DNA of 64,000 bases. Origin: Chryseobacterium camelliae (GTDB lineage Bacteria; Bacteroidota; Bacteroidia; Flavobacteriales; Weeksellaceae). The notes below the pieces were generated by a model. The model did no database searches. It was not told the origin of the DNA and worked only from the letters and a program-made list of their open reading frames with translations. The position numbers were made by a program, and so were the translations under genes. The DNA lies in NCBI RefSeq assembly GCF_030818575.1, contig NZ_JAUTAL010000001.1, forward strand, positions 3,348,001-3,412,000, given 5' to 3'. This document shows positions 1 through 64,000 of the stretch, one piece after another (the first letter of the stretch is position 1; every line of letters begins with the position of its first letter).

Positions 1-710
1 TAAAAATCGACCGTCTGAAAAGTCCAGTTAAATGTATTAATCAAGGTCAGCTTATTTACAGGCACCGGAAGATCAGTAACTATTTTCAATACTAAATTTG
101 CCATCATGCTTCCTACGATTCCGGGTAAAGCTCCCAGCACACCAAGGCTGTCGCAATCCGGGACCTCATCCTCTGAAGGCGGCTCCGGAAAAATATCCCT
201 TAGATTCTGGCTACCCTGAACATTAAAGACCGCAACCTGACCCGAAAATCCGAGAATACTTCCGTAAACAAGGGGTTTCCCAAGCTTTATACAGGCATCA
301 TTGATCAGATATCTGGTTTTGAAGTTATCTGAGCCATCAACAATGATATCGTAGTCCGAAATAATTTGTTCAGCATTGGTATCATCTATTTTCAGGCGAT
401 ATCCGGTAAAATTGACCTGATGATTAAGGTTTTTAACAAATTGTTCTGCACTTTCCACTTTGAAAATGCCGACTGACCGTTCATTATGTATCACCTGCCG
501 GTTTAAATTATGCAGTTCCACCGCATCAAAATCCACTACACCCAATATACCCACTCCTGCCGCTGCCAAATACTGAATAACCGGGCTGCCCAATCCTCCT
601 GCACCAATCACCAGGACTTTTGAATTCATAATTTTCTTCTGTCCGTCCAGCCCGATCTCTTCTATAAATATCTGGCGGCTGTACCGGGAAAACCGATCTC
701 CTTTACTCAT
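1..710 (-). CDS. thiF: ThiF/MoeB/HesA-family adenylyltransferase (3' end outside window)
   Basis: E1-like enzyme that adenylates the C-terminal glycine of the sulfur carrier ThiS in thiazole synthesis. About 236 codons are visible and the frame stays open to the window edge, so the C-terminus is missing. A Rossmann nucleotide-binding motif VIGAGGLGSP lies at residues 34-43, followed by the acidic D60/D62 region. DGSDNF at 125-130 and the conserved Cys near 186 (PDCDSLGVLG) fit ThiF/MoeB. The ATG at 710 overlaps the end of thiH (ATGAGTAA), so it is the last visible gene of the thiamine operon. MoeB is the alternative, but the context argues for ThiF. Confidence 0.88.
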   Translation of the reverse strand, partial: MSKGDRFSRYSRQIFIEEIGLDGQKKIMNSKVLVIGAGGLGSPVIQYLAAAGVGILGVVDFDAVELHNLNRQVIHNERSVGIFKVESAEQFVKNLNHQVNFTGYRLKIDDTNAEQIISDYDIIVDGSDNFKTRYLINDACIKLGKPLVYGSILGFSGQVAVFNVQGSQNLRDIFPEPPSEDEVPDCDSLGVLGALPGIVGSMMANLVLKIVTDLPVPVNKLTLINTFNWTFQTVDF

Positions 711-1857
711 TTCCCGTTCTGTCATACGTTGATTTAGTTCTGCTGTACACCGGATCCCAGTCTTTCATTACCGGGTCGTATCCTGCATTCCGGATCACAG
801 CTTTTATTTCTTCCATGCTCCTATCATCACTGGTTTCAAACTGTTCCAGGGATTCTTTGTCTACAGCGTAACCGCCGGGATTGGTTTTGGAAGCGGCGCT
901 CATGGCTGTTGCCCCCAATGAAACAATATGATCCCTGAACGTTTCATTTTCCCGGGTAGAAATGGAAATTTCAAGGTCTTCATTCCAGATGCGGTAGGCG
1001 CAGATTAACTGCAGCAAATCTTTATCGGACATGATAAAATTAGGCTCGATGATCCCTTCTGCCGGCCGGAGCCTCGGAAATGATACGGAAAACCTGGACT
1101 TCCAGTACTGTTTCTGAAGGTAATCGATATGGAGCGCATTGAAAAAGCTGTCTACCCTCCAGTCTTCCAGGCCAAGCAGTACGCCTAGTCCGATTTTATG
1201 TATGCCTGCCCTTCCGACACGGTCCGGAGTATCAAGCCGGAAGTTGAAGTTTGATTTTTTGCCTTTCGGATGGTATTCTTTGTATACTTCCTGATGGTAA
1301 GTTTCCTGATACACCAGAACGGCATTCACTCCCGCATCATGAAGCAAACAATATTCTTCTTCCGACAATGGCTGAACTTCGATGGAAATATTAGCAAAAT
1401 GCGGCCTTAATAACTTTATTGCATTCAGAAAATAGCTGACCCCAACGGTCTTATTGGCTTCTCCGCTCACCAGCAATACATGGTTTACACCCATTGATTT
1501 TAAAACCGTCGCTTCAATCATAAGTTCTGTATCAGAGAGGGTTTTCCGTTTAATAGAATTATCCAGGCTAAAACCACAATAGGTACAGATGTTCTGGCAC
1601 TCATTGCTGAGGTACAGCGGAGCATACAGCTGGATGGTTTTCCCGAACCGTTTCCGGGTAAGCTGCTGCGCCAGCTTCGCCATAGTTTCCAGCTTAACGG
1701 ATGCCGCCGGAGAAATCAGATTGATGAAATCATCCAGGCTTCTTTGTTGTTTACAAAGGCTCCTTTCTACATCCTGAAGGGTTACCTGGTCCAGCCTCCG
1801 GCGTACCTGGTCCCATGAATATTGTTCAAAAACATCTATAAAACTGTTCATCGTCAT
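703..1857 (-). CDS. thiH: 2-iminoacetate synthase ThiH
   Basis: Radical SAM tyrosine lyase that cleaves tyrosine to 2-iminoacetate (dehydroglycine) and p-cresol, supplying the C2-N unit of the thiazole ring. The 384-residue length is normal for ThiH. The radical SAM cluster motif CxxxCxxC is at C87, C91 and C94 (CQNICTYC). The start ATG overlaps the thiG stop by 4 nt (ATGA), implying translational coupling; a second in-frame ATG two codons later (1851) is also possible. A ThiH rather than ThiO route is the usual choice in bacteria that can grow with little or no oxygen, which fits the cbb3 oxidase found later in the window. Confidence 0.95.
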
Positions 1858-2633
1858 TCAAATAAAAAAGAGGTCAGCGGACTTGAGGCTTCGGCATGGT
1901 GGGAGACAGCTCCTAAACCGGATTCAAACGCCCGTCTCCCTGCAATAACGCCTTCTTTAAAAGCCACAGCCATCTGAACAGGATCTGCCGCTACGGCAAT
2001 GGCGGTATTCACCAATACGGCATCGGCGCCCATTTCCATAGCCTTGGCTGCATCTGAAGGCGCTCCGATACCTGCATCTACCACTACCGGAACACGGCTC
2101 TGGCTGATGATAATTTCCAGGAAATCCAGGGTGCGCAGTCCTTTATTCGTTCCAATAGGTGCGCCCAAAGGCATCACTACGGCTGTTCCTGCCTCTTCCA
2201 GCCGTTTGCACAATACAGGATCAGCGTGGATATAAGGCATCACCACAAAACCCAGTTTGGCCAGCTCCTCAGTTGCATAAAGAGTTTCAATAGGATCAGG
2301 CAACAAATATTTCGGATCGGGGTGGATTTCAAGTTTCACCCAGTTGGTTTCCAATGCTTCCCTGGCCAGCTGTGCTGCCAATACAGCTTCTTTGGCGGTA
2401 CGGGCTCCGGAAGTATTGGGCAGCAAATGGATGTTTGCAGGCTGCAATGCGGTAAGCAGGTCATCCTCTTCCGTAGAAGCAGAATCAATCCGTTTCAGCG
2501 CCATAGTAACCATCTGGGATTCTGAAGCGATGATGGATCGAGTCATGATTTCCGGGCTTCCGAACTTTCCGGTTCCCAGAAAAAGCCTGGAATTAAAGGT
2601 GCGCCCTGCTATGGTTAAAGTCTCGATATTCAT
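1854..2633 (-). CDS. thiG: thiazole synthase ThiG
   Basis: TIM-barrel enzyme that condenses deoxyxylulose 5-phosphate, dehydroglycine and the ThiS thiocarboxylate into thiazole phosphate. Its 259 residues are full length. The Schiff-base lysine is K100 in NWVKLEI, and the phosphate-binding end carries [20 protein letters not shown]. It overlaps both neighbours (thiE upstream, thiH downstream) by 4 nt, so thiE-thiG-thiH are translationally coupled. ThiG normally works as a complex with ThiH or ThiS, both encoded in this operon. Confidence 0.96.
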
Positions 2634-3244
2634 TGTAATGCGGTTTTAAATTCGTTAATTAAGGTAGGATCATGGGTAATCTGCCCCGAAACAGCTACTC
2701 CGTAAATGCCGATCGGCTTTAAAAATTCAATATCATGAAGGGTAATTCCTCCGATGGCAAAAATCTTCGGGACCTCTATTTTCTCTGACTGCAATTCCTG
2801 TATGATTTCAAAATAGCCCCCAAAACCTAAGACCGGGCTCAGCTTTTCTTTGGTAGCCGTAAATCGCAGCGGTCCCAGGCCAATGTAGTTACAGCCTTCC
2901 TTTATTCTCTGTAGAACATCTGCCGCTGTATTCGCAGTCCCGCCAATGATTTTACCGGATCCCAGAATATGCCTTGCCGATTCTACTGACTGGTCTTCCA
3001 GCCCTAAGTGAACCCCGTCAGCATCTATCTGCCTGGCTATCTGTACGTGATCATTGATGATGCATACAGATCCGTAATCGCAGCATAGCCGCTTAGCATC
3101 TTCACACAGCCTCATCAGTTCTCCCGGAGAAGCATTTTTCCAGCGGACCTGGACCCAGCGGACTCCATGATCCAGCGCAGTTCTTATATTATTCTCCTGC
3201 TCCGATCTCGTCACTCCCTGTGATATATACTGTAATTTTTCCAT
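2630..3244 (-). CDS. thiE: thiamine phosphate synthase ThiE
   Basis: Joins HMP pyrophosphate and thiazole phosphate to give thiamine monophosphate. The 204 residues show the canonical ThiE signatures: VRWKN for the pyrimidine side, DGVHLGLED, the [13 protein letters not shown] loop (family pattern GPhf-TxTK) and the GGI phosphate loop. This is the better conserved of two ThiE-like proteins in the operon, so it is probably the main synthase. It starts 3 nt after thiD ends and overlaps thiG by 4 nt. Confidence 0.93.
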
Positions 3245-3247
3245 GTT

Positions 3248-3957
3248 TTATGAATGATATCCTAATAAAGAAGGATTACTTTTTAAATAGTGTTCAACAT
3301 ATAATTTCGCTTTCCTGCACGCGGTTTCTGTATCTTCTCCCCTGGCCAGCCAACCGGCAATGGCTGACGAGAGCACACACCCTGAACCATGCTTGGCAGT
3401 ATACTCCCTGCTTTCCTCTGAAGGCAGTATGGGGATTTCAACCCCGTTATTCCATAATATGTCAGTTCCTAAACGGTCTTTCCGGTGTCCGCCTTTCATC
3501 AGGACTGAACATACGCTTTTCTCAAAAAGATTATTTTTGTCCAGCATCTGATATTCATCCCAGTTAGGCGTGATAAGACTGATTTTATCCAGAACTTTAT
3601 CCAGCTGCTGAAGCGTATCAAGATCAAAGAAGGCAAATTCCGACGTGCTTTTAAGGACAGGATCCCAAACGATTTTGATTCCTGTATTATTTCCGCTGAT
3701 AACCTCCAGGATTTCGCCCAGCATAGCTGCATCTTTCACGACACCAATCTTTATTGCCTGAACAGGGTATTTTTTCAACAGAAGCTGTACTGTTTCTGTT
3801 ATGGACTCCACCGGTTGCCAATCAAGACTCAGGCATTCAGATTCCGTTTGTACCGTCATGGCAGTACATACGGCAAGTCCTGCTGTTTTCAGCTGCTCCA
3901 TAGTTTTGATGTCAGCAAGTACTCCTGCTCCCCCACTCGGATCGTATCCGGCAATGG

Positions 3958-3985
<28 letters not shown>
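3248..3985 (-). CDS. thiD: hydroxymethylpyrimidine / phosphomethylpyrimidine kinase ThiD
   Basis: Ribokinase-like kinase that phosphorylates HMP and HMP-phosphate to HMP-pyrophosphate, the pyrimidine donor for ThiE. The N-terminal TIAGYDPSGGAGVLADIKT is the family signature, and the anion-hole and base region KHGSGCVLSSAIAG lies near the C-terminus with the expected GSGC motif. It is 245 residues, slightly short but complete. The start lies inside the end of the upstream thiE-like gene (28-nt overlap), indicating tight coupling. Confidence 0.94.
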
Positions 3986-6577
<2,592 letters not shown>

Positions 6578-6644
6578 TCCTAAATTTTAAATACACTTTA
6601 GGAATGGCTGTTATTGTACAATAGAATGCACAGCAAAAGTCATC

Positions 6645-6724
6645 TACTTTTCCCTACGCTGGTATGATCCAGATCAGGTTCAAAGGGTAAAATCTCAGTC
6701 TGTTGGTACAGACACCCCTAAAGT
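6645..6724 (-). ncRNA. TPP riboswitch (thi box)
   Basis: On the minus strand the conserved core reads CTGAGA (pyrimidine-sensor side) and later ACCTGATCTGGATCATACC followed by AGCGTAGGGAA, the hallmark of the thi box. A closing P1 helix can form between ACTTT at the 5' end (near 6724) and AAAGT at the 3' end (near 6645). It sits about 70 nt upstream of the thiS start and so controls the whole thiamine operon. Confidence 0.96.
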
Positions 6725-6730
6725 TGGAAG

Positions 6731-6760
6731 CGAAGTTAATTATTTTTTCACAACAGACAA
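6731..6760 (-). promoter_or_regulatory. Bacteroidetes-type promoter of the thiamine operon
   Basis: TTG (6760-6758), a 19-nt spacer, then TAACTTCG (6738-6731) on the minus strand match the flavobacterial -33 TTTG / -7 TAnnTTTG pattern closely. It lies a few bases upstream of the riboswitch 5' end, so the aptamer would be at the very start of the transcript. Confidence 0.6.
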
Positions 6761-6821
6761 TGCATTATTGAAAATAAACATGGAAAAAATCAATACTATT
6801 TCTTACATTGATAAGAAATAA

Positions 6822-6852
6822 TTTCCTACTTCATAAATTAATATTACTTTTG
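6822..6852 (+). promoter_or_regulatory. promoter of the outer-membrane protein gene at 6953
   Basis: TTTC (6822-6825), a 19-nt spacer and TACTTTTG (6845-6852) fit the TAnnTTTG consensus. This predicts a leader of roughly 95 nt that can form short hairpins (CTCC..GGAG, GCC..GGC, ATTACT..AGTAAT) before the start codon. Confidence 0.55.
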
Positions 6853-6952
6853 CCCAAACGGCTATTACTTGTTGACTCCATACAATACGGAGCCTGCCAT
6901 CAAAGGCAATAAGCAGTAATGCAGCTGATTCAATTTAATAAAAGTAATAAAC

Positions 6953-7501
6953 ATGAAAAAAAAATTCTTAGCAGCGCTTATTCCAATGGCATCCCTGATG
7001 TACTCCCAGGAAAACGCATCCGGACAAAAATCATTTTTTGGGGTACAGGCAGGTCTTTTCGGGGTTAATGTCTATAATGAATACAGTATAAAGGAAAATT
7101 TTGTTCTGAGGACCGATATAGATTTTTCTCCTTCCATATGGGGTGGCGATCTGTACAGTAAAACAGGCTTTGCCATTGCTCCCGAACTGAAGGTTTCCCC
7201 TAAATGGTATTATAATCTGGACAAAAGGAAAGCGGATTCAAAAAATACAGCCTATAATGCAGCCAATTATCTGGCGGCCAAAATAGGGTTTGTCCCTGAC
7301 CTCTTTGTTATTTCCAATGTAGACGGAATCAAGGTAAATCCTATGATCTCTCTGGTCCCGACTTGGGGACTACGAAGGAATTTTGCGGATCATTTCAATT
7401 ATGAACTGCAGTTAGGACTGGGTATCGGCAAAATATTAAAATCTGGATATGACATTCAGGCCGTTCCAAACCTGAGCTTCAAAATAGGCTATGATTTCTA
7501 A
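6953..7501 (+). CDS. predicted outer-membrane beta-barrel protein
   Basis: 182 residues with a signal peptide (KKK followed by a hydrophobic stretch, cleavage probably after the SQENASGQ region). The rest is alternating aromatic and hydrophobic strands rich in Gly and Tyr and ends in GYDF, a terminal aromatic typical of outer-membrane barrels. The pattern suggests a small eight-strand barrel of the porin/OmpA-like type with no peptidoglycan-binding domain. No substrate can be named. It has its own promoter and a long leader and faces away from the thiamine operon, so it is not part of it. Confidence 0.7.
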   Translation: MKKKFLAALIPMASLMYSQENASGQKSFFGVQAGLFGVNVYNEYSIKENFVLRTDIDFSPSIWGGDLYSKTGFAIAPELKVSPKWYYNLDKRKADSKNTAYNAANYLAAKIGFVPDLFVISNVDGIKVNPMISLVPTWGLRRNFADHFNYELQLGLGIGKILKSGYDIQAVPNLSFKIGYDF

Positions 7502-7570
7502 AGTTTTTAACCGATAATTTAAAGCCGGAGCAACATCTGTTACAGGTTTTTATTATCAATACACGATAAG

Positions 7571-7605
7571 ACATAAAGAAGGGACTCCCAATACTGGCAG
7601 TCCCT
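7571..7605 (-). terminator. terminator of the panB-rluA operon
   Basis: A 7-bp stem AGGGACT/AGTCCCT with a 12-nt loop, followed on the minus strand by TTCTTTAT. It lies about 30 nt past the stop of the pseudouridine synthase gene. Confidence 0.75.
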
Positions 7606-7635
7606 GAAATATTCTGAATAAGGCTCTGATCAAGG

Positions 7636-8313
7636 CTAGTTTTCACAAGCCTGCCATATCGCATCCTGAGTGGGAACCGGAGCTGTAATCTCAATACGTT
7701 CCTTGGTTACCGGATGAATGAACTCCAGCTTTCTGGCATGGAGATGGATACCGCCGTCAGCATTGGAGCGCGGCGAACCGTATTTAAGATCTCCTTTTAT
7801 AGGAATTCCCGTTTTGGATAATTGTGCACGGATCTGATGATGCCTTCCTGTTTCCAGATCGATCTCCAGAAGCATATAATGATCCAGTGATTTTATGATA
7901 TGATAGGTGAGAATAGCTTCTTTAGCTCCTTCTGTTGGTTTTGGGAAGATAATGGCCTTATTATTCTTTTCATTCTTTTTAAGATAATGGACCAGCCGTT
8001 GGCTTTGAGGAAGAGGTTCTTTAGGCACTACTGCCCAGTAGGTCTTTTTAATCTCCCTGTTCTTAACCATCTGCGTTAATCTGGACAAAGCCTTCGATGT
8101 TTTAGCATAAATAACCAGTCCGGACGTAGGACGGTCGATACGGTGGACCAGCCCCAGGAAAACATTCCCCGGTTTCCCATCTCTTTTTTTGATGTGATTC
8201 TTGATGGATTCCAGCAGGGATTCATCACCTGTCTTGTCACCCTGAACCAACTGACCCACTTTTTTATTGATTACAAGAAGGTGGTTGTCCTCATATACAA
8301 TTTGTTCTTCCAT
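7636..8313 (-). CDS. RluA-family pseudouridine synthase
   Basis: RNA-uridine isomerase of 225 residues. The catalytic motif HRIDRPTSGLVIYAKT contains the nucleophile D60, and ETGRHHQIRAQLS is the second family motif. There is no N-terminal S4 domain, so this is a short form rather than a full RluC/RluD. Target rRNA or tRNA site is unknown. It starts 3 nt after the upstream small membrane gene and ends the panB operon. Confidence 0.9.
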   Translation of the reverse strand: MEEQIVYEDNHLLVINKKVGQLVQGDKTGDESLLESIKNHIKKRDGKPGNVFLGLVHRIDRPTSGLVIYAKTSKALSRLTQMVKNREIKKTYWAVVPKEPLPQSQRLVHYLKKNEKNNKAIIFPKPTEGAKEAILTYHIIKSLDHYMLLEIDLETGRHHQIRAQLSKTGIPIKGDLKYGSPRSNADGGIHLHARKLEFIHPVTKERIEITAPVPTQDAIWQACEN

Positions 8314-8316
8314 ATC

Positions 8317-8640
8317 TTACCGGCGGAAATTTGACCTGTTAGACAGTGAGATAATAACACCGATCAGCAACCCCAATGTCTTCATTCCGGACAGCCTGGA
8401 TTCCAGCGGAAGCAAAGCGCCGATAAAGCACAGGGCAGCAGCAGCATACATCGCATAAATAAATTTCCTGTCAAAAAGAATCTTTGCCTGCAAAACGAAG
8501 CTAACGGCAATGAATATATAGAACATCCTGGCAGACAGGAATGTATTAATATCCTGAGGAAACAGGCGGAACCATCCTGCGGCAAGACACAGAACGGCAA
8601 TAATGGAAATAATTCCCTGGGCCAATGCAATGTTCTTCAT
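8317..8640 (-). CDS. small integral membrane protein of unknown function
   Basis: 107 residues with about four hydrophobic helices (near residues 8-24, 38-52, 60-78 and 85-98) and short basic loops, ending NRSNFRR. I do not recognise the family. Its ATG overlaps the panB stop by one base (TAATG) and the next gene follows after 3 nt, so it is co-translated with panB and the pseudouridine synthase. No functional link is evident. Confidence 0.8.
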   Translation of the reverse strand: MKNIALAQGIISIIAVLCLAAGWFRLFPQDINTFLSARMFYIFIAVSFVLQAKILFDRKFIYAMYAAAALCFIGALLPLESRLSGMKTLGLLIGVIISLSNRSNFRR

Positions 8641-9455
8641 TAATAACTTTCATTTTCATTAGGGAAATCAACGCTTTTAACGTCTTTCACATACTGAGCT
8701 ACGGCACCGGTGATCTCTGTATAAAGATCAAGGTACCTACGCAGGAATTTAGGACTGAATCCTTTATTCATCCCTACCATATCATGATAAACCAGGACCT
8801 GACCGTCACAGTGAGGCCCGGCACCAATCCCGATCGTAGGAATGGAAATACTTTCTGATACTTTTTTGGCCAGGTCTGCAGGGATTTTTTCCAGAACCAC
8901 TGAAAAGCACCCCAGCTCTTCCAGAAGTTTCGCATCGCTGATGAGCTTCTCTGCTTCCGCATCCTCCTTTGCCCGTACTTTATAGGTCCCGAATTTATAA
9001 ATGGACTGAGGGGTCAACCCCAGGTGTCCCATAACAGGAATGCCTGCATTGATGATTTTTTTGATGGATTTTGAAATTTCCTTCCCCCCTTCAATTTTTA
9101 CGGCGTGGGCACCGCCTTCCTTCATCATCCTTACGGCAGATTCCAGTGCTTTTTCAGGATTACTCTGATAAGTCCCGAACGGAAGGTCAGCCACAACCAG
9201 CGCACGGTCTGTACCTCTTACCACACTCTGGGCATGATAAATCATCTGGTCCAGCGTGATAGGCAAGGTGGTTTCAAAACCGGCCATTACATTGGCTGCG
9301 GAATCTCCGATCAGAACTGCATCAATTCCTCCTGCATCCACCATTTTTGCCGTGGTGAAGTCATAGGCAGTGAGCATGGTTATTTTTTCCTTATCGAATT
9401 TCATTTTCCGTAAGGTTTCCGTCGTAACTTTCTTAATTTCAGAATGAACAGACAT
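8640..9455 (-). CDS. panB: 3-methyl-2-oxobutanoate hydroxymethyltransferase PanB
   Basis: First enzyme of pantothenate synthesis: transfers a hydroxymethyl group from methylene-tetrahydrofolate to alpha-ketoisovalerate, giving ketopantoate. It has 271 residues, normal for the family. Signatures seen are [33 protein letters not shown] (metal-binding Asp), KIEGG and [18 protein letters not shown]. It heads a three-gene operon, separated from the regulator upstream by a terminator. Confidence 0.96.
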
Positions 9456-9472
9456 AATAGATCTATATTAAA

Positions 9473-9498
9473 AGTTAAAAAGTCGGCTTTCGCCGACC
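9473..9498 (-). terminator. terminator of the Crp/Fnr regulator gene
   Basis: Perfect GTCGGC/GCCGAC stem with a GAAA-type loop followed by TTTTT on the minus strand, 15 nt after the regulator stop codon. Confidence 0.85.
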
Positions 9499-9512
9499 TG
9501 TATGTGTATGGA

Positions 9513-10226
9513 TTATAAAACTACGTGACCGAGTTTCATGAGTTTGTCGTGGTTGAGAATCTTGATGTTTCGCCCGTCCACTTCAATCAGGCTATCCTGT
9601 TTGAATTCGGAGATCAGGCGGATGGCACTTTCTGTAGCAGTACCGATGATATTGGCGATTTCCTCGCGTGTAAGAGAGATTTTTATAAACCCTTCAGGAT
9701 CAACGCCCAGTTTCTGCTCAAGCAGGATTAGAATTTCCGCAAGTCTCTCCCGTACGGTTTTCTGAGCCAGGAAAGTAATGGTATTGGAGGATTCTCCAAG
9801 TTCATAAGAAATTTTCTGAAGCATTACGAAAGACAGCTGAGGGTCCACTTCCAAAAGGTGCATGAAAATATCTGAAGGAAGGAAAGTACATTCAATTTCA
9901 GTCATCGCCTCAGCCTTCGCCTGGAAATTTTCCCCGCAAAGTAAAGAACGATAGCCTATAATATCTCCTTCCTTGATAAACCTGAGAATCTGGTCTTTTC
10001 CGAATGCTCCGGATTTGGATAATTTAGCAGCTCCTTTTTCCAAAAAATAAACCCCTTTCGGAGTTTCTCCATCTTCAAAAATCGTATCGTGTTTCTGAAA
10101 GCTGAGTTTCTTCTTGGCTTTGATATATTTATCGAAATCTGCACTGGAAAGTCTTTCCTTAAATGATTTATCATTAAAAACTCTGGCGAACCTATCTTCA
10201 ATAGCAATCTGTTGTTCCTGCGACAT
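9513..10226 (-). CDS. Crp/Fnr-family transcriptional regulator
   Basis: Cyclic-nucleotide-binding-type sensor domain (about residues 35-140 of the longest reading), then a winged helix. The recognition helix TATESAIRLISEF keeps the Glu and Arg that read a TGA half-site in Crp and Fnr. Only two cysteines are present, so it lacks the four-Cys iron-sulfur oxygen sensor of classical Fnr. I prefer the ATG at 10226 (MSQEQQ) over that at 10238, because the -7 element ends at 10245 and the longer form would be nearly leaderless. It diverges from the cbb3 oxidase locus, the obvious candidate target. Confidence 0.9.
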   Translation of the reverse strand: MSQEQQIAIEDRFARVFNDKSFKERLSSADFDKYIKAKKKLSFQKHDTIFEDGETPKGVYFLEKGAAKLSKSGAFGKDQILRFIKEGDIIGYRSLLCGENFQAKAEAMTEIECTFLPSDIFMHLLEVDPQLSFVMLQKISYELGESSNTITFLAQKTVRERLAEILILLEQKLGVDPEGFIKISLTREEIANIIGTATESAIRLISEFKQDSLIEVDGRNIKILNHDKLMKLGHVVL

Positions 10227-10244
10227 TTTATATGACATTTATCA

Positions 10245-10276
10245 CAAAAATAGAACATTTTGATTCGATAAACAAA
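10245..10276 (-). promoter_or_regulatory. promoter of the Crp/Fnr regulator
   Basis: TTTG (10276-10273), a 20-nt spacer and TATTTTTG (10252-10245) on the minus strand fit the flavobacterial consensus. A TAATTTTG -7-like element for the opposite direction lies at 10288-10295, so this short region is probably a divergent promoter. Confidence 0.5.
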
Positions 10277-10309
10277 AAAATTTGTTATAATTTTGTATCT
10301 CAATATTTT

Positions 10310-10489
10310 ATGGAGGTGAGCGAGAACTGTTTTCATTGTGGTCAAGGGATAGAAAAAGAAAGAATTTTATTCGATGAAAAGACTTTCTGCTGCAACGGTT
10401 GTAAATCGGTCTATGAAATTCTGAACACGAATAATCTTACTAATTTTTACGAACTTAATAAAAGAGCGGGTATCCGCCCGGGTGATTGA
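10310..10489 (+). CDS. ccoI: CcoI N-terminal metal-binding domain, cut off by a frameshift
   Basis: 59 residues starting MEVSENCFHCGQG, with CxxC (CFHC) and CCNGC motifs of the putative metal-binding domain found at the N-terminus of cbb3-type copper ATPases. The frame ends at TGA 10487-10489 (GGT GAT TGA). Removing one T from GATTGA joins it in frame to the following ATPase (reading G-D-E-N-T-S-Q), so this is the first part of a single ccoI gene. The next frame has a GTG overlapping this stop (GTGATTGA), so separate translation by coupling is possible. Confidence 0.8.
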   Translation: MEVSENCFHCGQGIEKERILFDEKTFCCNGCKSVYEILNTNNLTNFYELNKRAGIRPGD

Positions 10490-12695
10490 AAATACGTCTC
10501 AGTTTGACTATCTGGATACCCCGGAAATTTTTGAAAAAATAACCGATTTTTCAGAAGGTGATACCAGCCTTGTGACGTTCAAGATTCCGGTAATCCACTG
10601 TTCTTCCTGTATCTGGCTCCTGGAAAGCCTCCATACCCTTAACAAGAATATTAAGTATTCACAGGTCAATTTCACCAGGAAAACCCTGCAGATCTCCTTC
10701 AATCATAAGGAATTAAAATTAAGCGAATTAGCCAGCTTCCTCACCAACCTAGGGTATAAACCGGCTATCAGCCTTGAAACAGCCGACAAAAACGTCGACC
10801 ATCTTGACAAATCGCTTCTTGTAAAGTTTGCCATTGCCGGTTTTGCGTTCGGAAACGGGATGTTCCTGGCATTTCCCGAATACATCGGCGGAGAAGATTA
10901 CTGGATGGACCATTACAAAGGTCTTTTCAGGACCCTGATGTTCTTACTGGCGTGTCCGGTCGTATTTTATTCTGCTTCAGATTATTACAAATCCGCCTGG
11001 TACGGACTTAAAAATAAAATTGTCAATATCGACGTTCCGATCGTTCTGGGTATCCTGGTTCTTTTCGGAAGAAGCGTGTATGAAATCGCTACAGATTACG
11101 GTCCGGGTTATTTTGATACCTTATGCGGGCTTCTGTTCTTTATGCTGATGGGAAAAATCTTTCAGAAAAGGACCTACAACGCACTTTCGTATGACAGGGA
11201 TTATAAATCCTTCTATCCTATTGCAGTTACGAAGGTAGACTTCAACGGAAAACAGGACAATATCCTGCTTTCTGAAATTAAAGTCGGTGACAGGATTCTG
11301 GTCCGTAACCAGGAAATCATCCCTGTAGACGCCATCCTGATCAGCGGAGAGGGAAACATCGACAACAGCTTCATAACCGGAGAAAGTGTGAGCATCAGCA
11401 AACAGCCGGGGGACAAAATTTTTGCCGGCGGAAAGCAGATCGGGTCTTCGCTTGAGCTGGAAGTGATTAAAAATGTAGACCAGAGTTACCTGACGCAACT
11501 CTGGAATAAGGAGGCTTTTAAAAAACATGAAACAGGACTTGACACACTCACCAACAACATCAGTAAATACTTCACTTTCATTATTTTAGGCATTGCCATC
11601 ATTTCAGGAATTTACTGGTCATTCATTGATCTGGAAAAAATGTTCCAGGTGATTTCTGCCATCCTGATTATCGCCTGCCCATGTGCACTAGCCTTATCGG
11701 CGCCGTTTACGTTCGGGCATATCATGAGAATACTGGGCAGGAATAAATTTTATGTCAAAGACACTTTAACGATTGAAAAGATCGCGAAACTGGATACGAT
11801 AGTTTTTGATAAAACGGGGACAATTACCCAGCGCAAGAAGTCGAATATCAAATACGAAGGTTCTGAAATCAGCGAGTTCGACCTGCTGAACATCAAAACA
11901 CTGCTTAAAAATTCAAATCATCCGCTATCTAAATCCCTCTATGAATTTATAGAAATCAGCGATGAGTATTTCCCTGTAGAAAGCTTTGCGGAACTCTCAG
12001 GAAAAGGATATGAAGCAAAGGTTCGCGGCAATGTTTACAAGATCGGTTCTGCAAAATACAACGGTCAGGAATCAAAGAATCTGGAAACAGCCGTTTACAT
12101 CAGTAAAAATAATGAGTATATCGGTAAATTCATCTTTAAAAATGAATACCGCAAAAACCTTAAGTCTCTTTTCAGCAGGCTTATGGCATACAAAATATTC
12201 ATTCTTAGCGGAGATAATGCTTCGGAGGAAAACCAACTCAAAGAGCTTATTCCGAAATGTGAAGGCATGGCCTTCAACCAAAACCCTGAAGATAAACTGA
12301 ATTACATACAGGAGCTTCAGAACAGGAGCCTGAGGGTTGCCATGCTGGGCGACGGACTGAATGACGCCGGAGCTCTTAAGCAAAGCAATGTGGGAATTGC
12401 CATTTCCGATGATACCAATACATTCACCCCATCCTCGGATGTCATTATGAACGGAGACCAGGTGGTGAATCTGGACCACTACCTCAATGTATGCAAAGGT
12501 TCGATCACCATTGTTAAAATGACATTCATAATTAGTTTTCTTTACAATATTGTCGGATTAAGTTACGCTGTTACAGGCCATATGCACCCTCTATTCGCTG
12601 CTATCATCATGCCGATCAGCTCCATTACAGTGGTCACCTTTACCACGCTTTCTACCTGGATACTGGGGAGGAAATATTTCAGGAAAAACGCTTAA
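10482..12695 (+). CDS. ccoI: copper-translocating P1B-type ATPase CcoI (main part)
   Basis: Membrane copper exporter that supplies copper for maturation of the cbb3 oxidase. Going along the protein: an HMA-like domain with C40-x2-C43 (HCSSCIW), actuator TGES at 299-302, the transmembrane metal site CPC at 399-401, phosphorylation site DKTG at 443-446, the nucleotide-domain HP at 480-481 and GDGLND at 623-628. All catalytic motifs are intact. It begins with GTG only because a one-base frameshift separates it from its N-terminal domain at 10310-10489. It is first in the cbb3 locus, 111 nt before ccoS. Confidence 0.9.
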   Translation: MIENTSQFDYLDTPEIFEKITDFSEGDTSLVTFKIPVIHCSSCIWLLESLHTLNKNIKYSQVNFTRKTLQISFNHKELKLSELASFLTNLGYKPAISLETADKNVDHLDKSLLVKFAIAGFAFGNGMFLAFPEYIGGEDYWMDHYKGLFRTLMFLLACPVVFYSASDYYKSAWYGLKNKIVNIDVPIVLGILVLFGRSVYEIATDYGPGYFDTLCGLLFFMLMGKIFQKRTYNALSYDRDYKSFYPIAVTKVDFNGKQDNILLSEIKVGDRILVRNQEIIPVDAILISGEGNIDNSFITGESVSISKQPGDKIFAGGKQIGSSLELEVIKNVDQSYLTQLWNKEAFKKHETGLDTLTNNISKYFTFIILGIAIISGIYWSFIDLEKMFQVISAILIIACPCALALSAPFTFGHIMRILGRNKFYVKDTLTIEKIAKLDTIVFDKTGTITQRKKSNIKYEGSEISEFDLLNIKTLLKNSNHPLSKSLYEFIEISDEYFPVESFAELSGKGYEAKVRGNVYKIGSAKYNGQESKNLETAVYISKNNEYIGKFIFKNEYRKNLKSLFSRLMAYKIFILSGDNASEENQLKELIPKCEGMAFNQNPEDKLNYIQELQNRSLRVAMLGDGLNDAGALKQSNVGIAISDDTNTFTPSSDVIMNGDQVVNLDHYLNVCKGSITIVKMTFIISFLYNIVGLSYAVTGHMHPLFAAIIMPISSITVVTFTTLSTWILGRKYFRKNA

Positions 12696-12743
12696 AACCC
12701 CGTTATTTAGACTGATTTTAAATTAGCCAAACGCGCTATTTCG

Positions 12744-12755
12744 TGATGAATATCA
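12744..12755. promoter_or_regulatory. Crp/Fnr-type binding site upstream of ccoS
   Basis: The sequence TGAT-GAAT-ATCA is a perfect 4+4 inverted repeat with a 4-nt centre and matches the core of the Fnr box (TTGAT-N4-ATCAA); only the outermost bases differ. It is centred about 45 nt upstream of the -7 element of the ccoS-ccoNOQP promoter, and a Crp/Fnr regulator gene is encoded at the left end of this locus. Confidence 0.5.
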
Positions 12756-12770
12756 TTATTTTTCATTAAA

Positions 12771-12798
12771 TTTGAAACCCGAAAATAGGTTAATTTTG
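12771..12798 (+). promoter_or_regulatory. promoter of ccoS-ccoNO-ccoQ-ccoP
   Basis: TTTG (12771-12774), a 16-nt spacer and TAATTTTG (12791-12798); the -7 element is a perfect TAnnTTTG and lies 8 nt upstream of the ccoS ATG. The spacer is slightly short for the consensus. Confidence 0.5.
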
Positions 12799-12806
12799 TT
12801 ATCCAA

Positions 12807-13031
12807 ATGGATATTCTATATTTAATGATCCTATGCAGTGTTTCCTTGGCTGCAGTTTTCCTGGTCGTTTTCATTATTAACGCCAGAAAAGGACAGTTTG
12901 AAGATGACGAATCACCGGCTGTAAGGATTCTCTTTGATTCTGATGAAATTAAGGAAGAAAAAGAGAATGATGATGAGAATCATAATGATGAAACGCAAGA
13001 AAAAAGTAAAATTGAAGATAAAAGTGAATAG
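12807..13031 (+). CDS. ccoS: cbb3-type oxidase assembly protein CcoS
   Basis: 74-residue protein with one N-terminal transmembrane helix (residues 4-24) followed by the CcoS signature KGQFEDDESPAVRIL. The C-terminal third is very acidic and Lys/Glu/Asn-rich and probably disordered. CcoS is needed to insert heme and copper cofactors into the catalytic subunit of cbb3 oxidase. It precedes ccoNO by 5 nt. Confidence 0.9.
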   Translation: MDILYLMILCSVSLAAVFLVVFIINARKGQFEDDESPAVRILFDSDEIKEEKENDDENHNDETQEKSKIEDKSE

Positions 13032-13036
13032 TTGAT

Positions 13037-15298
13037 ATGGAAACACAAAAGTTTAGTTATGATAACAGTATTGTCCGGGCGTTTTTGTATGCGACCGTGA
13101 CTTTCGGGATCATAGGATTCTTATTCGGGCTGACGGCAGCGCTGATGCTTTTCTACCCGGAGCTTCCGGAATTTTTATTCGGAACGGACGATACGACCAT
13201 CAGAAGTCTGGCTTCCGGTAATATTCAGGGACTGATTAATACACAGGGAGCATTCGGATTCGGGAGAATCAGGATGCTACACACCACGACTGTAATTTTC
13301 GCCTTCGTTTGTAACAGTGTATTTGTGGGAGTATATTACTCGCTGCAAAGGCTGCTTAAGACAAGAATGTACAGCGATACTTTGTCATGGATCCATTTCT
13401 GGTCCTGGCAGATCATGATCATTGCGGCTTATATTACGTTCTTTATGGGGATCAACACCTCAAAAGAATATGCAGAGCACGAATGGCCGATTGATATTTT
13501 AATTGCTTTCTCATGGATTGTGTTCGGTATCAACATGTTCATGACAATTGCCAGAAGAAGAGTACGACACATCTATGTGGCCATCTGGTTCTATATCGGA
13601 ACGTGGATTGCTGTGGTGATGCTTCATATATTCAATAACCTGGAAGTTCCGTTGTCTTTCACCGGATGGAAATCTTATTCTGCTTATGCGGGGGTAAAAG
13701 ATGCCATCGTACAGTGGTGGTATGGGCATAATGCGGTTGCTTTCATCCTTACTACACCTGTTTTGGGTCTGATGTATTACTTCCTTCCTAAAGCAGCTGA
13801 CAGACCGGTATTCTCCTATAAACTGTCGATCATCCACTTCTGGTCACTGATCTTCGTATATATCTGGGCCGGACCTCACCACCTTCAATACACTGCGCTC
13901 CCGGCATGGGCTCAGGCAGTGGGTACAGGATTCTCCATCATGCTGATCGCACCGTCTTGGGGAGGAATGCTGAACGGTCTTCTTACCTTAAGGGGAGCGT
14001 GGGATAAAGTAAGGGAAAATCCAATTCTTAAATTCTTTGTAGTAGCGGTAACATGCTACGGTATGGCGACTTTTGAAGGTCCACTTTTAGCAACCAAAAA
14101 CATTAACAAAATCGGTCACTTTACCGACTGGGTTATTGGTCACGTTCACTTAGGAGCATTAGGCTGGAACGGTTTCATGGCATTCGGGGTAATCTATTAT
14201 CTGATCCCGATCCTGTGGAGAACGAAATTATATTCAGTAAAAATGGCTAACTGGCATTTCTGGTTAGGAACATTAGGGATTATTTTCTATGCGGTACCAA
14301 TGTACATCTCCGGATTTACACAAGGACTGATGTGGAAGCAGTTTAACCCGGATGGAACCCTGGTTTGGAAAAACTGGTTAGATACGGTTACGGCGATCAT
14401 CCCTTACTTTAAAATGAGATTCGTAGGAGGATTCCTGTATTTCTCAGGAGGAATCTTAATGGTGATCAACCTGATAGCCACTGCAAGAAAAGGATCATTC
14501 CAGAAAGAAGTTCCAGCAGAAGCACCTGCTTTGGCTAACATCAGCGGGAAGCGTAAAGAAGGAGAAGGAACTCACCTTTGGCTGGAGAGAACTCCGGCTA
14601 TCATGGGAATCCTTTCCCTATTAACGATATCTATAGGAAGTATGGTAGAAATTATCCCTACCCTATCCTTAAAGAAAAGCGTACCGACTATCTCAGCCGT
14701 GAAACCTTATTCACCGCTGGAGCTTGAAGGTAGAGATATTTACATCCGTGAAGCGTGTAACTCCTGTCACTCCCAGATGGTAAGACCATTCAGAGATGAG
14801 ATCGTGAGGTTCAACGGTAAAAACGGACAGTATTCAAAAGCCGGGGAATTCGTATATGACAGACCATTCTTATGGGGATCTAAGAGAACCGGACCGGATT
14901 TACAGAGAGAAGGTGGTAAAAACCCAAGTTCATGGCATTACAAACATATGTATAACCCGAGATCAACTTCTGCAGGTTCTATTATGCCGCGTTTCCCTTG
15001 GTTAATAGCCAACAACCTGGACAGATCTAAAATGGTGGACAAAATGGTACTGATGAAAAATGTTTTCGATGTTCCGTACACCAAAGCTGAGATCGATACG
15101 GCTAACCAATGGGCCAATAACCAGTCTGCTAAAATCGTAAGAGATATTTTCTCTGAAGCAAATGACCTTAAACAGGCTTATGCGAAGAGACCTCAGGGCG
15201 AACTGGAGAAAAAAGAGATCGTAGCATTGATCGCTTACCTTCAGAGATTAGGAACGGATATTAAGACAACCGAAATAAAAACAGCAAGTAATAATTAA
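13037..15298 (+). CDS. ccoNO: cbb3-type cytochrome c oxidase, fused subunits I and II (CcoNO)
   Basis: High-affinity terminal oxidase core of 753 residues. The N-terminal two thirds is the heme-copper oxidase subunit CcoN. Low-spin heme His lies in RMLHTTTVIF, the CuB ligands in WYGHNAVAFI and GPHHLQYTALPAW, and high-spin heme ligands in GHVHLGALGWN. The C-terminal part is the CcoO cytochrome with one c-type heme site CNSCH at 574-578, followed by SQMVRPF. In proteobacteria these are two separate genes; the fusion is common in Bacteroidetes. There is no frameshift or internal stop. It sits between ccoS and ccoQ in one operon. Confidence 0.95.
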   Translation: METQKFSYDNSIVRAFLYATVTFGIIGFLFGLTAALMLFYPELPEFLFGTDDTTIRSLASGNIQGLINTQGAFGFGRIRMLHTTTVIFAFVCNSVFVGVYYSLQRLLKTRMYSDTLSWIHFWSWQIMIIAAYITFFMGINTSKEYAEHEWPIDILIAFSWIVFGINMFMTIARRRVRHIYVAIWFYIGTWIAVVMLHIFNNLEVPLSFTGWKSYSAYAGVKDAIVQWWYGHNAVAFILTTPVLGLMYYFLPKAADRPVFSYKLSIIHFWSLIFVYIWAGPHHLQYTALPAWAQAVGTGFSIMLIAPSWGGMLNGLLTLRGAWDKVRENPILKFFVVAVTCYGMATFEGPLLATKNINKIGHFTDWVIGHVHLGALGWNGFMAFGVIYYLIPILWRTKLYSVKMANWHFWLGTLGIIFYAVPMYISGFTQGLMWKQFNPDGTLVWKNWLDTVTAIIPYFKMRFVGGFLYFSGGILMVINLIATARKGSFQKEVPAEAPALANISGKRKEGEGTHLWLERTPAIMGILSLLTISIGSMVEIIPTLSLKKSVPTISAVKPYSPLELEGRDIYIREACNSCHSQMVRPFRDEIVRFNGKNGQYSKAGEFVYDRPFLWGSKRTGPDLQREGGKNPSSWHYKHMYNPRSTSAGSIMPRFPWLIANNLDRSKMVDKMVLMKNVFDVPYTKAEIDTANQWANNQSAKIVRDIFSEANDLKQAYAKRPQGELEKKEIVALIAYLQRLGTDIKTTEIKTASNN

Positions 15299-15315
15299 CA
15301 TTAAAAGGTTCAAGC

Positions 15316-15513
15316 ATGATTCCTCAGAACTTTAAAGATATATTATCCAATACAGACAATGCTGGTTTTTACCAGACGCTGGCTCTGATTTTCTTTATGC
15401 TGTTCTTCGTAGCGCTGGTCATCTATGTATTCAGCAGGCCAAAAAAATATTACCGCGAAGAAGAAGAGGCCCCTCTGCAGGATGATGAAGATGAATTGAA
15501 TTCTAAAAATTAA
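15316..15513 (+). CDS. ccoQ: CcoQ/FixQ-like small subunit of cbb3 oxidase
   Basis: 65 residues with a single transmembrane helix (about residues 20-40) ending VFSRPKKYYREEEE, the typical CcoQ layout of one helix plus a charged tail. It is thought to stabilise the oxidase complex. It lies 17 nt after ccoNO and 9 nt before ccoP. Confidence 0.82.
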   Translation: MIPQNFKDILSNTDNAGFYQTLALIFFMLFFVALVIYVFSRPKKYYREEEEAPLQDDEDELNSKN

Positions 15514-15522
15514 ACAACCATT

Positions 15523-16404
15523 ATGAAACAAAGGACACCGGTTTTCGTAAACATTTTAATAATAATCGGACTTTTAATCGTTTTTTATTATCTGTTTGTA
15601 CAGAGCTACACGTTTTTAGGTTCACCATATTTCTGGGGGACAGTGGTTATTGCAGGTATTTTAGCCTTTATCCACAGTGCCATCGGCGATTTGATTGAAA
15701 ATAATAAATTCAAAAGGTTATCACAGGAAGAAAAAGCCGCTTACCTGGCAGAAAAAAGAATCCCTTATTTCAAAAGGCTTTATGATGCTGCCTTTAAAAA
15801 GCAAACAGCATCTGAAGAAAAGGATATCCTTATCGACCATGGTTTCGACGGAATTATGGAGCTGGACAATCAGCTTCCGAAATGGTGGGTAGGTTTATTC
15901 TACTTTGGGACTGCTTTTTGTATTCTGTATGTAGCAGCTTACTCTTTCACAGATTTCGCCCATCCTATCAGTGAGTACGAAATTGAATATAAAGAGCAGA
16001 TTGCAAGCATCGCAGAATATGAAAAGAACCAGCCTCCTGTAACTATTGAAACAGCTAAATATTCAGCTGATAATATCGCAGACGGAAAAGAGCTTTTTAA
16101 AACAAACTGTGCATCATGCCACGGTGAAGACGGAAGAGGAGGAATTGGACCTAACCTTACGGATAACTACTGGATCAACCAGCCTGAGAAAACTTTATTT
16201 AAAAACGTTTTCCATATGGACTGGAATGGTTCACCAAATAACCCTGCGATGAGACCATTCGGTAAAAACGGAGAGGTTTCCGGAGCAGAAATTGAAAAGA
16301 TTGCTGCTTATGTATACCATATCAACCAGGAACAGCCTCCAATTACCCCTGCTCAGGGCGGAGCCGCTCCTCAGGGAACAGAAGCACATTGGGAGAAAGA
16401 ATAA
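15523..16404 (+). CDS. ccoP: cbb3-type oxidase subunit III (CcoP), single-heme form
   Basis: Membrane-anchored cytochrome c that feeds electrons to CcoNO. Of the 293 residues, an N-terminal pair of helices and a charged cytoplasmic stretch precede a third helix near residue 135. One periplasmic cytochrome domain follows with CASCH at 196-200 and the axial Met likely in NPAMRPFG. Proteobacterial CcoP usually carries two hemes; only one CxxCH is present here. The tail is Pro/Gln/Gly-rich. A strong terminator follows, so ccoG and later genes need read-through or their own promoter. Confidence 0.92.
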   Translation: MKQRTPVFVNILIIIGLLIVFYYLFVQSYTFLGSPYFWGTVVIAGILAFIHSAIGDLIENNKFKRLSQEEKAAYLAEKRIPYFKRLYDAAFKKQTASEEKDILIDHGFDGIMELDNQLPKWWVGLFYFGTAFCILYVAAYSFTDFAHPISEYEIEYKEQIASIAEYEKNQPPVTIETAKYSADNIADGKELFKTNCASCHGEDGRGGIGPNLTDNYWINQPEKTLFKNVFHMDWNGSPNNPAMRPFGKNGEVSGAEIEKIAAYVYHINQEQPPITPAQGGAAPQGTEAHWEKE

Positions 16405-16432
16405 TTTAAATTTAAATTAGAAACCTATGAAG

Positions 16433-16482
16433 AAAACATAATTTGTTATTAGAAGAAAAAATAGTAACAAATTATGTTTTTT
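16433..16482 (+). terminator. terminator after ccoP
   Basis: Perfect 16-bp inverted repeat (16433-16448 with 16465-16480) with a 16-nt loop and a run of T at the 3' end. As the arms are rich in A and T, it could act in both directions, and it separates ccoSNOQP from ccoG. Confidence 0.85.
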
Positions 16483-16506
16483 CATTTTTAAATAGAGTAT
16501 AAAAAC

Positions 16507-17961
16507 ATGTCAAACATAGAAGAAGTAGAAGTACGCGGCGGACAGGGCCAGGTTCTGGACCCTGAGACATATAGGGATTCTATAGGAACTATGGAACAAT
16601 CCGGAAAGAGGAAATGGGTCTTTCCGCGGAAACCGAAAGGTAAATTTACCAACTATAGAAATATCGTAAGCTATGTATTATTAGCGGTCTATTTTGCTAC
16701 CCCGTTCATCAGTATCAACGGAAACCCGTTTCTGTTATTTGATGTCATAGACCGTGAATTTTATATTTTCGGACAGCCTTTCTATCCACAGGACTTTTTC
16801 ATCCTTACGTTAGGTGCTATTGCATCCCTGATATTCATCATTGTATTTACGATTGCTTTCGGGAGAATTTTCTGCGGGTGGATATGCCCTCAGACAATTT
16901 TTCTGGAATTTATTTTCCGGAAAATAGAATATGTGATTGAAGGGGACAGAAACAAGCAGATGAAACTTGACAGGCAGGAATGGAACGGCGAAAAGATCTG
17001 GAAGCGCAGCCTTAAATGGAGCATTTATGTGATCATTTCACTCATCATAACGCATTTCATGTTCATGTATATTGTGGGCTACCGTGAAGTGTTCAGAATT
17101 GTTTCCGAAGGGCCTTTTGCCCATCCGACCAATTTTATTGTGATGGTCCTATTCTCAGCAGCATTTTATTTTGTCTTCGCATGGTTCAGGGAGCAGGTGT
17201 GTACGCTGGTATGCCCTTACGGAAGACTGCAGGGTGTGCTGATCGACAAAGATACCATCAATGTGTTCTATGATTTCAACCGTGGAGAAAACAGGGCGAA
17301 ATGGAGGAAAGGAGAAGACAGGAAAGCTGCCGGGAAAGGAGACTGTATCGACTGTCATCAGTGTGTGGTGGTTTGTCCTACCGGGATTGATATCAGGGAC
17401 GGACAGCAGCTGGAATGCGTGAACTGTACCGCCTGTATTGATGCCTGTGATGAAGTCATGGAAAAAGTAGGATTACCGAAAGGCCTGATCCGCTACGCTT
17501 CGGAAAATGAAATTGAAAATAAGACCTCCTTCCAATTTACCGGCAGGATGAAAGGCTTTACCATTATTCTCATCTTCCTGATGGGATTCCTGGGATACCT
17601 GCTGTATAACAGGGGAGAAATGGAAGCCAAGTTCATCAAGCCTGCAGGAAGCACCTTTTTTGTAAGGGACGGTAAAATTACCAATACCTATAACTATACA
17701 TTCCTCAATAAGACGAATGACAAAAAAATAGTAACGGTAAAGGTCATTGAACCTGCACATGGTGAAATCACGTACAGTGCCTCAAGCAAAATACAGGTGG
17801 ACCGGGATAAAATATCCAAAGGAACCATTAATATCAGCTTTCCGGAAAGCGAAATGAAGCTGTCCAAACAGAATATTACCATCGGTGTCTATGATATGAA
17901 AGGTAAGCTGATCGACTCTTACCAGACGTATTTTGAAGGACCTTTTAAATTGCAATTTTAA
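16507..17961 (+). CDS. ccoG: cytochrome c oxidase accessory protein CcoG (FixG/RdxA)
   Basis: Polyferredoxin-like membrane protein of 484 residues thought to reduce Cu(II) for cbb3 oxidase assembly. It shows transmembrane helices, the paired motifs CGWICPQTIF and CTLVCPYGRLQG, then two classical 4Fe-4S motifs (CIDCHQCVVVCP and CVNCTACIDACD). After the last helix there is a C-terminal Ig-like domain. Length and order match the family. It starts 25 nt after the terminator behind ccoP and leads into the ccoH-like gene. Confidence 0.94.
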   Translation: MSNIEEVEVRGGQGQVLDPETYRDSIGTMEQSGKRKWVFPRKPKGKFTNYRNIVSYVLLAVYFATPFISINGNPFLLFDVIDREFYIFGQPFYPQDFFILTLGAIASLIFIIVFTIAFGRIFCGWICPQTIFLEFIFRKIEYVIEGDRNKQMKLDRQEWNGEKIWKRSLKWSIYVIISLIITHFMFMYIVGYREVFRIVSEGPFAHPTNFIVMVLFSAAFYFVFAWFREQVCTLVCPYGRLQGVLIDKDTINVFYDFNRGENRAKWRKGEDRKAAGKGDCIDCHQCVVVCPTGIDIRDGQQLECVNCTACIDACDEVMEKVGLPKGLIRYASENEIENKTSFQFTGRMKGFTIILIFLMGFLGYLLYNRGEMEAKFIKPAGSTFFVRDGKITNTYNYTFLNKTNDKKIVTVKVIEPAHGEITYSASSKIQVDRDKISKGTINISFPESEMKLSKQNITIGVYDMKGKLIDSYQTYFEGPFKLQF

Positions 17962-17970
17962 GTTTTAGAA

Positions 17971-18423
17971 ATGAAAAATTTTAGTTGGGGCCACGGTGTG
18001 GTAATCGCACTGGCAGCCTTTATAATCTTTATACTTTCCATGATGTTCCTGTTCCCTAACGGCCAGAAAAATTCCGAAATGGTAACAGATAACTATTACG
18101 AGGAAGAGTTGAAATACCAGGATGTGATTGATGCCAAGAAGAGAGCGGATCAACTGGAGGAAAAACCACAGTATACACAGAACGCAGGCGGTATTACCAT
18201 ATCTTTCCCAAAAGATTACAATAATTCCAATACCTCCGTTAAATTTGTTTTGAACAGAACAGATGACCAGAACCTGGATGTAAAGAAATCTGTACAGCTG
18301 AATCCGTCACAGTCCTTTACAATCCCGGCGCAGGTACTGAAACCGGGGAATTACACCCTGAGACTGATGTGGACTAAAGATAAGACAGACTACCGGATGG
18401 ACTTTGATGTGATATGGAAATAG
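17971..18423 (+). CDS. ccoH: FixH/CcoH-family protein
   Basis: 150 residues: one N-terminal transmembrane helix (residues 8-28) and a periplasmic beta-rich domain. NYYEEELKYQDVIDAKKRA near residues 40-58 is typical of FixH. The family works with CcoI and CcoG in cbb3 oxidase maturation. It begins 9 nt after ccoG and overlaps the next gene by 10 nt. Confidence 0.85.
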   Translation: MKNFSWGHGVVIALAAFIIFILSMMFLFPNGQKNSEMVTDNYYEEELKYQDVIDAKKRADQLEEKPQYTQNAGGITISFPKDYNNSNTSVKFVLNRTDDQNLDVKKSVQLNPSQSFTIPAQVLKPGNYTLRLMWTKDKTDYRMDFDVIWK

Positions 18424-19181
18424 CACTTATAGTATCGGCCATTGGATTGGGATTCGCTTCAGGTTTCCACTGTGTGGGAATGTGCGGACCCATTGCACTG
18501 TCGATGGGCTTAACGAAGAAACAGGCCACCAATTTCTACCTGCAGAACCTCACCTATCAGTTCGGTCGTATTTTTACGTATGCTCTGCTGGGTGCTGTCC
18601 TGGGAATCATCGGTGAAGGATTTGAAATGGCAGGCATACAGCAGTATCTGACCATTGCTGTGGGCATCCTGCTGATTGTCATGGCTGTCTTTTCTTTTGG
18701 AGGAAAGGATTTTGCCTCAAGGATCCCATTCTTTTCAAAATTTTTATTCTCTGTAAAATCGAATCTCGGAAGACTGCTTCAAAAAGCAGACTACCGTTCC
18801 AGATTTACAACCGGTATCCTGAATGGGTTCCTTCCTTGCGGAATGGTCTACATGGCACTCACTGCAAGCCTTGCCAGTGGCGGGATATGGCAGGGAGCCG
18901 TTTATATGGCCTTATTCGGATTGGGAACACTTCCGTTCATGTTCGCGGTAGTTCTGGTCGGAAACCTGATGAATCAGGCATTCAGGATTAAAGTCCTGAA
19001 AGCGGTTCCCATCGTGATGATTATACTGGGTGGGTTATTTATTGTACGAGGCCTGGAACTGGGAATTCCGTACATTTCTCCCCGGGCTGAAGCCATGACG
19101 GTTTCAAAGGATAATCAGGGGGATTGTCATCTGCCTGGAGACCATAGTACGCATAATCATAGTGGCACGAATTGCCATTAA
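18414..19181 (+). CDS. DsbD_2/TauE-SafE-like membrane protein with His-rich tail
   Basis: 255 residues with about six transmembrane helices of the DsbD_2 type, usually annotated as sulfite exporter TauE/SafE family. The N-terminal FHCVGMCGP carries the conserved CxxxC pair, and NGFLPCGMVYMAL repeats a Cys motif in the second half. The last 25 residues are rich in His and Cys (GDHSTHNHSGTNCH), suggesting metal binding. Its place at the end of the ccoG-ccoH run points to copper handling for cbb3 oxidase rather than sulfite export; that is inference. It overlaps ccoH by 10 nt. Confidence 0.8.
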   Translation: MEIALIVSAIGLGFASGFHCVGMCGPIALSMGLTKKQATNFYLQNLTYQFGRIFTYALLGAVLGIIGEGFEMAGIQQYLTIAVGILLIVMAVFSFGGKDFASRIPFFSKFLFSVKSNLGRLLQKADYRSRFTTGILNGFLPCGMVYMALTASLASGGIWQGAVYMALFGLGTLPFMFAVVLVGNLMNQAFRIKVLKAVPIVMIILGGLFIVRGLELGIPYISPRAEAMTVSKDNQGDCHLPGDHSTHNHSGTNCH

Positions 19182-19203
19182 GAAATATATTATAGTTTAT
19201 AAC

Positions 19204-19240
19204 AACCCCCATTGTAAATACAACGGGGGTTTATTTCTTT
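19204..19240 (+). terminator. terminator of the ccoG-ccoH operon
   Basis: AACCCCC/GGGGGTT stem (19204-19210 with 19225-19231), the loop itself containing a short ATTGT/ACAA pairing, followed by TATTTCTTT. It lies between convergent genes and may also serve serS. Confidence 0.8.
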
Positions 19241-19260
19241 CAATAAATTGACGAATATTT

Positions 19261-20529
19261 TTAACTGATCAAATCAAATCTCGCGTATTCAGCGACTTTT
19301 TTCGGAAGCCTGATGCCTTCTGCCGTCTGATTGTTTTCCAGCAAAGCGGCCATAATCCTTGGCAGTGCCATAGCTGAGCCGTTCAGGGTATGTACCAGCT
19401 GAGATTTCCCGTCGGCCTTGTACCGGCATTTCAGACGATTGGCCTGGAACGTTTCAAAATTGGAAACGGAGCTTACTTCAAGCCACTTCTCCTGGGCTGC
19501 ACTCCAGACTTCAAAGTCATAGGTCATAGCAGAAGCAAAACCTGTATCGCCTCCGCAAAGCCTTAACACTCTGTAAGGCAACTCAAGGTCTGTCAGGATT
19601 TCCTTGATATGTTCTACCATTTCCTCAAGGACAGCATAGGAATTTTCAGGCTTTTCGATCCTTACAATCTCCACCTTTTCAAACTGGTGAAGACGGTTCA
19701 GTCCCCGTACATGGGCTCCGTAGCTTCCCGCTTCCCGTCTGTAGCACTGGGAAAAAGCCGTATTTTTTATCGGAAGGTCTTTTTCATCCAGCAATACATC
19801 CCTATAGAGGTTGGTTACCGGAACTTCCGCTGTAGGAATGAGGTAAAGGTCATCCTGACCGATATGGTACATCTGCCCTTCCTTATCCGGCAGCTGTCCT
19901 GTTCCGTATCCGGATGCTTCGTTCACTACGTGGGGCGGATTGACCTCCATATATCCCTTTTCGATATTTTTATCGAGGAAATACTGGACAAGAGCCCGCT
20001 GCAACCTGGCCCCTTTCCCGAGGTATACGGGAAATCCTGCGCCAGCAATTTTTACCCCCAGCTCAAAATCGATGAGATTGTATTTCTTGGCCAGTTCCCA
20101 GTGCGGAATGGCACCTTCTCCCAATCCTTCAACATCATGAGACTGATAAATAATTTCATTATCATCGGCAGATGCCCCATTTTTCACCAGCTCATAAGGA
20201 ATATTAGGAATCTGATATAAGATATTCAGTAAAGCCTGTTCTTTGATCTCCAACTGGGACTGCAATTCTTTACTCGACTCTTTGTACTGTGCGGTTTTAG
20301 ATTTCGCGGATTCAGCTTCTTCTTTTTTCCCTTCTTTCATTAAAAGACCGATTTCTTTGGAGATCTTGTTGATCTCGGAAAGCTGGGAATCCAGTTCAAA
20401 CTGAACTTTTTTTCTTTCATCGTCAGTAGCGATCGCTTCATCTACCAACTCAAGATTCTTGAATTGTCTTTTTTTAAGACCTTCTAAAACGCGTTCTTTA
20501 TTGTCGCGCAAAAAATTAACCTGTAACAT
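19261..20529 (-). CDS. serS: seryl-tRNA synthetase
   Basis: Charges tRNA-Ser with serine. The 422 residues show the N-terminal long coiled-coil arm (about residues 25-105, rich in Lys/Glu) that grips the tRNA variable arm. Class II catalytic motifs follow: motif 2 in FSQCYRREAGSYG and motif 3 in GSAMALPRIMAALLEN. TAEVPVTN binds the serine. All are intact. A TACATTTG -7-like element at 20589-20582 lies in the upstream gap, giving about 50 nt of leader with a small TTAGCT/AGCTAA hairpin. Confidence 0.97.
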   Translation of the reverse strand: MLQVNFLRDNKERVLEGLKKRQFKNLELVDEAIATDDERKKVQFELDSQLSEINKISKEIGLLMKEGKKEEAESAKSKTAQYKESSKELQSQLEIKEQALLNILYQIPNIPYELVKNGASADDNEIIYQSHDVEGLGEGAIPHWELAKKYNLIDFELGVKIAGAGFPVYLGKGARLQRALVQYFLDKNIEKGYMEVNPPHVVNEASGYGTGQLPDKEGQMYHIGQDDLYLIPTAEVPVTNLYRDVLLDEKDLPIKNTAFSQCYRREAGSYGAHVRGLNRLHQFEKVEIVRIEKPENSYAVLEEMVEHIKEILTDLELPYRVLRLCGGDTGFASAMTYDFEVWSAAQEKWLEVSSVSNFETFQANRLKCRYKADGKSQLVHTLNGSAMALPRIMAALLENNQTAEGIRLPKKVAEYARFDLIS

Positions 20530-20591
20530 TGTGTTGAGATGTTAAATATTAGAAATTAGCTTTTTTAGAGCTAATCATTTGCAAATGTACT

Positions 20592-21092
20592 TTATTTTAT
20601 GATAGTAACCACGTTGGGAGATCCTGGCTGCTTGGTAAATTTAAGGTTTTTGTTGTAATAGACTTTCGAGACTTCAAAGACTGAGGGAGTCCAGCGATAC
20701 TGGATTTCAAGGGTGTCATTGATGGTATCTGTTACATTATTCTGTGTCCTTCTTAAAGCCAGAGCAATTCTGGAGTGATAGGTCCTGTTGTCCGGACTCA
20801 CCGAATCCAGCGTGATCCGTCTTGCTCCTGCAATATACTCGATATAATACAGGGAGTCAGCAGTTACCTTAAGCGTATTGTTTACCGGCGCATTATCTAT
20901 GGTCCCAAATAGGTCGGTCATTGTATATCCAGAAAAAGAACCGTTTTTCTTGGCATTCAGTAAATCCTGCCCTGCACTGTTTTTAATATAAATATCCAGG
21001 ATCTGATCAATATTCTGGATAGAGTCTTCGTCACTCCTGCAACTCAGAAGTGCGAAAAGGACCAGTGCTGTACCGAAGAAGACGTTTCTCAT
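20592..21092 (-). CDS. putative surface-exposed lipoprotein, unknown function
   Basis: 166 residues beginning with a lipoprotein signal peptide (LFALLSC, lipidated Cys18). The residues after the cysteine (RSDED) are acidic and resemble the lipoprotein export signal that sends Bacteroidetes lipoproteins to the cell surface. The remainder is beta-rich with no motif I recognise. It lies 25 nt downstream of the flippase gene, on the same strand, and 62 nt upstream of serS. Confidence 0.7.
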   Translation of the reverse strand: MRNVFFGTALVLFALLSCRSDEDSIQNIDQILDIYIKNSAGQDLLNAKKNGSFSGYTMTDLFGTIDNAPVNNTLKVTADSLYYIEYIAGARRITLDSVSPDNRTYHSRIALALRRTQNNVTDTINDTLEIQYRWTPSVFEVSKVYYNKNLKFTKQPGSPNVVTIIK

Positions 21093-21116
21093 CCCAACAA
21101 AGATAAAACTTAAGTT

Positions 21117-22370
21117 TTATTTCTTCAAGAATTTATTCACTAATATCCGTATTTCCGCCCTGGAAAGAATAAAATCGCTGAAGTAAAATGGAGTTTCCTG
21201 ATAAAATCTCCAGAACAGCAGAGATGAGGAAAGACAGTAGGAAACAGAGGTAATGATGCAGGCCCCCGCAATCCCCCACCGCGGAATAATAATGAAAGAG
21301 GAAACCAGAGTAAAGATAAGCCCTATTAGTGATTTCATATTTAAGATCCGCAATTTGTTAATCCCGGCAAAATAGTATCCGATGATATTGCTGACTGCAA
21401 TAGCCATAATACCTGGAGCCAGCAGCAGCGTAATTTTCTTGACCTGTGAAAAATCTTTTCCGAAGATCAGGGCGTACCAATGAGACGGAACCAAAAGAAT
21501 GATGGTGATAAACAATAAAGTGACCAGGAAACTGATTCTCATCGACACTTTAGCCTTCTGGATAGCCGTATCCGAATTGCTACTGTTAACCACATCAGCG
21601 TATAAGATCACCGAAAGGCTCCTGCTGACCGTCCATATAGCCTCTGAAAACGCTACGCCGACAGAAAATACGCCTACACTCATCATGCCCCGGAAATATT
21701 CCAAGAAATAAAAGGACAACCGGTTATTCAGGAACTGAAAAAAAGCGCTCAGTTGTGTTTTCCAGCCATAATTGAACAAAGAATTCAATACAGGACCGGA
21801 GACAGAAAATTTTGGCAGTGGCCTGCCCTTCATGATTTGATAGAGACTGGCAAAGAACAGCACGCTGTAGCAGACGATCTGGGCTAAAAAATAAGCAGAA
21901 ACCGAAGTGAAGCCAATCCCATACACAAGGAGAGCAATAAAAGCAATATGAACCGCCTGTTGCAGGATCGTATATACATTAAACATCCTGATGTTCTTCT
22001 GACCTACAAACAGATTGACATTGGCCGCCAGCAGCGATGACGAAACTGACAGGCCGGTAAGATATCCTAAATGCACGGTATTTTTCGTAAAGGCGAACAG
22101 CAGCGGCATGGTAATCCCAATCAGCAAAGACCAGGCATAGGCATACAGCAGGATCTCTTCCGTTTTGTACTTGGGCGCAAAATAAGTGATGCTGCTGCCT
22201 ACGAAAATACTCGCAAAAAAACTGATCACCGTTAAGTCGGCAATGACAATAGAGATCACCCCTTTTCCTTCACTGCCCCAAACATTCGTGGAATAGACCA
22301 CCAGCCCAAAATTCAGTATCAGAATTAAGAAGCGGGAAACAAACGTTTTCAGGAGGGTTGCATGTTTCAT
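21117..22370 (-). CDS. polysaccharide flippase (MOP/Wzx-like)
   Basis: 417 residues that are almost wholly hydrophobic, with about twelve predicted transmembrane helices. The layout matches the oligosaccharidyl-lipid flippases of the MATE/MOP superfamily, for example NVWGSEGKGVISIVIADLT near the N-terminus. It probably moves lipid-linked sugar units across the inner membrane. The start overlaps the upstream glycosyltransferase by 4 nt, so the two form a small glycan-export pair. Confidence 0.78.
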   Translation of the reverse strand: MKHATLLKTFVSRFLILILNFGLVVYSTNVWGSEGKGVISIVIADLTVISFFASIFVGSSITYFAPKYKTEEILLYAYAWSLLIGITMPLLFAFTKNTVHLGYLTGLSVSSSLLAANVNLFVGQKNIRMFNVYTILQQAVHIAFIALLVYGIGFTSVSAYFLAQIVCYSVLFFASLYQIMKGRPLPKFSVSGPVLNSLFNYGWKTQLSAFFQFLNNRLSFYFLEYFRGMMSVGVFSVGVAFSEAIWTVSRSLSVILYADVVNSSNSDTAIQKAKVSMRISFLVTLLFITIILLVPSHWYALIFGKDFSQVKKITLLLAPGIMAIAVSNIIGYYFAGINKLRILNMKSLIGLIFTLVSSFIIIPRWGIAGACIITSVSYCLSSSLLFWRFYQETPFYFSDFILSRAEIRILVNKFLKK

Positions 22371-23500
22371 TTGAGCATTGATTGTTTTACGAAATCCACA
22401 AATGAATTTTTAATGGTAGCCCAGTTGTACTGTTCTTCAAATACAGCTCTTGCCCCATGCGCATGCGCCTTATAAAGTGTCGGGTTATCTATATAAGTTA
22501 TGATTTTTTCAGCTATAGCATCCGCATCTTCAGGATCAACCAGAAATCCGAACCTTGAAATATCCACAAACCGCCGTGTTGCCTTAAGATCACTGTAGAT
22601 CACCGGTTTGCCGGAAGCAGCATAATAGAATATCTTGATTGGAAGACAATGATGGTTTTCAAAATTGATCTCCCTGAGATCAAAGCAGATATCCGCTTCC
22701 GAATATGCTTCGGTAAAAGTCTCAAAAGAGGCCGGCTTGCGGATGCTGATGTCTTGCCATTGGTATTTCTTGAGGAGAGTTTCAAAATAGGCCTGATCTT
22801 TTTCTGTCCGGGCACCGCCAATGATCAGTATGGAGATCTGCAGCCCGGGCCTAAGCTTCCGAAGGCGGTCAACCGCATTAAAAAAGTTCCCTATTCCCTT
22901 TTCTTCTGAGATCTGCCCCGTGTAACACAGCTTTATTTTACCGGCTTCAGGTTGCCTGATACTTGTATAAATATATTGGTCGTCCGGGAAATAAGGAAGA
23001 ATAATGCTTTTTTTAAACGGAAAGCAGTAAGCCAGAGGAAACCGTTTGGTTTTTTCACCAAATATAAAATGCGTGCTGAGATACCCGGCATACAGCTGGA
23101 TCATCAGGAATTTAAGCGTATGAAATATCTTCAGGAAAAAAGAATATTCCCGGACCATTCTCATTGACGGGTACCACTCGGTAATATCATAAATGAGGCT
23201 GGTTCTATGCCTTTTCCGATACTCTTTAACCGCAATAATCGCGAGAGGCTCTGATCCGATGATGCAATCCGGACGAAAAGTATTGCAGACCTCCTTAAAT
23301 AGCCTGGTTTTTTCATCTGAGCTTTGATCCAGCACCGGATAGGATTCAATTTCAATTCCGTCAATACAGCCCTGATATTCCGAACTGAGGCTACAGATTT
23401 TCACATCATATCCCCTGCTTTTCAGTTCTTTTGCCTGGTGGTATAAAATCCGGTCGTCATTGTACCGGTGGGCTGTGGTTAAAAAAAGTATTCTGGGCAT
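22367..23500 (-). CDS. glycosyltransferase family 4-like protein
   Basis: 377 residues with a GT-B fold pattern. The N-terminal Rossmann half starts RILFLTTAHRYNDDRILYHQAKEL, shortened here to its features: a beta strand then a DDR motif. The C-terminal half has GQISEEKGIGNF, LREINFENHHCLP and IKIFYYAASGKPVIYSD, the usual nucleotide-sugar binding loop. Acceptor and sugar are unknown. A TATATTTG -7 element at 23550-23543 lies 43 nt upstream. It overlaps the flippase gene by 4 nt. Confidence 0.82.
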   Translation of the reverse strand: MPRILFLTTAHRYNDDRILYHQAKELKSRGYDVKICSLSSEYQGCIDGIEIESYPVLDQSSDEKTRLFKEVCNTFRPDCIIGSEPLAIIAVKEYRKRHRTSLIYDITEWYPSMRMVREYSFFLKIFHTLKFLMIQLYAGYLSTHFIFGEKTKRFPLAYCFPFKKSIILPYFPDDQYIYTSIRQPEAGKIKLCYTGQISEEKGIGNFFNAVDRLRKLRPGLQISILIIGGARTEKDQAYFETLLKKYQWQDISIRKPASFETFTEAYSEADICFDLREINFENHHCLPIKIFYYAASGKPVIYSDLKATRRFVDISRFGFLVDPEDADAIAEKIITYIDNPTLYKAHAHGARAVFEEQYNWATIKNSFVDFVKQSMLK

Positions 23501-23555
23501 GTGTTAATCTTATCAAAGCAGGGTAAGCGGTCAGATTCCATGCAAATATACTAAA

Positions 23556-23588
23556 ACGAAAAAAGTGGAACTCCTTCCACTTTTTTAT
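23556..23588 (-). terminator. terminator of the mlaD / Fe-S protein gene cluster
   Basis: Stem AAAAAGTGGAA/TTCCACTTTTT with a CTCC loop, 20 nt beyond the stop of the 23608 gene; T-rich on both sides, so likely bidirectional. Confidence 0.85.
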
Positions 23589-23607
23589 TTTATACTGATG
23601 ATGATCT

Positions 23608-24096
23608 TTATTGTATCGAAGCAGCCCAGCTTTTATCAAAAGGCAGTAAAAAATTACTCAGGAATTCCAGATAGGTATTTTTTGAAAAATCAAAAACTTC
23701 AATATTCCTGGAAATCTCCCCGCTTCTTATTTTAGATTTAAAATCCTGTAGTTTCAAAGTTTTCACCTCTCCGTTTTCTACGTAGCTTGCTTTCATACGG
23801 TCAAAAAGTCCCAGTTGGTACTCACCGTCAATTTCCCTCATTAGTTTTCCCAAGGCGTCTATGCTGCAGCCTGAAGCCAGTTCTTTTTCTTCATCTACAC
23901 AGATGACAATAAACTGGTTCTTCTCTATTTTAAAAGAGGAACTCAGCGGTTTCCCGTGAGCAGCCCAGGTGGCCAGGAAATCAAACAGTTTCTCCGTAAT
24001 GGTTTTGGCTTCTTTGGTGCTGAAAGGCCTGGATGCAGGATATATGATGATTCTGTAGTCGTTGGTTTCTACAATGCTGGATTCTTCAATTTTCAT
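23608..24096 (-). CDS. conserved flavobacterial protein (often labelled ABC transporter ATPase)
   Basis: 162 residues from the ATG at 24096; a TTG two codons earlier is less likely. There is no Walker A or other ATPase motif, so the label used in databases for relatives (my recollection) is not supported by the sequence. Conserved-looking blocks are YPASRPFS, WAAHGKPLSSSFKIEKNQFIV, given here as separate parts WAAHGKPL and KIEKNQFIV, and GCSIDALGKLMREID. It is cytosolic, with no signal peptide or helix. It is the last gene of the mlaD / Fe-S cluster. Confidence 0.7.
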   Translation of the reverse strand: MKIEESSIVETNDYRIIIYPASRPFSTKEAKTITEKLFDFLATWAAHGKPLSSSFKIEKNQFIVICVDEEKELASGCSIDALGKLMREIDGEYQLGLFDRMKASYVENGEVKTLKLQDFKSKIRSGEISRNIEVFDFSKNTYLEFLSNFLLPFDKSWAASIQ

Positions 24097-24136
24097 TTCC
24101 AATATTTTAAAGTATAAATTTATGAATTATTCATGA

Positions 24137-24171
24137 CAAAAGAAAAAGAACCCGGGAAATTCCGGGTTCTC
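24137..24171 (-). terminator. terminator after the CCG-domain Fe-S protein gene
   Basis: AGAACCCGG/CCGGGTTCT stem (24147-24155 with 24162-24170) followed on the minus strand by TTTTCTTTT, 30 nt past the stop codon. Confidence 0.8.
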
Positions 24172-24200
24172 ATTCATTCTGTACGTTATTTAATCAAATC

Positions 24201-24986
24201 TTATAAATCTTCTGCTTCAGCCAGAAGTTCTACAATATCTTTTACGGCTACTTCCGTATTTTTGTTAAAGTGTTTCACTCCATCGGTAAGCATGGTATTG
24301 CAAAACGGGCATCCGGTAGCAATCACTTTCGGCTCGAACGACAGTGCTTCTTCAGTTCTTTCGATATTGATGTCTTTGCTGCCTTTTTCAGGCTCCTTAA
24401 ACATCTGTGCTCCTCCGGCTCCGCAGCAAAGTCCGTTGCTTCGGCAACGCTTCATTTCTACCAATTCGGCATCCAATTTTTCAAGAAGCATCCTGGGAGC
24501 TTCATATTCGTTATTGGCACGGCCAAGGTAACAAGGATCATGGAATGTGATTTTTTTACCTTTGAAAGATCCGCCTTCAATCTTCAGCCTTCCCTCTTCC
24601 ATAAGATTTTTCAGGAACTGGGTATGGTGAAGAACTTCATAATGTCCGCCCAAGCTCGGGTATTCATTCTTAAGGGTATTAAAACAGTGCGGGCATGCCG
24701 TAACAATCTTTTTGATTTCGTAGGCATTCAGTACCTCAATATTGGTAAGCGCCATCATCTGGAATACAAATTCGTTACCGGCTCTCTTGGCAGGATCTCC
24801 TGTACAGCTTTCTTCCTGCCCGAGTACCCCGAATTCAACCCCGATTTTATTCAGGATCTTGCAAAATGCACGGGTAATCTTTTTGGCACGGTCATCAAAA
24901 CTTCCTGCGCATCCCACCCAGAACAAAACTTCCGGTGACTTCCCTTCGGCAGCATATTCTGCCATTGTTTTTATATTGAAATCCAT
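24201..24986 (-). CDS. CCG-domain (Fe-S)-binding oxidoreductase subunit
   Basis: 261 residues from the ATG at 24986 (MDFNIKTMAEYA). Two cysteine-rich CCG-type domains are visible: VTACPHCFNTLK with the earlier VGCAGSFDD, and LCCGAGGAQMF with ATGCPFCNTML. This is the pattern of HdrB, GlpC and LutA, which bind unusual 4Fe-4S clusters and move electrons or thiols. It follows the membrane Fe-S protein by about 90 nt and is probably its soluble partner. The electron donor and acceptor are unknown; lactate or glycerol-phosphate oxidation are possibilities. Confidence 0.85.
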   Translation of the reverse strand: MDFNIKTMAEYAAEGKSPEVLFWVGCAGSFDDRAKKITRAFCKILNKIGVEFGVLGQEESCTGDPAKRAGNEFVFQMMALTNIEVLNAYEIKKIVTACPHCFNTLKNEYPSLGGHYEVLHHTQFLKNLMEEGRLKIEGGSFKGKKITFHDPCYLGRANNEYEAPRMLLEKLDAELVEMKRCRSNGLCCGAGGAQMFKEPEKGSKDINIERTEEALSFEPKVIATGCPFCNTMLTDGVKHFNKNTEVAVKDIVELLAEAEDL

Positions 24987-25074
24987 TTTTTTTCTCAATT
25001 TGAAAATGTATGAATTTGAAAATTTGAAAATACAAGTGATTAATTTTCAAATTTTCAGATTTCGTAATTGATTC

Positions 25075-25977
25075 TTAATCCTTTGCCCAGTTCAGACGGT
25101 CTGCCTGATTATACTGCCATGGTGCGGCGTTATTTTCTACGTTGGCCATCATCAGGTTAAGCTCCTGTGGTGCCGCAGACTGCTCCATCACCAGGAACCT
25201 TCTCATATCAAAGATAATGGAAAGCGGATCCAGCAATACAGGACAGGCTTCCGTACAGGCATTGCAGGTAGTGCAGGCCCAAAGTTCCTCTTTGGTAATA
25301 TAGTCATTAAGCAACTTCTTCCCGTCGTCTACAAATTTGCCGTTTGCATCTATATTCTTACCTACTTCTTCCAGGCGGTCCCTGGTCTTCATGAGGATTA
25401 ATCTCGGAGATAATTTTTTGCCGGTAATGTTGGCCGGACAAACCGAGGTGCATCTTCCGCATTCTGTACAGGAATAGGCATTGAGTAACTGGACCTGGTT
25501 AAGATCAAATACATCTTCTGCCCCAAACTTTGATGGTGCCGCCGCTTCATCTCCTTCCGCAGGTGCGGCGTATGGATCAGCATTCGGGTCCATCATCAGT
25601 TTTATTTCTTTCGTTACGGATTCAAGATTATTGAATTTCCCTTTTTTCTCCAGGTTAGCATACCATGTGCTTGGAAAAGCCAGGATGATATGAAGATGTT
25701 TTGAATAATACAGATAATTCATAAAGAAAAGGATCCCGACAAAATGGAACCACCATGCCGCTCTTTCTGAAAAGAATAAAAAGCGGTCTCCGAAATTGCT
25801 GAAAATAGGTGCAAAAATATTAGCACTAACCGGGAAACTTCCATGTTCTGCCAGTAACCCTCGTTGCTGCAAAACCCAATCTGAGGTGTTCATGGTAAAG
25901 AAAGCCACCATTAAAGCAAATTCAATGATTAGAATCCAGTTGGCATCCTGTTTCGGCCATCCGAAGAGTTCTTTCAT
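25075..25977 (-). CDS. membrane 4Fe-4S dicluster protein, C-terminal part (frameshifted gene)
   Basis: 300 residues carrying two or three further hydrophobic helices, then a ferredoxin domain with CTECGRCTSVCP and CTTCNACTEACPV, the bacterial 2x[4Fe-4S] pattern. Its N-terminal membrane part is in another frame (25922-26404). Deleting one A from the A6 run (25991-25986, minus strand) changes GVKKAEHER into GVKRLNMKELFGWP and fuses both pieces into one protein of about 443 residues. The internal ATG at 25977 could restart translation, but a single original gene is much more likely. Confidence 0.85.
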   Translation of the reverse strand: MKELFGWPKQDANWILIIEFALMVAFFTMNTSDWVLQQRGLLAEHGSFPVSANIFAPIFSNFGDRFLFFSERAAWWFHFVGILFFMNYLYYSKHLHIILAFPSTWYANLEKKGKFNNLESVTKEIKLMMDPNADPYAAPAEGDEAAAPSKFGAEDVFDLNQVQLLNAYSCTECGRCTSVCPANITGKKLSPRLILMKTRDRLEEVGKNIDANGKFVDDGKKLLNDYITKEELWACTTCNACTEACPVLLDPLSIIFDMRRFLVMEQSAAPQELNLMMANVENNAAPWQYNQADRLNWAKD

Positions 25978-26404
25978 GTTCAGCCTTTTTTACTCCGTAG
26001 AAATTCCTGCGGATGAAAAAGATAACCACTCCTATAACTACAAGCAGTGCCAGAATCTCTAAAGTTGCTGTAAAGAAATTATATACATTGTGACCCATTA
26101 TAGACGCGAGGAACCTATGGGTCCCGAAAAGTCCGTCTACAACGATTTCAATCAGTTCAAAATTAATGATAATAAATCCAACATAAACAAACAGGTGCAG
26201 GACACCGGCAACAGGACGTTTAACCATCTTGCTCTGTCCCATGGCAACCCGCGCCATGGTAGCCCAACGCTCGTCTTTTCTGTCGCTGCGATTGATGGCC
26301 CTTCCTAACGTAATGTTCCTGTATATTTTCTGCAAACTTTTGGCAAACAATCCAAAGCCTGCTACCAGCAAAATGAGGAAAACAATATTATCAATATACT
26401 GCAT
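25922..26404 (-). CDS. membrane 4Fe-4S dicluster protein, N-terminal part (frameshifted gene)
   Basis: 160 residues with transmembrane helices near 5-22, 70-90 and 115-135, resembling the cytochrome-b-like membrane half of HdrE/NarI-type proteins. It reads correctly to RRNFYGVK and then enters about 18 unrelated residues before a stop. The frame is lost at an A6 tract on the minus strand (25991-25986). It begins 15 nt downstream of the mlaD stop, so mlaD and the Fe-S proteins share an operon. Confidence 0.82.
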   Translation of the reverse strand: MQYIDNIVFLILLVAGFGLFAKSLQKIYRNITLGRAINRSDRKDERWATMARVAMGQSKMVKRPVAGVLHLFVYVGFIIINFELIEIVVDGLFGTHRFLASIMGHNVYNFFTATLEILALLVVIGVVIFFIRRNFYGVKKAEHERTLRMAETGCQLDSNH

Positions 26405-26418
26405 GGTTACCTATTCGT

Positions 26419-27366
26419 TTATTTACTGTTCTTCCCGAATACCGAGAAGTTTACATATTTTTTCGGATTCGCTTTCAGGTCCTCAATGAGCAGATTCAGA
26501 TTATTGGAAGCCGCATTCAGATTATTGTACAGCTGGTCATCTTTCATGATTTTACCTAAACTTCCCTGTCCGTTATCGATACCTGTAATTACCTGGTTCA
26601 GTTTTCCTACTGTGGTATCAAGATCGGCAATGGTAGCATTCAGCTTTTGGGTATCGATGCTTTCTGCTAAGGTACCGTACTTATCCAAAGTAACTTTTCC
26701 GCTTTGCATGGTAAGGCTCGCATCATCCAGAACCTTTTGCAGTTTAGGATCATTGTGCCCGACCAACGAGTTGATACTTCCGGCGGTCGTTTGCAGTGCA
26801 GCTACTGTTTTGTTAAGGTTAGCCAGCAATAACCTGATTTCCTCCCTGTTTTGGGCATTCACAACCTGGTTGGCACTGGACATAAGAGAATCTACACGGT
26901 ACAGCACGGTCTGGAGCTGATCTTTTACCGGTCCTACCTGAGAAGAAAGGCTTCCCAGCGTTCCCAGTTTGAATGCACCTCTGAGCGTGTCGCCATCTTT
27001 TGCCGTTGCGCCTCCATAAGCGAGATTAACTCTCATTTCTTTTCCGGACATCAAACCCGGTTCAAAGATTTCAAGAGTAGAATTTTTTGAGAATTCAAAA
27101 TTATTGTCAATGGTAATTTTTACGATAAAATCAATTTTACCGTCTTTGGAAGTCTGAGGAATGATCTTATCCACCTGACCCACTTTAAGACCATTGATTG
27201 AAACGGGCGAAGACTGCGCCAGCCCTTCCACATTATTGTATTTTGCGTAAAATATATTGTCGGTAGTAAAAAGGCTCCTGCCCTTCATAAACTGAAATAA
27301 TACGACAAAGCCAACAATGGCTAAGAGCGTAATTAAACCTGCCTTTAATTCTTTACTGAACTTCAC
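26419..27366 (-). CDS. mlaD: MCE/MlaD-family lipid transport protein
   Basis: Periplasmic lipid-binding subunit of a retrograde phospholipid transport system. The 315 residues have an N-terminal transmembrane anchor (about 10-28) and one MCE domain (about 38-120) including YNNVEGLAQSSPVSINGLKVG, given by its parts VEGLAQSSPV and INGLKVGQV. A long C-terminal helical region with coiled-coil character (SINSLVGHND, TVGKLNQVITG) probably forms the hydrophobic tunnel. The partner permease and ATPase (mlaE, mlaF) lie about 17 kb away in this window. A TATATTTG -7 element lies at 27395-27388. Confidence 0.88.
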   Translation of the reverse strand: MKFSKELKAGLITLLAIVGFVVLFQFMKGRSLFTTDNIFYAKYNNVEGLAQSSPVSINGLKVGQVDKIIPQTSKDGKIDFIVKITIDNNFEFSKNSTLEIFEPGLMSGKEMRVNLAYGGATAKDGDTLRGAFKLGTLGSLSSQVGPVKDQLQTVLYRVDSLMSSANQVVNAQNREEIRLLLANLNKTVAALQTTAGSINSLVGHNDPKLQKVLDDASLTMQSGKVTLDKYGTLAESIDTQKLNATIADLDTTVGKLNQVITGIDNGQGSLGKIMKDDQLYNNLNAASNNLNLLIEDLKANPKKYVNFSVFGKNSK

Positions 27367-27441
27367 TTGCTAAATTTTTCTTATGAGCAAATATAGCACA
27401 TTTTAAATTAATGTTTTTCTGTATTGCCCTGTGTTAAACCA

Positions 27442-27472
27442 CAAAAAAAGTGGCAAAAATTCTGCCACTTTT
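27442..27472 (-). terminator. terminator of ppiD
   Basis: AGTGGCA/TGCCACT stem (27449-27455 with 27463-27469) with A-rich and T-rich flanks, so it works on the minus strand (seven T) and possibly on both. Confidence 0.85.
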
Positions 27473-27494
27473 CTATAGGTATGTAAATTTATTT

Positions 27495-29648
27495 TTATTG
27501 TTGCTGAGAACCCAGTTTATTCCAGATTTCGATTCTGTAATCTTTGATATCAGCATTGTCCTGAAGACTCTTTAACCAAGCCTGTCCAAACATTCCTGCA
27601 TTTCTCTGTGTAATGGTTTCCGTAAACTGCTTCAGGTCTCCCGGCTGCTTGTTTACAGTCTCATTCTTTTTAAGAACAACATAAACCCCTGTTCCTCCTT
27701 CAACCGGCTTGGAAAGTTTTCCTTTCGCAACACCGAAGGCAGCTCCTGCCACTTTAGGTTCCATAGCTCCTGCCACTGAAGGGTTCAGAAGATTTACCTG
27801 AGCAGATTGTTTTGTTACAGAGAACAATTTGGCAATCTGATCCAGGTTTGAAGCTTTAGCTGCATTGATCTTTTCAGAAATCTGTTTTGCAGCCAGCTTG
27901 TTTTTCACAATTACCTCGATCTGGTCTCTTACAGACTCAGGATCTGCAGTTCCTTTTTCCTGGATACCGTTCAGGTAAACCACGATCTTATCTCCGGTAC
28001 CATCTACGGTAAAGAACTCGGTATCTCCTTTAGACCTTTTCTTATCAAATGCCCAGGCTAGAATTTCTGCATCTTTATCGGTTCCTAAACCTTGCAGTTG
28101 TCCGTCAAACCTTTTAGCAGATTTAGGATTGGAGAACTGGTAATTGCCTTTTTTAGCAATATTCACGAAATCATTGAATGATTTGCCCTGCACTTGCTGG
28201 ATGAATCTTCTTGCTTTTTTATCGGTATCAGCTTCTGTAGCGTCAGAAGGCTTCACTGCTTTTACCAGGTTGGCTACTTTATAGGCCATAGCGCCCGGTT
28301 TTTTATCTTCGATATTGATGACATGATATCCGTACTGAGTTTCTACCACACCTGTTGCTCCTTTAGGGTTGTTCGCCAGATAATGTAAGAATTCAGGCAC
28401 AAAAGGTGTTTCAGGAGTTGTCCATCCAAGGCTTCCTCCCTGCGCAGCAGAGTTAGGGTCACTGGATAATTTAAGGAATTCCGTGAACCTGGCAGGGTTA
28501 GCCTTTACGATTGCCCCGATAGAATCCGCTAATTTTTTAGCCTGTTCTTTGGTTCTGGTCACTCCCTCTCCTGCAGGACTTCCTTTGAAGGCAATCAGGA
28601 TATGTCTGGATAAAGTGGAGTCTGAAGTTTTCTTATCGATAAGCTTGGACACCACATAGAAATTCTGCTCTTTGTAAGGACCGAAAGTCTGGCCGATAGC
28701 TGCCGTGGTGATAGGCCCCTGGATTGTCTGAGGCAGTTGATCAGGCTTAAAATACTGGTTAGTAAACGGCATATCTGAATTGGCCATTACAAACAGTGAA
28801 TCATTCGTCGTATTCTGGAAATTCTCCTTACCACCGCTCGCATCTGTACCTCCTGAGAACAATTTGGTAATTTCCTTCTGAGCTGCTGCGTCATCTGCCG
28901 CACTTGGCTTAGAAGGGAAATAAACGATCCCAAGATTTCTGCTGGCTTCTGTTTTGAACATTACAGGATGTTGCTTGATGTAGTCTGCAAGATCTGCTGT
29001 AGTTACTTTGATATTGTTTTTCTGAAGATAAGTAGCATAATCGATTTTTACAAAGTCGATATCTGCCAGCTGATCTCTTTCTTTCATCAGCTCTTCAGCT
29101 TCTTTTTTTCCGGTGGTGATCCCTGTGGAAACATTGGCAAATACCTGTCTTGCCATCAGCCTGTATTCAATAGACTTTCTGGTTTTCAGCCACTGGTTGT
29201 ATGCCTCTGGATTCGTTGCCTTGATGTCCTCGATCTGTTTTTTAAGCTCCTGCGTCTTAAAGTTTCCTTTTTCATCAAACAGCTGCTTGTTCTGAGCAAA
29301 CATCTGATCATACTGGATCTGGTTCCAGAAATAATCGTCTGTCATTTCAAAGCCCAACTTCTCAAACTGCTGCTTGATAAGCTTAGACTGCACCAGCAAT
29401 TGCCACGCCTGCTCTTCAAGACCGTTCTTAGGCTGGCCCTGTTGTTCTGCCTGCTGCTGAAGCACGAAAAGCTGATCATTAAACTCTTCGCGGGTGATCT
29501 TATCGCCATTTACTTTTCCTAAAACATCAGGATTTTTACCAAAAACCTTATCGATGCTGTCCGGGTTCACCAGGAACGCTAAAAGCGCCAGTGCAATTAC
29601 TCCCATCAAAAGCCAAGGTCTGTTCCTAATCTGTCCTAAAATTGCCAT
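27495..29648 (-). CDS. ppiD: PpiD-like periplasmic peptidyl-prolyl isomerase/chaperone
   Basis: 717 residues: one N-terminal membrane anchor (residues 12-27, WLLMGVIALALLAFLV), a SurA/PpiD N-terminal chaperone region, then a parvulin domain near residues 345-450 (SRHILIAFKG, GGSLGWTTPETPFVPEF, GYHVINIEDK). A second, degenerate parvulin-like segment follows. It assists folding of outer-membrane proteins from the periplasmic face of the inner membrane. It diverges from lon; both serve protein quality control. A TATTTTCG -7-like element is at 29685-29678. Confidence 0.9.
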   Translation of the reverse strand: MAILGQIRNRPWLLMGVIALALLAFLVNPDSIDKVFGKNPDVLGKVNGDKITREEFNDQLFVLQQQAEQQGQPKNGLEEQAWQLLVQSKLIKQQFEKLGFEMTDDYFWNQIQYDQMFAQNKQLFDEKGNFKTQELKKQIEDIKATNPEAYNQWLKTRKSIEYRLMARQVFANVSTGITTGKKEAEELMKERDQLADIDFVKIDYATYLQKNNIKVTTADLADYIKQHPVMFKTEASRNLGIVYFPSKPSAADDAAAQKEITKLFSGGTDASGGKENFQNTTNDSLFVMANSDMPFTNQYFKPDQLPQTIQGPITTAAIGQTFGPYKEQNFYVVSKLIDKKTSDSTLSRHILIAFKGSPAGEGVTRTKEQAKKLADSIGAIVKANPARFTEFLKLSSDPNSAAQGGSLGWTTPETPFVPEFLHYLANNPKGATGVVETQYGYHVINIEDKKPGAMAYKVANLVKAVKPSDATEADTDKKARRFIQQVQGKSFNDFVNIAKKGNYQFSNPKSAKRFDGQLQGLGTDKDAEILAWAFDKKRSKGDTEFFTVDGTGDKIVVYLNGIQEKGTADPESVRDQIEVIVKNKLAAKQISEKINAAKASNLDQIAKLFSVTKQSAQVNLLNPSVAGAMEPKVAGAAFGVAKGKLSKPVEGGTGVYVVLKKNETVNKQPGDLKQFTETITQRNAGMFGQAWLKSLQDNADIKDYRIEIWNKLGSQQQ

Positions 29649-29789
29649 TATATAAATTATAGTTTTTTATCAGTTTGCGAAAATACACATTTTTAAGAAA
29701 TTACAGAAATCTGAAACCTTTTTTTAATTTTTAAAATCCAAATAATGCAAAAAAGGAAATTTTGGCCGTAATTTCCACGAAAAAACAAA

Positions 29790-29805
29790 TGGCATAAGTC
29801 TTGTG
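29790..29805 (+). promoter_or_regulatory. possible sigma54-type promoter of lon
   Basis: TGGCATAAGTCTTGTG resembles the sigma54 -24/-12 consensus (TGGCAC-N5-TTGC): GG and the TTG are correctly spaced, but the final GC is GT. No good TAnnTTTG element lies closer to lon. The predicted start is about 90 nt before the lon ATG. Confidence 0.35.
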
Positions 29806-29880
29806 CGTTCTTATCCCCAACGGCATATGATGTGTTTTTCAGGGATGTTGCCGCCGCCGTACTTAACGATTTAAAAATGG

Positions 29881-29897
29881 AAATGACAATTTGTCAT
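29881..29897. promoter_or_regulatory. perfect palindrome just upstream of lon
   Basis: AATGACAA-T-TTGTCATT is an 8+8 inverted repeat ending 10 nt before the lon start codon. It may be an operator or a leader hairpin covering the ribosome-binding region. Confidence 0.5.
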
Positions 29898-29907
29898 TCA
29901 ATAACCT

Positions 29908-32313
29908 ATGACAGAATTTGAAGATATAAGTTTAGAAGAAATGATCAATGACGGATTTGATATTGTAGCAGAAGAAATCAATCTTTCCGATTTTTCGGAA
30001 ACGGATCAGGACTCCGAACAAAAAATATTCCCCATCCTGCCGGTAAGAAACATGGTGATGTTCCCCAATGTGGTCATTCCCATTACGGCCGGAAGAAAAA
30101 ATTCAATACAGCTGCTGGAAGAGGCTCAGACAAGCGGTAGCCTGATCGGTATTGTAAGCCAGAAAAATTCGGATGTGGAACAGCCACATGAAAAAGACAT
30201 TTTTCAGGTGGGCACAATGGCAAAGATCATTAAGATCATCAAGCTTCCCGAAGGGAATATTACGGCTATTACAAAAGGGTTTTACCGTTTCAAAATCAGG
30301 AAAATGGTTGAGAAACAGCCTTATTTTAAAGCTGAAATTACACGTCTGAAAGATACAAAGGCTAAAAATACAGAGCAGTACGACGCATTGCTCGAAAATA
30401 TCAAAGATCTCGCATTAAAGATCATAGAACTTGATCCAAACATTCCGAATGCGGCCAATTTTGCGATCAAGAATATCAATAATAATGATGATCTGCTTAA
30501 TTTCATCTGTACTAATTCCAATTTCCCGTCATCTGAGAAACAGAAACTGCTGGAGGAGAAAAACCTCATGGAAAGGGCTAAAAAGTCCTATGAAATGATG
30601 CATGAAGATTTCAGGAAACTGGAGCTGAGAAACCAGATCCATCAGAAGACTTCCAAAGATCTTGATAAACAGCAGAGGGAGTATTTCCTTAACCAGCAGA
30701 TCCGCACCATCCAGGAAGAACTGGGCGGCGGACCTGAAAACGATGCGGAAGAGCTGGTAAAAAAAGCCAGAGCCAAAACCTGGTCTCCGGAAGTGGAAGA
30801 ACATTTCCAGAAAGAGATTGCCCGCCTTCAGCGCCAGAATCCCAATTCGCCGGATTATAATGTCCAGCGGAATTACCTTGATTTTTTCACCGACCTTCCG
30901 TGGGAAACGTATACGAAAGACCTTTTTGACATTGCCAAAGCGGAAAAGGTGCTGGATAAAGCCCACTTCGGACTTGAAGACATCAAAAAAAGAATCCTTG
31001 AGCACATGGCCGTGCTGAAGCTTAAAAATAACATGAAATCTCCTATCCTTCTGTTATCCGGGCCTCCGGGAGTAGGAAAAACATCTTTAGGGAAATCTGT
31101 TGCAGATGCTTTAGGGAGAAAATATGTCCGTCTTTCCTTAGGCGGCCTCCATGATGAAAGTGAAATCCGCGGGCACAGAAAAACCTATATCGGAGCAATG
31201 GCCGGCAGGATTTTACAGTCGATTAAGAAAGCCGGGACTTCCAATCCGGTTATTGTCCTGGATGAAATTGACAAAGTCGGGCAGGGAATTCACGGCGATC
31301 CAAGCTCTGCATTACTGGAAGTCCTTGACCCTGAACAGAATAAATCATTCTACGACAATTTCCTGGAAATGGGCTACGATCTGTCTAAGGTTATGTTCAT
31401 CGCTACGGCCAACTCATTGTCTACGATCCAGACACCGCTTCTCGACCGTATGGAAATCATACAGATTGCCGGTTATACGCTAGAGGAGAAAATTGAAATT
31501 GCAAAAAGGCACCTCATTAAGAAACAGCAACAGGAAAACGGACTTGATGTTAAATCATTCAAGCTGGGTTACGATGAACTGAAACATATTATTGAAGCGC
31601 ACACTTCAGAAAGCGGGGTAAGAACCCTGGAGAAAAGGATTGCTGCCATAGCACGCTGGGTAGCACTGCAGACTGCACTCCTCAAGGATTACAATCCTAA
31701 AATCTCAATTGATAAGATTGACGGAATCCTGGGTGTTCCCCGACCGAAAAGCCTGTCGGAAATCACGGGTGTTCCCGGTGTCGTTACCGGACTTGCCTGG
31801 ACAAGTGTAGGCGGTGATATCTTATATATCGAGAGTATCCTGAGCAACGGAAAGGGAAATCTTACCATGACCGGGAATCTTGGAACCGTAATGAAGGAAT
31901 CTGCCACGATTGCGCTTGAATACATTAAGGCAAGGCATGAAGACCTGGGCATCCCACAAGATGACCTGGATAAGACAAACATCCACGTACACGTTCCTGA
32001 AGGTGCCACTCCAAAAGATGGCCCTTCTGCAGGAATTGCCATGCTGACCTCTATGGTTTCTTCTTATAAAAATAAAAAGGTAAAACCACATCTGGCCATG
32101 ACCGGTGAGATTACGCTGAGAGGTAAAGTACTTCCCGTAGGCGGAATTAAAGAAAAGCTTCTGGCTGCTACAAGGGCGGGAATACAGGACGTGATTCTGT
32201 GCGATGCCAACAGGAAAGATGTGGAAGAAATTAAAAAAGATTACCTTAGAAACCTGAAAGTCCATTACGTAAGCCGGATGGAAGAAGTAATTGAAATTGC
32301 CATTGAGCAGTAA
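29908..32313 (+). CDS. lon: ATP-dependent endopeptidase La (Lon)
   Basis: Cytosolic AAA+ protease that degrades misfolded and regulatory proteins. Its 801 residues contain the N-terminal substrate-recognition domain (starting near residue 42, [16 protein letters not shown]), the coiled-coil middle, Walker A GPPGVGKT at 385-392, Walker B IVLDEIDK and the C-terminal peptidase domain. The catalytic dyad is S707 (KDGPSAGIA) and K750 (GGIKEK). The protein is complete. It has its own terminator and no operon partner. Confidence 0.97.
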
Positions 32314-32417
32314 TTGGGTGATCAAATTTCACTTTGATCAATGATGATAATAGGGTTAAAGACCCTGTATTGTGTAATTTATTACAATAATGATCATTTT
32401 AACGATATTTTTTTTAA

Positions 32418-32447
32418 AACCTCATCTGTATATGATGAGGTTTTTCT
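32418..32447 (+). terminator. terminator of lon
   Basis: AACCTCATC/GATGAGGTT stem with a TGTATAT loop and a T-rich tail; ends 31 nt before the next start codon. Confidence 0.9.
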
Positions 32448-32477
32448 TATTTTTATGTAGCAAAATCACAATCGGAT

Positions 32478-33590
32478 ATGAATTATTTTAAACTTCCTTT
32501 TCTCCTCAAGCTTACGCTTGTTGTCATCTCCATTATAGGCCTTGGATACCTTTTGGCTTTAGGGCAGAGCATCATCGCTCCATTTTTCCTTGCTTTTCTT
32601 ATGGCCATGCTTTTTCTGCCTCTGGCAACCTTTTTGGAAAAAAGATTAAGGCTCCCAAGATCTTTATCAACGATGGCGGCTGTTTTATTGATGCTGATTA
32701 TCCTTACGGGACTGATTTATTTTTTCGGGTCACAGCTTTCCAGTTTCAGCAAAGACCTTCCGCGCTTACGCATGCAATTCAACACCGTATTCAATGATCT
32801 TCAGCGTTGGGTTTCAAAGACATTCCATGTAAAAATCAAGGAACAGCTGGATTATATTGACCAGGGATTGAGCAAGTTGTTGTCCTCTTCAGGCGTTATT
32901 TTAGGATTTACGTTTGGGATATTCTCTACCGGCATAGGCTTTATCCTGTTCTTCATCCTGTTTTTCATCTTTATCCTGAACTACAGAAGGGTATTGAACA
33001 ATTTCATTCTGACGGTCTTTAACGAGAAACACAAAGCCAGTGTACAGGAAGCCGTTACGGAAATCCGGATCATGACAAAGAAATATATCATTGGATTATG
33101 CCTTCAGATCATCATTGTTTCAACTTTAACAGGAATCGCACTTTCTATCATAGGAGTAAAATATGCGATCCTCCTGGCGGTTCTCACCGGATTACTGAAT
33201 GTAATCCCTTATCTGGGTATTTTTATTTCGCTGTTTATTTCGTGCTTTATTGCTTTTGCTACAGGAACACCTTCCACATGTATCTACGTAGTTATCGGCT
33301 ATATCGTGGTGCATATCATTGACGGAAACATTATCCTGCCATTCGTAGTGGGCTCTAAGGTAAAAATCAATGCTTTGTTTTCATTTCTGGGAATTCTTGT
33401 CGGCGAACATCTCTGGGGAATTGCAGGAATGTTTCTGTGCATTCCGGCTATTGCCATCCTTAAAATTATATTTGAAAAAATTGAAGGGCTGCAGCCTTGG
33501 GGAAAATTACTGGGAGAGGATGAGAAGCCTGATAAGAAGAAAAAGACCTATAAGATATCAAAGAATATCACATTAAAGGAGATGGATTGA
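32478..33590 (+). CDS. AI-2E family transporter
   Basis: 370-residue polytopic membrane protein with about eight helices. Motifs of the PerM/AI-2E exporter family are present, such as GLLNVIPYLGIF and the conserved IDGNIILPFVVGSKV near the C-terminus, and the tail is lysine-rich and cytosolic. Family members export autoinducer-2, sodium or other small solutes; the substrate here cannot be deduced. It is a single-gene unit between two terminators. Confidence 0.88.
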   Translation: MNYFKLPFLLKLTLVVISIIGLGYLLALGQSIIAPFFLAFLMAMLFLPLATFLEKRLRLPRSLSTMAAVLLMLIILTGLIYFFGSQLSSFSKDLPRLRMQFNTVFNDLQRWVSKTFHVKIKEQLDYIDQGLSKLLSSSGVILGFTFGIFSTGIGFILFFILFFIFILNYRRVLNNFILTVFNEKHKASVQEAVTEIRIMTKKYIIGLCLQIIIVSTLTGIALSIIGVKYAILLAVLTGLLNVIPYLGIFISLFISCFIAFATGTPSTCIYVVIGYIVVHIIDGNIILPFVVGSKVKINALFSFLGILVGEHLWGIAGMFLCIPAIAILKIIFEKIEGLQPWGKLLGEDEKPDKKKKTYKISKNITLKEMD

Positions 33591-33714
33591 GGGGATTTAA
33601 GAGTAAACGGTCAATTCACTAAGCTCGTCAATTTATTTCCTATATTAATTAGTTAATCTTTGTATCGATAAAATATCCTGACCTTTACAACTTATATATG
33701 TTATATATGATCAC

Positions 33715-33741
33715 AAAAAAGCCTTCCGAAGAAGGCTTTTT
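33715..33741. terminator. bidirectional terminator between the AI-2E-family and acyl-CoA dehydrogenase genes
   Basis: AAAAAGCCTTC/GAAGGCTTTTT stem with a CGAA tetraloop, with T-runs on either strand; placed between convergent genes. Confidence 0.9.
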
Positions 33742-33830
33742 GTATAATTCATTCCGGATGAAATTATCATTCACAAGCATAGCGAATTGATCATTCACGA
33801 TCGCTTATTCGCTTCAACACCTGTTCTTCT

Positions 33831-35189
33831 CTACACAAATGCACTGAATCCGGTAATAGACCTTCCTACAATCAGCGAGTTGATTTCTTTGGTTCCTTCA
33901 TAAGAGTAAATCGCTTCGGCATCTGCAACAAATCTTGCTACATCATACTCCAGCAGGATCCCGTTTCCTCCCAGGACCTCTCGTGCCCTGGAAACGATAT
34001 CCCTGGTCCTCAGCGTACAGAATACTTTTGCCAATGAAGCGTGTTCATCTTTTAGAATCCCCTCATCCTGCATCTCAGAAAGCCTGAATACCATGGTCTG
34101 CATTGCCGTAAGATTGGATAGCATTTCCACAAGATGGCCCTGTATCATCTGAAAAGAGGCGATCGGTTTCCCGAACTGTTCTCTTTTGCGGGTATAGTCC
34201 AGAGCGCTTTCATAAGCACCTCTTGCACAGCCTGTAGCCATCCATGCTACGCCTGCCCTGGTCATTCGCAGTACCTTTCCTGTATCCTTAAATGAATTGG
34301 CATGTTGTAATCGGTTTTCTTCCGTTACCAGGCAGTCTTTTAAGGTGATCAATCCATTCTGCACGATTCTCAATGCCATCTTACCTTTGATTTTTTCCAC
34401 GGAATAGCCCGGATTATCTTTTTCAATAATAAACCCTTTCACTTCTCCGTCATCAAGGTCTCTGGCCCAGATGATAACCAGGTCTGCAAAGGTTGCGTTA
34501 CCAATCCATTTTTTCTGTCCGTTCAGTATCCATCCTTCCGGAGTCTTCTTACAGGTAACAGTTAATCCGCCTGCTGCACCGGAACCTACTTCAGGCTCAG
34601 TAAGTCCGAATGCCCCGATTTTCTCAAACTTCTGCATCTGTGGAAGCCATTTCTGTTTCTGTTCTTCAGATCCGCAGATATAGATAGAGCCCATTGCTAA
34701 TCCTGACTGCACACCAAAAAAGGTTGCTATGGAAGCATCTACTCTTGCCATTTCCATCGCAATCACCCCTTCCATAAGGAAAGGCATTCCCGGGCAGCCA
34801 TATCCTTCATAGGTCACCCCGCAGATATCCAGCTTCTGGAATTTCGGGATCAGCTCATGGGGAAATTCATCCCTTAGCCAGTAATGGTTTACCAGAGGTT
34901 TTACCTCTTTTTCCATGAAAGCCCTTACTTTCAGCTGGATTTCCCTTTGTTCCGGCGTTAGCGTATGGTAGATATCATAGAAGTCACCATCGATAGGCGG
35001 AAGTTCTTTTTTCTTTTTATTGGGATCGAGCATTTTCATAAGTCCGCTGAGCTGCTTATCATCCAGCTTGGAGAAATTCTCCATCAGCTTCGGCAGATTT
35101 ACTTTTTGTGAAATGGTACTCAGCTGGTCGAAATCTATAGTCCGGAATAATTCTATTGCGTTTCTGATTTTTGAAAAGGTATTTGACAT
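33831..35189 (-). CDS. acyl-CoA dehydrogenase, glutaryl-CoA dehydrogenase-like
   Basis: FAD enzyme that oxidises an acyl-CoA. GAFGLTEPEVGSG (FAD/substrate loop), QKKWIGNATFAD and the C-terminal YEGTKEINSLIVGRSITG match the glutaryl-CoA dehydrogenase branch; the Glu in YEGT is the catalytic base. The protein has 452 residues, about 60 more than usual, because of an N-terminal extension of lysine-rich helices before LTPEQREIQL. No partner genes such as an electron-transfer flavoprotein are adjacent, so the exact substrate stays open. Confidence 0.88.
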   Translation of the reverse strand: MSNTFSKIRNAIELFRTIDFDQLSTISQKVNLPKLMENFSKLDDKQLSGLMKMLDPNKKKKELPPIDGDFYDIYHTLTPEQREIQLKVRAFMEKEVKPLVNHYWLRDEFPHELIPKFQKLDICGVTYEGYGCPGMPFLMEGVIAMEMARVDASIATFFGVQSGLAMGSIYICGSEEQKQKWLPQMQKFEKIGAFGLTEPEVGSGAAGGLTVTCKKTPEGWILNGQKKWIGNATFADLVIIWARDLDDGEVKGFIIEKDNPGYSVEKIKGKMALRIVQNGLITLKDCLVTEENRLQHANSFKDTGKVLRMTRAGVAWMATGCARGAYESALDYTRKREQFGKPIASFQMIQGHLVEMLSNLTAMQTMVFRLSEMQDEGILKDEHASLAKVFCTLRTRDIVSRAREVLGGNGILLEYDVARFVADAEAIYSYEGTKEINSLIVGRSITGFSAFV

Positions 35190-35393
35190 AATAAATGGAT
35201 TGTGTTTGATTCCTAAAAGGTAGCAAAAATTAATCCGAAAACCAATGCCTACCTCATACTACGTTTTACAAAACCCTTAATATCAAACCATTGAACCGGA
35301 ATTTCTTTTTACAAAGCTTTTGCCTTTGATTTTCAATCTTTACAAACGATTCACCCTGAACTTTGGAAAAGACAAACCTTAAAAATCAACATT

Positions 35394-36305
35394 ATGAAAA
35401 CCATTTGCATTCAACTATCGCTGGCTTCTGTTCTGCTATTAGGCTTATATTCCTGTAAAAAGGGAGAAGCAGCCCGCAAAGATTATGAAGCTTCCGCCAC
35501 AGCAGACTCTGCAGCCGCTGTTACTTCCGACAGCATATCTTCGGTAGCAACCATGAAAGTAAAGGATAAGCAGTTCGTAAAAACCGCAGACGTGAATATG
35601 GAAGTGCAGGATGTATATGAAACCACCATCTCCATAGAAAAAACCGTTCAGGATATGGGCGGATTTGTAACCAACAGCAACTTGCAGAGCTCAGTATTAT
35701 CCGAAGAAACCTACAATACGTCCGACAAGGATGCCATGCTCGTTAAAAAATACCAGACGGAAAATTCAATGAAGGTACGTATTCCGACTGCTAACCTCGG
35801 AGAATTCCTTACGCTGATCAACACGAAAAAACTGTTCCTGAATTCAAGAACGATCAGTGCGGAAGATGTTACAGCGGAAATACAGTATGCTGCTCTTGAA
35901 AGAAAAAGAATGAAGACCACTGCTGATCATATTTCCGAACTCAAAAGCAGCAAGGACAAAGTGAAGCTCAGTGACGAGAATATGTCTGAGGATAATATGC
36001 AGCAACTAGCTAATATGGATATTACAGACCGCCTCAAATACAGCACCGTTGACATTTTCATCAGAGAGCCCAAGCTCCGGGTTTCGGAAATCGCGGTTAC
36101 CAATACAACCCATATTGACAATAAATACAGGATCAGTTTTATATACAGCATGAAAAATGCTTTTGCCGAAGGTTGCTATCTGATCCAGAAAATCATTGTA
36201 TTGCTGATGACCATCTGGCCGCTGTGGGTTATCGCTTTACTTATTTTTGTCTTCATAAAAAGAAGAAAGCCAGCGAGGAAAATTCAAAAAACGATCTCTG
36301 AGTAA
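35394..36305 (+). CDS. DUF4349-containing lipoprotein
   Basis: 303 residues. The lipoprotein signal ends LLGLYSC, followed by KKGEA. A DUF4349 domain spans about residues 60-285, with VKTADVNMEVQDVYETTISIE, here given by parts VKTADVNMEV and DVYETT, and a C-terminal transmembrane helix (about 270-290) with a basic end RRKPARKIQ. The family is of unknown function, thought to sit at the envelope. A lipid at one end and a helix at the other make it a double-anchored envelope protein. Confidence 0.82.
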   Translation: MKTICIQLSLASVLLLGLYSCKKGEAARKDYEASATADSAAAVTSDSISSVATMKVKDKQFVKTADVNMEVQDVYETTISIEKTVQDMGGFVTNSNLQSSVLSEETYNTSDKDAMLVKKYQTENSMKVRIPTANLGEFLTLINTKKLFLNSRTISAEDVTAEIQYAALERKRMKTTADHISELKSSKDKVKLSDENMSEDNMQQLANMDITDRLKYSTVDIFIREPKLRVSEIAVTNTTHIDNKYRISFIYSMKNAFAEGCYLIQKIIVLLMTIWPLWVIALLIFVFIKRRKPARKIQKTISE

Positions 36306-36340
36306 ATTTTCGTTCGGATCTCATCAATTACGTTATTCCC

Positions 36341-36369
36341 ATAACCTTCAGAAAAAACCTGAAGGTTAT
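36341..36369. terminator. hairpin between convergent genes, no clear T-run
   Basis: ATAACCTTCAG/CTGAAGGTTAT, an 11-bp stem with a 7-nt A-rich loop. It lies between two converging genes but lacks a T-tract on either side, so termination is plausible but not certain. Confidence 0.5.
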
Positions 36370-36388
36370 AGCGGCATCTGATATAATT

Positions 36389-37819
36389 TCAGAATTTCAT
36401 GCGCAGCAGACCCGGCCTGGTTTTATAAAGATGAAGGATCAGTTCGCCGAACAGAGTGTTGGCCCAGGCAAACCAAGACCTCGTAAAATTTCCGGGATCG
36501 TTCACGTCAAAAGATTCATGGATGAAGCCGGTTCCGGCATGTGTGGCTTTTAATGTTTTCAGGCAATAGATGATCTCATCCTCCTGGTCTGTGGTCAGGG
36601 CCTGCATAATCAGGCCTAAAGGCCATATTTTATGTTCACCTATGTGAGGACCTCCGATCCCCTTTGCAAATTTTCCTGTACTGAACCAGGGATTGGCATT
36701 ACTCAGAGAAAACTTCCTCGTATTCCTGTATACTTCATCTTCCCCGGAAGCATATCCTAAATAAGGAATTGACAGCAGGTTGGGTACATTGGCATCATCC
36801 ATGAACAGGGCATTTCCGAAGCCATCTATCTCCAGGGCGTAAATACTGCCTGCTTCAGGATGTTTCAAAATTCCATATTTACGGATTGCTGCATCAACTT
36901 CATTTGCGAGGTCCATACAGTCTTTTGCCATAGACCGGTCCTTAAAAACGTCATTGAAGATTTCTGCGGTCTGCCTGAGGGACACGACTGCAAACATATT
37001 GGAAGAAATAAGAAACGGATAAAAGGTAGCATCATCGGAAGGCCGGAACATAGAATGGATCAACCCTATCTTTTGGGTTGGATTTCCATATCCGCCGGCA
37101 AATTGTGTATCCAGAGGATTCCCGTCAGCCCTCTGGAAGTGGTACGGCCCTTTCGAATTTTTTCTCTGCTGCTCCCTAAACGTCTGTACAATCAGACCCA
37201 TAGCTCTTTTCCAATCTTCATCCAATACAGAGGCATCTCCGGTTACTTTCCAGTAATGATAGGACAGCCGCATAACATAGCATAAAGAATCCACTTCCCA
37301 CTTTCGTTCATGGATGCCGGGTTTCATTTCGGTGCGGTCATCTTTCCATTCGCTGATTTTACTTGGATCATCATAAAAAGCATTGGCGTAAGGATCCAGC
37401 AGCACGAATTCAATCTGTTTATTGATGACACCTTTCAAAAGGTTTTTCAGTTTTTCATCTTCATTGGCAAGGTTCAGGTAAGGAAATACCTGCGCTGAAG
37501 AATCCCGGAGCCACATCGCATCTATATCACCGGTAATGACAAAGGTATATGGCTTAGTGTTTTTATGGTAAAAGGTGACAGTGGTATCCAGTGTATTCGG
37601 AAAACAATTCTCAAACATCCAGGCCAGCTCCGGATCGGCAATCACTTTCTTTACAGAACGTATCGTTTTCTCCACCTCTTTTGAGATGAATTTTCTTTTG
37701 CCGACTTCCGGTCTGCGGGAAATAAAATCCTGTGGTGATAAAAACTTTACAGAACCTGGTAATAAGGAATATCCTAAGCCTATTCCGGACTTTTTGATAA
37801 AACTTCTTCTATTAAGCAT
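36389..37819 (-). CDS. glycoside hydrolase family 125 (exo-alpha-1,6-mannosidase type)
   Basis: The GH125 signature is clear: TGDIDAMWLRDSSAQVFPYL, here in parts GDIDAMWLRDS and AQVFPYL, plus YANAFYDDPSK, SLCYVMRLSYHYW and RPSDDATFYPFL. The family removes terminal alpha-1,6-mannose from glycans. The ATG at 37819 opens with NRRSFIKKSG, a twin-arginine-type signal, so export by Tat is likely; an ATG 11 codons upstream is less suited. The 476-residue protein is full length. No other polysaccharide-utilisation genes flank it. Confidence 0.88.
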   Translation of the reverse strand: MLNRRSFIKKSGIGLGYSLLPGSVKFLSPQDFISRRPEVGKRKFISKEVEKTIRSVKKVIADPELAWMFENCFPNTLDTTVTFYHKNTKPYTFVITGDIDAMWLRDSSAQVFPYLNLANEDEKLKNLLKGVINKQIEFVLLDPYANAFYDDPSKISEWKDDRTEMKPGIHERKWEVDSLCYVMRLSYHYWKVTGDASVLDEDWKRAMGLIVQTFREQQRKNSKGPYHFQRADGNPLDTQFAGGYGNPTQKIGLIHSMFRPSDDATFYPFLISSNMFAVVSLRQTAEIFNDVFKDRSMAKDCMDLANEVDAAIRKYGILKHPEAGSIYALEIDGFGNALFMDDANVPNLLSIPYLGYASGEDEVYRNTRKFSLSNANPWFSTGKFAKGIGGPHIGEHKIWPLGLIMQALTTDQEDEIIYCLKTLKATHAGTGFIHESFDVNDPGNFTRSWFAWANTLFGELILHLYKTRPGLLRMKF

Positions 37820-37894
37820 GGTTACAGATGAATATTGATTAAAATTAACCATTTAAAATTATCCGCTAAAATTTTTCATCCGTTCAATTTTCCG

Positions 37895-37902
37895 TAAATT
37901 TG
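37895..37902 (+). promoter_or_regulatory. -7 element of the pgi promoter
   Basis: TAAATTTG is a perfect TAnnTTTG, with a T-rich -33 region about 18 nt upstream; it gives a leader of roughly 65 nt before pgi. Confidence 0.5.
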
Positions 37903-37970
37903 CATTTTAATTTCAACCGGTAGACATTCCGTCACCCATTGAATGCTCAATCTTAAAACAGAATTTACTT

Positions 37971-39611
37971 ATGCTGTCAAAAATAAATCCTCTTCACACG
38001 GAAAGCTGGAAAGCGTTAACGGAACATTTTGAAAATAATGATTTTGATCTGAGAACCCTATTCCAGTATAACGAAAACCGTTTTGAAGATTTTTCCATTA
38101 AGAAAAACAATTTCCTGTTTGATTATTCTAAAAACCTTATTGATGCAAGAACGAAAGAATTACTGCTCAACCTTGCAGAGGAATGCCAACTGAAAGATGC
38201 CATTTTTAAAATGTTTTCCGGCGACAAGATCAATGAAACGGAAGGCAGGGCCGTCCTTCATACAGCCTTAAGGGATTTTTCAGATGAGGAAATCCTGGTT
38301 GACGGGGAAAACATCAAGCCGCAGATCAGAAGAGTGCTTGATCACATGAAATCATTCTCCGAAAGCGTTATTTCCGGGCAGCACAAAGGTTTCAGCGGAA
38401 AGGAGATTACGGATGTGGTGAATATCGGAATCGGTGGCTCAGACCTGGGTCCGGTAATGGTGTGTTCGGCACTGAAACATTTCAAGACCAGGTTAAACGC
38501 TCATTTCGTTTCCAATGTTGACGGCAACCACATCGCTGAAGTGGTAAAGAACCTCAATCCTGAAACGACTTTGTTTATCATCGCTTCCAAGACTTTTACC
38601 ACACAGGAAACGATGACGAATGCCAATTCTGCCAAGGACTGGTTCCTTCAAAAAGGTCAGCAGGAAGACGTATCGAAACATTTCGTAGCATTATCCACCA
38701 ATGTGGAGGAAGTTAAAAAATTCGGGATTGCAGAAGAAAACATCTTCGAATTCTGGGATTGGGTTGGCGGAAGATACTCACTCTGGAGTGCTATCGGACT
38801 GAGCATTGTGCTTTCAGTAGGGTATGAAAACTTTGAGCAGCTCCTGAAAGGGGCTTCAGATACAGACCAGCATTTCCGTAACACGGAGTTTTCTGAAAAC
38901 ATTCCTGTTCTGATGGGACTTTTAGGAATCTGGTACCGTAATTTTTATGCCGCTACCAGCTATGCTATTCTTCCATATTCCCAATATCTGGACCGCTTTG
39001 CCGCCTACCTTCAGCAGGGAGATATGGAAAGTAACGGAAAGTGCGTAGACAGAAATGGTGAATTTGTGGAATATGAAACCGGGCCGATCATCTGGGGTGA
39101 ACCGGGAACAAACGGGCAGCATGCCTTCTATCAGCTGATCCACCAGGGAACAGAACTGATCCCGGCAGATTTTATCGCCTATGCCAAAAGCCCGAACAAA
39201 GTTTCTGACCATCAGGATAAACTGCTGGCCAACTTTTTTGCCCAGACCGAAGCTCTTGCTTTCGGAAAGACAGAAGAGGAAGTGGAAGCAGAACTCAGAA
39301 GCTCCGGAAAATCTGACGATGAAATCGATGCCTTGCTGAATTACAAGGTCTTCCACGGAAATACGCCTACCAACTCCATATTATTCAATGAATTAACCCC
39401 ATTTTCACTTGGACAACTGATTGCTTTATATGAGCATAAGATTTTCGTTCAGGGAGTGATCTGGAATATTTTCAGCTTTGACCAGTTTGGAGTGGAATTA
39501 GGGAAAGTATTGGCCAATAAAATTTTACCGGAACTTGAAAGTAATGAAGCAGTAAGCTCTCATGATTCTTCAACCAATGGTTTAATTAACTATTATAAAG
39601 CAAATAAGTAA
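37971..39611 (+). CDS. pgi: glucose-6-phosphate isomerase
   Basis: Interconverts glucose 6-phosphate and fructose 6-phosphate in glycolysis and gluconeogenesis. The 546 residues are the long-form length. Signature sequences include [44 protein letters not shown] and the C-terminal [24 protein letters not shown], in parts [10 protein letters not shown] and [10 protein letters not shown]. Catalytic Glu and Lys regions are intact. It is a monocistronic unit with its own promoter. Confidence 0.97.
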
Positions 39612-39627
39612 GTGTTGCATATTTTCA

Positions 39628-39647
39628 TTAATTTTGATTAAAATTAA
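39628..39647. promoter_or_regulatory. inverted repeat upstream of the antitoxin
   Basis: TTAATTTT-GATT-AAAATTAA is a perfect 8+8 inverted repeat ending 5 nt before the antitoxin ATG. Such sites are typical autoregulatory operators of toxin-antitoxin pairs, though this one is purely A/T and could be chance. Confidence 0.4.
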
Positions 39648-39652
39648 AGGAA

Positions 39653-39832
39653 ATGAGCACCATAACAATACATCTGAAAAATAAGGAAGAAGAGACCTTT
39701 ATGGAAAATCTTCTGCAAAGGACGAAGATCAGCTTTGAAAAAAATGAGGATGATGCACTAAAGCAGGACAGGTCTGAAACGGTGGACGGCAAGGAGTCTT
39801 TAAAAAGAAGCAGGGCCAAATATGGACTTTGA
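39653..39832 (+). CDS. small antitoxin-like protein of a ParE/RelE-type pair
   Basis: 59 residues from ATG 39653 to TGA 39832, too short for most gene finders. It starts STITIHLKNKEEE, has a middle acidic stretch NEDDALKQD and a basic end KRSRAKYGL. The layout (beta strand first, then helical and charged tail) and the 11-nt overlap with the toxin gene fit an antitoxin. I cannot place it in a named antitoxin family. The toxin is broken, so this protein may now be orphaned. Confidence 0.55.
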   Translation: MSTITIHLKNKEEETFMENLLQRTKISFEKNEDDALKQDRSETVDGKESLKRSRAKYGL

Positions 39833-40120
39833 TTATAAATTCTTGCCGACTGCAGAACGTGATATTGAAGAGGCAACTGATTATTATGCCAATATCTCTT
39901 TTAAGGTACTTAAAAGTTTTAATAAGCAAATAGATGTTTCTATAAGCAATATTTTGAGAAACCCTTATTTTCAAAAAAAGGTTCAGACCGGTTAGGGCTC
40001 TTCCTGTGAAGAACTTTTCCTACGTTATTTTCTATGAAGTTGATGAAGAAGAAAAAAATAATTTACATCCTGTCTGTTTTCTGTACCCATCAGAATCCGG
40101 ATAAATATCCTAAAATCTAA
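39822..40120 (+). pseudogene. ParE/RelE-family toxin gene with two frameshifts
   Basis: It starts at an ATG overlapping the antitoxin end and reads FLPTAERDIEEATDYYANIS, in parts PTAERDIEEATDYY, the ParE/RelE start, through ILRNPYFQ. The frame breaks in A7 at 39974-39980; removing one A continues as KRFRPVRALPVKNFSYVIFY, in parts RPVRALP and NFSYVIFY. It breaks again in A7 at 40052-40058; removing one A gives IYILSVFCTHQNPDKYPKI, ending in TAA 40118-40120. The restored product of about 98 residues is a standard ParE/RelE toxin. As read, the gene stops early and should be inactive. Confidence 0.75.
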
Positions 40121-40142
40121 ATAAAAAGTAATAAAAAGTACA

Positions 40143-41027
40143 ATGGCAGAAATTCTTGACGGACTGAAAGTATCCAAAGAAATTAAAGCGGAAATTAAGG
40201 CGGAGGTTGAAAAGATCCTTGAGAGTAAGAGGAGGGCACCGCATCTGGTGGCTATTCTTGTAGGAAACAACGGAGCCAGCAAGGCGTATGTAAACAGTAA
40301 AGTAAAAGACTGTGAGGAAGTAGGATTCCAGTCCAGCCTCATCAAATTTCCAAGCACGGTTTCAGAAGCTGAATTGCTGGAAAAAATCGATGAGCTGAAT
40401 AAATCCAAAGCAGTGGACGGATTTATTGTTCAGCTGCCTCTACCGGATCAGATCGATCAGGAAAAGATCATCAAGGCTATTGATCCCAGAAAGGATGTTG
40501 ACGGGTTCCATCCGGAAAACTTCGGCAAAATGGCCCTTGAAATGGATACCTTCCTGCCTGCTACCCCATTTGGGATCTTAACCCTTCTGGAGCGTTACAA
40601 TATTGAAACCAAAGGTAAGGACTGTGTGATTATCGGCAGAAGTAAGATTGTAGGAAGACCGATGAGTATCCTGATGGGAAGAAAAGATTTCCCGGGGAAC
40701 TCTACCGTTACCCTTACGCACTCTTATACGAAAGATATTGAAGCCTATACCAAAAAAGCGGACATCGTAATTACAGCACTCGGAGATCCTCACTTCCTGA
40801 AGGGAGATATGATTAAAGAAGGAGCCGTAATTGTGGATGTAGGAATTACCAGAGTAGATGACGATTCTCCGAAAGGATATTACCTTGCGGGAGATGTGGA
40901 TTTCGACAGCTGTGCGGCAAAAGCCAGCTGGATCACGCCTGTTCCAGGAGGAGTAGGTCCGATGACCAGAGCCATGCTGATGAAAAATACCATCCTCGCC
41001 TATAAGACCTCAGTCTATAACGACTAA
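40143..41027 (+). CDS. folD: methylenetetrahydrofolate dehydrogenase/cyclohydrolase FolD
   Basis: Bifunctional folate enzyme that converts methylene-THF to formyl-THF, producing NADPH. The 294 residues include AYVNSKVKDCEEVGF with the catalytic Lys, VDGFIVQLPLP, KDVDGFHPENFG, the nucleotide-binding VIIGRSKIVGRP and the C-terminal TPVPGGVGPMT. All are canonical. The next gene, queE, begins 7 nt after the stop, giving a two-gene unit. Confidence 0.96.
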   Translation: MAEILDGLKVSKEIKAEIKAEVEKILESKRRAPHLVAILVGNNGASKAYVNSKVKDCEEVGFQSSLIKFPSTVSEAELLEKIDELNKSKAVDGFIVQLPLPDQIDQEKIIKAIDPRKDVDGFHPENFGKMALEMDTFLPATPFGILTLLERYNIETKGKDCVIIGRSKIVGRPMSILMGRKDFPGNSTVTLTHSYTKDIEAYTKKADIVITALGDPHFLKGDMIKEGAVIVDVGITRVDDDSPKGYYLAGDVDFDSCAAKASWITPVPGGVGPMTRAMLMKNTILAYKTSVYND

Positions 41028-41034
41028 ATTGATA

Positions 41035-41667
41035 ATGAACAGCGAAGAAAAAAATATTTTATTGCAAGAAGGTAAAATGCTCCCCGTAATGGAGCATTTT
41101 TACACTTTACAGGGAGAAGGGGCACATACCGGAAAAGCAGCCTATTTCATCCGTTTGGGTGGCTGCGATGTAGGCTGCCACTGGTGCGATGTAAAGGAAA
41201 GCTGGAATCCCGACCTTCACCCATTGATGAACGCGGAAGAAATTGCAGAAACGGCAGCAGCCCACTGCAAAACCATTGTGCTGACAGGCGGTGAACCACT
41301 GATGTGGAATCTGGATATCCTTACTTCAAGGTTAAAATCCCTGGGATGTACGATTCATATTGAAACTTCAGGAGCGTATCCTATGAGCGGACAACTGGAC
41401 TGGATTACATTGTCACCGAAAAAGACCGGCCTGCCGAAAGAGGAAATCTACCAGAAAGCCCATGAGCTGAAAGTCATTATTTTCAATCAGCATGACTTTA
41501 TTTTTGCCGAAGAACAGGCGGCCCGGGTTTCTGAAAGCTGTAAACTGTACCTCCAGAGTGAATGGAGCAAGCGCGACGAAATGTATCCTAAAATTACCGA
41601 TTTTATTCTGGCCCACCCGCGGTGGCAGGCTTCAGTTCAGACCCATAAATATCTGAATATCCCGTAA
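41035..41667 (+). CDS. queE: 7-carboxy-7-deazaguanine synthase QueE
   Basis: Radical SAM enzyme in queuosine (7-deazaguanine) synthesis: turns 6-carboxytetrahydropterin into 7-carboxy-7-deazaguanine. The CxxxCxxC cluster is in GCDVGCHWCD, with the ETSG and LTGGEPLMW motifs following. I chose the ATG at 41035 over a TTG at 41029. Length is 210 residues. It trails folD closely. Other queuosine genes are not in this window. Confidence 0.92.
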   Translation: MNSEEKNILLQEGKMLPVMEHFYTLQGEGAHTGKAAYFIRLGGCDVGCHWCDVKESWNPDLHPLMNAEEIAETAAAHCKTIVLTGGEPLMWNLDILTSRLKSLGCTIHIETSGAYPMSGQLDWITLSPKKTGLPKEEIYQKAHELKVIIFNQHDFIFAEEQAARVSESCKLYLQSEWSKRDEMYPKITDFILAHPRWQASVQTHKYLNIP

Positions 41668-41707
41668 AATTACGTACATTAGCTCCTCGTATCGCTAAAA
41701 GAATTAG

Positions 41708-43078
41708 ATGCAGAGAATTCGATATTCGAGATATGTGAAATCGATTATTATTTTGCTTGACCTTCTGGTTATTGCATCGGTCTTTATATTCTTTTTTGTG
41801 AGCAGGAACGAACATCTGAAATACAATCAGGAGACCTGGTATCAGAATATGTTTTCCCTGATCCTGTTATTTTTATTCTGGATGCTTTTAAGCGGCAGGA
41901 CAAAAATATACAATATCGCAAGGAACCTAACCTATACCCTGTTTCTGGAACGGCTGTTCATTCACTGCCTGCTGTTTATCCTCGGTATCCTGCTGATCAG
42001 TAAAGTAAGTTATAATACGTTCTTTAATTCGGATGTATACTGGCTTTCCTTATATCTTTTCTGCTTTATTTTTCTGGTGAAGTCCCTTATTTTCTTTGCA
42101 ATAAAATACCTGAGGAGCCTGGGTATCAACCATCGAAATGTGATGTTTCTGGATGAAAATGCTGCCACAGAAGTACTTAAAAATATTCTTACCGAAAGGA
42201 AAGACTATGGTTATAAGATTTTTGATTACGGCAGTACGGAAATTAATGCCGAATTGCTGGTCAGCTTCTGGAAAAAAAACGGAATTTACACTGTATTCCT
42301 TCCGTTGGAGAATTCCCTTAGCGAAGATACCGAAAAAGAGGTCTTTAAGCTGGCGGAAAACAACAAGGTACACATCTCCCTTGTTCCCAGCATTGCGCAG
42401 AGTGATTTCCTCCTGCATGACCTCGGTTATATCCAGACTCAGCCAGTCCTTAACCAGGCCAGGTACCCTCTGGATTATTTTTCGAATTTTCTTTTAAAAA
42501 GAATCTTTGATATTGTTTTTTCGGTACTTATTTTGGTACTTATCTGTTCATGGCTTTTTCCGGTCATTGCCCTCATCATTAAAATGACTTCAAAAGGCCC
42601 GGTATTCTTCATCCAGAAGCGATACGGCTTTCATGAAGAGGTTTTTAACTGCATCAAATTCAGGACTATGGTGGTGAATGATGAGTCAGCAATCCGTACA
42701 ACCTGTGAGAATGACAGCAGGATTACCCGTTTCGGTGGCCTTCTCAGGAAGACCAGCCTGGATGAGATGCCTCAGTTCATCAATGTACTGAAGGGAGAGA
42801 TGTCCATAGTGGGACCCCGCCCTCACATGCTGGCTGTTGACCAGTATTACAAACCCAAAATCGGAAGGTACAGCCTGAGGAGCATGGTAAGCCCGGGCAT
42901 TACCGGGCTTGCCCAGGTAAACGGTTTACGGGGTGATTCCGGGGATGTTGAGGTGGAAATGAACAAACGGGTACTGGCCGATACCTTTTATGTACGGCAC
43001 TGGAGTTTCATCATGGATATGGTGATTATTGTGAAGACCGTGGTACTGGTCATCACGGGAGATAAAAATGCAAAATGA
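41708..43078 (+). CDS. polyprenyl-phosphate sugar-phosphate transferase (exopolysaccharide initiation)
   Basis: 456 residues with four N-terminal transmembrane helices, a cytoplasmic nucleotide-binding-like segment, a fifth helix near residue 270 and a C-terminal catalytic domain. The latter carries KRIFDIVFS, GPVFFIQKRYGF, FRTM, LRKTSLDEMPQ and MSIVGPRPH. These are the WbaP/UDP-sugar phosphotransferase motifs; the enzyme loads the first sugar onto undecaprenyl phosphate for capsule or exopolysaccharide. Which sugar is used is unknown. No polysaccharide cluster follows directly. Confidence 0.9.
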   Translation: MQRIRYSRYVKSIIILLDLLVIASVFIFFFVSRNEHLKYNQETWYQNMFSLILLFLFWMLLSGRTKIYNIARNLTYTLFLERLFIHCLLFILGILLISKVSYNTFFNSDVYWLSLYLFCFIFLVKSLIFFAIKYLRSLGINHRNVMFLDENAATEVLKNILTERKDYGYKIFDYGSTEINAELLVSFWKKNGIYTVFLPLENSLSEDTEKEVFKLAENNKVHISLVPSIAQSDFLLHDLGYIQTQPVLNQARYPLDYFSNFLLKRIFDIVFSVLILVLICSWLFPVIALIIKMTSKGPVFFIQKRYGFHEEVFNCIKFRTMVVNDESAIRTTCENDSRITRFGGLLRKTSLDEMPQFINVLKGEMSIVGPRPHMLAVDQYYKPKIGRYSLRSMVSPGITGLAQVNGLRGDSGDVEVEMNKRVLADTFYVRHWSFIMDMVIIVKTVVLVITGDKNAK

Positions 43079-43113
43079 ATAAAGCTTTAATAAAAAAAGT
43101 CTAATTTAGCGAT

Positions 43114-43866
43114 ATGTTAAAAAAGTTTTTTACAGCCGTAGGAGAATATATGATCCTTTTGGGCAAATCTCTTCAGAAGCCCCAGAAAATGAAAGTTTTC
43201 TGGAAACTCTTCATGAGGGAAATCAATGATCTTGGGGTCAATTCTTTTGGGCTGGTAGTGTTCACTTCCATATTCGTAGGTGCGGTAGTTGCTATTCAGA
43301 TGTTTAACAATTTTGATGCATCTTCATTTCCTATTCCTCCTTCGTTTGTAGGATATGCGACCAAAGCGGTATTGGTTCTGGAGTTTTCTCCTACCATCAT
43401 CAGTCTGACCTTGGCCGGAAAAGTGGGTTCTTATATTGCATCCAGTATCGGAACCATGAGGGTATCCGAACAGATTGACGCCCTGGATATTATGGGGGTT
43501 AATTCACCCAATTTCCTGGTACTCCCTAAGATTGTGGCCTGTATGATATTCAATCCTCTGCTTATTGCCATCAGCATCGTATTCGGTATTGCCGGAGGGT
43601 ATCTTGCCGGGATCTTAACGGGTAACTGGACTGAGAATGACTACATTACCGGTATTCAGATGTATATGCCGACTTTATTTATTTATTACGCATTCACCAA
43701 AACTATTGTATTTGCCTTTATCATTGCTTCCGTTCCTTCCTATTTCGGTTATTTTGTTAAAGGAGGTTCACTGGAAGTGGGTCGAGCCAGTACCCAGGCT
43801 GTGGTATGGACAATGGTGTTCATTATTATTTCTGAATTAATTTTAACCCAGTTAATACTAAGCTGA
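43114..43866 (+). CDS. mlaE: MlaE-family lipid transport permease
   Basis: 250-residue integral membrane protein of the MlaE family, the inner-membrane permease of the Mla phospholipid transport system. Motifs seen are AVVAIQMFNNF, EFSPTIISLTLAGKVGSYIAS, in parts SPTIISLTLAGK, and the EQIDALDIMGVNS coupling helix. The stop overlaps the mlaF start (TGATG), so permease and ATPase are co-translated. The substrate-binding MCE protein is encoded elsewhere (26419-27366). Confidence 0.93.
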   Translation: MLKKFFTAVGEYMILLGKSLQKPQKMKVFWKLFMREINDLGVNSFGLVVFTSIFVGAVVAIQMFNNFDASSFPIPPSFVGYATKAVLVLEFSPTIISLTLAGKVGSYIASSIGTMRVSEQIDALDIMGVNSPNFLVLPKIVACMIFNPLLIAISIVFGIAGGYLAGILTGNWTENDYITGIQMYMPTLFIYYAFTKTIVFAFIIASVPSYFGYFVKGGSLEVGRASTQAVVWTMVFIIISELILTQLILS

Positions 43867-44681
43867 TGATTGAGGTAAAAAATCTTAAAAAGAGTTTTGA
43901 TCAGGTTGAAGTGCTTAAGGGGATTTCAACGACGTTTGATAAAGGAAAGGTAAACCTCATCATCGGGCAGAGTGGTTCCGGGAAAACGGTTTTTCTTAAG
44001 AGCCTGCTGAACGTATACCAGCCTTCTTCAGGGGAAATCCTTTTTGATGGCAAAGATATTAATGTAATGACCAGGGACGAGAAACAACATCTCCGCTCTG
44101 AGATTGGCACGGTATTTCAGGGAAGCGCCTTGTTTGATTCTTTAACAGTAGAAGAAAACATCATGTTCCCATTGGATATGTTTACGAATTTAACTTTCAG
44201 AGAAAAAAAGAAAAGGGTATTTGATGTCATCGGAAGAGTGCATCTGGATAAAGCCAACAGAAAATATCCTTCAGAAATTTCCGGGGGGATGCAGAAAAGG
44301 GTGGCCATTGCAAGGGCAATTGTAAATAACCCAAAATACCTGTTCTGTGACGAACCGAATTCCGGACTTGATCCTTATACATCCAATGTCATCGATGATC
44401 TTTTGCTGGAAATTACAAAGGAGTACAATACAACGACCATTATCAATACCCATGATATGAATTCTGTAATGACTATTGGTGAAAAGATTGTTTATTTACG
44501 ATTGGGAATCAAGGAATGGGAAGGAAATAAAGATATTCTGATTACCGCCGGCAATAAAAACCTGATTGACTTCGTTTATTCATCAGAGTTGTTTAAAGAA
44601 TTAAGGGAATATTTACTGGAGAATAACAAAACTATTGATAATACAATCACTAAACTAGATGACAATGAAAAAGGTACTTAG
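43866..44681 (+). CDS. mlaF: MlaF-type ABC transporter ATP-binding protein
   Basis: ATPase that powers MlaE. The 271 residues contain Walker A GQSGSGKT, the Q loop FQGSALFDSLTVEEN, signature ISGGMQKR, Walker B YLFCDEP and the H loop NTHDM, all intact. The C-terminal 25 residues are extra and overlap the following gene start by 17 to 23 nt. Together with mlaE it forms the membrane and energy half of a lipid transporter between inner and outer membranes. Confidence 0.94.
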   Translation: MIEVKNLKKSFDQVEVLKGISTTFDKGKVNLIIGQSGSGKTVFLKSLLNVYQPSSGEILFDGKDINVMTRDEKQHLRSEIGTVFQGSALFDSLTVEENIMFPLDMFTNLTFREKKKRVFDVIGRVHLDKANRKYPSEISGGMQKRVAIARAIVNNPKYLFCDEPNSGLDPYTSNVIDDLLLEITKEYNTTTIINTHDMNSVMTIGEKIVYLRLGIKEWEGNKDILITAGNKNLIDFVYSSELFKELREYLLENNKTIDNTITKLDDNEKGT

Positions 44682-45276
44682 TATAGCATTTATTAATGCA
44701 GCCCTGTTTGCTTCTGCCCAGATTTCGTTTGCAGGAAAAGCCAACCTTATTTTTCCTACCGGATCACCTTCCTGGAAAAATATTAAAGGTACCGTTAATA
44801 CGGCTGTTGAAGGAGAAGGCAAGAACAACGCAGGTTTCAACGTAGGACTTTCCATGAAGGTAGGTATTCCTATGGCATTCTATGTAATGCCGGAATTGTA
44901 TTATACCCATTTTAAAAATGAGTTTACAGCGTCCAATACTACATTTGATATCCAAAGCAACAGAGTAGACCTTCCGGTCCTTTTAGGATATAACCTTTTA
45001 GGTAATACACTGAGCGCCTTTGTAGGACCCGTAGCCAGCTATAACCTGAGCAAGGAAGATACCTTCAATGACTTCAGGGAAAATGCAAGAGACAACTTTA
45101 CGGTAGGCTACCAGTTCGGGGCTCAGGTTGAACTTAAAAGCCTGATCATCAACGCGAAATATGAAGGCTCTTTCAGCAAGGATTCCAGAGATTTCATCAA
45201 CAGGGTATCCGGTGAAGAGATCAGATATGATAACCGACCTAACCTGTTTATGGTAGGACTCGGATATAAGTTTTAA
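44665..45276 (+). CDS. outer-membrane beta-barrel protein, porin family
   Basis: 203 residues from the ATG at 44665 (MKKVLSIAF), with an ATG two codons earlier also possible. A short signal peptide with cleavage after FASA is followed by alternating beta strands and a final aromatic residue (GLGYKF), as in OmpW/OprF-like small barrels. The start lies inside the end of mlaF, so it is translated with the Mla ATPase and may take part in outer-membrane lipid homeostasis; that link is inference. Substrate unknown. Confidence 0.75.
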   Translation: MKKVLSIAFINAALFASAQISFAGKANLIFPTGSPSWKNIKGTVNTAVEGEGKNNAGFNVGLSMKVGIPMAFYVMPELYYTHFKNEFTASNTTFDIQSNRVDLPVLLGYNLLGNTLSAFVGPVASYNLSKEDTFNDFRENARDNFTVGYQFGAQVELKSLIINAKYEGSFSKDSRDFINRVSGEEIRYDNRPNLFMVGLGYKF

Positions 45277-45304
45277 GGCATATCCTTCTATCAATAAAAA
45301 ATTA

Positions 45305-45331
45305 AATCCTCAAATATTAAATTTGAGGATT
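45305..45331. terminator. bidirectional terminator overlapping a stop codon
   Basis: AATCCTCAAAT/ATTTGAGGATT, 11-bp stem with a 5-nt loop and T-rich flanks. The TAA stop of the minus-strand gene (45317-45319) lies within the loop and serves both the end of translation and termination. Confidence 0.85.
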
Positions 45332-45640
45332 TTGATTTTTATAAGAAGCTTCAGCCTGTATTTCTGCCTCTCTCCTGGCCAGTTCTGCTGCCTGCTTTTC
45401 CAGGTCTTCTTTTTCTTTCTGAAGCTGCTTGTATTCTCTTCTTTTCTCTTCGGCCTTCACTGCACTTCCTTTACTTACGTATCCTACCATCCCGCCTATA
45501 ATAAGACCGATTCCAATTCCTGCCATAACGCCCATAACATGGGACAATGTAATTCTTTCTACGGTAAAATCTGTAGTAAGGTAGAACAATAACGCCGATA
45601 TGGCTAAAAGTACAATCCCTGTAATTGATAAACTTTTCAT
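45317..45640 (-). CDS. small membrane protein with coiled-coil tail
   Basis: 107 residues: two hydrophobic helices near residues 5-20 and 35-55 (the second rich in glycine, VMAGIGIGLIIGGMVG), then a highly charged Lys/Glu/Gln tail (EEKRREYKQLQKEKED) that should form a cytosolic coiled coil. The family is not recognised. It is a single gene with a terminator at its very end. The layout is similar to YtxH-like stress proteins, but I see no specific motif. Confidence 0.6.
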   Translation of the reverse strand: MKSLSITGIVLLAISALLFYLTTDFTVERITLSHVMGVMAGIGIGLIIGGMVGYVSKGSAVKAEEKRREYKQLQKEKEDLEKQAAELARREAEIQAEASYKNQNPQI

Positions 45641-45741
45641 AATAATGTGTTTGTTTTGGTTAAGAAAAAGAAAGCCTTATTCCATAGATCAAGATCCGGA
45701 TAAGGCTTACTTCGTGAATAGATTAAAGTGTTGTTGTTGAT

Positions 45742-46548
45742 TTATATTTTTCCTCCGGCTGCCTTATAATACTCCAGAGCTTTTGGTAAATCTTTCTGAA
45801 TATCTGAAATTCTGGTTTCAGGATTCGGGTGGGTAGACAAGAATTCCGGCTGCCTGCTTCCTTTGGACGCTGCTTCCATTCTTCCCCAGAATGCGGTTGC
45901 TTCCCGAGGATCGTAGCCTGCCATAGACATTAGGTACAATCCCATTTCATCAGCTTCTGATTCCTGGTTTCTGCCGTATTTTAATAATGCCACCTGCGAA
46001 CCTATCGGGTACACCTGCTGGAAAACGCTCGCCCACTGCGCATTAGAAATAGTTCCGCCCAGAATGGCTCCGCCGTATTGTGCTACCATGGCCTGGGAAA
46101 TCCTCTCATTACCGTGTCCTGCAAGAGCGTGGGATACCTCATGGCCCATAACAACTGCAAGGCCATTATCGTTTTTAGTAATCGGCAGGATACCTGTATA
46201 TACAGCTACTTTACCACCTGGCATACACCACGCATTCAGCTCGTTGCTCTGAATAAGGTTAAATTCCCAGTTATAATTAGCCAGATCCGCAGACCTTCCT
46301 ATATTCTGATAATATCTTTCGGCAGCAGCCTTTATCCTGCTTCCTACATTAACTACTCTTCTGGCATCTGCAGTTCCGGTGATCACTTTGGATTTGGACA
46401 ATGTAGTTTTGTATTCCTGTGCAGCCATCGTGGCTATTTCAGAATTATTAGCCAGCTGCAAGGAAGATCTTCCTGTAATAGGATTGGTTGTACATGCCAT
46501 TACAGAAAGTGCTATTGCGGATGTTCCTAACAAATGTTTTATTTTCAT
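45742..46548 (-). CDS. M48-family metalloprotease lipoprotein
   Basis: Zinc protease with the HExxH motif in VMGHEVSHALAGH and the third ligand in ESEADEMGLYLM. A lipoprotein signal ends LSVMAC, giving a 268-residue precursor from the ATG at 46548; a longer reading to 46596 would prepend an unlikely leader. This is the BepA/LoiP-like class of periplasmic proteases that degrade or help assemble outer-membrane proteins. It diverges from a DUF4251 lipoprotein gene. Confidence 0.88.
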   Translation of the reverse strand: MKIKHLLGTSAIALSVMACTTNPITGRSSLQLANNSEIATMAAQEYKTTLSKSKVITGTADARRVVNVGSRIKAAAERYYQNIGRSADLANYNWEFNLIQSNELNAWCMPGGKVAVYTGILPITKNDNGLAVVMGHEVSHALAGHGNERISQAMVAQYGGAILGGTISNAQWASVFQQVYPIGSQVALLKYGRNQESEADEMGLYLMSMAGYDPREATAFWGRMEAASKGSRQPEFLSTHPNPETRISDIQKDLPKALEYYKAAGGKI

Positions 46549-46607
46549 ATTCCGAGTGTTATTTATTTCAACTTTAACAATTATTATTCCAAACAAAATA
46601 AGCTTGC

Positions 46608-46615
46608 TATATTTG
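46608..46615 (+). promoter_or_regulatory. -7 element of the DUF4251 gene
   Basis: TATATTTG, a perfect TAnnTTTG, 38 nt before the ATG at 46654; its position supports that start over an upstream in-frame one. Confidence 0.5.
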
Positions 46616-46653
46616 CATGCATTTTGCTCTCTCTACTTTCTAATTATCATATC

Positions 46654-47193
46654 ATGAAAAAACGTATTCCGCTTTTGGCCCTGCTTGGATTTCTATTTTT
46701 TTTCCAAAACTGCTCCTCACAGGGATCTCTCGATTCCAAAACTGTAGATACCCTCGTTAATTCACAGGAATTTACGTTCTATGCACAGAGAGCCAACCCT
46801 ACGAACTATGATGTAATCAACGTTATGAACTCTATTCCGAATTCAACATCAACGAACATATTGCAGCTCAACGGAAATTATACAGTAGTGCTGAAAAATA
46901 ATATGCTGGATGTCGCTTTGCCTTATTTCGGCAGGGTATTCAACCCCACTTACGGGGCAGACAACAGTTTCAGATTTACGACGAAGAATTTCACCGTGAA
47001 TAAGTCCCAGAATAAAAAGGGCAACTGGATCGTCAGGATAAAGCCTGAGACCAATGACAGTAAGAATATTGATGAAATTATCATTGAGGTATATAAAACC
47101 GGAAAGGCTTTTACATCTATTCGCAGCAATGACCGACAGCCGATCACGTATGACGGGTACATCTCAAAAAATGAGGCAACGGCAAAACCCTAA
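46654..47193 (+). CDS. DUF4251-type lipoprotein
   Basis: 179 residues from the ATG at 46654; a promoter -7 element at 46608-46615 rules out starts further upstream. The signal ends FFFQNCSSQ (lipobox QNC). The rest matches the DUF4251 pattern: LVNSQEFTFYAQRANP, INVMNSIPNS, LQLNGNYTVVLKNN and YDGYIS. Function is unknown; members are periplasmic or outer-membrane lipoproteins of Bacteroidetes. The gene converges on meaB with a 4-bp overlap of the two ends. Confidence 0.8.
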   Translation: MKKRIPLLALLGFLFFFQNCSSQGSLDSKTVDTLVNSQEFTFYAQRANPTNYDVINVMNSIPNSTSTNILQLNGNYTVVLKNNMLDVALPYFGRVFNPTYGADNSFRFTTKNFTVNKSQNKKGNWIVRIKPETNDSKNIDEIIIEVYKTGKAFTSIRSNDRQPITYDGYISKNEATAKP

Positions 47194-48176
47194 GTTTTTT
47201 TGAAAAACACGCTTTCAACGAATATTTTTGCTTCGGTACTGGGATTGGAAATCCTGTCCGAAGCATTTTTTTTATGGACTGCATAGGCTTCTTCCACGGA
47301 AGCATCCTTTTTCATCATATTCAGCAGGTAATGTTGTACCCAGTACTCAAATCTTTTTTCTGCCTGCTGTGTCCTGACTTCAGCAAAGCTTCCTGACTTT
47401 TTCTTGAGGCTGATGAAGGTATCAATCTGCTCAAAAACTTCATTCAACCCTTCGTTATGCAATGCTGAACCCAGCAGTACCGGCACTTTCCAGCCTTTTT
47501 CCTTCGGAGGCATAAAATCAAGTGCGCGCTTAAGCTCAAGCCTGGCATTTTTTGCTTTCGGCAGGTTATCCTGATCCACTTTGTTGATAAAAATGATGTC
47601 TACCATTTCCATAATGCCCCGCTTGATGCCCTGCAGCTCATCTCCTCCCCCAATGATTTTGAGGAACAGAAAAACATCGGTGATATCAGCTACCAGAACT
47701 TCAGACTGTCCTACTCCTACGGTTTCAATCAAAATATAATCATAACCTGCAGCTTCACAAATCATCATTGTTTCAAAAGTGGTGTTGGCTACACCGCCCA
47801 GAAAACCTGAGCTTGGAGAAGGCCGGATAAAGGCATTTTCTTCCCTGGAAAGTTCTTCCATGCGGGTTTTATCCCCGAGGATGCTTCCTTTGTTGACTGA
47901 GGAACTGGGATCTATAGCCAGAACTGCCACTTTCTTTCCGTTAGTAATAGCGAGCCTGCCGAAATTTTCTATAAACGTGGATTTTCCGGCTCCCGGGACT
48001 CCGGTGACGCCTACCCTCAGTGAATTTCCTGTAAAAGGCATGATCCTTTTAAGCAGATCTTCTGCCTGCTGGCGGTGTTCTGCCTTTTTACTTTCAACCA
48101 GGGTAATGGCTTTTGCAATCAGGCGTTTGTTTCCTGACCGTATCCCGTCGACAAGCTCTTCTGTAGAAAATTTCAT
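47190..48176 (-). CDS. meaB: methylmalonyl-CoA mutase-associated GTPase MeaB
   Basis: G-protein chaperone that loads and protects the cobalamin cofactor of methylmalonyl-CoA mutase. The G1 motif GVPGAGKST, TVGVGQSE and the FINKVD motif for guanine recognition are visible. From the ATG at 48176 (MKFSTEELVDGI) the protein has 328 residues, normal for MeaB; an upstream start at 48263 would add an unsupported leader. The mutase itself is encoded at 54313-56439. The gene ends in a 4-bp overlap with the convergent DUF4251 gene. Confidence 0.93.
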   Translation of the reverse strand: MKFSTEELVDGIRSGNKRLIAKAITLVESKKAEHRQQAEDLLKRIMPFTGNSLRVGVTGVPGAGKSTFIENFGRLAITNGKKVAVLAIDPSSSVNKGSILGDKTRMEELSREENAFIRPSPSSGFLGGVANTTFETMMICEAAGYDYILIETVGVGQSEVLVADITDVFLFLKIIGGGDELQGIKRGIMEMVDIIFINKVDQDNLPKAKNARLELKRALDFMPPKEKGWKVPVLLGSALHNEGLNEVFEQIDTFISLKKKSGSFAEVRTQQAEKRFEYWVQHYLLNMMKKDASVEEAYAVHKKNASDRISNPSTEAKIFVESVFFKKT

Positions 48177-48308
48177 TAGGTCAAAAATATAAAATAACCG
48201 GGACAATCCTTTCCCAGCCTTTAATTTTATTGCTTCTAAATTAGGTTTGGCCTTACGAACCACTAACGGAATTGATTACATTTGTTTTGTTAAGCCTAAA
48301 TATCGGAT

Positions 48309-48605
48309 ATGAAAAAATTCATCGCTGCAGCATCATTTACTGCTGTCTTATTGATTTCCTGTACGCCTAAGACCTCTACCCCCACAGCCGCTACAGGCCC
48401 TGCGACTTCTACTGCAGAACAGATCGCCCAGGGAAAAACCATTTTTGAAAATTCATGCGGAAGATGTCACAAATTGCCTGATCCGGCCAGCCACACTTCT
48501 GTACAGTGGGTAGGAATCATGAATTCTATGGCACCTAAGGCAAGGCTGACAGATGAACAGCACCAATGGGTGTATGACTATATAGTGTCTGCCGGAAAAA
48601 AATAA
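48309..48605 (+). CDS. small lipoprotein cytochrome c (first of a tandem pair)
   Basis: 98 residues. A signal with lipobox LLISC is followed by a Thr/Pro/Ala-rich linker and a single cytochrome c domain with CGRCH as the heme attachment site and a Met near the C-terminus (NSMAPKARL) as likely axial ligand. It lies 29 nt before a close paralogue. The small domain, about 60 residues, is of the mini-cytochrome type. A role in periplasmic electron transfer, possibly to the cbb3 oxidase, is plausible. Confidence 0.82.
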   Translation: MKKFIAAASFTAVLLISCTPKTSTPTAATGPATSTAEQIAQGKTIFENSCGRCHKLPDPASHTSVQWVGIMNSMAPKARLTDEQHQWVYDYIVSAGKK

Positions 48606-48634
48606 GTTCGTATCAATTCGCTAAATACTACCAT

Positions 48635-48922
48635 ATGAAAAATTCAGTTCTGATCCTGATGGCCGCCGCGGCATTCCTCACTTCGTGCGGACCTAAAAGC
48701 ACTGCTGTAACAGGGCCCAAATACTCTTCCACCGAGAAGATTGCCGAGGGGAAAACAATTTTCGAAAATTCGTGTAACCGCTGCCATAAGCTTCCCGATC
48801 CTGCGAAGCATGATGACCAGGGATGGATAAAAACATTAAGCAGAATGGCCCCAAAAGCCAAACTATCTGATGAACAACATCAGATGGTGTATGATTATCT
48901 GGCCTCTGCCAATAAAAAATAA
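48635..48922 (+). CDS. small lipoprotein cytochrome c (second of a tandem pair)
   Basis: 95 residues, paralogous to the upstream gene. The lipobox is LTSC, the heme site CNRCH and the likely axial Met lies in SRMAPKAKL. The two proteins share IAEGKTIFENSC/IAQGKTIFENSC, RCHKLPDPA and DEQHQ followed by VYDY, showing recent duplication. The stop codon lies inside the terminator stem that follows. Confidence 0.82.
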   Translation: MKNSVLILMAAAAFLTSCGPKSTAVTGPKYSSTEKIAEGKTIFENSCNRCHKLPDPAKHDDQGWIKTLSRMAPKAKLSDEQHQMVYDYLASANKK

Positions 48923-48950
48923 GCTTTCTTTGAAAGCTTATTTTTTATTT
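48918..48950 (+). terminator. terminator of the cytochrome pair
   Basis: AATAAGCTTTC/GAAAGCTTATT stem (48918-48928 with 48932-48942), TTT loop, then TTTTATTTTA. Confidence 0.9.
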
Positions 48951-48966
48951 TATCCTTAATTGAATC

Positions 48967-49887
48967 TTAATTATTTAAGATTCCGTTACATTCTAACCAT
49001 TTTTTAAAAAGCTGTGGCCAGGAAGATACAGCACTGCCTGGTTTTCCCATACCCCATCCATGTCCACCCGCCTGGAAAATATGCATTTCGGACAGAACGG
49101 TTTCTTTTTTCAAAGCAGCAAACATCAGCAGGCTGTTTTCCACTGAAGCAACAGGGTCGTCTGCTGCCTGAGCGAGAAATACCGGTCCCATCCCTGTTTT
49201 CACCTGTCTTTCTACGGAAAATGCGGTTTCCTGTTCAAGGCTTGGTTCTTTTCCTAAAATGCTTTTATGCGAGTGCGTGTTATCATTAGGAGGAAGCATG
49301 GAGATCACAGGATAGATAAGCGCAGCAAAATCAGGCTTTGAAGGGGTGGCGTCCACATCATCAACCGGCGGGTAAAAAACCTTATCCGGTAATGTTGCGG
49401 TAATCCCGGCAAGATGACCTCCGGCTGAAAAGCCCAGCACACCTATTTTATGTGGATCAATATGATAGAGCTTCGCCTGACTCCTTATTATCCGCATGGC
49501 TCTCTGTGCATCTTCAAATGGGACCAGACGTGTCTTCCAGCCTTCCTGCGGCAGCCTGTAGATCAACTCAAATGCAGTAACGCCTTCTGCTTTCAGCCAT
49601 TCTGCTGCGGGGCTGCTCTCTTTTCCGGTTTCAATATGGGCATATCCTCCCCCACTGATAACGAGCATTGCGATACCATTAGGGTGTTCGGGGACATGGG
49701 CAATCAGCCTTGGCTTTGAAACCTGGGTAATGGAACCTTTATTATTGATTTCCGGACCGCGGGCTCCTCCGGCATCGGGCATCACGCCTGGCCATAGCTC
49801 TATTTCAGTATTTGTGCTTTGCTTCTGTGCATAGGCCGGGGAAGGGGTCAGGCATCCAGTAAGCAGCAGGATCAGCAATTTTTTCAT
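48967..49887 (-). CDS. secreted alpha/beta hydrolase (esterase)
   Basis: 306 residues from the ATG at 49887. A signal peptide ends in SPAYAQ. The nucleophile Ser lies in GVLGFSAGGHLAG, and VISGGGYAHIETGKE, given in parts VISGGGYAHI, forms the oxyanion-hole HGG-like motif. The catalytic Asp and His are probably in QAADDPVAS and GGHGWGMG. It resembles acetyl-xylan-esterase and carbohydrate-esterase types of Bacteroidetes; substrate unknown. Confidence 0.82.
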   Translation of the reverse strand: MKKLLILLLTGCLTPSPAYAQKQSTNTEIELWPGVMPDAGGARGPEINNKGSITQVSKPRLIAHVPEHPNGIAMLVISGGGYAHIETGKESSPAAEWLKAEGVTAFELIYRLPQEGWKTRLVPFEDAQRAMRIIRSQAKLYHIDPHKIGVLGFSAGGHLAGITATLPDKVFYPPVDDVDATPSKPDFAALIYPVISMLPPNDNTHSHKSILGKEPSLEQETAFSVERQVKTGMGPVFLAQAADDPVASVENSLLMFAALKKETVLSEMHIFQAGGHGWGMGKPGSAVSSWPQLFKKWLECNGILNN

Positions 49888-49950
49888 CAAAGCTCATTTA
49901 ATTTCCAACTGCAATTTAATTAATTGAATATTAATAACCTATGGTCCTGT

Positions 49951-49980
49951 TAAAAGAAAAGGAGACTAATATGTCTCCTT
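49951..49980 (-). terminator. terminator of the rtcB-prfH operon
   Basis: AAGGAGAC/GTCTCCTT stem (49973-49980 with 49959-49966) followed by TTTTCTTTT on the minus strand. The TAG stop of the TPR gene (49968-49966) lies at the edge of the stem. Confidence 0.88.
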
Positions 49981-50487
49981 CACGTCTTTATGGGTCTTTT
50001 TCTTTTTTTTAGGTATTTTGCCTTTTACAAACTTTTGCCTTTCATTAAGAAAATCCGTCATGGTTTTATGGTAGCTGAATTTTTTTGCTTCCTTAATATA
50101 CTGCAAAGCTTTCTTATAATTTTCTTTCTTTTCGTATAGGAAGGACTGCCTGTACAGCAGGTCTGCTTTTGCAATTCCCTTTATTTTCAGGGCATATGCA
50201 ATCAGCTTCTCAGCCTCATCATAATCTTCATTATCGATGAGGCATGAGATATAATACTTAGGGATATTGACATTGCTGACATTGCTCTGCATTGCCATTT
50301 CAAAATATGATTTTGCTGTTTCATAGTCCCTCAGGCTTTCAGCATAGATCCTTCCCATGAGGCATAAGCTGTCTGCATCTTCCGGATCATAAGAAAGCGC
50401 ATAATTCAGAGCTTCCAGACAATCCGGCAGGCAGTAAGGGTAATTATCCAGCGCTTCAAAGTAATACTTACTTTTAGTTAAGGTCAT
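49966..50487 (-). CDS. TPR-repeat protein at the end of the RNA-repair operon
   Basis: 173 residues of tetratricopeptide-like helical repeats, for example ALNYALSYDPEDADSLCLMG, in parts DPEDADSLCLMG, YETAKSYFEMA and NYKKALQYIKEA. A lysine-rich C-terminus follows (KGKIPKKKKKTHKD), suited to binding nucleic acid or a ribosome. Its ATG overlaps the end of prfH by 14 nt, so it is translationally coupled. No catalytic motif. It probably acts as an adaptor to rRNA or the RtcB/PrfH machinery; that is inference. Confidence 0.8.
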   Translation of the reverse strand: MTLTKSKYYFEALDNYPYCLPDCLEALNYALSYDPEDADSLCLMGRIYAESLRDYETAKSYFEMAMQSNVSNVNIPKYYISCLIDNEDYDEAEKLIAYALKIKGIAKADLLYRQSFLYEKKENYKKALQYIKEAKKFSYHKTMTDFLNERQKFVKGKIPKKKKKTHKDVKETY

Positions 50488-51178
50488 TGTGCTCGTTTTT
50501 TAATTGTTTTTTTAAAGCATACCTCTGCTTTTTGAAAGACAGGTCCCGATGGTGACTCTTAAAATCAGTGCCGGTAAAAGTCCGTACAGGATTTCCCCTT
50601 TCAACCTGAAGATGATTGTTCCAGGTATCCTGCATCCTTTTTTCCAGTTGCCTGATGTGAAGTTCCATTAGTTTTTCCCGTAATCTCATCATTGCCAGTT
50701 TCTTATTTTCCAGTTGAGAACGGGAATCCTGTGCAAAAACACTGATTCCGGCCGGAATGTGGGTAGCCCGTACCGCAGTACTGACTTTGTTGACATTCTG
50801 CCCGCCGCTTCCCTGGCTTCTTGTAGCCTGGAACCTGATGTCTTTTTCACTGAAAGTTATTTTTTGTATTCCTTCCAGCTCAAATATACCTATGTACCAG
50901 TTGCTTCTTTTGTGCAGCTTGCGGAACGTGCTTTTCCCGGTCCAGCAGATGCTTCCCGTCCAGCTTTTCAGAAATCCGGTCAAATGTTCTTCTTTTGCTT
51001 TCAGAAGCAAGGTGACGGATTTGAGGGTCATATTTTCATCCCCTTTCTCCCGGTGAATGATTTCGTAATCTATCGTATTGTTTTTAGCCTCCTCAAGGAA
51101 TGCCTTCAATACCCTGGCAACTACCCACTGGCATTCTAAAGGACCTCTTCCCGAGGTGATCTGTATTAATTTTTCCAT
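50474..51178 (-). CDS. prfH: release-factor homologue PrfH
   Basis: 234 residues from the ATG at 51178 (MEKLIQITSGRGP). The catalytic GGQ lies at 125-127 (SQGSGGQNVNK) and acts as peptidyl-tRNA hydrolase in class I release factors. The protein lacks the codon-recognition domain and stop-codon motifs of RF1/RF2, which marks PrfH. Published work on PrfH with RtcB in E. coli shows rescue of ribosomes cut in the 16S decoding centre, followed by RtcB re-ligation. It starts 1 nt after the nucleotidyltransferase stop (TAA-C-ATG). Confidence 0.9.
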   Translation of the reverse strand: MEKLIQITSGRGPLECQWVVARVLKAFLEEAKNNTIDYEIIHREKGDENMTLKSVTLLLKAKEEHLTGFLKSWTGSICWTGKSTFRKLHKRSNWYIGIFELEGIQKITFSEKDIRFQATRSQGSGGQNVNKVSTAVRATHIPAGISVFAQDSRSQLENKKLAMMRLREKLMELHIRQLEKRMQDTWNNHLQVERGNPVRTFTGTDFKSHHRDLSFKKQRYALKKQLKNEHNDLN

Positions 51179-51179
51179 G

Positions 51180-51725
51180 TTATTCCGGTATTTTACTGAG
51201 TTCAGGATGGCCGACGGGATCAATGTTATGATCCAGCAATCTTTTCGCCGCCATCACAGCCCAGCATTTATCGCTTGAATGGATATTTCTGTAAAAGGAA
51301 AGCAGAATCTGCGGTTCAGGAATGGTAAAGCCGTTTACTTCAATGGTATCCAGATCACTACGTTCAAAGAAATCTATCGTGATCCTGTGGGTCTTCCCGG
51401 TTTCCGTTTCTACGGTCTTTTCATACCGCCTGAAGTTTTCTTCGCTAGGCAGGTGATCATACCGTGTCCAGACTTTGGAAAACCCTTTTTGTTGAAGCAG
51501 CATAACGACTTCCGCTACATTTTCCTTGGTTACAAAAATATCAATGTCTTTATGGTCATGGGCGTGCTTGTATTCCATATGCCCGGTTTCCGACATGAAA
51601 TGCCAGGCCCAGCCGCCCGATATAATGACCTTATGTTTTAAGTGTTCTAAAATTTCCAGGCCATACTGAATTCTATATTCCGGCCATAGCTCTCCATATC
51701 TTTTGGTATTATGTGGTGCTCCCAT
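51180..51725 (-). CDS. nucleotidyltransferase-fold protein in the rtcB-prfH operon
   Basis: 181 residues with the nucleotidyltransferase-superfamily signature: ISGGWAWHF (GG at 37-38), then HDHKDIDIF with the metal-binding pair D60 and D62, and a third Asp in RITIDFF (D118). The layout resembles aminoglycoside nucleotidyltransferases (PF10706-like) rather than tRNA CCA-adding enzymes. All three acidic residues are present, so it is probably active. It lies 110 nt after rtcB and 1 nt before prfH. End modification of cleaved RNA would fit; antibiotic modification is the alternative. Confidence 0.75.
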   Translation of the reverse strand: MGAPHNTKRYGELWPEYRIQYGLEILEHLKHKVIISGGWAWHFMSETGHMEYKHAHDHKDIDIFVTKENVAEVVMLLQQKGFSKVWTRYDHLPSEENFRRYEKTVETETGKTHRITIDFFERSDLDTIEVNGFTIPEPQILLSFYRNIHSSDKCWAVMAAKRLLDHNIDPVGHPELSKIPE

Positions 51726-51798
51726 TTTCGTTGATTTTTTTAATTTAATTGTTGATTGTAAGATATAATGCCATCATGTAACTGTAACTTATGAAAAA

Positions 51799-51833
51799 CA
51801 TTACTCATTACTCATTGCTCATTACTCATTACA
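51799..51833. repeat. five tandem copies of a 7-bp unit (CATTACT)
   Basis: Five consecutive heptamers: CATTACT, CATTACT, CATTGCT, CATTACT, CATTACA. They lie between the end of rtcB (51836) and the nucleotidyltransferase gene. A hypervariable-length microsatellite is possible. Confidence 0.85.
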
Positions 51834-51835
51834 TA

Positions 51836-53227
51836 TTATTTATCCATCCTCACCATCCTCGGCTGAAAAGTTCCCAGGATATCCACCAGTTCGCTCTGTG
51901 CATTCATCACTTCATGGATATCTTTGTAGGCCATTGGTGCTTCTTCTGCATTCCCGCCCATCAGTGTGACATTTTTGAGTTGCAGCTCTTTTTTAATGTC
52001 ATGCTGGGTAAAGCGGCTCCTGCATTCTCCTCTTGAGAAAGCTCTTCCTGCTCCGTGAGATGCCGAATTCAGCGCTTCAGGATTTCCTTTGCCCCTGACA
52101 ATGAATCCTTTTGCCGTCATAGAGCCTGGAATTATGCCCAGTTCACCGTCATGAGCCGGCGTTGCACCTTTGCGGTGGACAATCACTTCTTTGCCGTTAT
52201 GGATCTCTTTCCAAGCAAAATTGTGGTGGTTCTCAATCCTGGCCTTTACCCGGCCGCCTACTGCTTTTACCAGCCTCCTGTGGATATCGTCATGGCAAGC
52301 CGAAGCATAATCTCCCGCGAGGCTCATAGCTGTCCAGTATTCAAGTCCCAGATGGGTATTCAGGCCCAGCCAGGCAAACTGCTGCGCTTCTTTGGGAAGG
52401 GGGCACTGTTCTGCCGCTACCCTGGAATAATACTGAGCGATTTCGGCTCCCAGGCCTCGTGAGCCACTGTGCGAAAGGATGCCCAGGTACCTGCCTTTGG
52501 GAAGACCGATCTGTTCATCTTCTCCGGTAATTTCCACTTCACCGAATTCCACGAAGTGATTTCCGCCACCGGAAGTGCCCATCTGTTTTACGGCTTTTCC
52601 TTTCAGCCTTCGCAATATGGGAATGAGATCAAACGTATCCTGTTCAAAAATCTCATGGTCCACATGCGATTTATGGGTTTCATACATCCCGAATTTGGTA
52701 TGCTCTGCCAGTGCTTTTTCATATTTTTCTTTGGCACCGTCTAGATAGGAAACCGGTGTATCCAAAATACTGAGGCTCATCCTGCATCCGATGTCCATTC
52801 CGACTCCGTAAGGGATGACTGCGTTTTCTACAGCCAGCACTCCGCCAATCGGCAGTCCGTATCCACTGTGGGCATCCGGCATTAGTGCACCCTGTACCGA
52901 TATGGGCAATTTCAGTGCGGTATACAGCTGGTTTTTAGCTTCGTCTGAGATATTGTTCCCGAAAATCTGAAATGAGGCACGCTGCCTGTTCATCATTCTT
53001 TTTTCCGTTTTCCGCGAAGAAAGCAGAGCTTCAGCAATCTGGCCAAATGTAAGGTCCTGTTCAAAATGTTCCGGGTTCAGCAGAATATCTTTCAGGACTG
53101 ATTTTACGTGATGGATATTTTTAGTGGCAAAATTCCGTTTCATGACTTCCAAGGCTATATTGATGCTCTGGTTGTTCGGATAGCCTAATTTTAATATGTC
53201 TTTTCCTTTAAGTTTTAAATTTCCCAT
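51836..53227 (-). CDS. rtcB: RNA-splicing ligase RtcB (RtcB2-like, paired with PrfH)
   Basis: GTP-dependent RNA ligase that joins 2',3'-cyclic phosphate or 3'-phosphate ends to 5'-OH ends. The 463 residues have the metal-site motif DIGCRM with D145 and C148, NHFVEFG, LSHSGSRG and the GMP-accepting His, H391 in SASHGAGRAFSR. Pairing with prfH two genes downstream marks it as an RtcB2-type ribosome-repair ligase rather than a tRNA-splicing one. No archease gene is near. The start at 53227 (MGNLKLKGKD) fits; a short repeat-rich region separates it from a leader-like ORF. Confidence 0.95.
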   Translation of the reverse strand: MGNLKLKGKDILKLGYPNNQSINIALEVMKRNFATKNIHHVKSVLKDILLNPEHFEQDLTFGQIAEALLSSRKTEKRMMNRQRASFQIFGNNISDEAKNQLYTALKLPISVQGALMPDAHSGYGLPIGGVLAVENAVIPYGVGMDIGCRMSLSILDTPVSYLDGAKEKYEKALAEHTKFGMYETHKSHVDHEIFEQDTFDLIPILRRLKGKAVKQMGTSGGGNHFVEFGEVEITGEDEQIGLPKGRYLGILSHSGSRGLGAEIAQYYSRVAAEQCPLPKEAQQFAWLGLNTHLGLEYWTAMSLAGDYASACHDDIHRRLVKAVGGRVKARIENHHNFAWKEIHNGKEVIVHRKGATPAHDGELGIIPGSMTAKGFIVRGKGNPEALNSASHGAGRAFSRGECRSRFTQHDIKKELQLKNVTLMGGNAEEAPMAYKDIHEVMNAQSELVDILGTFQPRMVRMDK

Positions 53228-53232
53228 TGTTT

Positions 53233-53330
53233 TGGTTTTAGAGGTCAGATGTCAGATCCAGATTTCAGATACCAGATGTTCGCTTGGTATGAGTTCTGAT
53301 TTCAGATATCAGAGTTCTGACGAAATATTT
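53233..53330. repeat. irregular CAGAT-type short repeats
   Basis: About eight copies of TCAGAT or CAGAT-like units (TCAGATGTCAGATCCAGATT..., TTTCAGATATCAGAG) spread irregularly between rtcB and the structured element. No coding potential. Confidence 0.6.
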
Positions 53331-53376
53331 AGTTCAATGTGCCACTGATGAGAGGGCAGCATTCGAACGGATGCCT

Positions 53377-53462
53377 TTTTCTAGCCCCTATTGCAGCGGA
53401 TACCCCGCAGCGAGCCTGAAAGGCGAGCGAGGAGTAGCAGCGGAAAGCGGGAAAAAGCTCCT
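53377..53462. repeat. structured intergenic repeat element
   Basis: GC-rich island in AT-rich DNA. It contains the paired direct repeats TTGCAGCGGATAC (53390) and TAGCAGCGGAAAGC (53435), a GCCT-GAA-AGGC hairpin between them and CCCGC (from 53404) able to pair with GCGGG near 53447. From memory this resembles a dispersed element seen in other Chryseobacterium and Flavobacterium intergenic regions, but I cannot confirm copy number here. Confidence 0.5.
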
Positions 53463-53504
53463 GATAAAAAAGATCCGGGTTAACTTAATTTTGAATATTG
53501 CGCA

Positions 53505-53537
53505 ATAAAAAACCCGGAACCAGTGGCTCCGGGAGGT
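53505..53537 (-). terminator. terminator after the leader-like small ORF
   Basis: CCCGGAGCCACTGGTTCCGGG forms a strong GC-rich stem on the minus strand (about 53514-53534) and is followed by TTTTTTATT. Confidence 0.85.
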
Positions 53538-53554
53538 ATATTTGTACTGTTATT

Positions 53555-53632
53555 CTAAGAATGTACCCAACCACGAAGCCTTACCACCATAAGCGGTAAT
53601 CCAACTGTAGAAAAATGTTGTGCATTGAACAT
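53555..53632 (-). CDS. 25-residue ORF of leader-peptide type
   Basis: ATG at 53632 to TAG at 53555, encoding MFNAQHFSTVG continued by LPLMVVRLRGWVHS. It has its own consensus promoter upstream and an intrinsic terminator 18 nt after the stop, so it forms a transcript of roughly 160 nt. This is the layout of a leader peptide with attenuator, or a small RNA whose ORF is incidental. The next gene in this direction is rtcB, about 280 nt beyond the terminator. Translation is unproven. Confidence 0.45.
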   Translation of the reverse strand: MFNAQHFSTVGLPLMVVRLRGWVHS

Positions 53633-53672
53633 TGCTTCGTTATTTTAAAGGGTTAATACTGATTTTCGGGTG

Positions 53673-53702
53673 CAAATATATGGTTTTTTCCGAATATGCA
53701 AA
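53673..53702 (-). promoter_or_regulatory. consensus promoter for the small ORF upstream of rtcB
   Basis: TTTG (53702-53699), 18-nt spacer, TATATTTG (53680-53673) on the minus strand: the best match to the flavobacterial consensus in the window. It lies just downstream of the terminator of the 53763 gene. Confidence 0.7.
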
Positions 53703-53713
53703 ATTTCACATCA

Positions 53714-53741
53714 AAAAAACCTGAATAAAGATTCAGGTTTT
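53714..53741. terminator. terminator of the 53763 gene
   Basis: AACCTGAAT/ATTCAGGTT stem with an AAAG loop; T-run on the minus strand (TTTTTTTG). Confidence 0.85.
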
Positions 53742-53762
53742 AGGTTATATTTTTGTGCTATA

Positions 53763-54266
53763 TTAGTCTTTTGAGCCCTGGCTGTCCATCTCATCTTCCA
53801 TTCCTCGGGCATTTTCATTGTCTTCTCTGTTCGATCCCAGAAAATAGATGTTGTGCCTTGCTTTGGCAATAATTCCGTCATATACTTCCTGTGACATGCC
53901 TGCCGGTGCACTTTCATGGCTTTCTGATTTTGCTCCTTTACGCTGTACCTGGATAGCGCCTCTTTCATTAAGGACCGTTTTGGCTCTCTGTGCCTCTTCC
54001 AGGCTGTCTGTATAGACAACAATATTGATTTTTCCTGCGCTCTCATTCCTGTATGCATCCAGTGCTTCCACATCGTTGGCAAACACAAAATCCCAGAACC
54101 CTCTGTCCTTTACATCTTTCTGATGAGCTTCTCCGGACACGTCAGTGGCTGAAGTGGAATGTGAAACGATGATATCCGAATCACTGAATCCGTAATTTTT
54201 TAATTCATTCTTGATTCCTTCGGTATCTGCACCTGAAGGGAAAATTGAAACTACTGTATACGCCAT
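53763..54266 (-). CDS. general-stress-type protein, unknown function
   Basis: 167 residues, soluble. The first 105 resemble the YflT-type stress domain: an N-terminal VVSIFPSGADTEGIKNELK strand and helix, GFSDSDIIV, then a second half with IVVYTDSLEEAQRAK and the beta strand GAIQVQRKG. The C-terminal 55 residues are acidic and disordered-looking (NREDNENARGMEDEMD). There is no signal peptide or catalytic motif. It is a single gene flanked by terminators. The family assignment is tentative. Confidence 0.6.
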   Translation of the reverse strand: MAYTVVSIFPSGADTEGIKNELKNYGFSDSDIIVSHSTSATDVSGEAHQKDVKDRGFWDFVFANDVEALDAYRNESAGKINIVVYTDSLEEAQRAKTVLNERGAIQVQRKGAKSESHESAPAGMSQEVYDGIIAKARHNIYFLGSNREDNENARGMEDEMDSQGSKD

Positions 54267-54312
54267 AATTAATATTTTTGATTATCAATACAAAAAGCGT
54301 ACAACTTATGTT

Positions 54313-56439
54313 TCAGGAATTGTATTGCAGGAATTTTTCCAGGATATCCACAGCACATTTCGGCAGGTTGGTTCCCGGCCCGAAGATAAAGTCGGCACCG
54401 TTGGCATACAGGAATTCATAGTCCTGTTGCGGGATGACGCCTCCCACGACAATTTCTATATCATCCGCCCCAAGTTTTTTCAGTTCTTCCACTACCTGCG
54501 GAACCAGCGTTTTGTGGCCGGCTGCCAGTGAAGAAACCCCCAGGATATGGATATCATTTTCCACCGCCTGTTTCGCAACCTCTTCCGGAGTCTGGAACAG
54601 CGGTGCTACATCCACATCAAATCCCATATCCGCAAAGGCGGTTGCCACTACTTTGGCTCCCCTGTCATGACCATCCTGGCCCATTTTAGCTACCATCAGC
54701 CTTGGGCGCCTTCCTTCTTCTTCTTCAAACTTTCTGGTCAGGGCAAGTGCCTTTTCAAAATATTCGTTTTTTCCTGCATTCATAGCATATACTCCTGAAA
54801 TAGTCCTGATATTGGCTTTGTACCTGCCGAAGCTTTCTTCCATTGCATCGCTCATTTCCCCCAACGTTACTCGCCTGCGGGCAGCCTCTATGCAAAACTC
54901 AAGAAGGTTTCCTTTTCCCGTACCGGCACTTTCGCGGATGGTATGGAGAATCTCTTCCACAGCTTTTGTATTTCGTTCTGATTTTATGGTGTTCAGCCGC
55001 TCAATCTGCTTCCTGCGGACTTCGGTATTATCAATATCCAGGATTTCTATTTCATTCTGCTTCAGGGCAGACCTGAAAGAATTGACCCCAATAATAAACT
55101 CCTCGCCACTGTCGATCTTAGCCTGTTTCCTTGCCGCAGCTTCTTCAATCCTCATTTTAGGAATGCCGGCTTCTATGGCTTTGGTCATTCCGCCCTCCTG
55201 CTCTACTTCATCAATATACTTCATGGCCTCCTCAATCATCTGCTGTGTAAGGCTTTCCACTAGGTGGCTTCCTCCCATCGGGTCTACAACATCGCAGATG
55301 CCACTTTCCTGCTGGAGGATGATCTGGGTATTCCTGGCAATTTTCGCAGAGTAGTCTGTAGGAAGGGCAATGGCTTCGTCCAGTGCATTGGTATGCAACG
55401 ACTGTGTTCCTCCCAATGCTGAAGAGAGTGCCTCAATAGCCGTCCTGGTAATGTTGTTGAACGGTTCCTGCTCCGTTAGTGACCATCCTGAGGTCTGGGA
55501 ATGGGTCCTTAAGGCTAAAGATTTAGGGTTCTGTGGATTAAACTGTTTCAGCAAAGTAGCCCAGATGTACCTCGCAGCCCTCATTTTGGCAATTTCCATA
55601 AAATGATTCATGCCGATCGCCCAGAAAAAGGATAGCCTCGGTGCAAAATCATCGACGTTCATACCGGCCTTGATCCCGGTCCTTACATATTCCAGCCCGT
55701 CTGCAAGCGTATAGGCCATTTCCAAAACCGGAGTGGCCCCCGCTTCCTGCATATGGTATCCTGAAATGGAGATGGAATTAAATTTTGGAATATTCCGGGA
55801 TGTATATTCAAAAATATCCGCAATAATTTTCATGGATGGTGCCGGCGGATAGATGTAAGTATTCCGTACCATGAATTCTTTCAGGATATCATTCTGAATG
55901 GTTCCTGAAAGCTGGTCCTGCGTCACTCCCTGCTCTTCTGCCGCCACAATGTAAAATGCCAGGACCGGAAGCACAGCCCCGTTCATGGTCATGGACACTG
56001 AAATCTGGTCCAAAGGGATTTCATTGAAAAGAATCTTCATATCTTCTACGGAATCAATCGCTACGCCTGCTTTTCCCACGTCTCCCACAACTCTTGCATG
56101 ATCGGAATCATAGCCTCTGTGCGTTGCCAGATCGAACGCCACTGAAAGCCCTTTCTGCCCGGCAGCAAGGTTTCTTCTGTAAAAGGCATTGGATTCTTCA
56201 GCCGTTGAAAATCCGGCATACTGACGAATGGTCCACGGTTTCTGAACATACATGGTGGAATAAGGCCCTCTCAGGTAGGGCTCTATTCCTGGAGCGGTCT
56301 GTGTAAGCAACGGATCTTTTATGTCATCTGCACTATACGCTGACTTCAGCTGAAGCCCGTCTTTTTCAAATGCATAAATTTCCCTGCTTTTTTCAGATAT
56401 GGTAAATTGAGGAGCTTTGTTCTGAACTTCTCTTCTCAT
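54313..56439 (-). CDS. scpA: methylmalonyl-CoA mutase, catalytic subunit
   Basis: B12-dependent mutase that interconverts succinyl-CoA and (R)-methylmalonyl-CoA. The 708 residues include the TIM-barrel substrate region ([20 protein letters not shown], in parts [10 protein letters not shown] and [17 protein letters not shown]) and the C-terminal cobalamin domain with the DxHxxG motif in [10 protein letters not shown]. The protein is the full-length alpha (catalytic) form. No small beta subunit is seen in the window; the chaperone MeaB lies about 6 kb to the left. Confidence 0.95.
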
Positions 56440-56507
56440 AATGTCCGATTTATTATCTGGCTAAAATTACACATTTTCGGGAGAATACATTTTTAATAAT
56501 TTTCCGA

Positions 56508-56533
56508 TAAAAAAAAGCGTCAAAATATGACGC
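56508..56533 (-). terminator. terminator of the broken lipoprotein gene
   Basis: GCGTCA/TGACGC stem with a TATTT loop and eight or more T on the minus strand; it isolates scpA from the gene upstream. Confidence 0.88.
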
Positions 56534-56558
56534 TTAAATTTGATTTAGTTCTTATTGA

Positions 56559-57136
56559 TTAATGAGATTCATAACAATCCGGGTAACCATTATGATTATT
56601 ATCTTCACAGTCAGGATTTTCCGGCGCAGGTAAAGCAGGAGTACTTTGATAACAATTATTTACTTCAGTTTCAATTGACTTTAACTCATAATCATTTGTT
56701 ACAACACCATTTTCTTTAACGGTATTTATCTTTATTTCAATGTTCCCATAACTTTTATTTGCTGTTTTAAAAACGTCTAATGTCTGGGAAATATACTGTC
56801 CTGCCGGAATTGTAAAAATTTTACCTTCAATAATAGTATTATCGCTAATAATTACAATATTTACCTGTCTATCATTTACAGATAAAACATCAGAACTAGC
56901 ATATAATCTGTACTTATTACATGGAGAATTATCGTTATTCATTGAAGACTGTTCAATAAAAATAACAGGAGTAACATAATTCTCATCATTTAATGTACTT
57001 GATGATTTACTTACTAAATAATTAGATTTTATTGATGGAAAACCTCATGACTATCACTCTGAAGATCTGATCCATTACAAGAAGAAAGTAAAAGCATAAG
57101 TACTGCACAGGAAGAAAATGATAATAATTTTTTCAT
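56559..57136 (-). pseudogene. putative lipoprotein gene split by a frameshift
   Basis: The ATG at 57136 opens a lipoprotein signal (LLSSC, Cys20) but stops after 35 codons at 57029-57031. The second frame continues PSIKSNYLVSK, STLNDENY and then 127 residues (56559-56942) ending CEDNNHNGYPDCYESH. Adding one T to the TTTT run at 57039-57042 joins both parts (E-V-F-P-S-I-K). The restored protein of about 191 residues is beta-rich with an acidic Cys-containing tail. It is notably more AT-rich than its neighbours, suggesting recent arrival. Function unknown. Confidence 0.7.
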
Positions 57137-57170
57137 ATTTTTATAATTAGACCACTAATATATAAAATTA

Positions 57171-59276
57171 TCAGATTTTTCTTATCCCCATTTCATACAA
57201 TGCAAAAGAAATCAGATCTGCATTTTCCCCGATCACCTGCTCGGTAGATCGTCCGGCGCCGTGACCTGCATTTTTCTCAATACGTAAAAGGATGGGATTG
57301 CTGCATGCCTGCTTTTCCTGGAGTTCGGCTCCGAATTTAAATGAGTGAGCCGGAACTACCCTGTCATCATGATCGCTGGTGATGATCATGGTGGACGGAT
57401 AGCATGTTCCGACTTTCACATTATGAACCGGCGAATAGGATTTCAGGTATTCAAACATTTCTTTGCTGTCTTCCGCTGTTCCATAGTCATATGACCATCC
57501 GGCGCCGGCAGTGAACTTGTTGTACCTCAGCATATCCAGAACACCCACTCCCGGGAAAGCCACTTTAGCCAGGTCCGGACGCATAGTCATGGTAGCTCCC
57601 ACAAGGAGGCCTCCATTGGATCTTCCGGATAGGGCCATATATTCTTTTGAAGTATAGCCTTTACTCTGTAAATATTCTCCTGCTGCAATAAAATCGTTGA
57701 AGACATTTTTCTTCTGCATTTTGGTTCCGGCATCATGCCATTTTTTTCCGTATTCTCCACCACCGCGGATGTTCGGAACAGCATAAATACCTCCATTTTC
57801 CATCCATATGGCATTGACTACTGAAAAAGCCGGCCGCAGGCTGATGTTGAACCCTCCGTAAGAATAGAGCATTGTAGGATTTTTGCCATCCATCCTGATC
57901 CCCTTTTTATAGCTGATCATCATCGGAATTTTCGTTCCGTCTTTGGAAGTATAAAATACCTGCTCAGAAACATAATCATCCGGATTGAACTTTACCCTCG
58001 GCTTTTGATATACTTCTGATTTTCCTGAATCTGTATTAAATTTATATGTGGTTCCGGGCGTTATATAATTGCTGAATGAATAATACAGTTCTTTTTCTTC
58101 TTTTTTTCCGCCGAAACCTGATACATTTCCTTTTCCGGGAAGTGTAATTTCCCTGATGAGCTTTCCGTTTTTATCCATCTGCTTTACCTGGCCCAAGGCA
58201 TCTACCATATAGACGGCAAAGAAGTATCCTCCTCCGGTAGAGATGCCCAGAACATTTTCAGTTTCCGGGATTACATCTTTCCAGTTTTCCGGCGTTGGAT
58301 TTTGGATGCTGGTCTTTACCAGGCGCATATTGGGAGCATCCTTATCCGTAAATATATACAGATCATCACCATCCGTATCCACAATACTGGCATTGATATC
58401 AAATCCTTTTACTACCTGCACAAAGTCGCCGCCTTTCTTTAAATCCTTAATATATAATTCATTACCGTTAGTTGCATTAGCCGCAGAAATAATCAGATAC
58501 CGCTGGTCTTCAGACACCCCTGCTCCCAGATATCTTCTCGGTGTCTTTTCACCGCCGAAAATCAACTGGTCTTCAGATTGTTTTGTGCCCAGTTTATGAA
58601 AATAAACTTTATGTTTATCCGTCATTCCTGAAAGTACAGTTCCTTCTTTAGGTTTATCATAGCTTGAATAGTAAAATCCTTCATCACCCCGCCAGGAAAT
58701 GCCGCTGAACTTTACGTCATTCAGGGTATCATCAATCTGCTTCCCGGTTACGGCATTCAGGATGATGATTTTATTCCAGTCACTCCCGCCTTCCGAGATG
58801 GAATAGGCTGCGAGGTTTCCTTTTTTGTTGAAGGAAAGCTGCGCCAGTGATGTGGTTCCCTTATCCGAGAACTTGTTAGGGTCCAGGAATATTTCTGTTA
58901 CTTTAGTCTTGTTATTTGTTCTGTATAGGACAGATTGCGCCTGCAATCCATCGTTCTTATAATAATAGGTATAATCCCCTTCTTTGAACGGTGCTGAAAT
59001 CTTTTCATAATTCCAGATATCTCTCAGCTGATTTTTGATCTGCTCCCGAAACGGTATTTTTGAAAGGTAATTCTGGCTGTAGGCAACTTCTTCATCCACC
59101 CACTTTTTTGTGGCTTCAGAATCATTTTCCAGATCCCTGAACGGATCCTGTACTGCGGTCCCGAAATAAGTATCGGTCTGGCTTCCTTTTAATGCTTTAG
59201 GATAATTCATTTTCTGAGAATAGAAAGAGGCGGAATACAGGATTCCGGCTGTCAGTAATATGGGTTTAAAATTCAT
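57171..59276 (-). CDS. prolyl oligopeptidase family serine peptidase (S9A)
   Basis: Periplasmic proline-specific peptidase of 701 residues from the ATG at 59276 (MNFKPILLTAG); the alternative at 59294 lies on top of the -7 element (TATTTTTG, 59299-59292). A signal peptide precedes an N-terminal seven-blade beta-propeller region (about 30-420) and an alpha/beta-hydrolase domain. The catalytic triad is visible: Ser in GRSNGGLLVG, Asp in DHDDRVVPAHS and His in AGHGAGR. It is a single-gene unit. Confidence 0.93.
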   Translation of the reverse strand: MNFKPILLTAGILYSASFYSQKMNYPKALKGSQTDTYFGTAVQDPFRDLENDSEATKKWVDEEVAYSQNYLSKIPFREQIKNQLRDIWNYEKISAPFKEGDYTYYYKNDGLQAQSVLYRTNNKTKVTEIFLDPNKFSDKGTTSLAQLSFNKKGNLAAYSISEGGSDWNKIIILNAVTGKQIDDTLNDVKFSGISWRGDEGFYYSSYDKPKEGTVLSGMTDKHKVYFHKLGTKQSEDQLIFGGEKTPRRYLGAGVSEDQRYLIISAANATNGNELYIKDLKKGGDFVQVVKGFDINASIVDTDGDDLYIFTDKDAPNMRLVKTSIQNPTPENWKDVIPETENVLGISTGGGYFFAVYMVDALGQVKQMDKNGKLIREITLPGKGNVSGFGGKKEEKELYYSFSNYITPGTTYKFNTDSGKSEVYQKPRVKFNPDDYVSEQVFYTSKDGTKIPMMISYKKGIRMDGKNPTMLYSYGGFNISLRPAFSVVNAIWMENGGIYAVPNIRGGGEYGKKWHDAGTKMQKKNVFNDFIAAGEYLQSKGYTSKEYMALSGRSNGGLLVGATMTMRPDLAKVAFPGVGVLDMLRYNKFTAGAGWSYDYGTAEDSKEMFEYLKSYSPVHNVKVGTCYPSTMIITSDHDDRVVPAHSFKFGAELQEKQACSNPILLRIEKNAGHGAGRSTEQVIGENADLISFALYEMGIRKI

Positions 59277-59310
59277 GTGAAAGGATTTTATCAAAAATAG
59301 GGAAAGTATC

Positions 59311-59345
59311 GGAAATAAAAAAGCGGTCCAGTAAAGGACCGCTTC
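59311..59345 (-). terminator. terminator of the 59351 gene
   Basis: AGCGGTCC/GGACCGCT stem (59322-59329 with 59336-59343) with an A/T tail on the minus strand. Confidence 0.85.
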
Positions 59346-59350
59346 AACGG

Positions 59351-60007
59351 TTATTTTATATTTTTAAGATAAGCTTCTTCCAGGTTCCAGGATAGGGATT
59401 CTGGTCCTCCGTTCCAATAAAATACATTTCCGTCTTTGTATTTCTGGTACAACCTGAATGTGTCTGAAATCAAGACCTTCTTATCCGCTTTTTTTAAATG
59501 CGAAGTAAGATCTTTAAGGTATTTCTTCATTTCGCCAGCAGTGAATCGTCTGATATCTCTTTCTTTCGTATCCAATGGTCTGGACGGCACTTTAAGATTT
59601 ACCTGGTACAGTATTTCCGTCACTTTCTGTCCCTCAAGCTGTTTGTCTGTAATGTCCGATACACTTTTGATCTGATAGTTTGCATTTTTAAGCTGATCCA
59701 TCAGAACTGCAAAATAATTTCGGGCATCCGGAAGGCAGGCTTGTGCTACCTTATCCGGCAGGGTGGAAAGAAAAATTTTGGTCAGGTGGTCCACTTTACT
59801 ATTGAAGGTCTGTTCCCTGATGCTTTCGGTGTCAAGGAACTGGTTACCATACATATTGAGCTCATCGAGTGAGCGGTTATCATATCTGATGTATGCATTG
59901 AAGTACAGCTGAAATACCTTTTCCGGCTGTAAAACAGGGTCCTGCGCCTGCAACTGCTGAATACACAGCATCATCAGGAGCATAAAAAATACTCTACACT
60001 TTTTCAT
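59351..60007 (-). CDS. secreted protein of unknown function
   Basis: 218 residues with a signal peptide (KKCRVFFMLLMMLC, cleavage after LQAQ). The mature protein is helical and charged, with no recognised motif; YLKDLTSHLKKADKKV and WNGGPESLSWNLEEAY are the most distinctive segments. Probably periplasmic. It is monocistronic between two terminators, downstream of prfA. Confidence 0.65.
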   Translation of the reverse strand: MKKCRVFFMLLMMLCIQQLQAQDPVLQPEKVFQLYFNAYIRYDNRSLDELNMYGNQFLDTESIREQTFNSKVDHLTKIFLSTLPDKVAQACLPDARNYFAVLMDQLKNANYQIKSVSDITDKQLEGQKVTEILYQVNLKVPSRPLDTKERDIRRFTAGEMKKYLKDLTSHLKKADKKVLISDTFRLYQKYKDGNVFYWNGGPESLSWNLEEAYLKNIK

Positions 60008-60028
60008 AGCTTAACTGTTTAATTACTC

Positions 60029-60058
60029 AAAAAAAAAGACTCCTGATTAACAAGAGTC
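60029..60058 (-). terminator. terminator of prfA
   Basis: GACTC/GAGTC stem (60054-60058 with 60038-60042) with an 11-nt loop and nine T on the minus strand. Confidence 0.75.
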
Positions 60059-60083
60059 ATTAAGGTATAAATATAGAATATTT

Positions 60084-61169
60084 TTATAGATTTTCTTCTT
60101 CTCCCTTCATTTTTTCAGCATTTTCTGCCATAATAACGGCATCTATCATTTCAGAGATATCTCCGTTCATGTATGCATCCAGATTGTACATGGATTTGTT
60201 GATCCTGTGATCCGTTACCCTTCCCTGAGGATAGTTGTACGTTTTGATCTTAGCGGAACGGTCCCCGGTAGATACCATGGTTTTCCTTTGTGCAGCAATG
60301 TCTCCCTGAACTTCCTGAAGCTTGATGTCATATAACTTTGCCCGCAGCATCTCCATAGCCAGCTCACGGTTGGCCAGCTGCGAACGTGCCTGCTGGCAAA
60401 CCACCACCAATCCTGAAGGCTTATGGGTAAGCTGAACTTTGGTTTCCACCTTGTTTACGTTCTGCCCTCCTGCTCCTCCTGAACGGGAAGTCTGCATTTC
60501 GATATCGGCCGGATTGATTTCCACATCCACTTCTTCCGCTTCCGGAAGGACAGCAATGGTAATCGCCGAGGTATGCACCCTGCCCTGAGATTCTGTTTCA
60601 GGAACACGCTGTACCCGGTGAACGCCGGATTCAAACTTCATGATTCCATAGACACCCTCCCCTTCCACTTTCATAATAAGTTCCTTATATCCCTTCGCCG
60701 CTTCATTGGCATCGGTTACTTCATGCCTCCAACCTTTCGATTTGAAATACATGCTATACATACGGTAAATATCTTCTACGAAAATAGCAGCTTCATCTCC
60801 TCCGGTTCCTGCGCGCAATTCCACGATAACGTTCTTATCATCGGCAGGGTCTTTAGGAATCAGCAATACTTTAAGCTCCTCTTCCAGTCCCGGAATCTTT
60901 TCCTGGGCTTCCAGTTTTTCCATTTTAGCCAGGTCTACGAGATCCCTGTCTGATCCGTCTGCAATAATTTCATCGGATTCCTCAATCGTATCCAAAGCAG
61001 CTTTGTACTGGTCATACACCCGTACAATCTTTCCCAGGTCGCTGTATTCTTTGTTCAGAGCAGAATACCTCTTCTGATCCGAGATCACATCGGGCTGGAT
61101 AATGAGATCTGCTACCTCATTATATCTTTGTTTTATAGCTTCTAGTTTCGGGACTAACGATTTAGACAT
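60084..61169 (-). CDS. prfA: peptide chain release factor 1
   Basis: Class I release factor that reads UAA and UAG and releases the finished peptide. The 361 residues carry the GGQ peptidyl-hydrolase motif in [12 protein letters not shown] and the PxT-type stop recognition region near [14 protein letters not shown], plus the long helical N-terminal domain. This is a complete housekeeping gene, unlike the shorter PrfH at 50474. The TATCTTTG -7 element lies at 61196-61189. Confidence 0.96.
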
Positions 61170-61188
61170 GATGGAAATTTTGTGGGTG

Positions 61189-61196
61189 CAAAGATA
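61189..61196 (-). promoter_or_regulatory. -7 element of the prfA promoter
   Basis: TATCTTTG, a perfect TAnnTTTG, with a T-run near -33 at 19 nt distance, about 20 nt upstream of prfA. Confidence 0.55.
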
Positions 61197-61275
61197 AGAA
61201 TTATTAATTCAAATTAAAAACCGGTTATGGTTCTGATTTATAAAGTCTTTTGATTCAAAACGCTTATCAACAGAA

Positions 61276-61299
61276 GAGGCTGCGTTATGCAGCCTCTTT
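61276..61299 (-). terminator. terminator of the amylase gene
   Basis: Perfect GAGGCTGC/GCAGCCTC stem with an ATAAC loop on the minus strand; the T-tail is weak (TTCTGTTG). Confidence 0.7.
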
Positions 61300-61324
61300 C
61301 CTGATCTAATGGTATATATTTCTG

Positions 61325-64000
61325 TTAAGGAACGATCATTTTCTGGATAGCCGTCCCGTTAGCTGCCTTCAGGTAAACCAGATAAGTCCCGGCAGGATAT
61401 GCTGCTTTGAACTCATGGGTTCCGTTCTCCTGATTGAGTTTAAATGAATCCATTTTTTTACCGCTCATGTCATAGATCACAATCTCTGCATTTTTAGCTT
61501 TATAATAAATGAATTTTGCCTGTCCATTCTTCACAGGATTATCTGCTACCTGTAGGGAAAGCCTGTGAGCAGTATTTTCATCCGTAGACAGGGATCCCGC
61601 ATAATTCCCGAAAATCCTGAATTCGCCGGGCTGAAGTGTAATAGGGGCCGTAGTGGAGGTGATGTTTGAAACCGTATTGTCCATAAGGTTCTGCCATGCT
61701 CCGGCATAAGGGAAATAAGGCACTACATTCTGCGCAGAGGTATTGTAGTTAGCCAGCACGACTATATTTTTCATGCCTGTAGTGAGCAGGTTATCATACA
61801 CATAAATCCTGGTGATCAGCCCATTGGGATCATTGGAAAGGTTATTGGATTCGATGGTATAAGTTTTTGACTTGAATACCGGATGGGAATTCCGTATATT
61901 GATGATCTGCGCCCAGGTATTATACACTGCTTTCCTGTTGGCATTGGAATCATAGCCCAAGGTGAAAGCTATAGGTTTTTCATCTGTACGGCAGTTATTG
62001 TTGATCGTTCCGTCTGTACACCTGTTGATGCTGAATTCATAGCCCAGTTCACCAAACTGCCAGATCATTTTAGGCCCGGGAATGGTAAAAAACGTAGCCC
62101 CGAAAGTCTTCATCCTTTCCAGTGCCGTATTGAGGTTTTTAACATCATAAGCACCGTTGGCAGCACCATAAGCAAGATTTTTGAACATCAGCCTTTCTTC
62201 ATCATGGCTTTCTCCGTACCCTACCGCACTCATATTGGTAAATCCGTGGAGGGTATGGTTCATCCTGTCATAGTTACTGTTTTCCTTGTACCCCATTGTA
62301 TTCTGGTTGTAAGGATCGGTCTGTTTATTCCACATCAGCACCCCTTTTCCTTCTGCAATACGGTAATTCGCCCACTGCTGCTCTTCCGCATCTGTTCCCA
62401 GGTGTTCAAAGATCATATATGAATTCGGATCGATGCCCCATTGTTTATCGGCATAATATTTCAGGATGTCTACCCTGTCCTGCTGATAGGCATTGGTACA
62501 GTTTTCATCGCTTGCCGTACAGTTCTGGGTAAATCCTTTCGTAAGGTCCCAACGGAAACCGTCGATATGATATTCCGTAAGCCATTGCTGAAGGCATCGT
62601 TCAACATAGTATCGGGTTGCGGTACTCGTGTGGTTAAAGTCATTGAAAACGCTGTATGAATGTTTCGCTACCTGGTTGAAATAAGGATTGTTAGCGGCTA
62701 CATCCCCATATCCGTCGCCATCAGGGTCTATATTCCAAAGTCTTACCAGCGGTGACCGTCCGGTAGCATGGTTGAAAGCGACATCCAGAATTACAGCAAT
62801 CCCATTCTGGTGGCACAGGTCTACAAATTCTTTGAATTTTTCCGGCGTTCCATAGGCTTTATCCAATGCATAATGGAACGAGGTATTATATCCCCATGAT
62901 ACATTCCCGTCGAACTCCATTATAGGCATAAGTTCAATGGCATTGATGTTCAGGTTTTTGAGGTAGGTAATTTTATTGATCAGCGACTGCCAGTTTTTTT
63001 CCTGCGTAAAGTCCCTCAACAGGAGCTCATAGATGATCAGGTTATCTTTGGATGGCCTCTGGAAATTGCTTACCTGCCAGTTGTAAGCAGTCTGTCCCGT
63101 TTTAAATGTGGAAACTTCAAAACCCTGCCCGGAAGGGAATGATGGTAACCCCGGATATGTAGCTGAAGAAATCCACTGGTCATCATAGGATGATAAAATC
63201 TGCGGAGAATAAGGATCGGCAACTTTTTTAAGATCATTGGTCCTGTATTGGAAGGTATAGAGTTGCTGAGGTGTCAGGCCGCTCAGTTCGATCCAGTAAA
63301 GATCAGGATTGGTAGTATCCCTTTTCATCAGATAATTGTCATTGACCGTCCAGTTATTAAAACTGCCGATGACGTGGACGAAGTTCTTATAAGGAGCATA
63401 TAAAGCCAGCCCTACTTTGGTATTGTCTGTAGGGTTGTAATTGATGCCCTGTCTGATCCATGAAGGGATGGCCTGTGAAACCACGTTTCTCGGAACCTGC
63501 AACACGAAAGCCACAGATTTGGAGGTAGACCCTTGTGTTGCGACCAATTCCATATCGGCATCTCCTGTTACCATATAACTGTAGGAATAAGAAGTTGAGG
63601 GTGTTGAAGTGCTATTCACCACCACACCATTGGCTTTCAGCTGAAATGTTGCCGCAACATTAGTAGTTCCCGTAACCGTAATCGAATTTCCGGAAGGTAC
63701 GGATGTAAGGCTGTTGGCTGCCGGATTGGTAAGGCTTAAGCTGAGCACCCCTACATTCACATAATTATCTGAGGTCTGGTGGGCGCCTGTTTTATCTTTC
63801 AGCAGGAATCCGATCCTTCCGATTCCTGTCCTGTTATAAAATACAGTAGGTGTAAAGGTTAAAGAGTACGTGTCCGTTGTTGCATTGTAATTGAGTTTGT
63901 TAAGGTCATTAGAATTATTCCAGCTTCCGTTGGTAGGGCAGTCCTGACTGTTCTGATAGTTGGTATCCAATGACCATGACCATATGTAAACAGCGTTATT
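61325..64000 (-). CDS. GH13 alpha-amylase-family enzyme with T9SS sorting domain (5' end outside window)
   Basis: The frame is open from the right edge to 61325, so the N-terminus is missing. About 891 residues are visible. In order: a beta-rich starch-binding-like N-terminal region, an Ig-like segment, a CBM48-type domain (VHVIGSFNNW), then the GH13 barrel with DVAFNHATG, GFRWDLTKGF (nucleophile Asp), EHLG (acid/base Glu) and GESHDEERL. The last 75 residues (VADNPVKNG to KMIVP) form a type A T9SS sorting domain, so the enzyme is exported to the cell surface. It likely cleaves starch or glycogen-type glucans. Confidence 0.92.
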   Translation of the reverse strand, partial: NNAVYIWSWSLDTNYQNSQDCPTNGSWNNSNDLNKLNYNATTDTYSLTFTPTVFYNRTGIGRIGFLLKDKTGAHQTSDNYVNVGVLSLSLTNPAANSLTSVPSGNSITVTGTTNVAATFQLKANGVVVNSTSTPSTSYSYSYMVTGDADMELVATQGSTSKSVAFVLQVPRNVVSQAIPSWIRQGINYNPTDNTKVGLALYAPYKNFVHVIGSFNNWTVNDNYLMKRDTTNPDLYWIELSGLTPQQLYTFQYRTNDLKKVADPYSPQILSSYDDQWISSATYPGLPSFPSGQGFEVSTFKTGQTAYNWQVSNFQRPSKDNLIIYELLLRDFTQEKNWQSLINKITYLKNLNINAIELMPIMEFDGNVSWGYNTSFHYALDKAYGTPEKFKEFVDLCHQNGIAVILDVAFNHATGRSPLVRLWNIDPDGDGYGDVAANNPYFNQVAKHSYSVFNDFNHTSTATRYYVERCLQQWLTEYHIDGFRWDLTKGFTQNCTASDENCTNAYQQDRVDILKYYADKQWGIDPNSYMIFEHLGTDAEEQQWANYRIAEGKGVLMWNKQTDPYNQNTMGYKENSNYDRMNHTLHGFTNMSAVGYGESHDEERLMFKNLAYGAANGAYDVKNLNTALERMKTFGATFFTIPGPKMIWQFGELGYEFSINRCTDGTINNNCRTDEKPIAFTLGYDSNANRKAVYNTWAQIINIRNSHPVFKSKTYTIESNNLSNDPNGLITRIYVYDNLLTTGMKNIVVLANYNTSAQNVVPYFPYAGAWQNLMDNTVSNITSTTAPITLQPGEFRIFGNYAGSLSTDENTAHRLSLQVADNPVKNGQAKFIYYKAKNAEIVIYDMSGKKMDSFKLNQENGTHEFKAAYPAGTYLVYLKAANGTAIQKMIVP

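Follow-up and report, generated by a model that had tools for sequence, protein, structure and literature searches.

A probable ribosome rescue-and-repair operon in Chryseobacterium camelliae combining rtcB and prfH with a TPR-protein gene and an optional nucleotidyltransferase gene

The window analysed here is a 64,000-nucleotide stretch of Chryseobacterium camelliae DNA (contig NZ_JAUTAL010000001.1, positions 3,348,001 to 3,412,000). It contains a minus-strand operon encoding a predicted RtcB-type RNA ligase, a minimal Pol-beta type nucleotidyltransferase (NTase), peptide chain release factor H (PrfH) and a TPR-repeat protein, with the following features (window positions):

51836–53227, minus strand: rtcB, 463 amino acids, predicted PrfH-linked RtcB-type RNA ligase
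51180–51725, minus strand: NTase gene, 181 amino acids, minimal Pol-beta type, optional accessory
51179–51179, minus strand: NTase/prfH junction, 1 nt
50474–51178, minus strand: prfH, 234 amino acids, peptide chain release factor H
49966–50487, minus strand: TPR-repeat protein gene, 173 amino acids, Lys-rich C-terminus, start inside the end of prfH
49958–49981, minus strand: terminator-like hairpin, end of the unit, spanning the TPR stop

The coordinates confirm the four-gene unit described in the initial annotation, with a gap of 110 nt between rtcB and the NTase gene, 1 nt between the NTase gene and prfH, and a 14-nt overlap between prfH and the TPR gene. The prfH start was taken as the ATG at 51178; the program-made list of open reading frames begins the gene at a TTG at 51223. 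The terminator claimed for the end of the unit corresponds to a terminator-like hairpin at 49981–49958 (9 pairs, tail TCTTTTAACA), but since the region contains 8 such sites compared with 4.6 ± 1.9 in shuffled sequences, the hairpin alone is weak evidence. As also claimed, the operon contains no archease, and none was present beside the genome's second rtcB among the 3 open reading frames scanned with Pfam (RlaP, WYL and RtcB itself). The flanking genes presumably encode methylmalonyl-CoA mutase and MeaB, as named from their sequences. Comparison with the two closest relatives gave dN/dS values of 0.02–0.03 for rtcB, 0.12–0.15 for the NTase gene, 0.07–0.11 for prfH and 0.06 for the TPR gene, and all four genes are under purifying selection. 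Because the arrangement is seen repeatedly across the genus and also in Flavobacteriaceae, and because dN/dS is 0.02–0.15 for the four genes, it is not a product of chance. The four proteins had no match in PADLOC. A Flavo-1 RNA element was considered as part of the system and rejected, there being a single match, below the gathering score and on the opposite strand.

The ligase belongs to the RtcB family (PF01139, 273.4 bits; cut-off 27) and contains the active-site motifs, including HRKGA, when aligned to RtcBs of solved structure. An 'RtcB2' label calls for caution, as the protein falls under the curated cut-off of the RtcB2 family (TIGR03073, 144.3 bits; cut-off 271.8), and likewise scores 177.7 bits against 407 for PRK09588. 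An N-terminal stretch of ∼90 residues precedes the part matched by RtcB2-type models. Since the RtcB2 cut-off is not reached, the ligase may act on a different substrate from E. coli RtcB2. The same genome encodes a second RtcB elsewhere, near a WYL gene and a different Pol-beta NTase, RlaP (229.5 bits against PF10127). PrfH scores above its curated cut-off (TIGR03072, 212.6 bits; cut-off 166.65). It has GGQ at residue 125 and GP at residue 12, lacks domain 1, and aligns to the RF2 profile only from profile position 119. These traits, with GP replacing GG, are the ones by which PMC1586002 describes PrfH. The PDB chains matched by the protein, 9mor_A and 7sa4_8, carry the name PrfH; a literature search for papers naming entries 9MOR or 9MQ4 returned nothing relevant. 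The fourth protein matches TPR families, with 31.5 bits against PF14559.

Among 148 genomes of the genus, 143 contain prfH. A TPR match is present in 140 of the 143, presence having been counted over all 148 genomes and closeness to prfH scored in the loci used for analysis of the overlap. The exact 14-nt overlap of the TPR start with the prfH stop is retained in 128 of 131 distinct loci whose PrfH is at least 68% identical, and in 6 of 19 loci below 68%. The TPR gene is a near-constant third member of the operon. It is probably translationally coupled to prfH, and its product probably has a docking or scaffold role.

The NTase has a different distribution. A match occurs in 104 of the 143 prfH-bearing genomes (including one remnant and one broken copy, in G083 and G127, respectively) and is absent from the other 39. 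In all 104 it adjoins prfH, at a distance of no more than 1,204 nt measured between matched stretches rather than between open reading frame ends, and none of the five prfH-less genomes has one. The gene was also next to prfH in 8 of 8 matches in a phylum sample and 31 of 31 in an order sample (395 genomes each), while all 11 matches in a family sample of 148 genomes fell within the genus; the four samples overlap. In all 80 named loci retained (the 80 top-scoring among 153 confirmed relatives, the 73 weaker of which may include unlinked or non-Bacteroidota copies), rtcB precedes the NTase gene and prfH follows it. No unlinked bacterial copy was found where neighbours were checked (148 genus, 395 phylum and 395 order genomes), and no match occurred among 72,556 plasmids at E ≤ 1e−3. 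In relatives, a zinc-ribbon gene (∼195 residues) and/or a gene of 206 residues may likewise be inserted between rtcB and prfH, at the position of the NTase/prfH junction. A quick tree of 137 distinct PrfH sequences requires at least 25 changes in NTase presence or absence, a count that error in a tree of one short protein may inflate. Because many sequences in this tree were retrieved by way of their NTase, the 99 of 137 with the gene should not be read as a frequency; Flavobacteriaceae contribute a few of the sequences. The NTase is an optional accessory that is gained and lost in the rtcB–prfH slot.

These counts (104/104 adjacency, 0/5 in prfH-less genomes, 8/8 across the phylum, 128/131 overlaps) lend good support to the earlier proposal that the NTase and TPR protein belong with rtcB–prfH. 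Of the two observations that would have made the association chance, one was obtained, since 39 of 143 prfH genomes lack the NTase, and the other was not, no unlinked bacterial copy appearing in the neighbourhoods checked. The association itself has been published: section 2.4 of Burroughs and Aravind 2019 (PMC6514570) lists TPR, Pol-beta NTase, ZnR and charged-helix genes around RFH–RtcB. The operon conforms to such a system, with rtcB upstream of prfH, close by and on the same strand, and with TPR and NTase genes. On that list, items 1 and 2 describe genes like those for the TPR protein and NTase of the window; the zinc-ribbon gene seen in relatives corresponds to item 3, and their 206-residue gene might be item 4. 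Added here are counts, phage relatives of the NTase and the slot analysis, which section 2.4 does not contain.

The NTase matches PF10706 (aminoglycoside-2''-adenylyltransferase) with 24.4 bits, above the gathering score of 21, whereas a relative from Flavobacteriaceae scores 16.5 bits, under that cut-off. The best score against the named Lnu enzymes of NCBIfam is 19.4 bits, against a cut-off of 300, and no match was obtained at E ≤ 1 to the RlaP family PF10127 or to the MntA families of NCBIfam. Its motifs are GGW at 37, DID at 60 and TID at 116, and residues G37, G38, W39, D60, D62 and D118 are invariant in 35 sequences, the catalytic motifs being preserved from bacteria to phages. The nearest solved folds are ANT(2'')-Ia and LnuA (Z = 11.2; 13–15% identity over the aligned part), with MenT1 and MenT3 (Z about 10; 8–14%) tied with ANT(2'') within one Z unit. 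The similarity lies in the minimal NTase fold; the gene context here is that of RNA repair.

Relatives of the NTase are also found in one 735-kb phage and in 13 viral contigs from IMG/VR, of which the papers searched make no mention. With the window's NTase alone as query, a viral scan confirmed no relative; alignment-based scans gave the 13 contigs, and the same 13 on repetition. Record LR756501.1 was deposited as an uncultured phage and carries no annotation. Of 20 flank proteins scanned on the viral contigs, two of them RtcBs, 11 match a PHROG family (including endolysin and helicase families) and nine match none. RtcB was found in 9 of the 14 viral NTase records. With each of two look-alike contig pairs treated as one record, four of the eight distinct records that carry RtcB have it within a preset 8 kb of the NTase, compared with 0.86 expected for random placement ignoring contig ends (P = 0.004); in the other four it is from 26 to about 212 kb away. 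The remaining four of the 12 distinct records yielded no RtcB; two of these are short, at 23 and 61 kb, and the others are longer, at 188 and 308 kb. PrfH above the cut-off was found in none of the 14 records, although a fragmentary record does not establish absence; three contain release-factor matches too weak to reach the cut-off, one of which includes two TGA codons in frame. In an unrooted NTase tree with flagged long branches, a shallow bacterial clade lies beside deep phage branches (key branch support 91/89, not starred), which may hint at capture of the gene from phage.

We propose, with a probability of about 0.55, that the operon is a Bacteroidota form of the known RtcB–PrfH rescue-and-repair operon in which an optional NTase serves RtcB-type RNA repair. 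The operon probably frees and mends ribosomes with cut RNA. By homology, PrfH would enter the A site of ribosomes cut in the 16S decoding centre and release the peptide, and RtcB would then reseal the break between 2',3'-cyclic phosphate and 5'-OH, both steps having been reported by others for the E. coli proteins (PMC9223846, PMC6514570). End processing and docking, the roles inferred for the NTase and TPR protein in the initial annotation, remain putative, with the TPR protein serving perhaps as a dock or scaffold. The discussion in PMC9223846 raises the possibility of further rRNA degradation after the first cut, in which case the ends would need processing. The NTase would most likely add nucleotides to the 3' end of damaged RNA or of tRNA, an activity parallel to that proposed for RlaP, a Pol-beta NTase that accompanies RNA ligases both in bacteria and in jumbo phages (PMC7824862). 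Because its phage relatives lack a detected PrfH and are sometimes near RtcB, we infer RtcB-type RNA repair to be a likelier partner for it than peptide release. Like RlaP it is encoded near an RtcB, and the presence of RlaP beside the other RtcB of this genome favours the RNA-repair reading. MenT-type enzymes, of similar fold, add nucleotides to the 3' ends of RNA or tRNA, as the NTase might. However, because the substrate of RtcB must end in a 3'-phosphate or a cyclic phosphate, an NTase producing 3'-OH ends could not supply it directly, and the enzyme would have to act on ends unusable by RtcB, on tRNA, or via another step. Also against RNA repair, the closest named relatives and folds of the NTase are antibiotic-modifying enzymes (MenT being tied with them to within one Z unit), the gene is missing from 39 of the 143 prfH genomes, and, among the distinct viral records, half of those with RtcB have it at a distance and four of 12 have none detected.

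A broader and more tentative proposal is that the NTase represents a distinct class of RtcB-partner NTases whose deepest diversity is in very large phages, where they would counter host RNA-cutting defences, and that was captured into the Bacteroidota ribosome-repair operon. Were this so, then together with RlaP near the second RtcB of this genome it would mean that RtcB repair regularly needs an NTase step that is absent from current RtcB mechanisms. If the NTase is a real RtcB partner, current models of RtcB repair, in which a cyclic phosphate is joined to a 5'-OH and no nucleotides are added, are incomplete, and bacteria would share a tool for ribosome or tRNA repair with large phages.

It is unlikely that the NTase instead modifies a small molecule, inactivating a ribosome-targeting antibiotic or toxin, which would unite drug removal and ribosome repair in one operon. 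The PF10706 score, the weak Lnu matches and the ANT(2'')-Ia and LnuA folds agree with such a role, and aminoglycosides and Lnu-type drugs both act on ribosomes. However, the protein is far under every listed Lnu cut-off, the Flavobacteriaceae member misses PF10706, linkage to rtcB–prfH is strict, none of the 72,556 plasmids carries a match at E ≤ 1e−3, and large phages are an unexpected place for a drug-resistance enzyme. Somewhat less probable still is a protein target, with attachment of a nucleotide switching RtcB, PrfH or an attacking toxin, for instance, on or off. MntA-type antitoxins are minimal Pol-beta enzymes that modify proteins, and coupling of the genes with no set RNA target would suit such a role, but the NTase has no MntA family match in NCBIfam at E ≤ 1. 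Least probable is a passenger without a repair role, a mobile or phage-derived gene landing repeatedly in the rtcB–prfH gap, for although the many presence/absence changes and the shallow bacterial clade beside deep phage branches are in keeping with this, the gene was found nowhere else in the genomes searched, occupies one fixed slot at one place per genome, and retains its motifs under purifying selection.

Repair of decoding-centre-cut ribosomes in cells was recently demonstrated in E. coli (PMC9223846), and the operon resembles the rtcB2–prfH operon of E. coli ATCC 25922 presented in that paper in joining the gene of an RtcB ligase to prfH. It differs in that its ligase is under the TIGR03073 cut-off and has the N-terminal stretch, and in the added NTase and TPR genes. 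PMC9223846 and PMC6514570 describe the operon as sporadic, whereas prfH is near-universal in this genus. Because 143 of 148 genomes carry prfH and the operon is mostly at one chromosomal place across the genus, it looks more like a housekeeping system than a sporadic counter-weapon.

The four minus-strand genes of the window were recovered as the same open reading frames that the initial annotation had placed there, namely:

53227-51836, minus strand: ORF, rtcB
51725-51180, minus strand: ORF, Pol-beta-type nucleotidyltransferase (NTase)
51178-50474, minus strand: ORF, prfH
50487-49966, minus strand: ORF, TPR-repeat gene

The gaps of 110 nt (rtcB to NTase) and 1 nt (NTase to prfH) and the 14-nt overlap of prfH with the TPR gene were likewise reproduced, as was a terminator-like hairpin with a T-rich tail at the 3′ end. 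The unit is flanked by genes that, from their sequence, we take to be methylmalonyl-CoA mutase and MeaB. Another terminator-like hairpin lies 286 nt ahead of the rtcB start (53513-53533, minus strand; 9 pairs, 7 of them G-C); no gene clearly terminates there, and a short transcript or an attenuator is possible. The spacer 5′ of rtcB also holds a sub-threshold plus-strand Flavo-1 RNA-like match (53379-53458; 38 bits against a gathering score of 42), and a TPP riboswitch match of 82 bits occurs at 6634-6729 of the window (minus strand).

The PrfH of the window scores above its family cut-off (212.6 versus 166.65 bits), carries the GGQ and GP motifs, and matches, at E=1e-99, a PDB chain (9mor_A) deposited under the name peptide chain release factor H. 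The ligase is a clear RtcB with its active-site motifs present. At 144 bits versus a cut-off of 272 it is not a member of TIGR03073, the curated family of PrfH-associated RtcB, though it probably acts in the same setting. In the NTase, the GGW and DID motifs and the Asp of the TID motif are invariant among 35 aligned sequences, and dN/dS is 0.12-0.15 against the two closest relatives. Structurally, its predicted model (mean pLDDT 83.8) comes closest to ANT(2′′)-Ia and LnuA, at Z 11.2; MenT1 and MenT3 reach Z∼10, a tie by the aligner's count, and the top Foldseek match is LnuA (E=1.3e-4). PF10127, the RNA ligase-associated Pol-beta NTase (RlaP) family, is unmatched at E≤1, which rules out that assignment.

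When prfH neighbourhoods were scored for the NTase, as the initial annotation had proposed, the linkage held in every sample. Among 148 genomes of the genus, prfH occurs in 143 (as two pieces or divided between contigs in three, G004, G040 and G063) and the NTase is matched in 104, including a 26-residue remnant (G083) and a broken copy (G127), and in none of the five genomes lacking prfH. All 104 matches lie within 1,204 nt of prfH (86 at ≤20 nt, 1 at 61, 16 at 573-636 and 1 at 1,204). The TPR gene is matched in 141 of the 148, 140 of which bear prfH, and several copies have internal stop codons. PrfH exceeds the cut-off in 28 of 395 genomes sampled from the phylum and the NTase is found in 8, adjoining prfH in all 8; for 395 genomes of the order the figure is 31 of 31 (25 and 5 loci from neighbourhoods, 1 from coordinates). 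The best 80 of 153 confirmed relatives in named genomes, mostly Chryseobacterium, all have rtcB before the NTase and prfH after it; the TPR gene was found in 75, and one of the remaining five loci stops within prfH. Within the available flank of these best 80, 74 of which lie outside the loci L263 and L265-L269, the mutase was found in 64, MeaB in 63, both in 54, and none of the flanking genes sought in 7. The TPR start and the prfH stop overlap by the same 14 nt in 128 of the 131 distinct loci whose PrfH is ≥68% identical, and in 6 of the 19 others, which suggests translational coupling of the two genes. A decayed unit in G142 (contig 1, L167) consists of a shortened rtcB, 31 residues of prfH and a partial TPR gene, and the system seems to have been lost there.

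The unit is real and conserved, and its association has been published before. In 2006 Baranov et al. (PMC1586002) described the upstream rtcB-like gene beside prfH, and the text of Burroughs & Aravind 2019 (PMC6514570) lists TPR, Pol-beta NTase, zinc-ribbon and charged-helix proteins as accessories of RFH (PrfH-type release factor)-RtcB systems, with suggested roles in scaffolding and in repair of RNAs short of lost nucleotides; it gives this NTase no specific kinship to RlaP. The association of the NTase and TPR genes put forward in the initial annotation was therefore already known.

The core genes rtcB, prfH and TPR are nearly invariant within the genus. The slot between rtcB and prfH is empty or holds the NTase, a zinc-ribbon gene (∼195 aa product, overlapping prfH), a 206-aa gene, or combinations; the fullest arrangement, rtcB-NTase-206aa-Zn-prfH-TPR, comes from a single named locus. 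Across a set of 137 distinct PrfH sequences, in which many were retrieved via their NTase, the minimum number of changes is 25 for the NTase, 16 for the zinc-ribbon gene (22 rows) and 4 for the 206-aa gene (4 rows). Stretches from other species bearing on the latter two genes are L129, L130 (zinc-ribbon gene shortened), L135, L142, L145, L168-L182, L206 and L215; L129 has a 482-nt gap and no zinc-ribbon-type ORF.

Relatives of the NTase also occur in large phages. The 735-kb phage LR756501.1 encodes one with 41% identity over 97% (E=1e-33), LR756503.1 has an identical, identically placed match, and further relatives are encoded on 13 IMG/VR contigs (23-619 kb); the phage proteins retain the motifs of the bacterial NTase. 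In the NTase tree the bacterial copies cluster in a single shallow group (91/89, not starred), and diversity is far greater among the phage copies. Two contig pairs with look-alike flanks reduce the 14 phage or viral records to 12 distinct ones. Nine of the 14 (8 of the 12 distinct) also encode an RtcB, and none was found in 4 of the 12. With a limit of 8 kb chosen in advance, RtcB lies near the NTase on the same strand in 4 of the 8 distinct RtcB-bearing records (∼0.24 kb in L287, 2 kb in L282, 4 kb in L284, 7 kb in L288), compared with 0.86 under random placement (P=0.004), and 26 to ∼212 kb away in the other four. In L287 a 90-aa Cys-rich ORF sits between the two genes. PrfH above the cut-off was found in 0 of 14 records, with weak release-factor matches in three. 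The literature searched, including the text covered of PMC7824862 and PMC9503650, yielded no NTase-phage link; the supplement of PMC6514570, outside the search, may list phage members. Small Cys-rich proteins near the phage NTase (L282:9223-9483, L287:8500-8772, L288:9403-10014) share a pattern by eye, and the phrog_2470 membrane protein is common to two of these three contigs. On a 208-kb viral contig the gene just ahead of the NTase (L280:7477-7992; phrog_335, annotated phosphatase) runs 4 nt into the NTase start and looks like one for a macro-domain protein.

Since the phage relatives occur without detected PrfH, they point to RNA repair, rather than peptide release, as the sphere of the NTase. 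Nucleotides added by an NTase terminate in a 3′-OH. RtcB takes 3′-phosphate or cyclic phosphate and 5′-OH ends (PMC9223846), so a scheme in which a lost base is added and RtcB then seals is chemically awkward. The NTase may therefore have other targets: RNA 3′ ends are the leading candidate, as tRNA 3′ ends or as trimmed ends passed to a different ligase, and a protein or small molecule may be the target instead. Release by PrfH and sealing by RtcB have been shown for E. coli, where rtcB2-prfH is reported to protect strain ATCC 25922 from colicin E3 (Maviza et al. 2022, PMC9223846), and would occur likewise in the Chryseobacterium unit. The NTase is worth pursuing: its role is made testable by its linkage in the bacterial genomes examined and by its spread among large phages.

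The same genome encodes a second, independent RtcB of 471 aa (G000 contig 1, 579000-591000; L339). Near it lie an RlaP NTase gene (PF10127, 229.5 bits), in the same orientation, and a WYL-domain gene, in the reverse orientation. This is probably a separate RNA-repair locus, and both RtcB genes of the genome therefore have a Pol-beta-type NTase nearby, from two different families.
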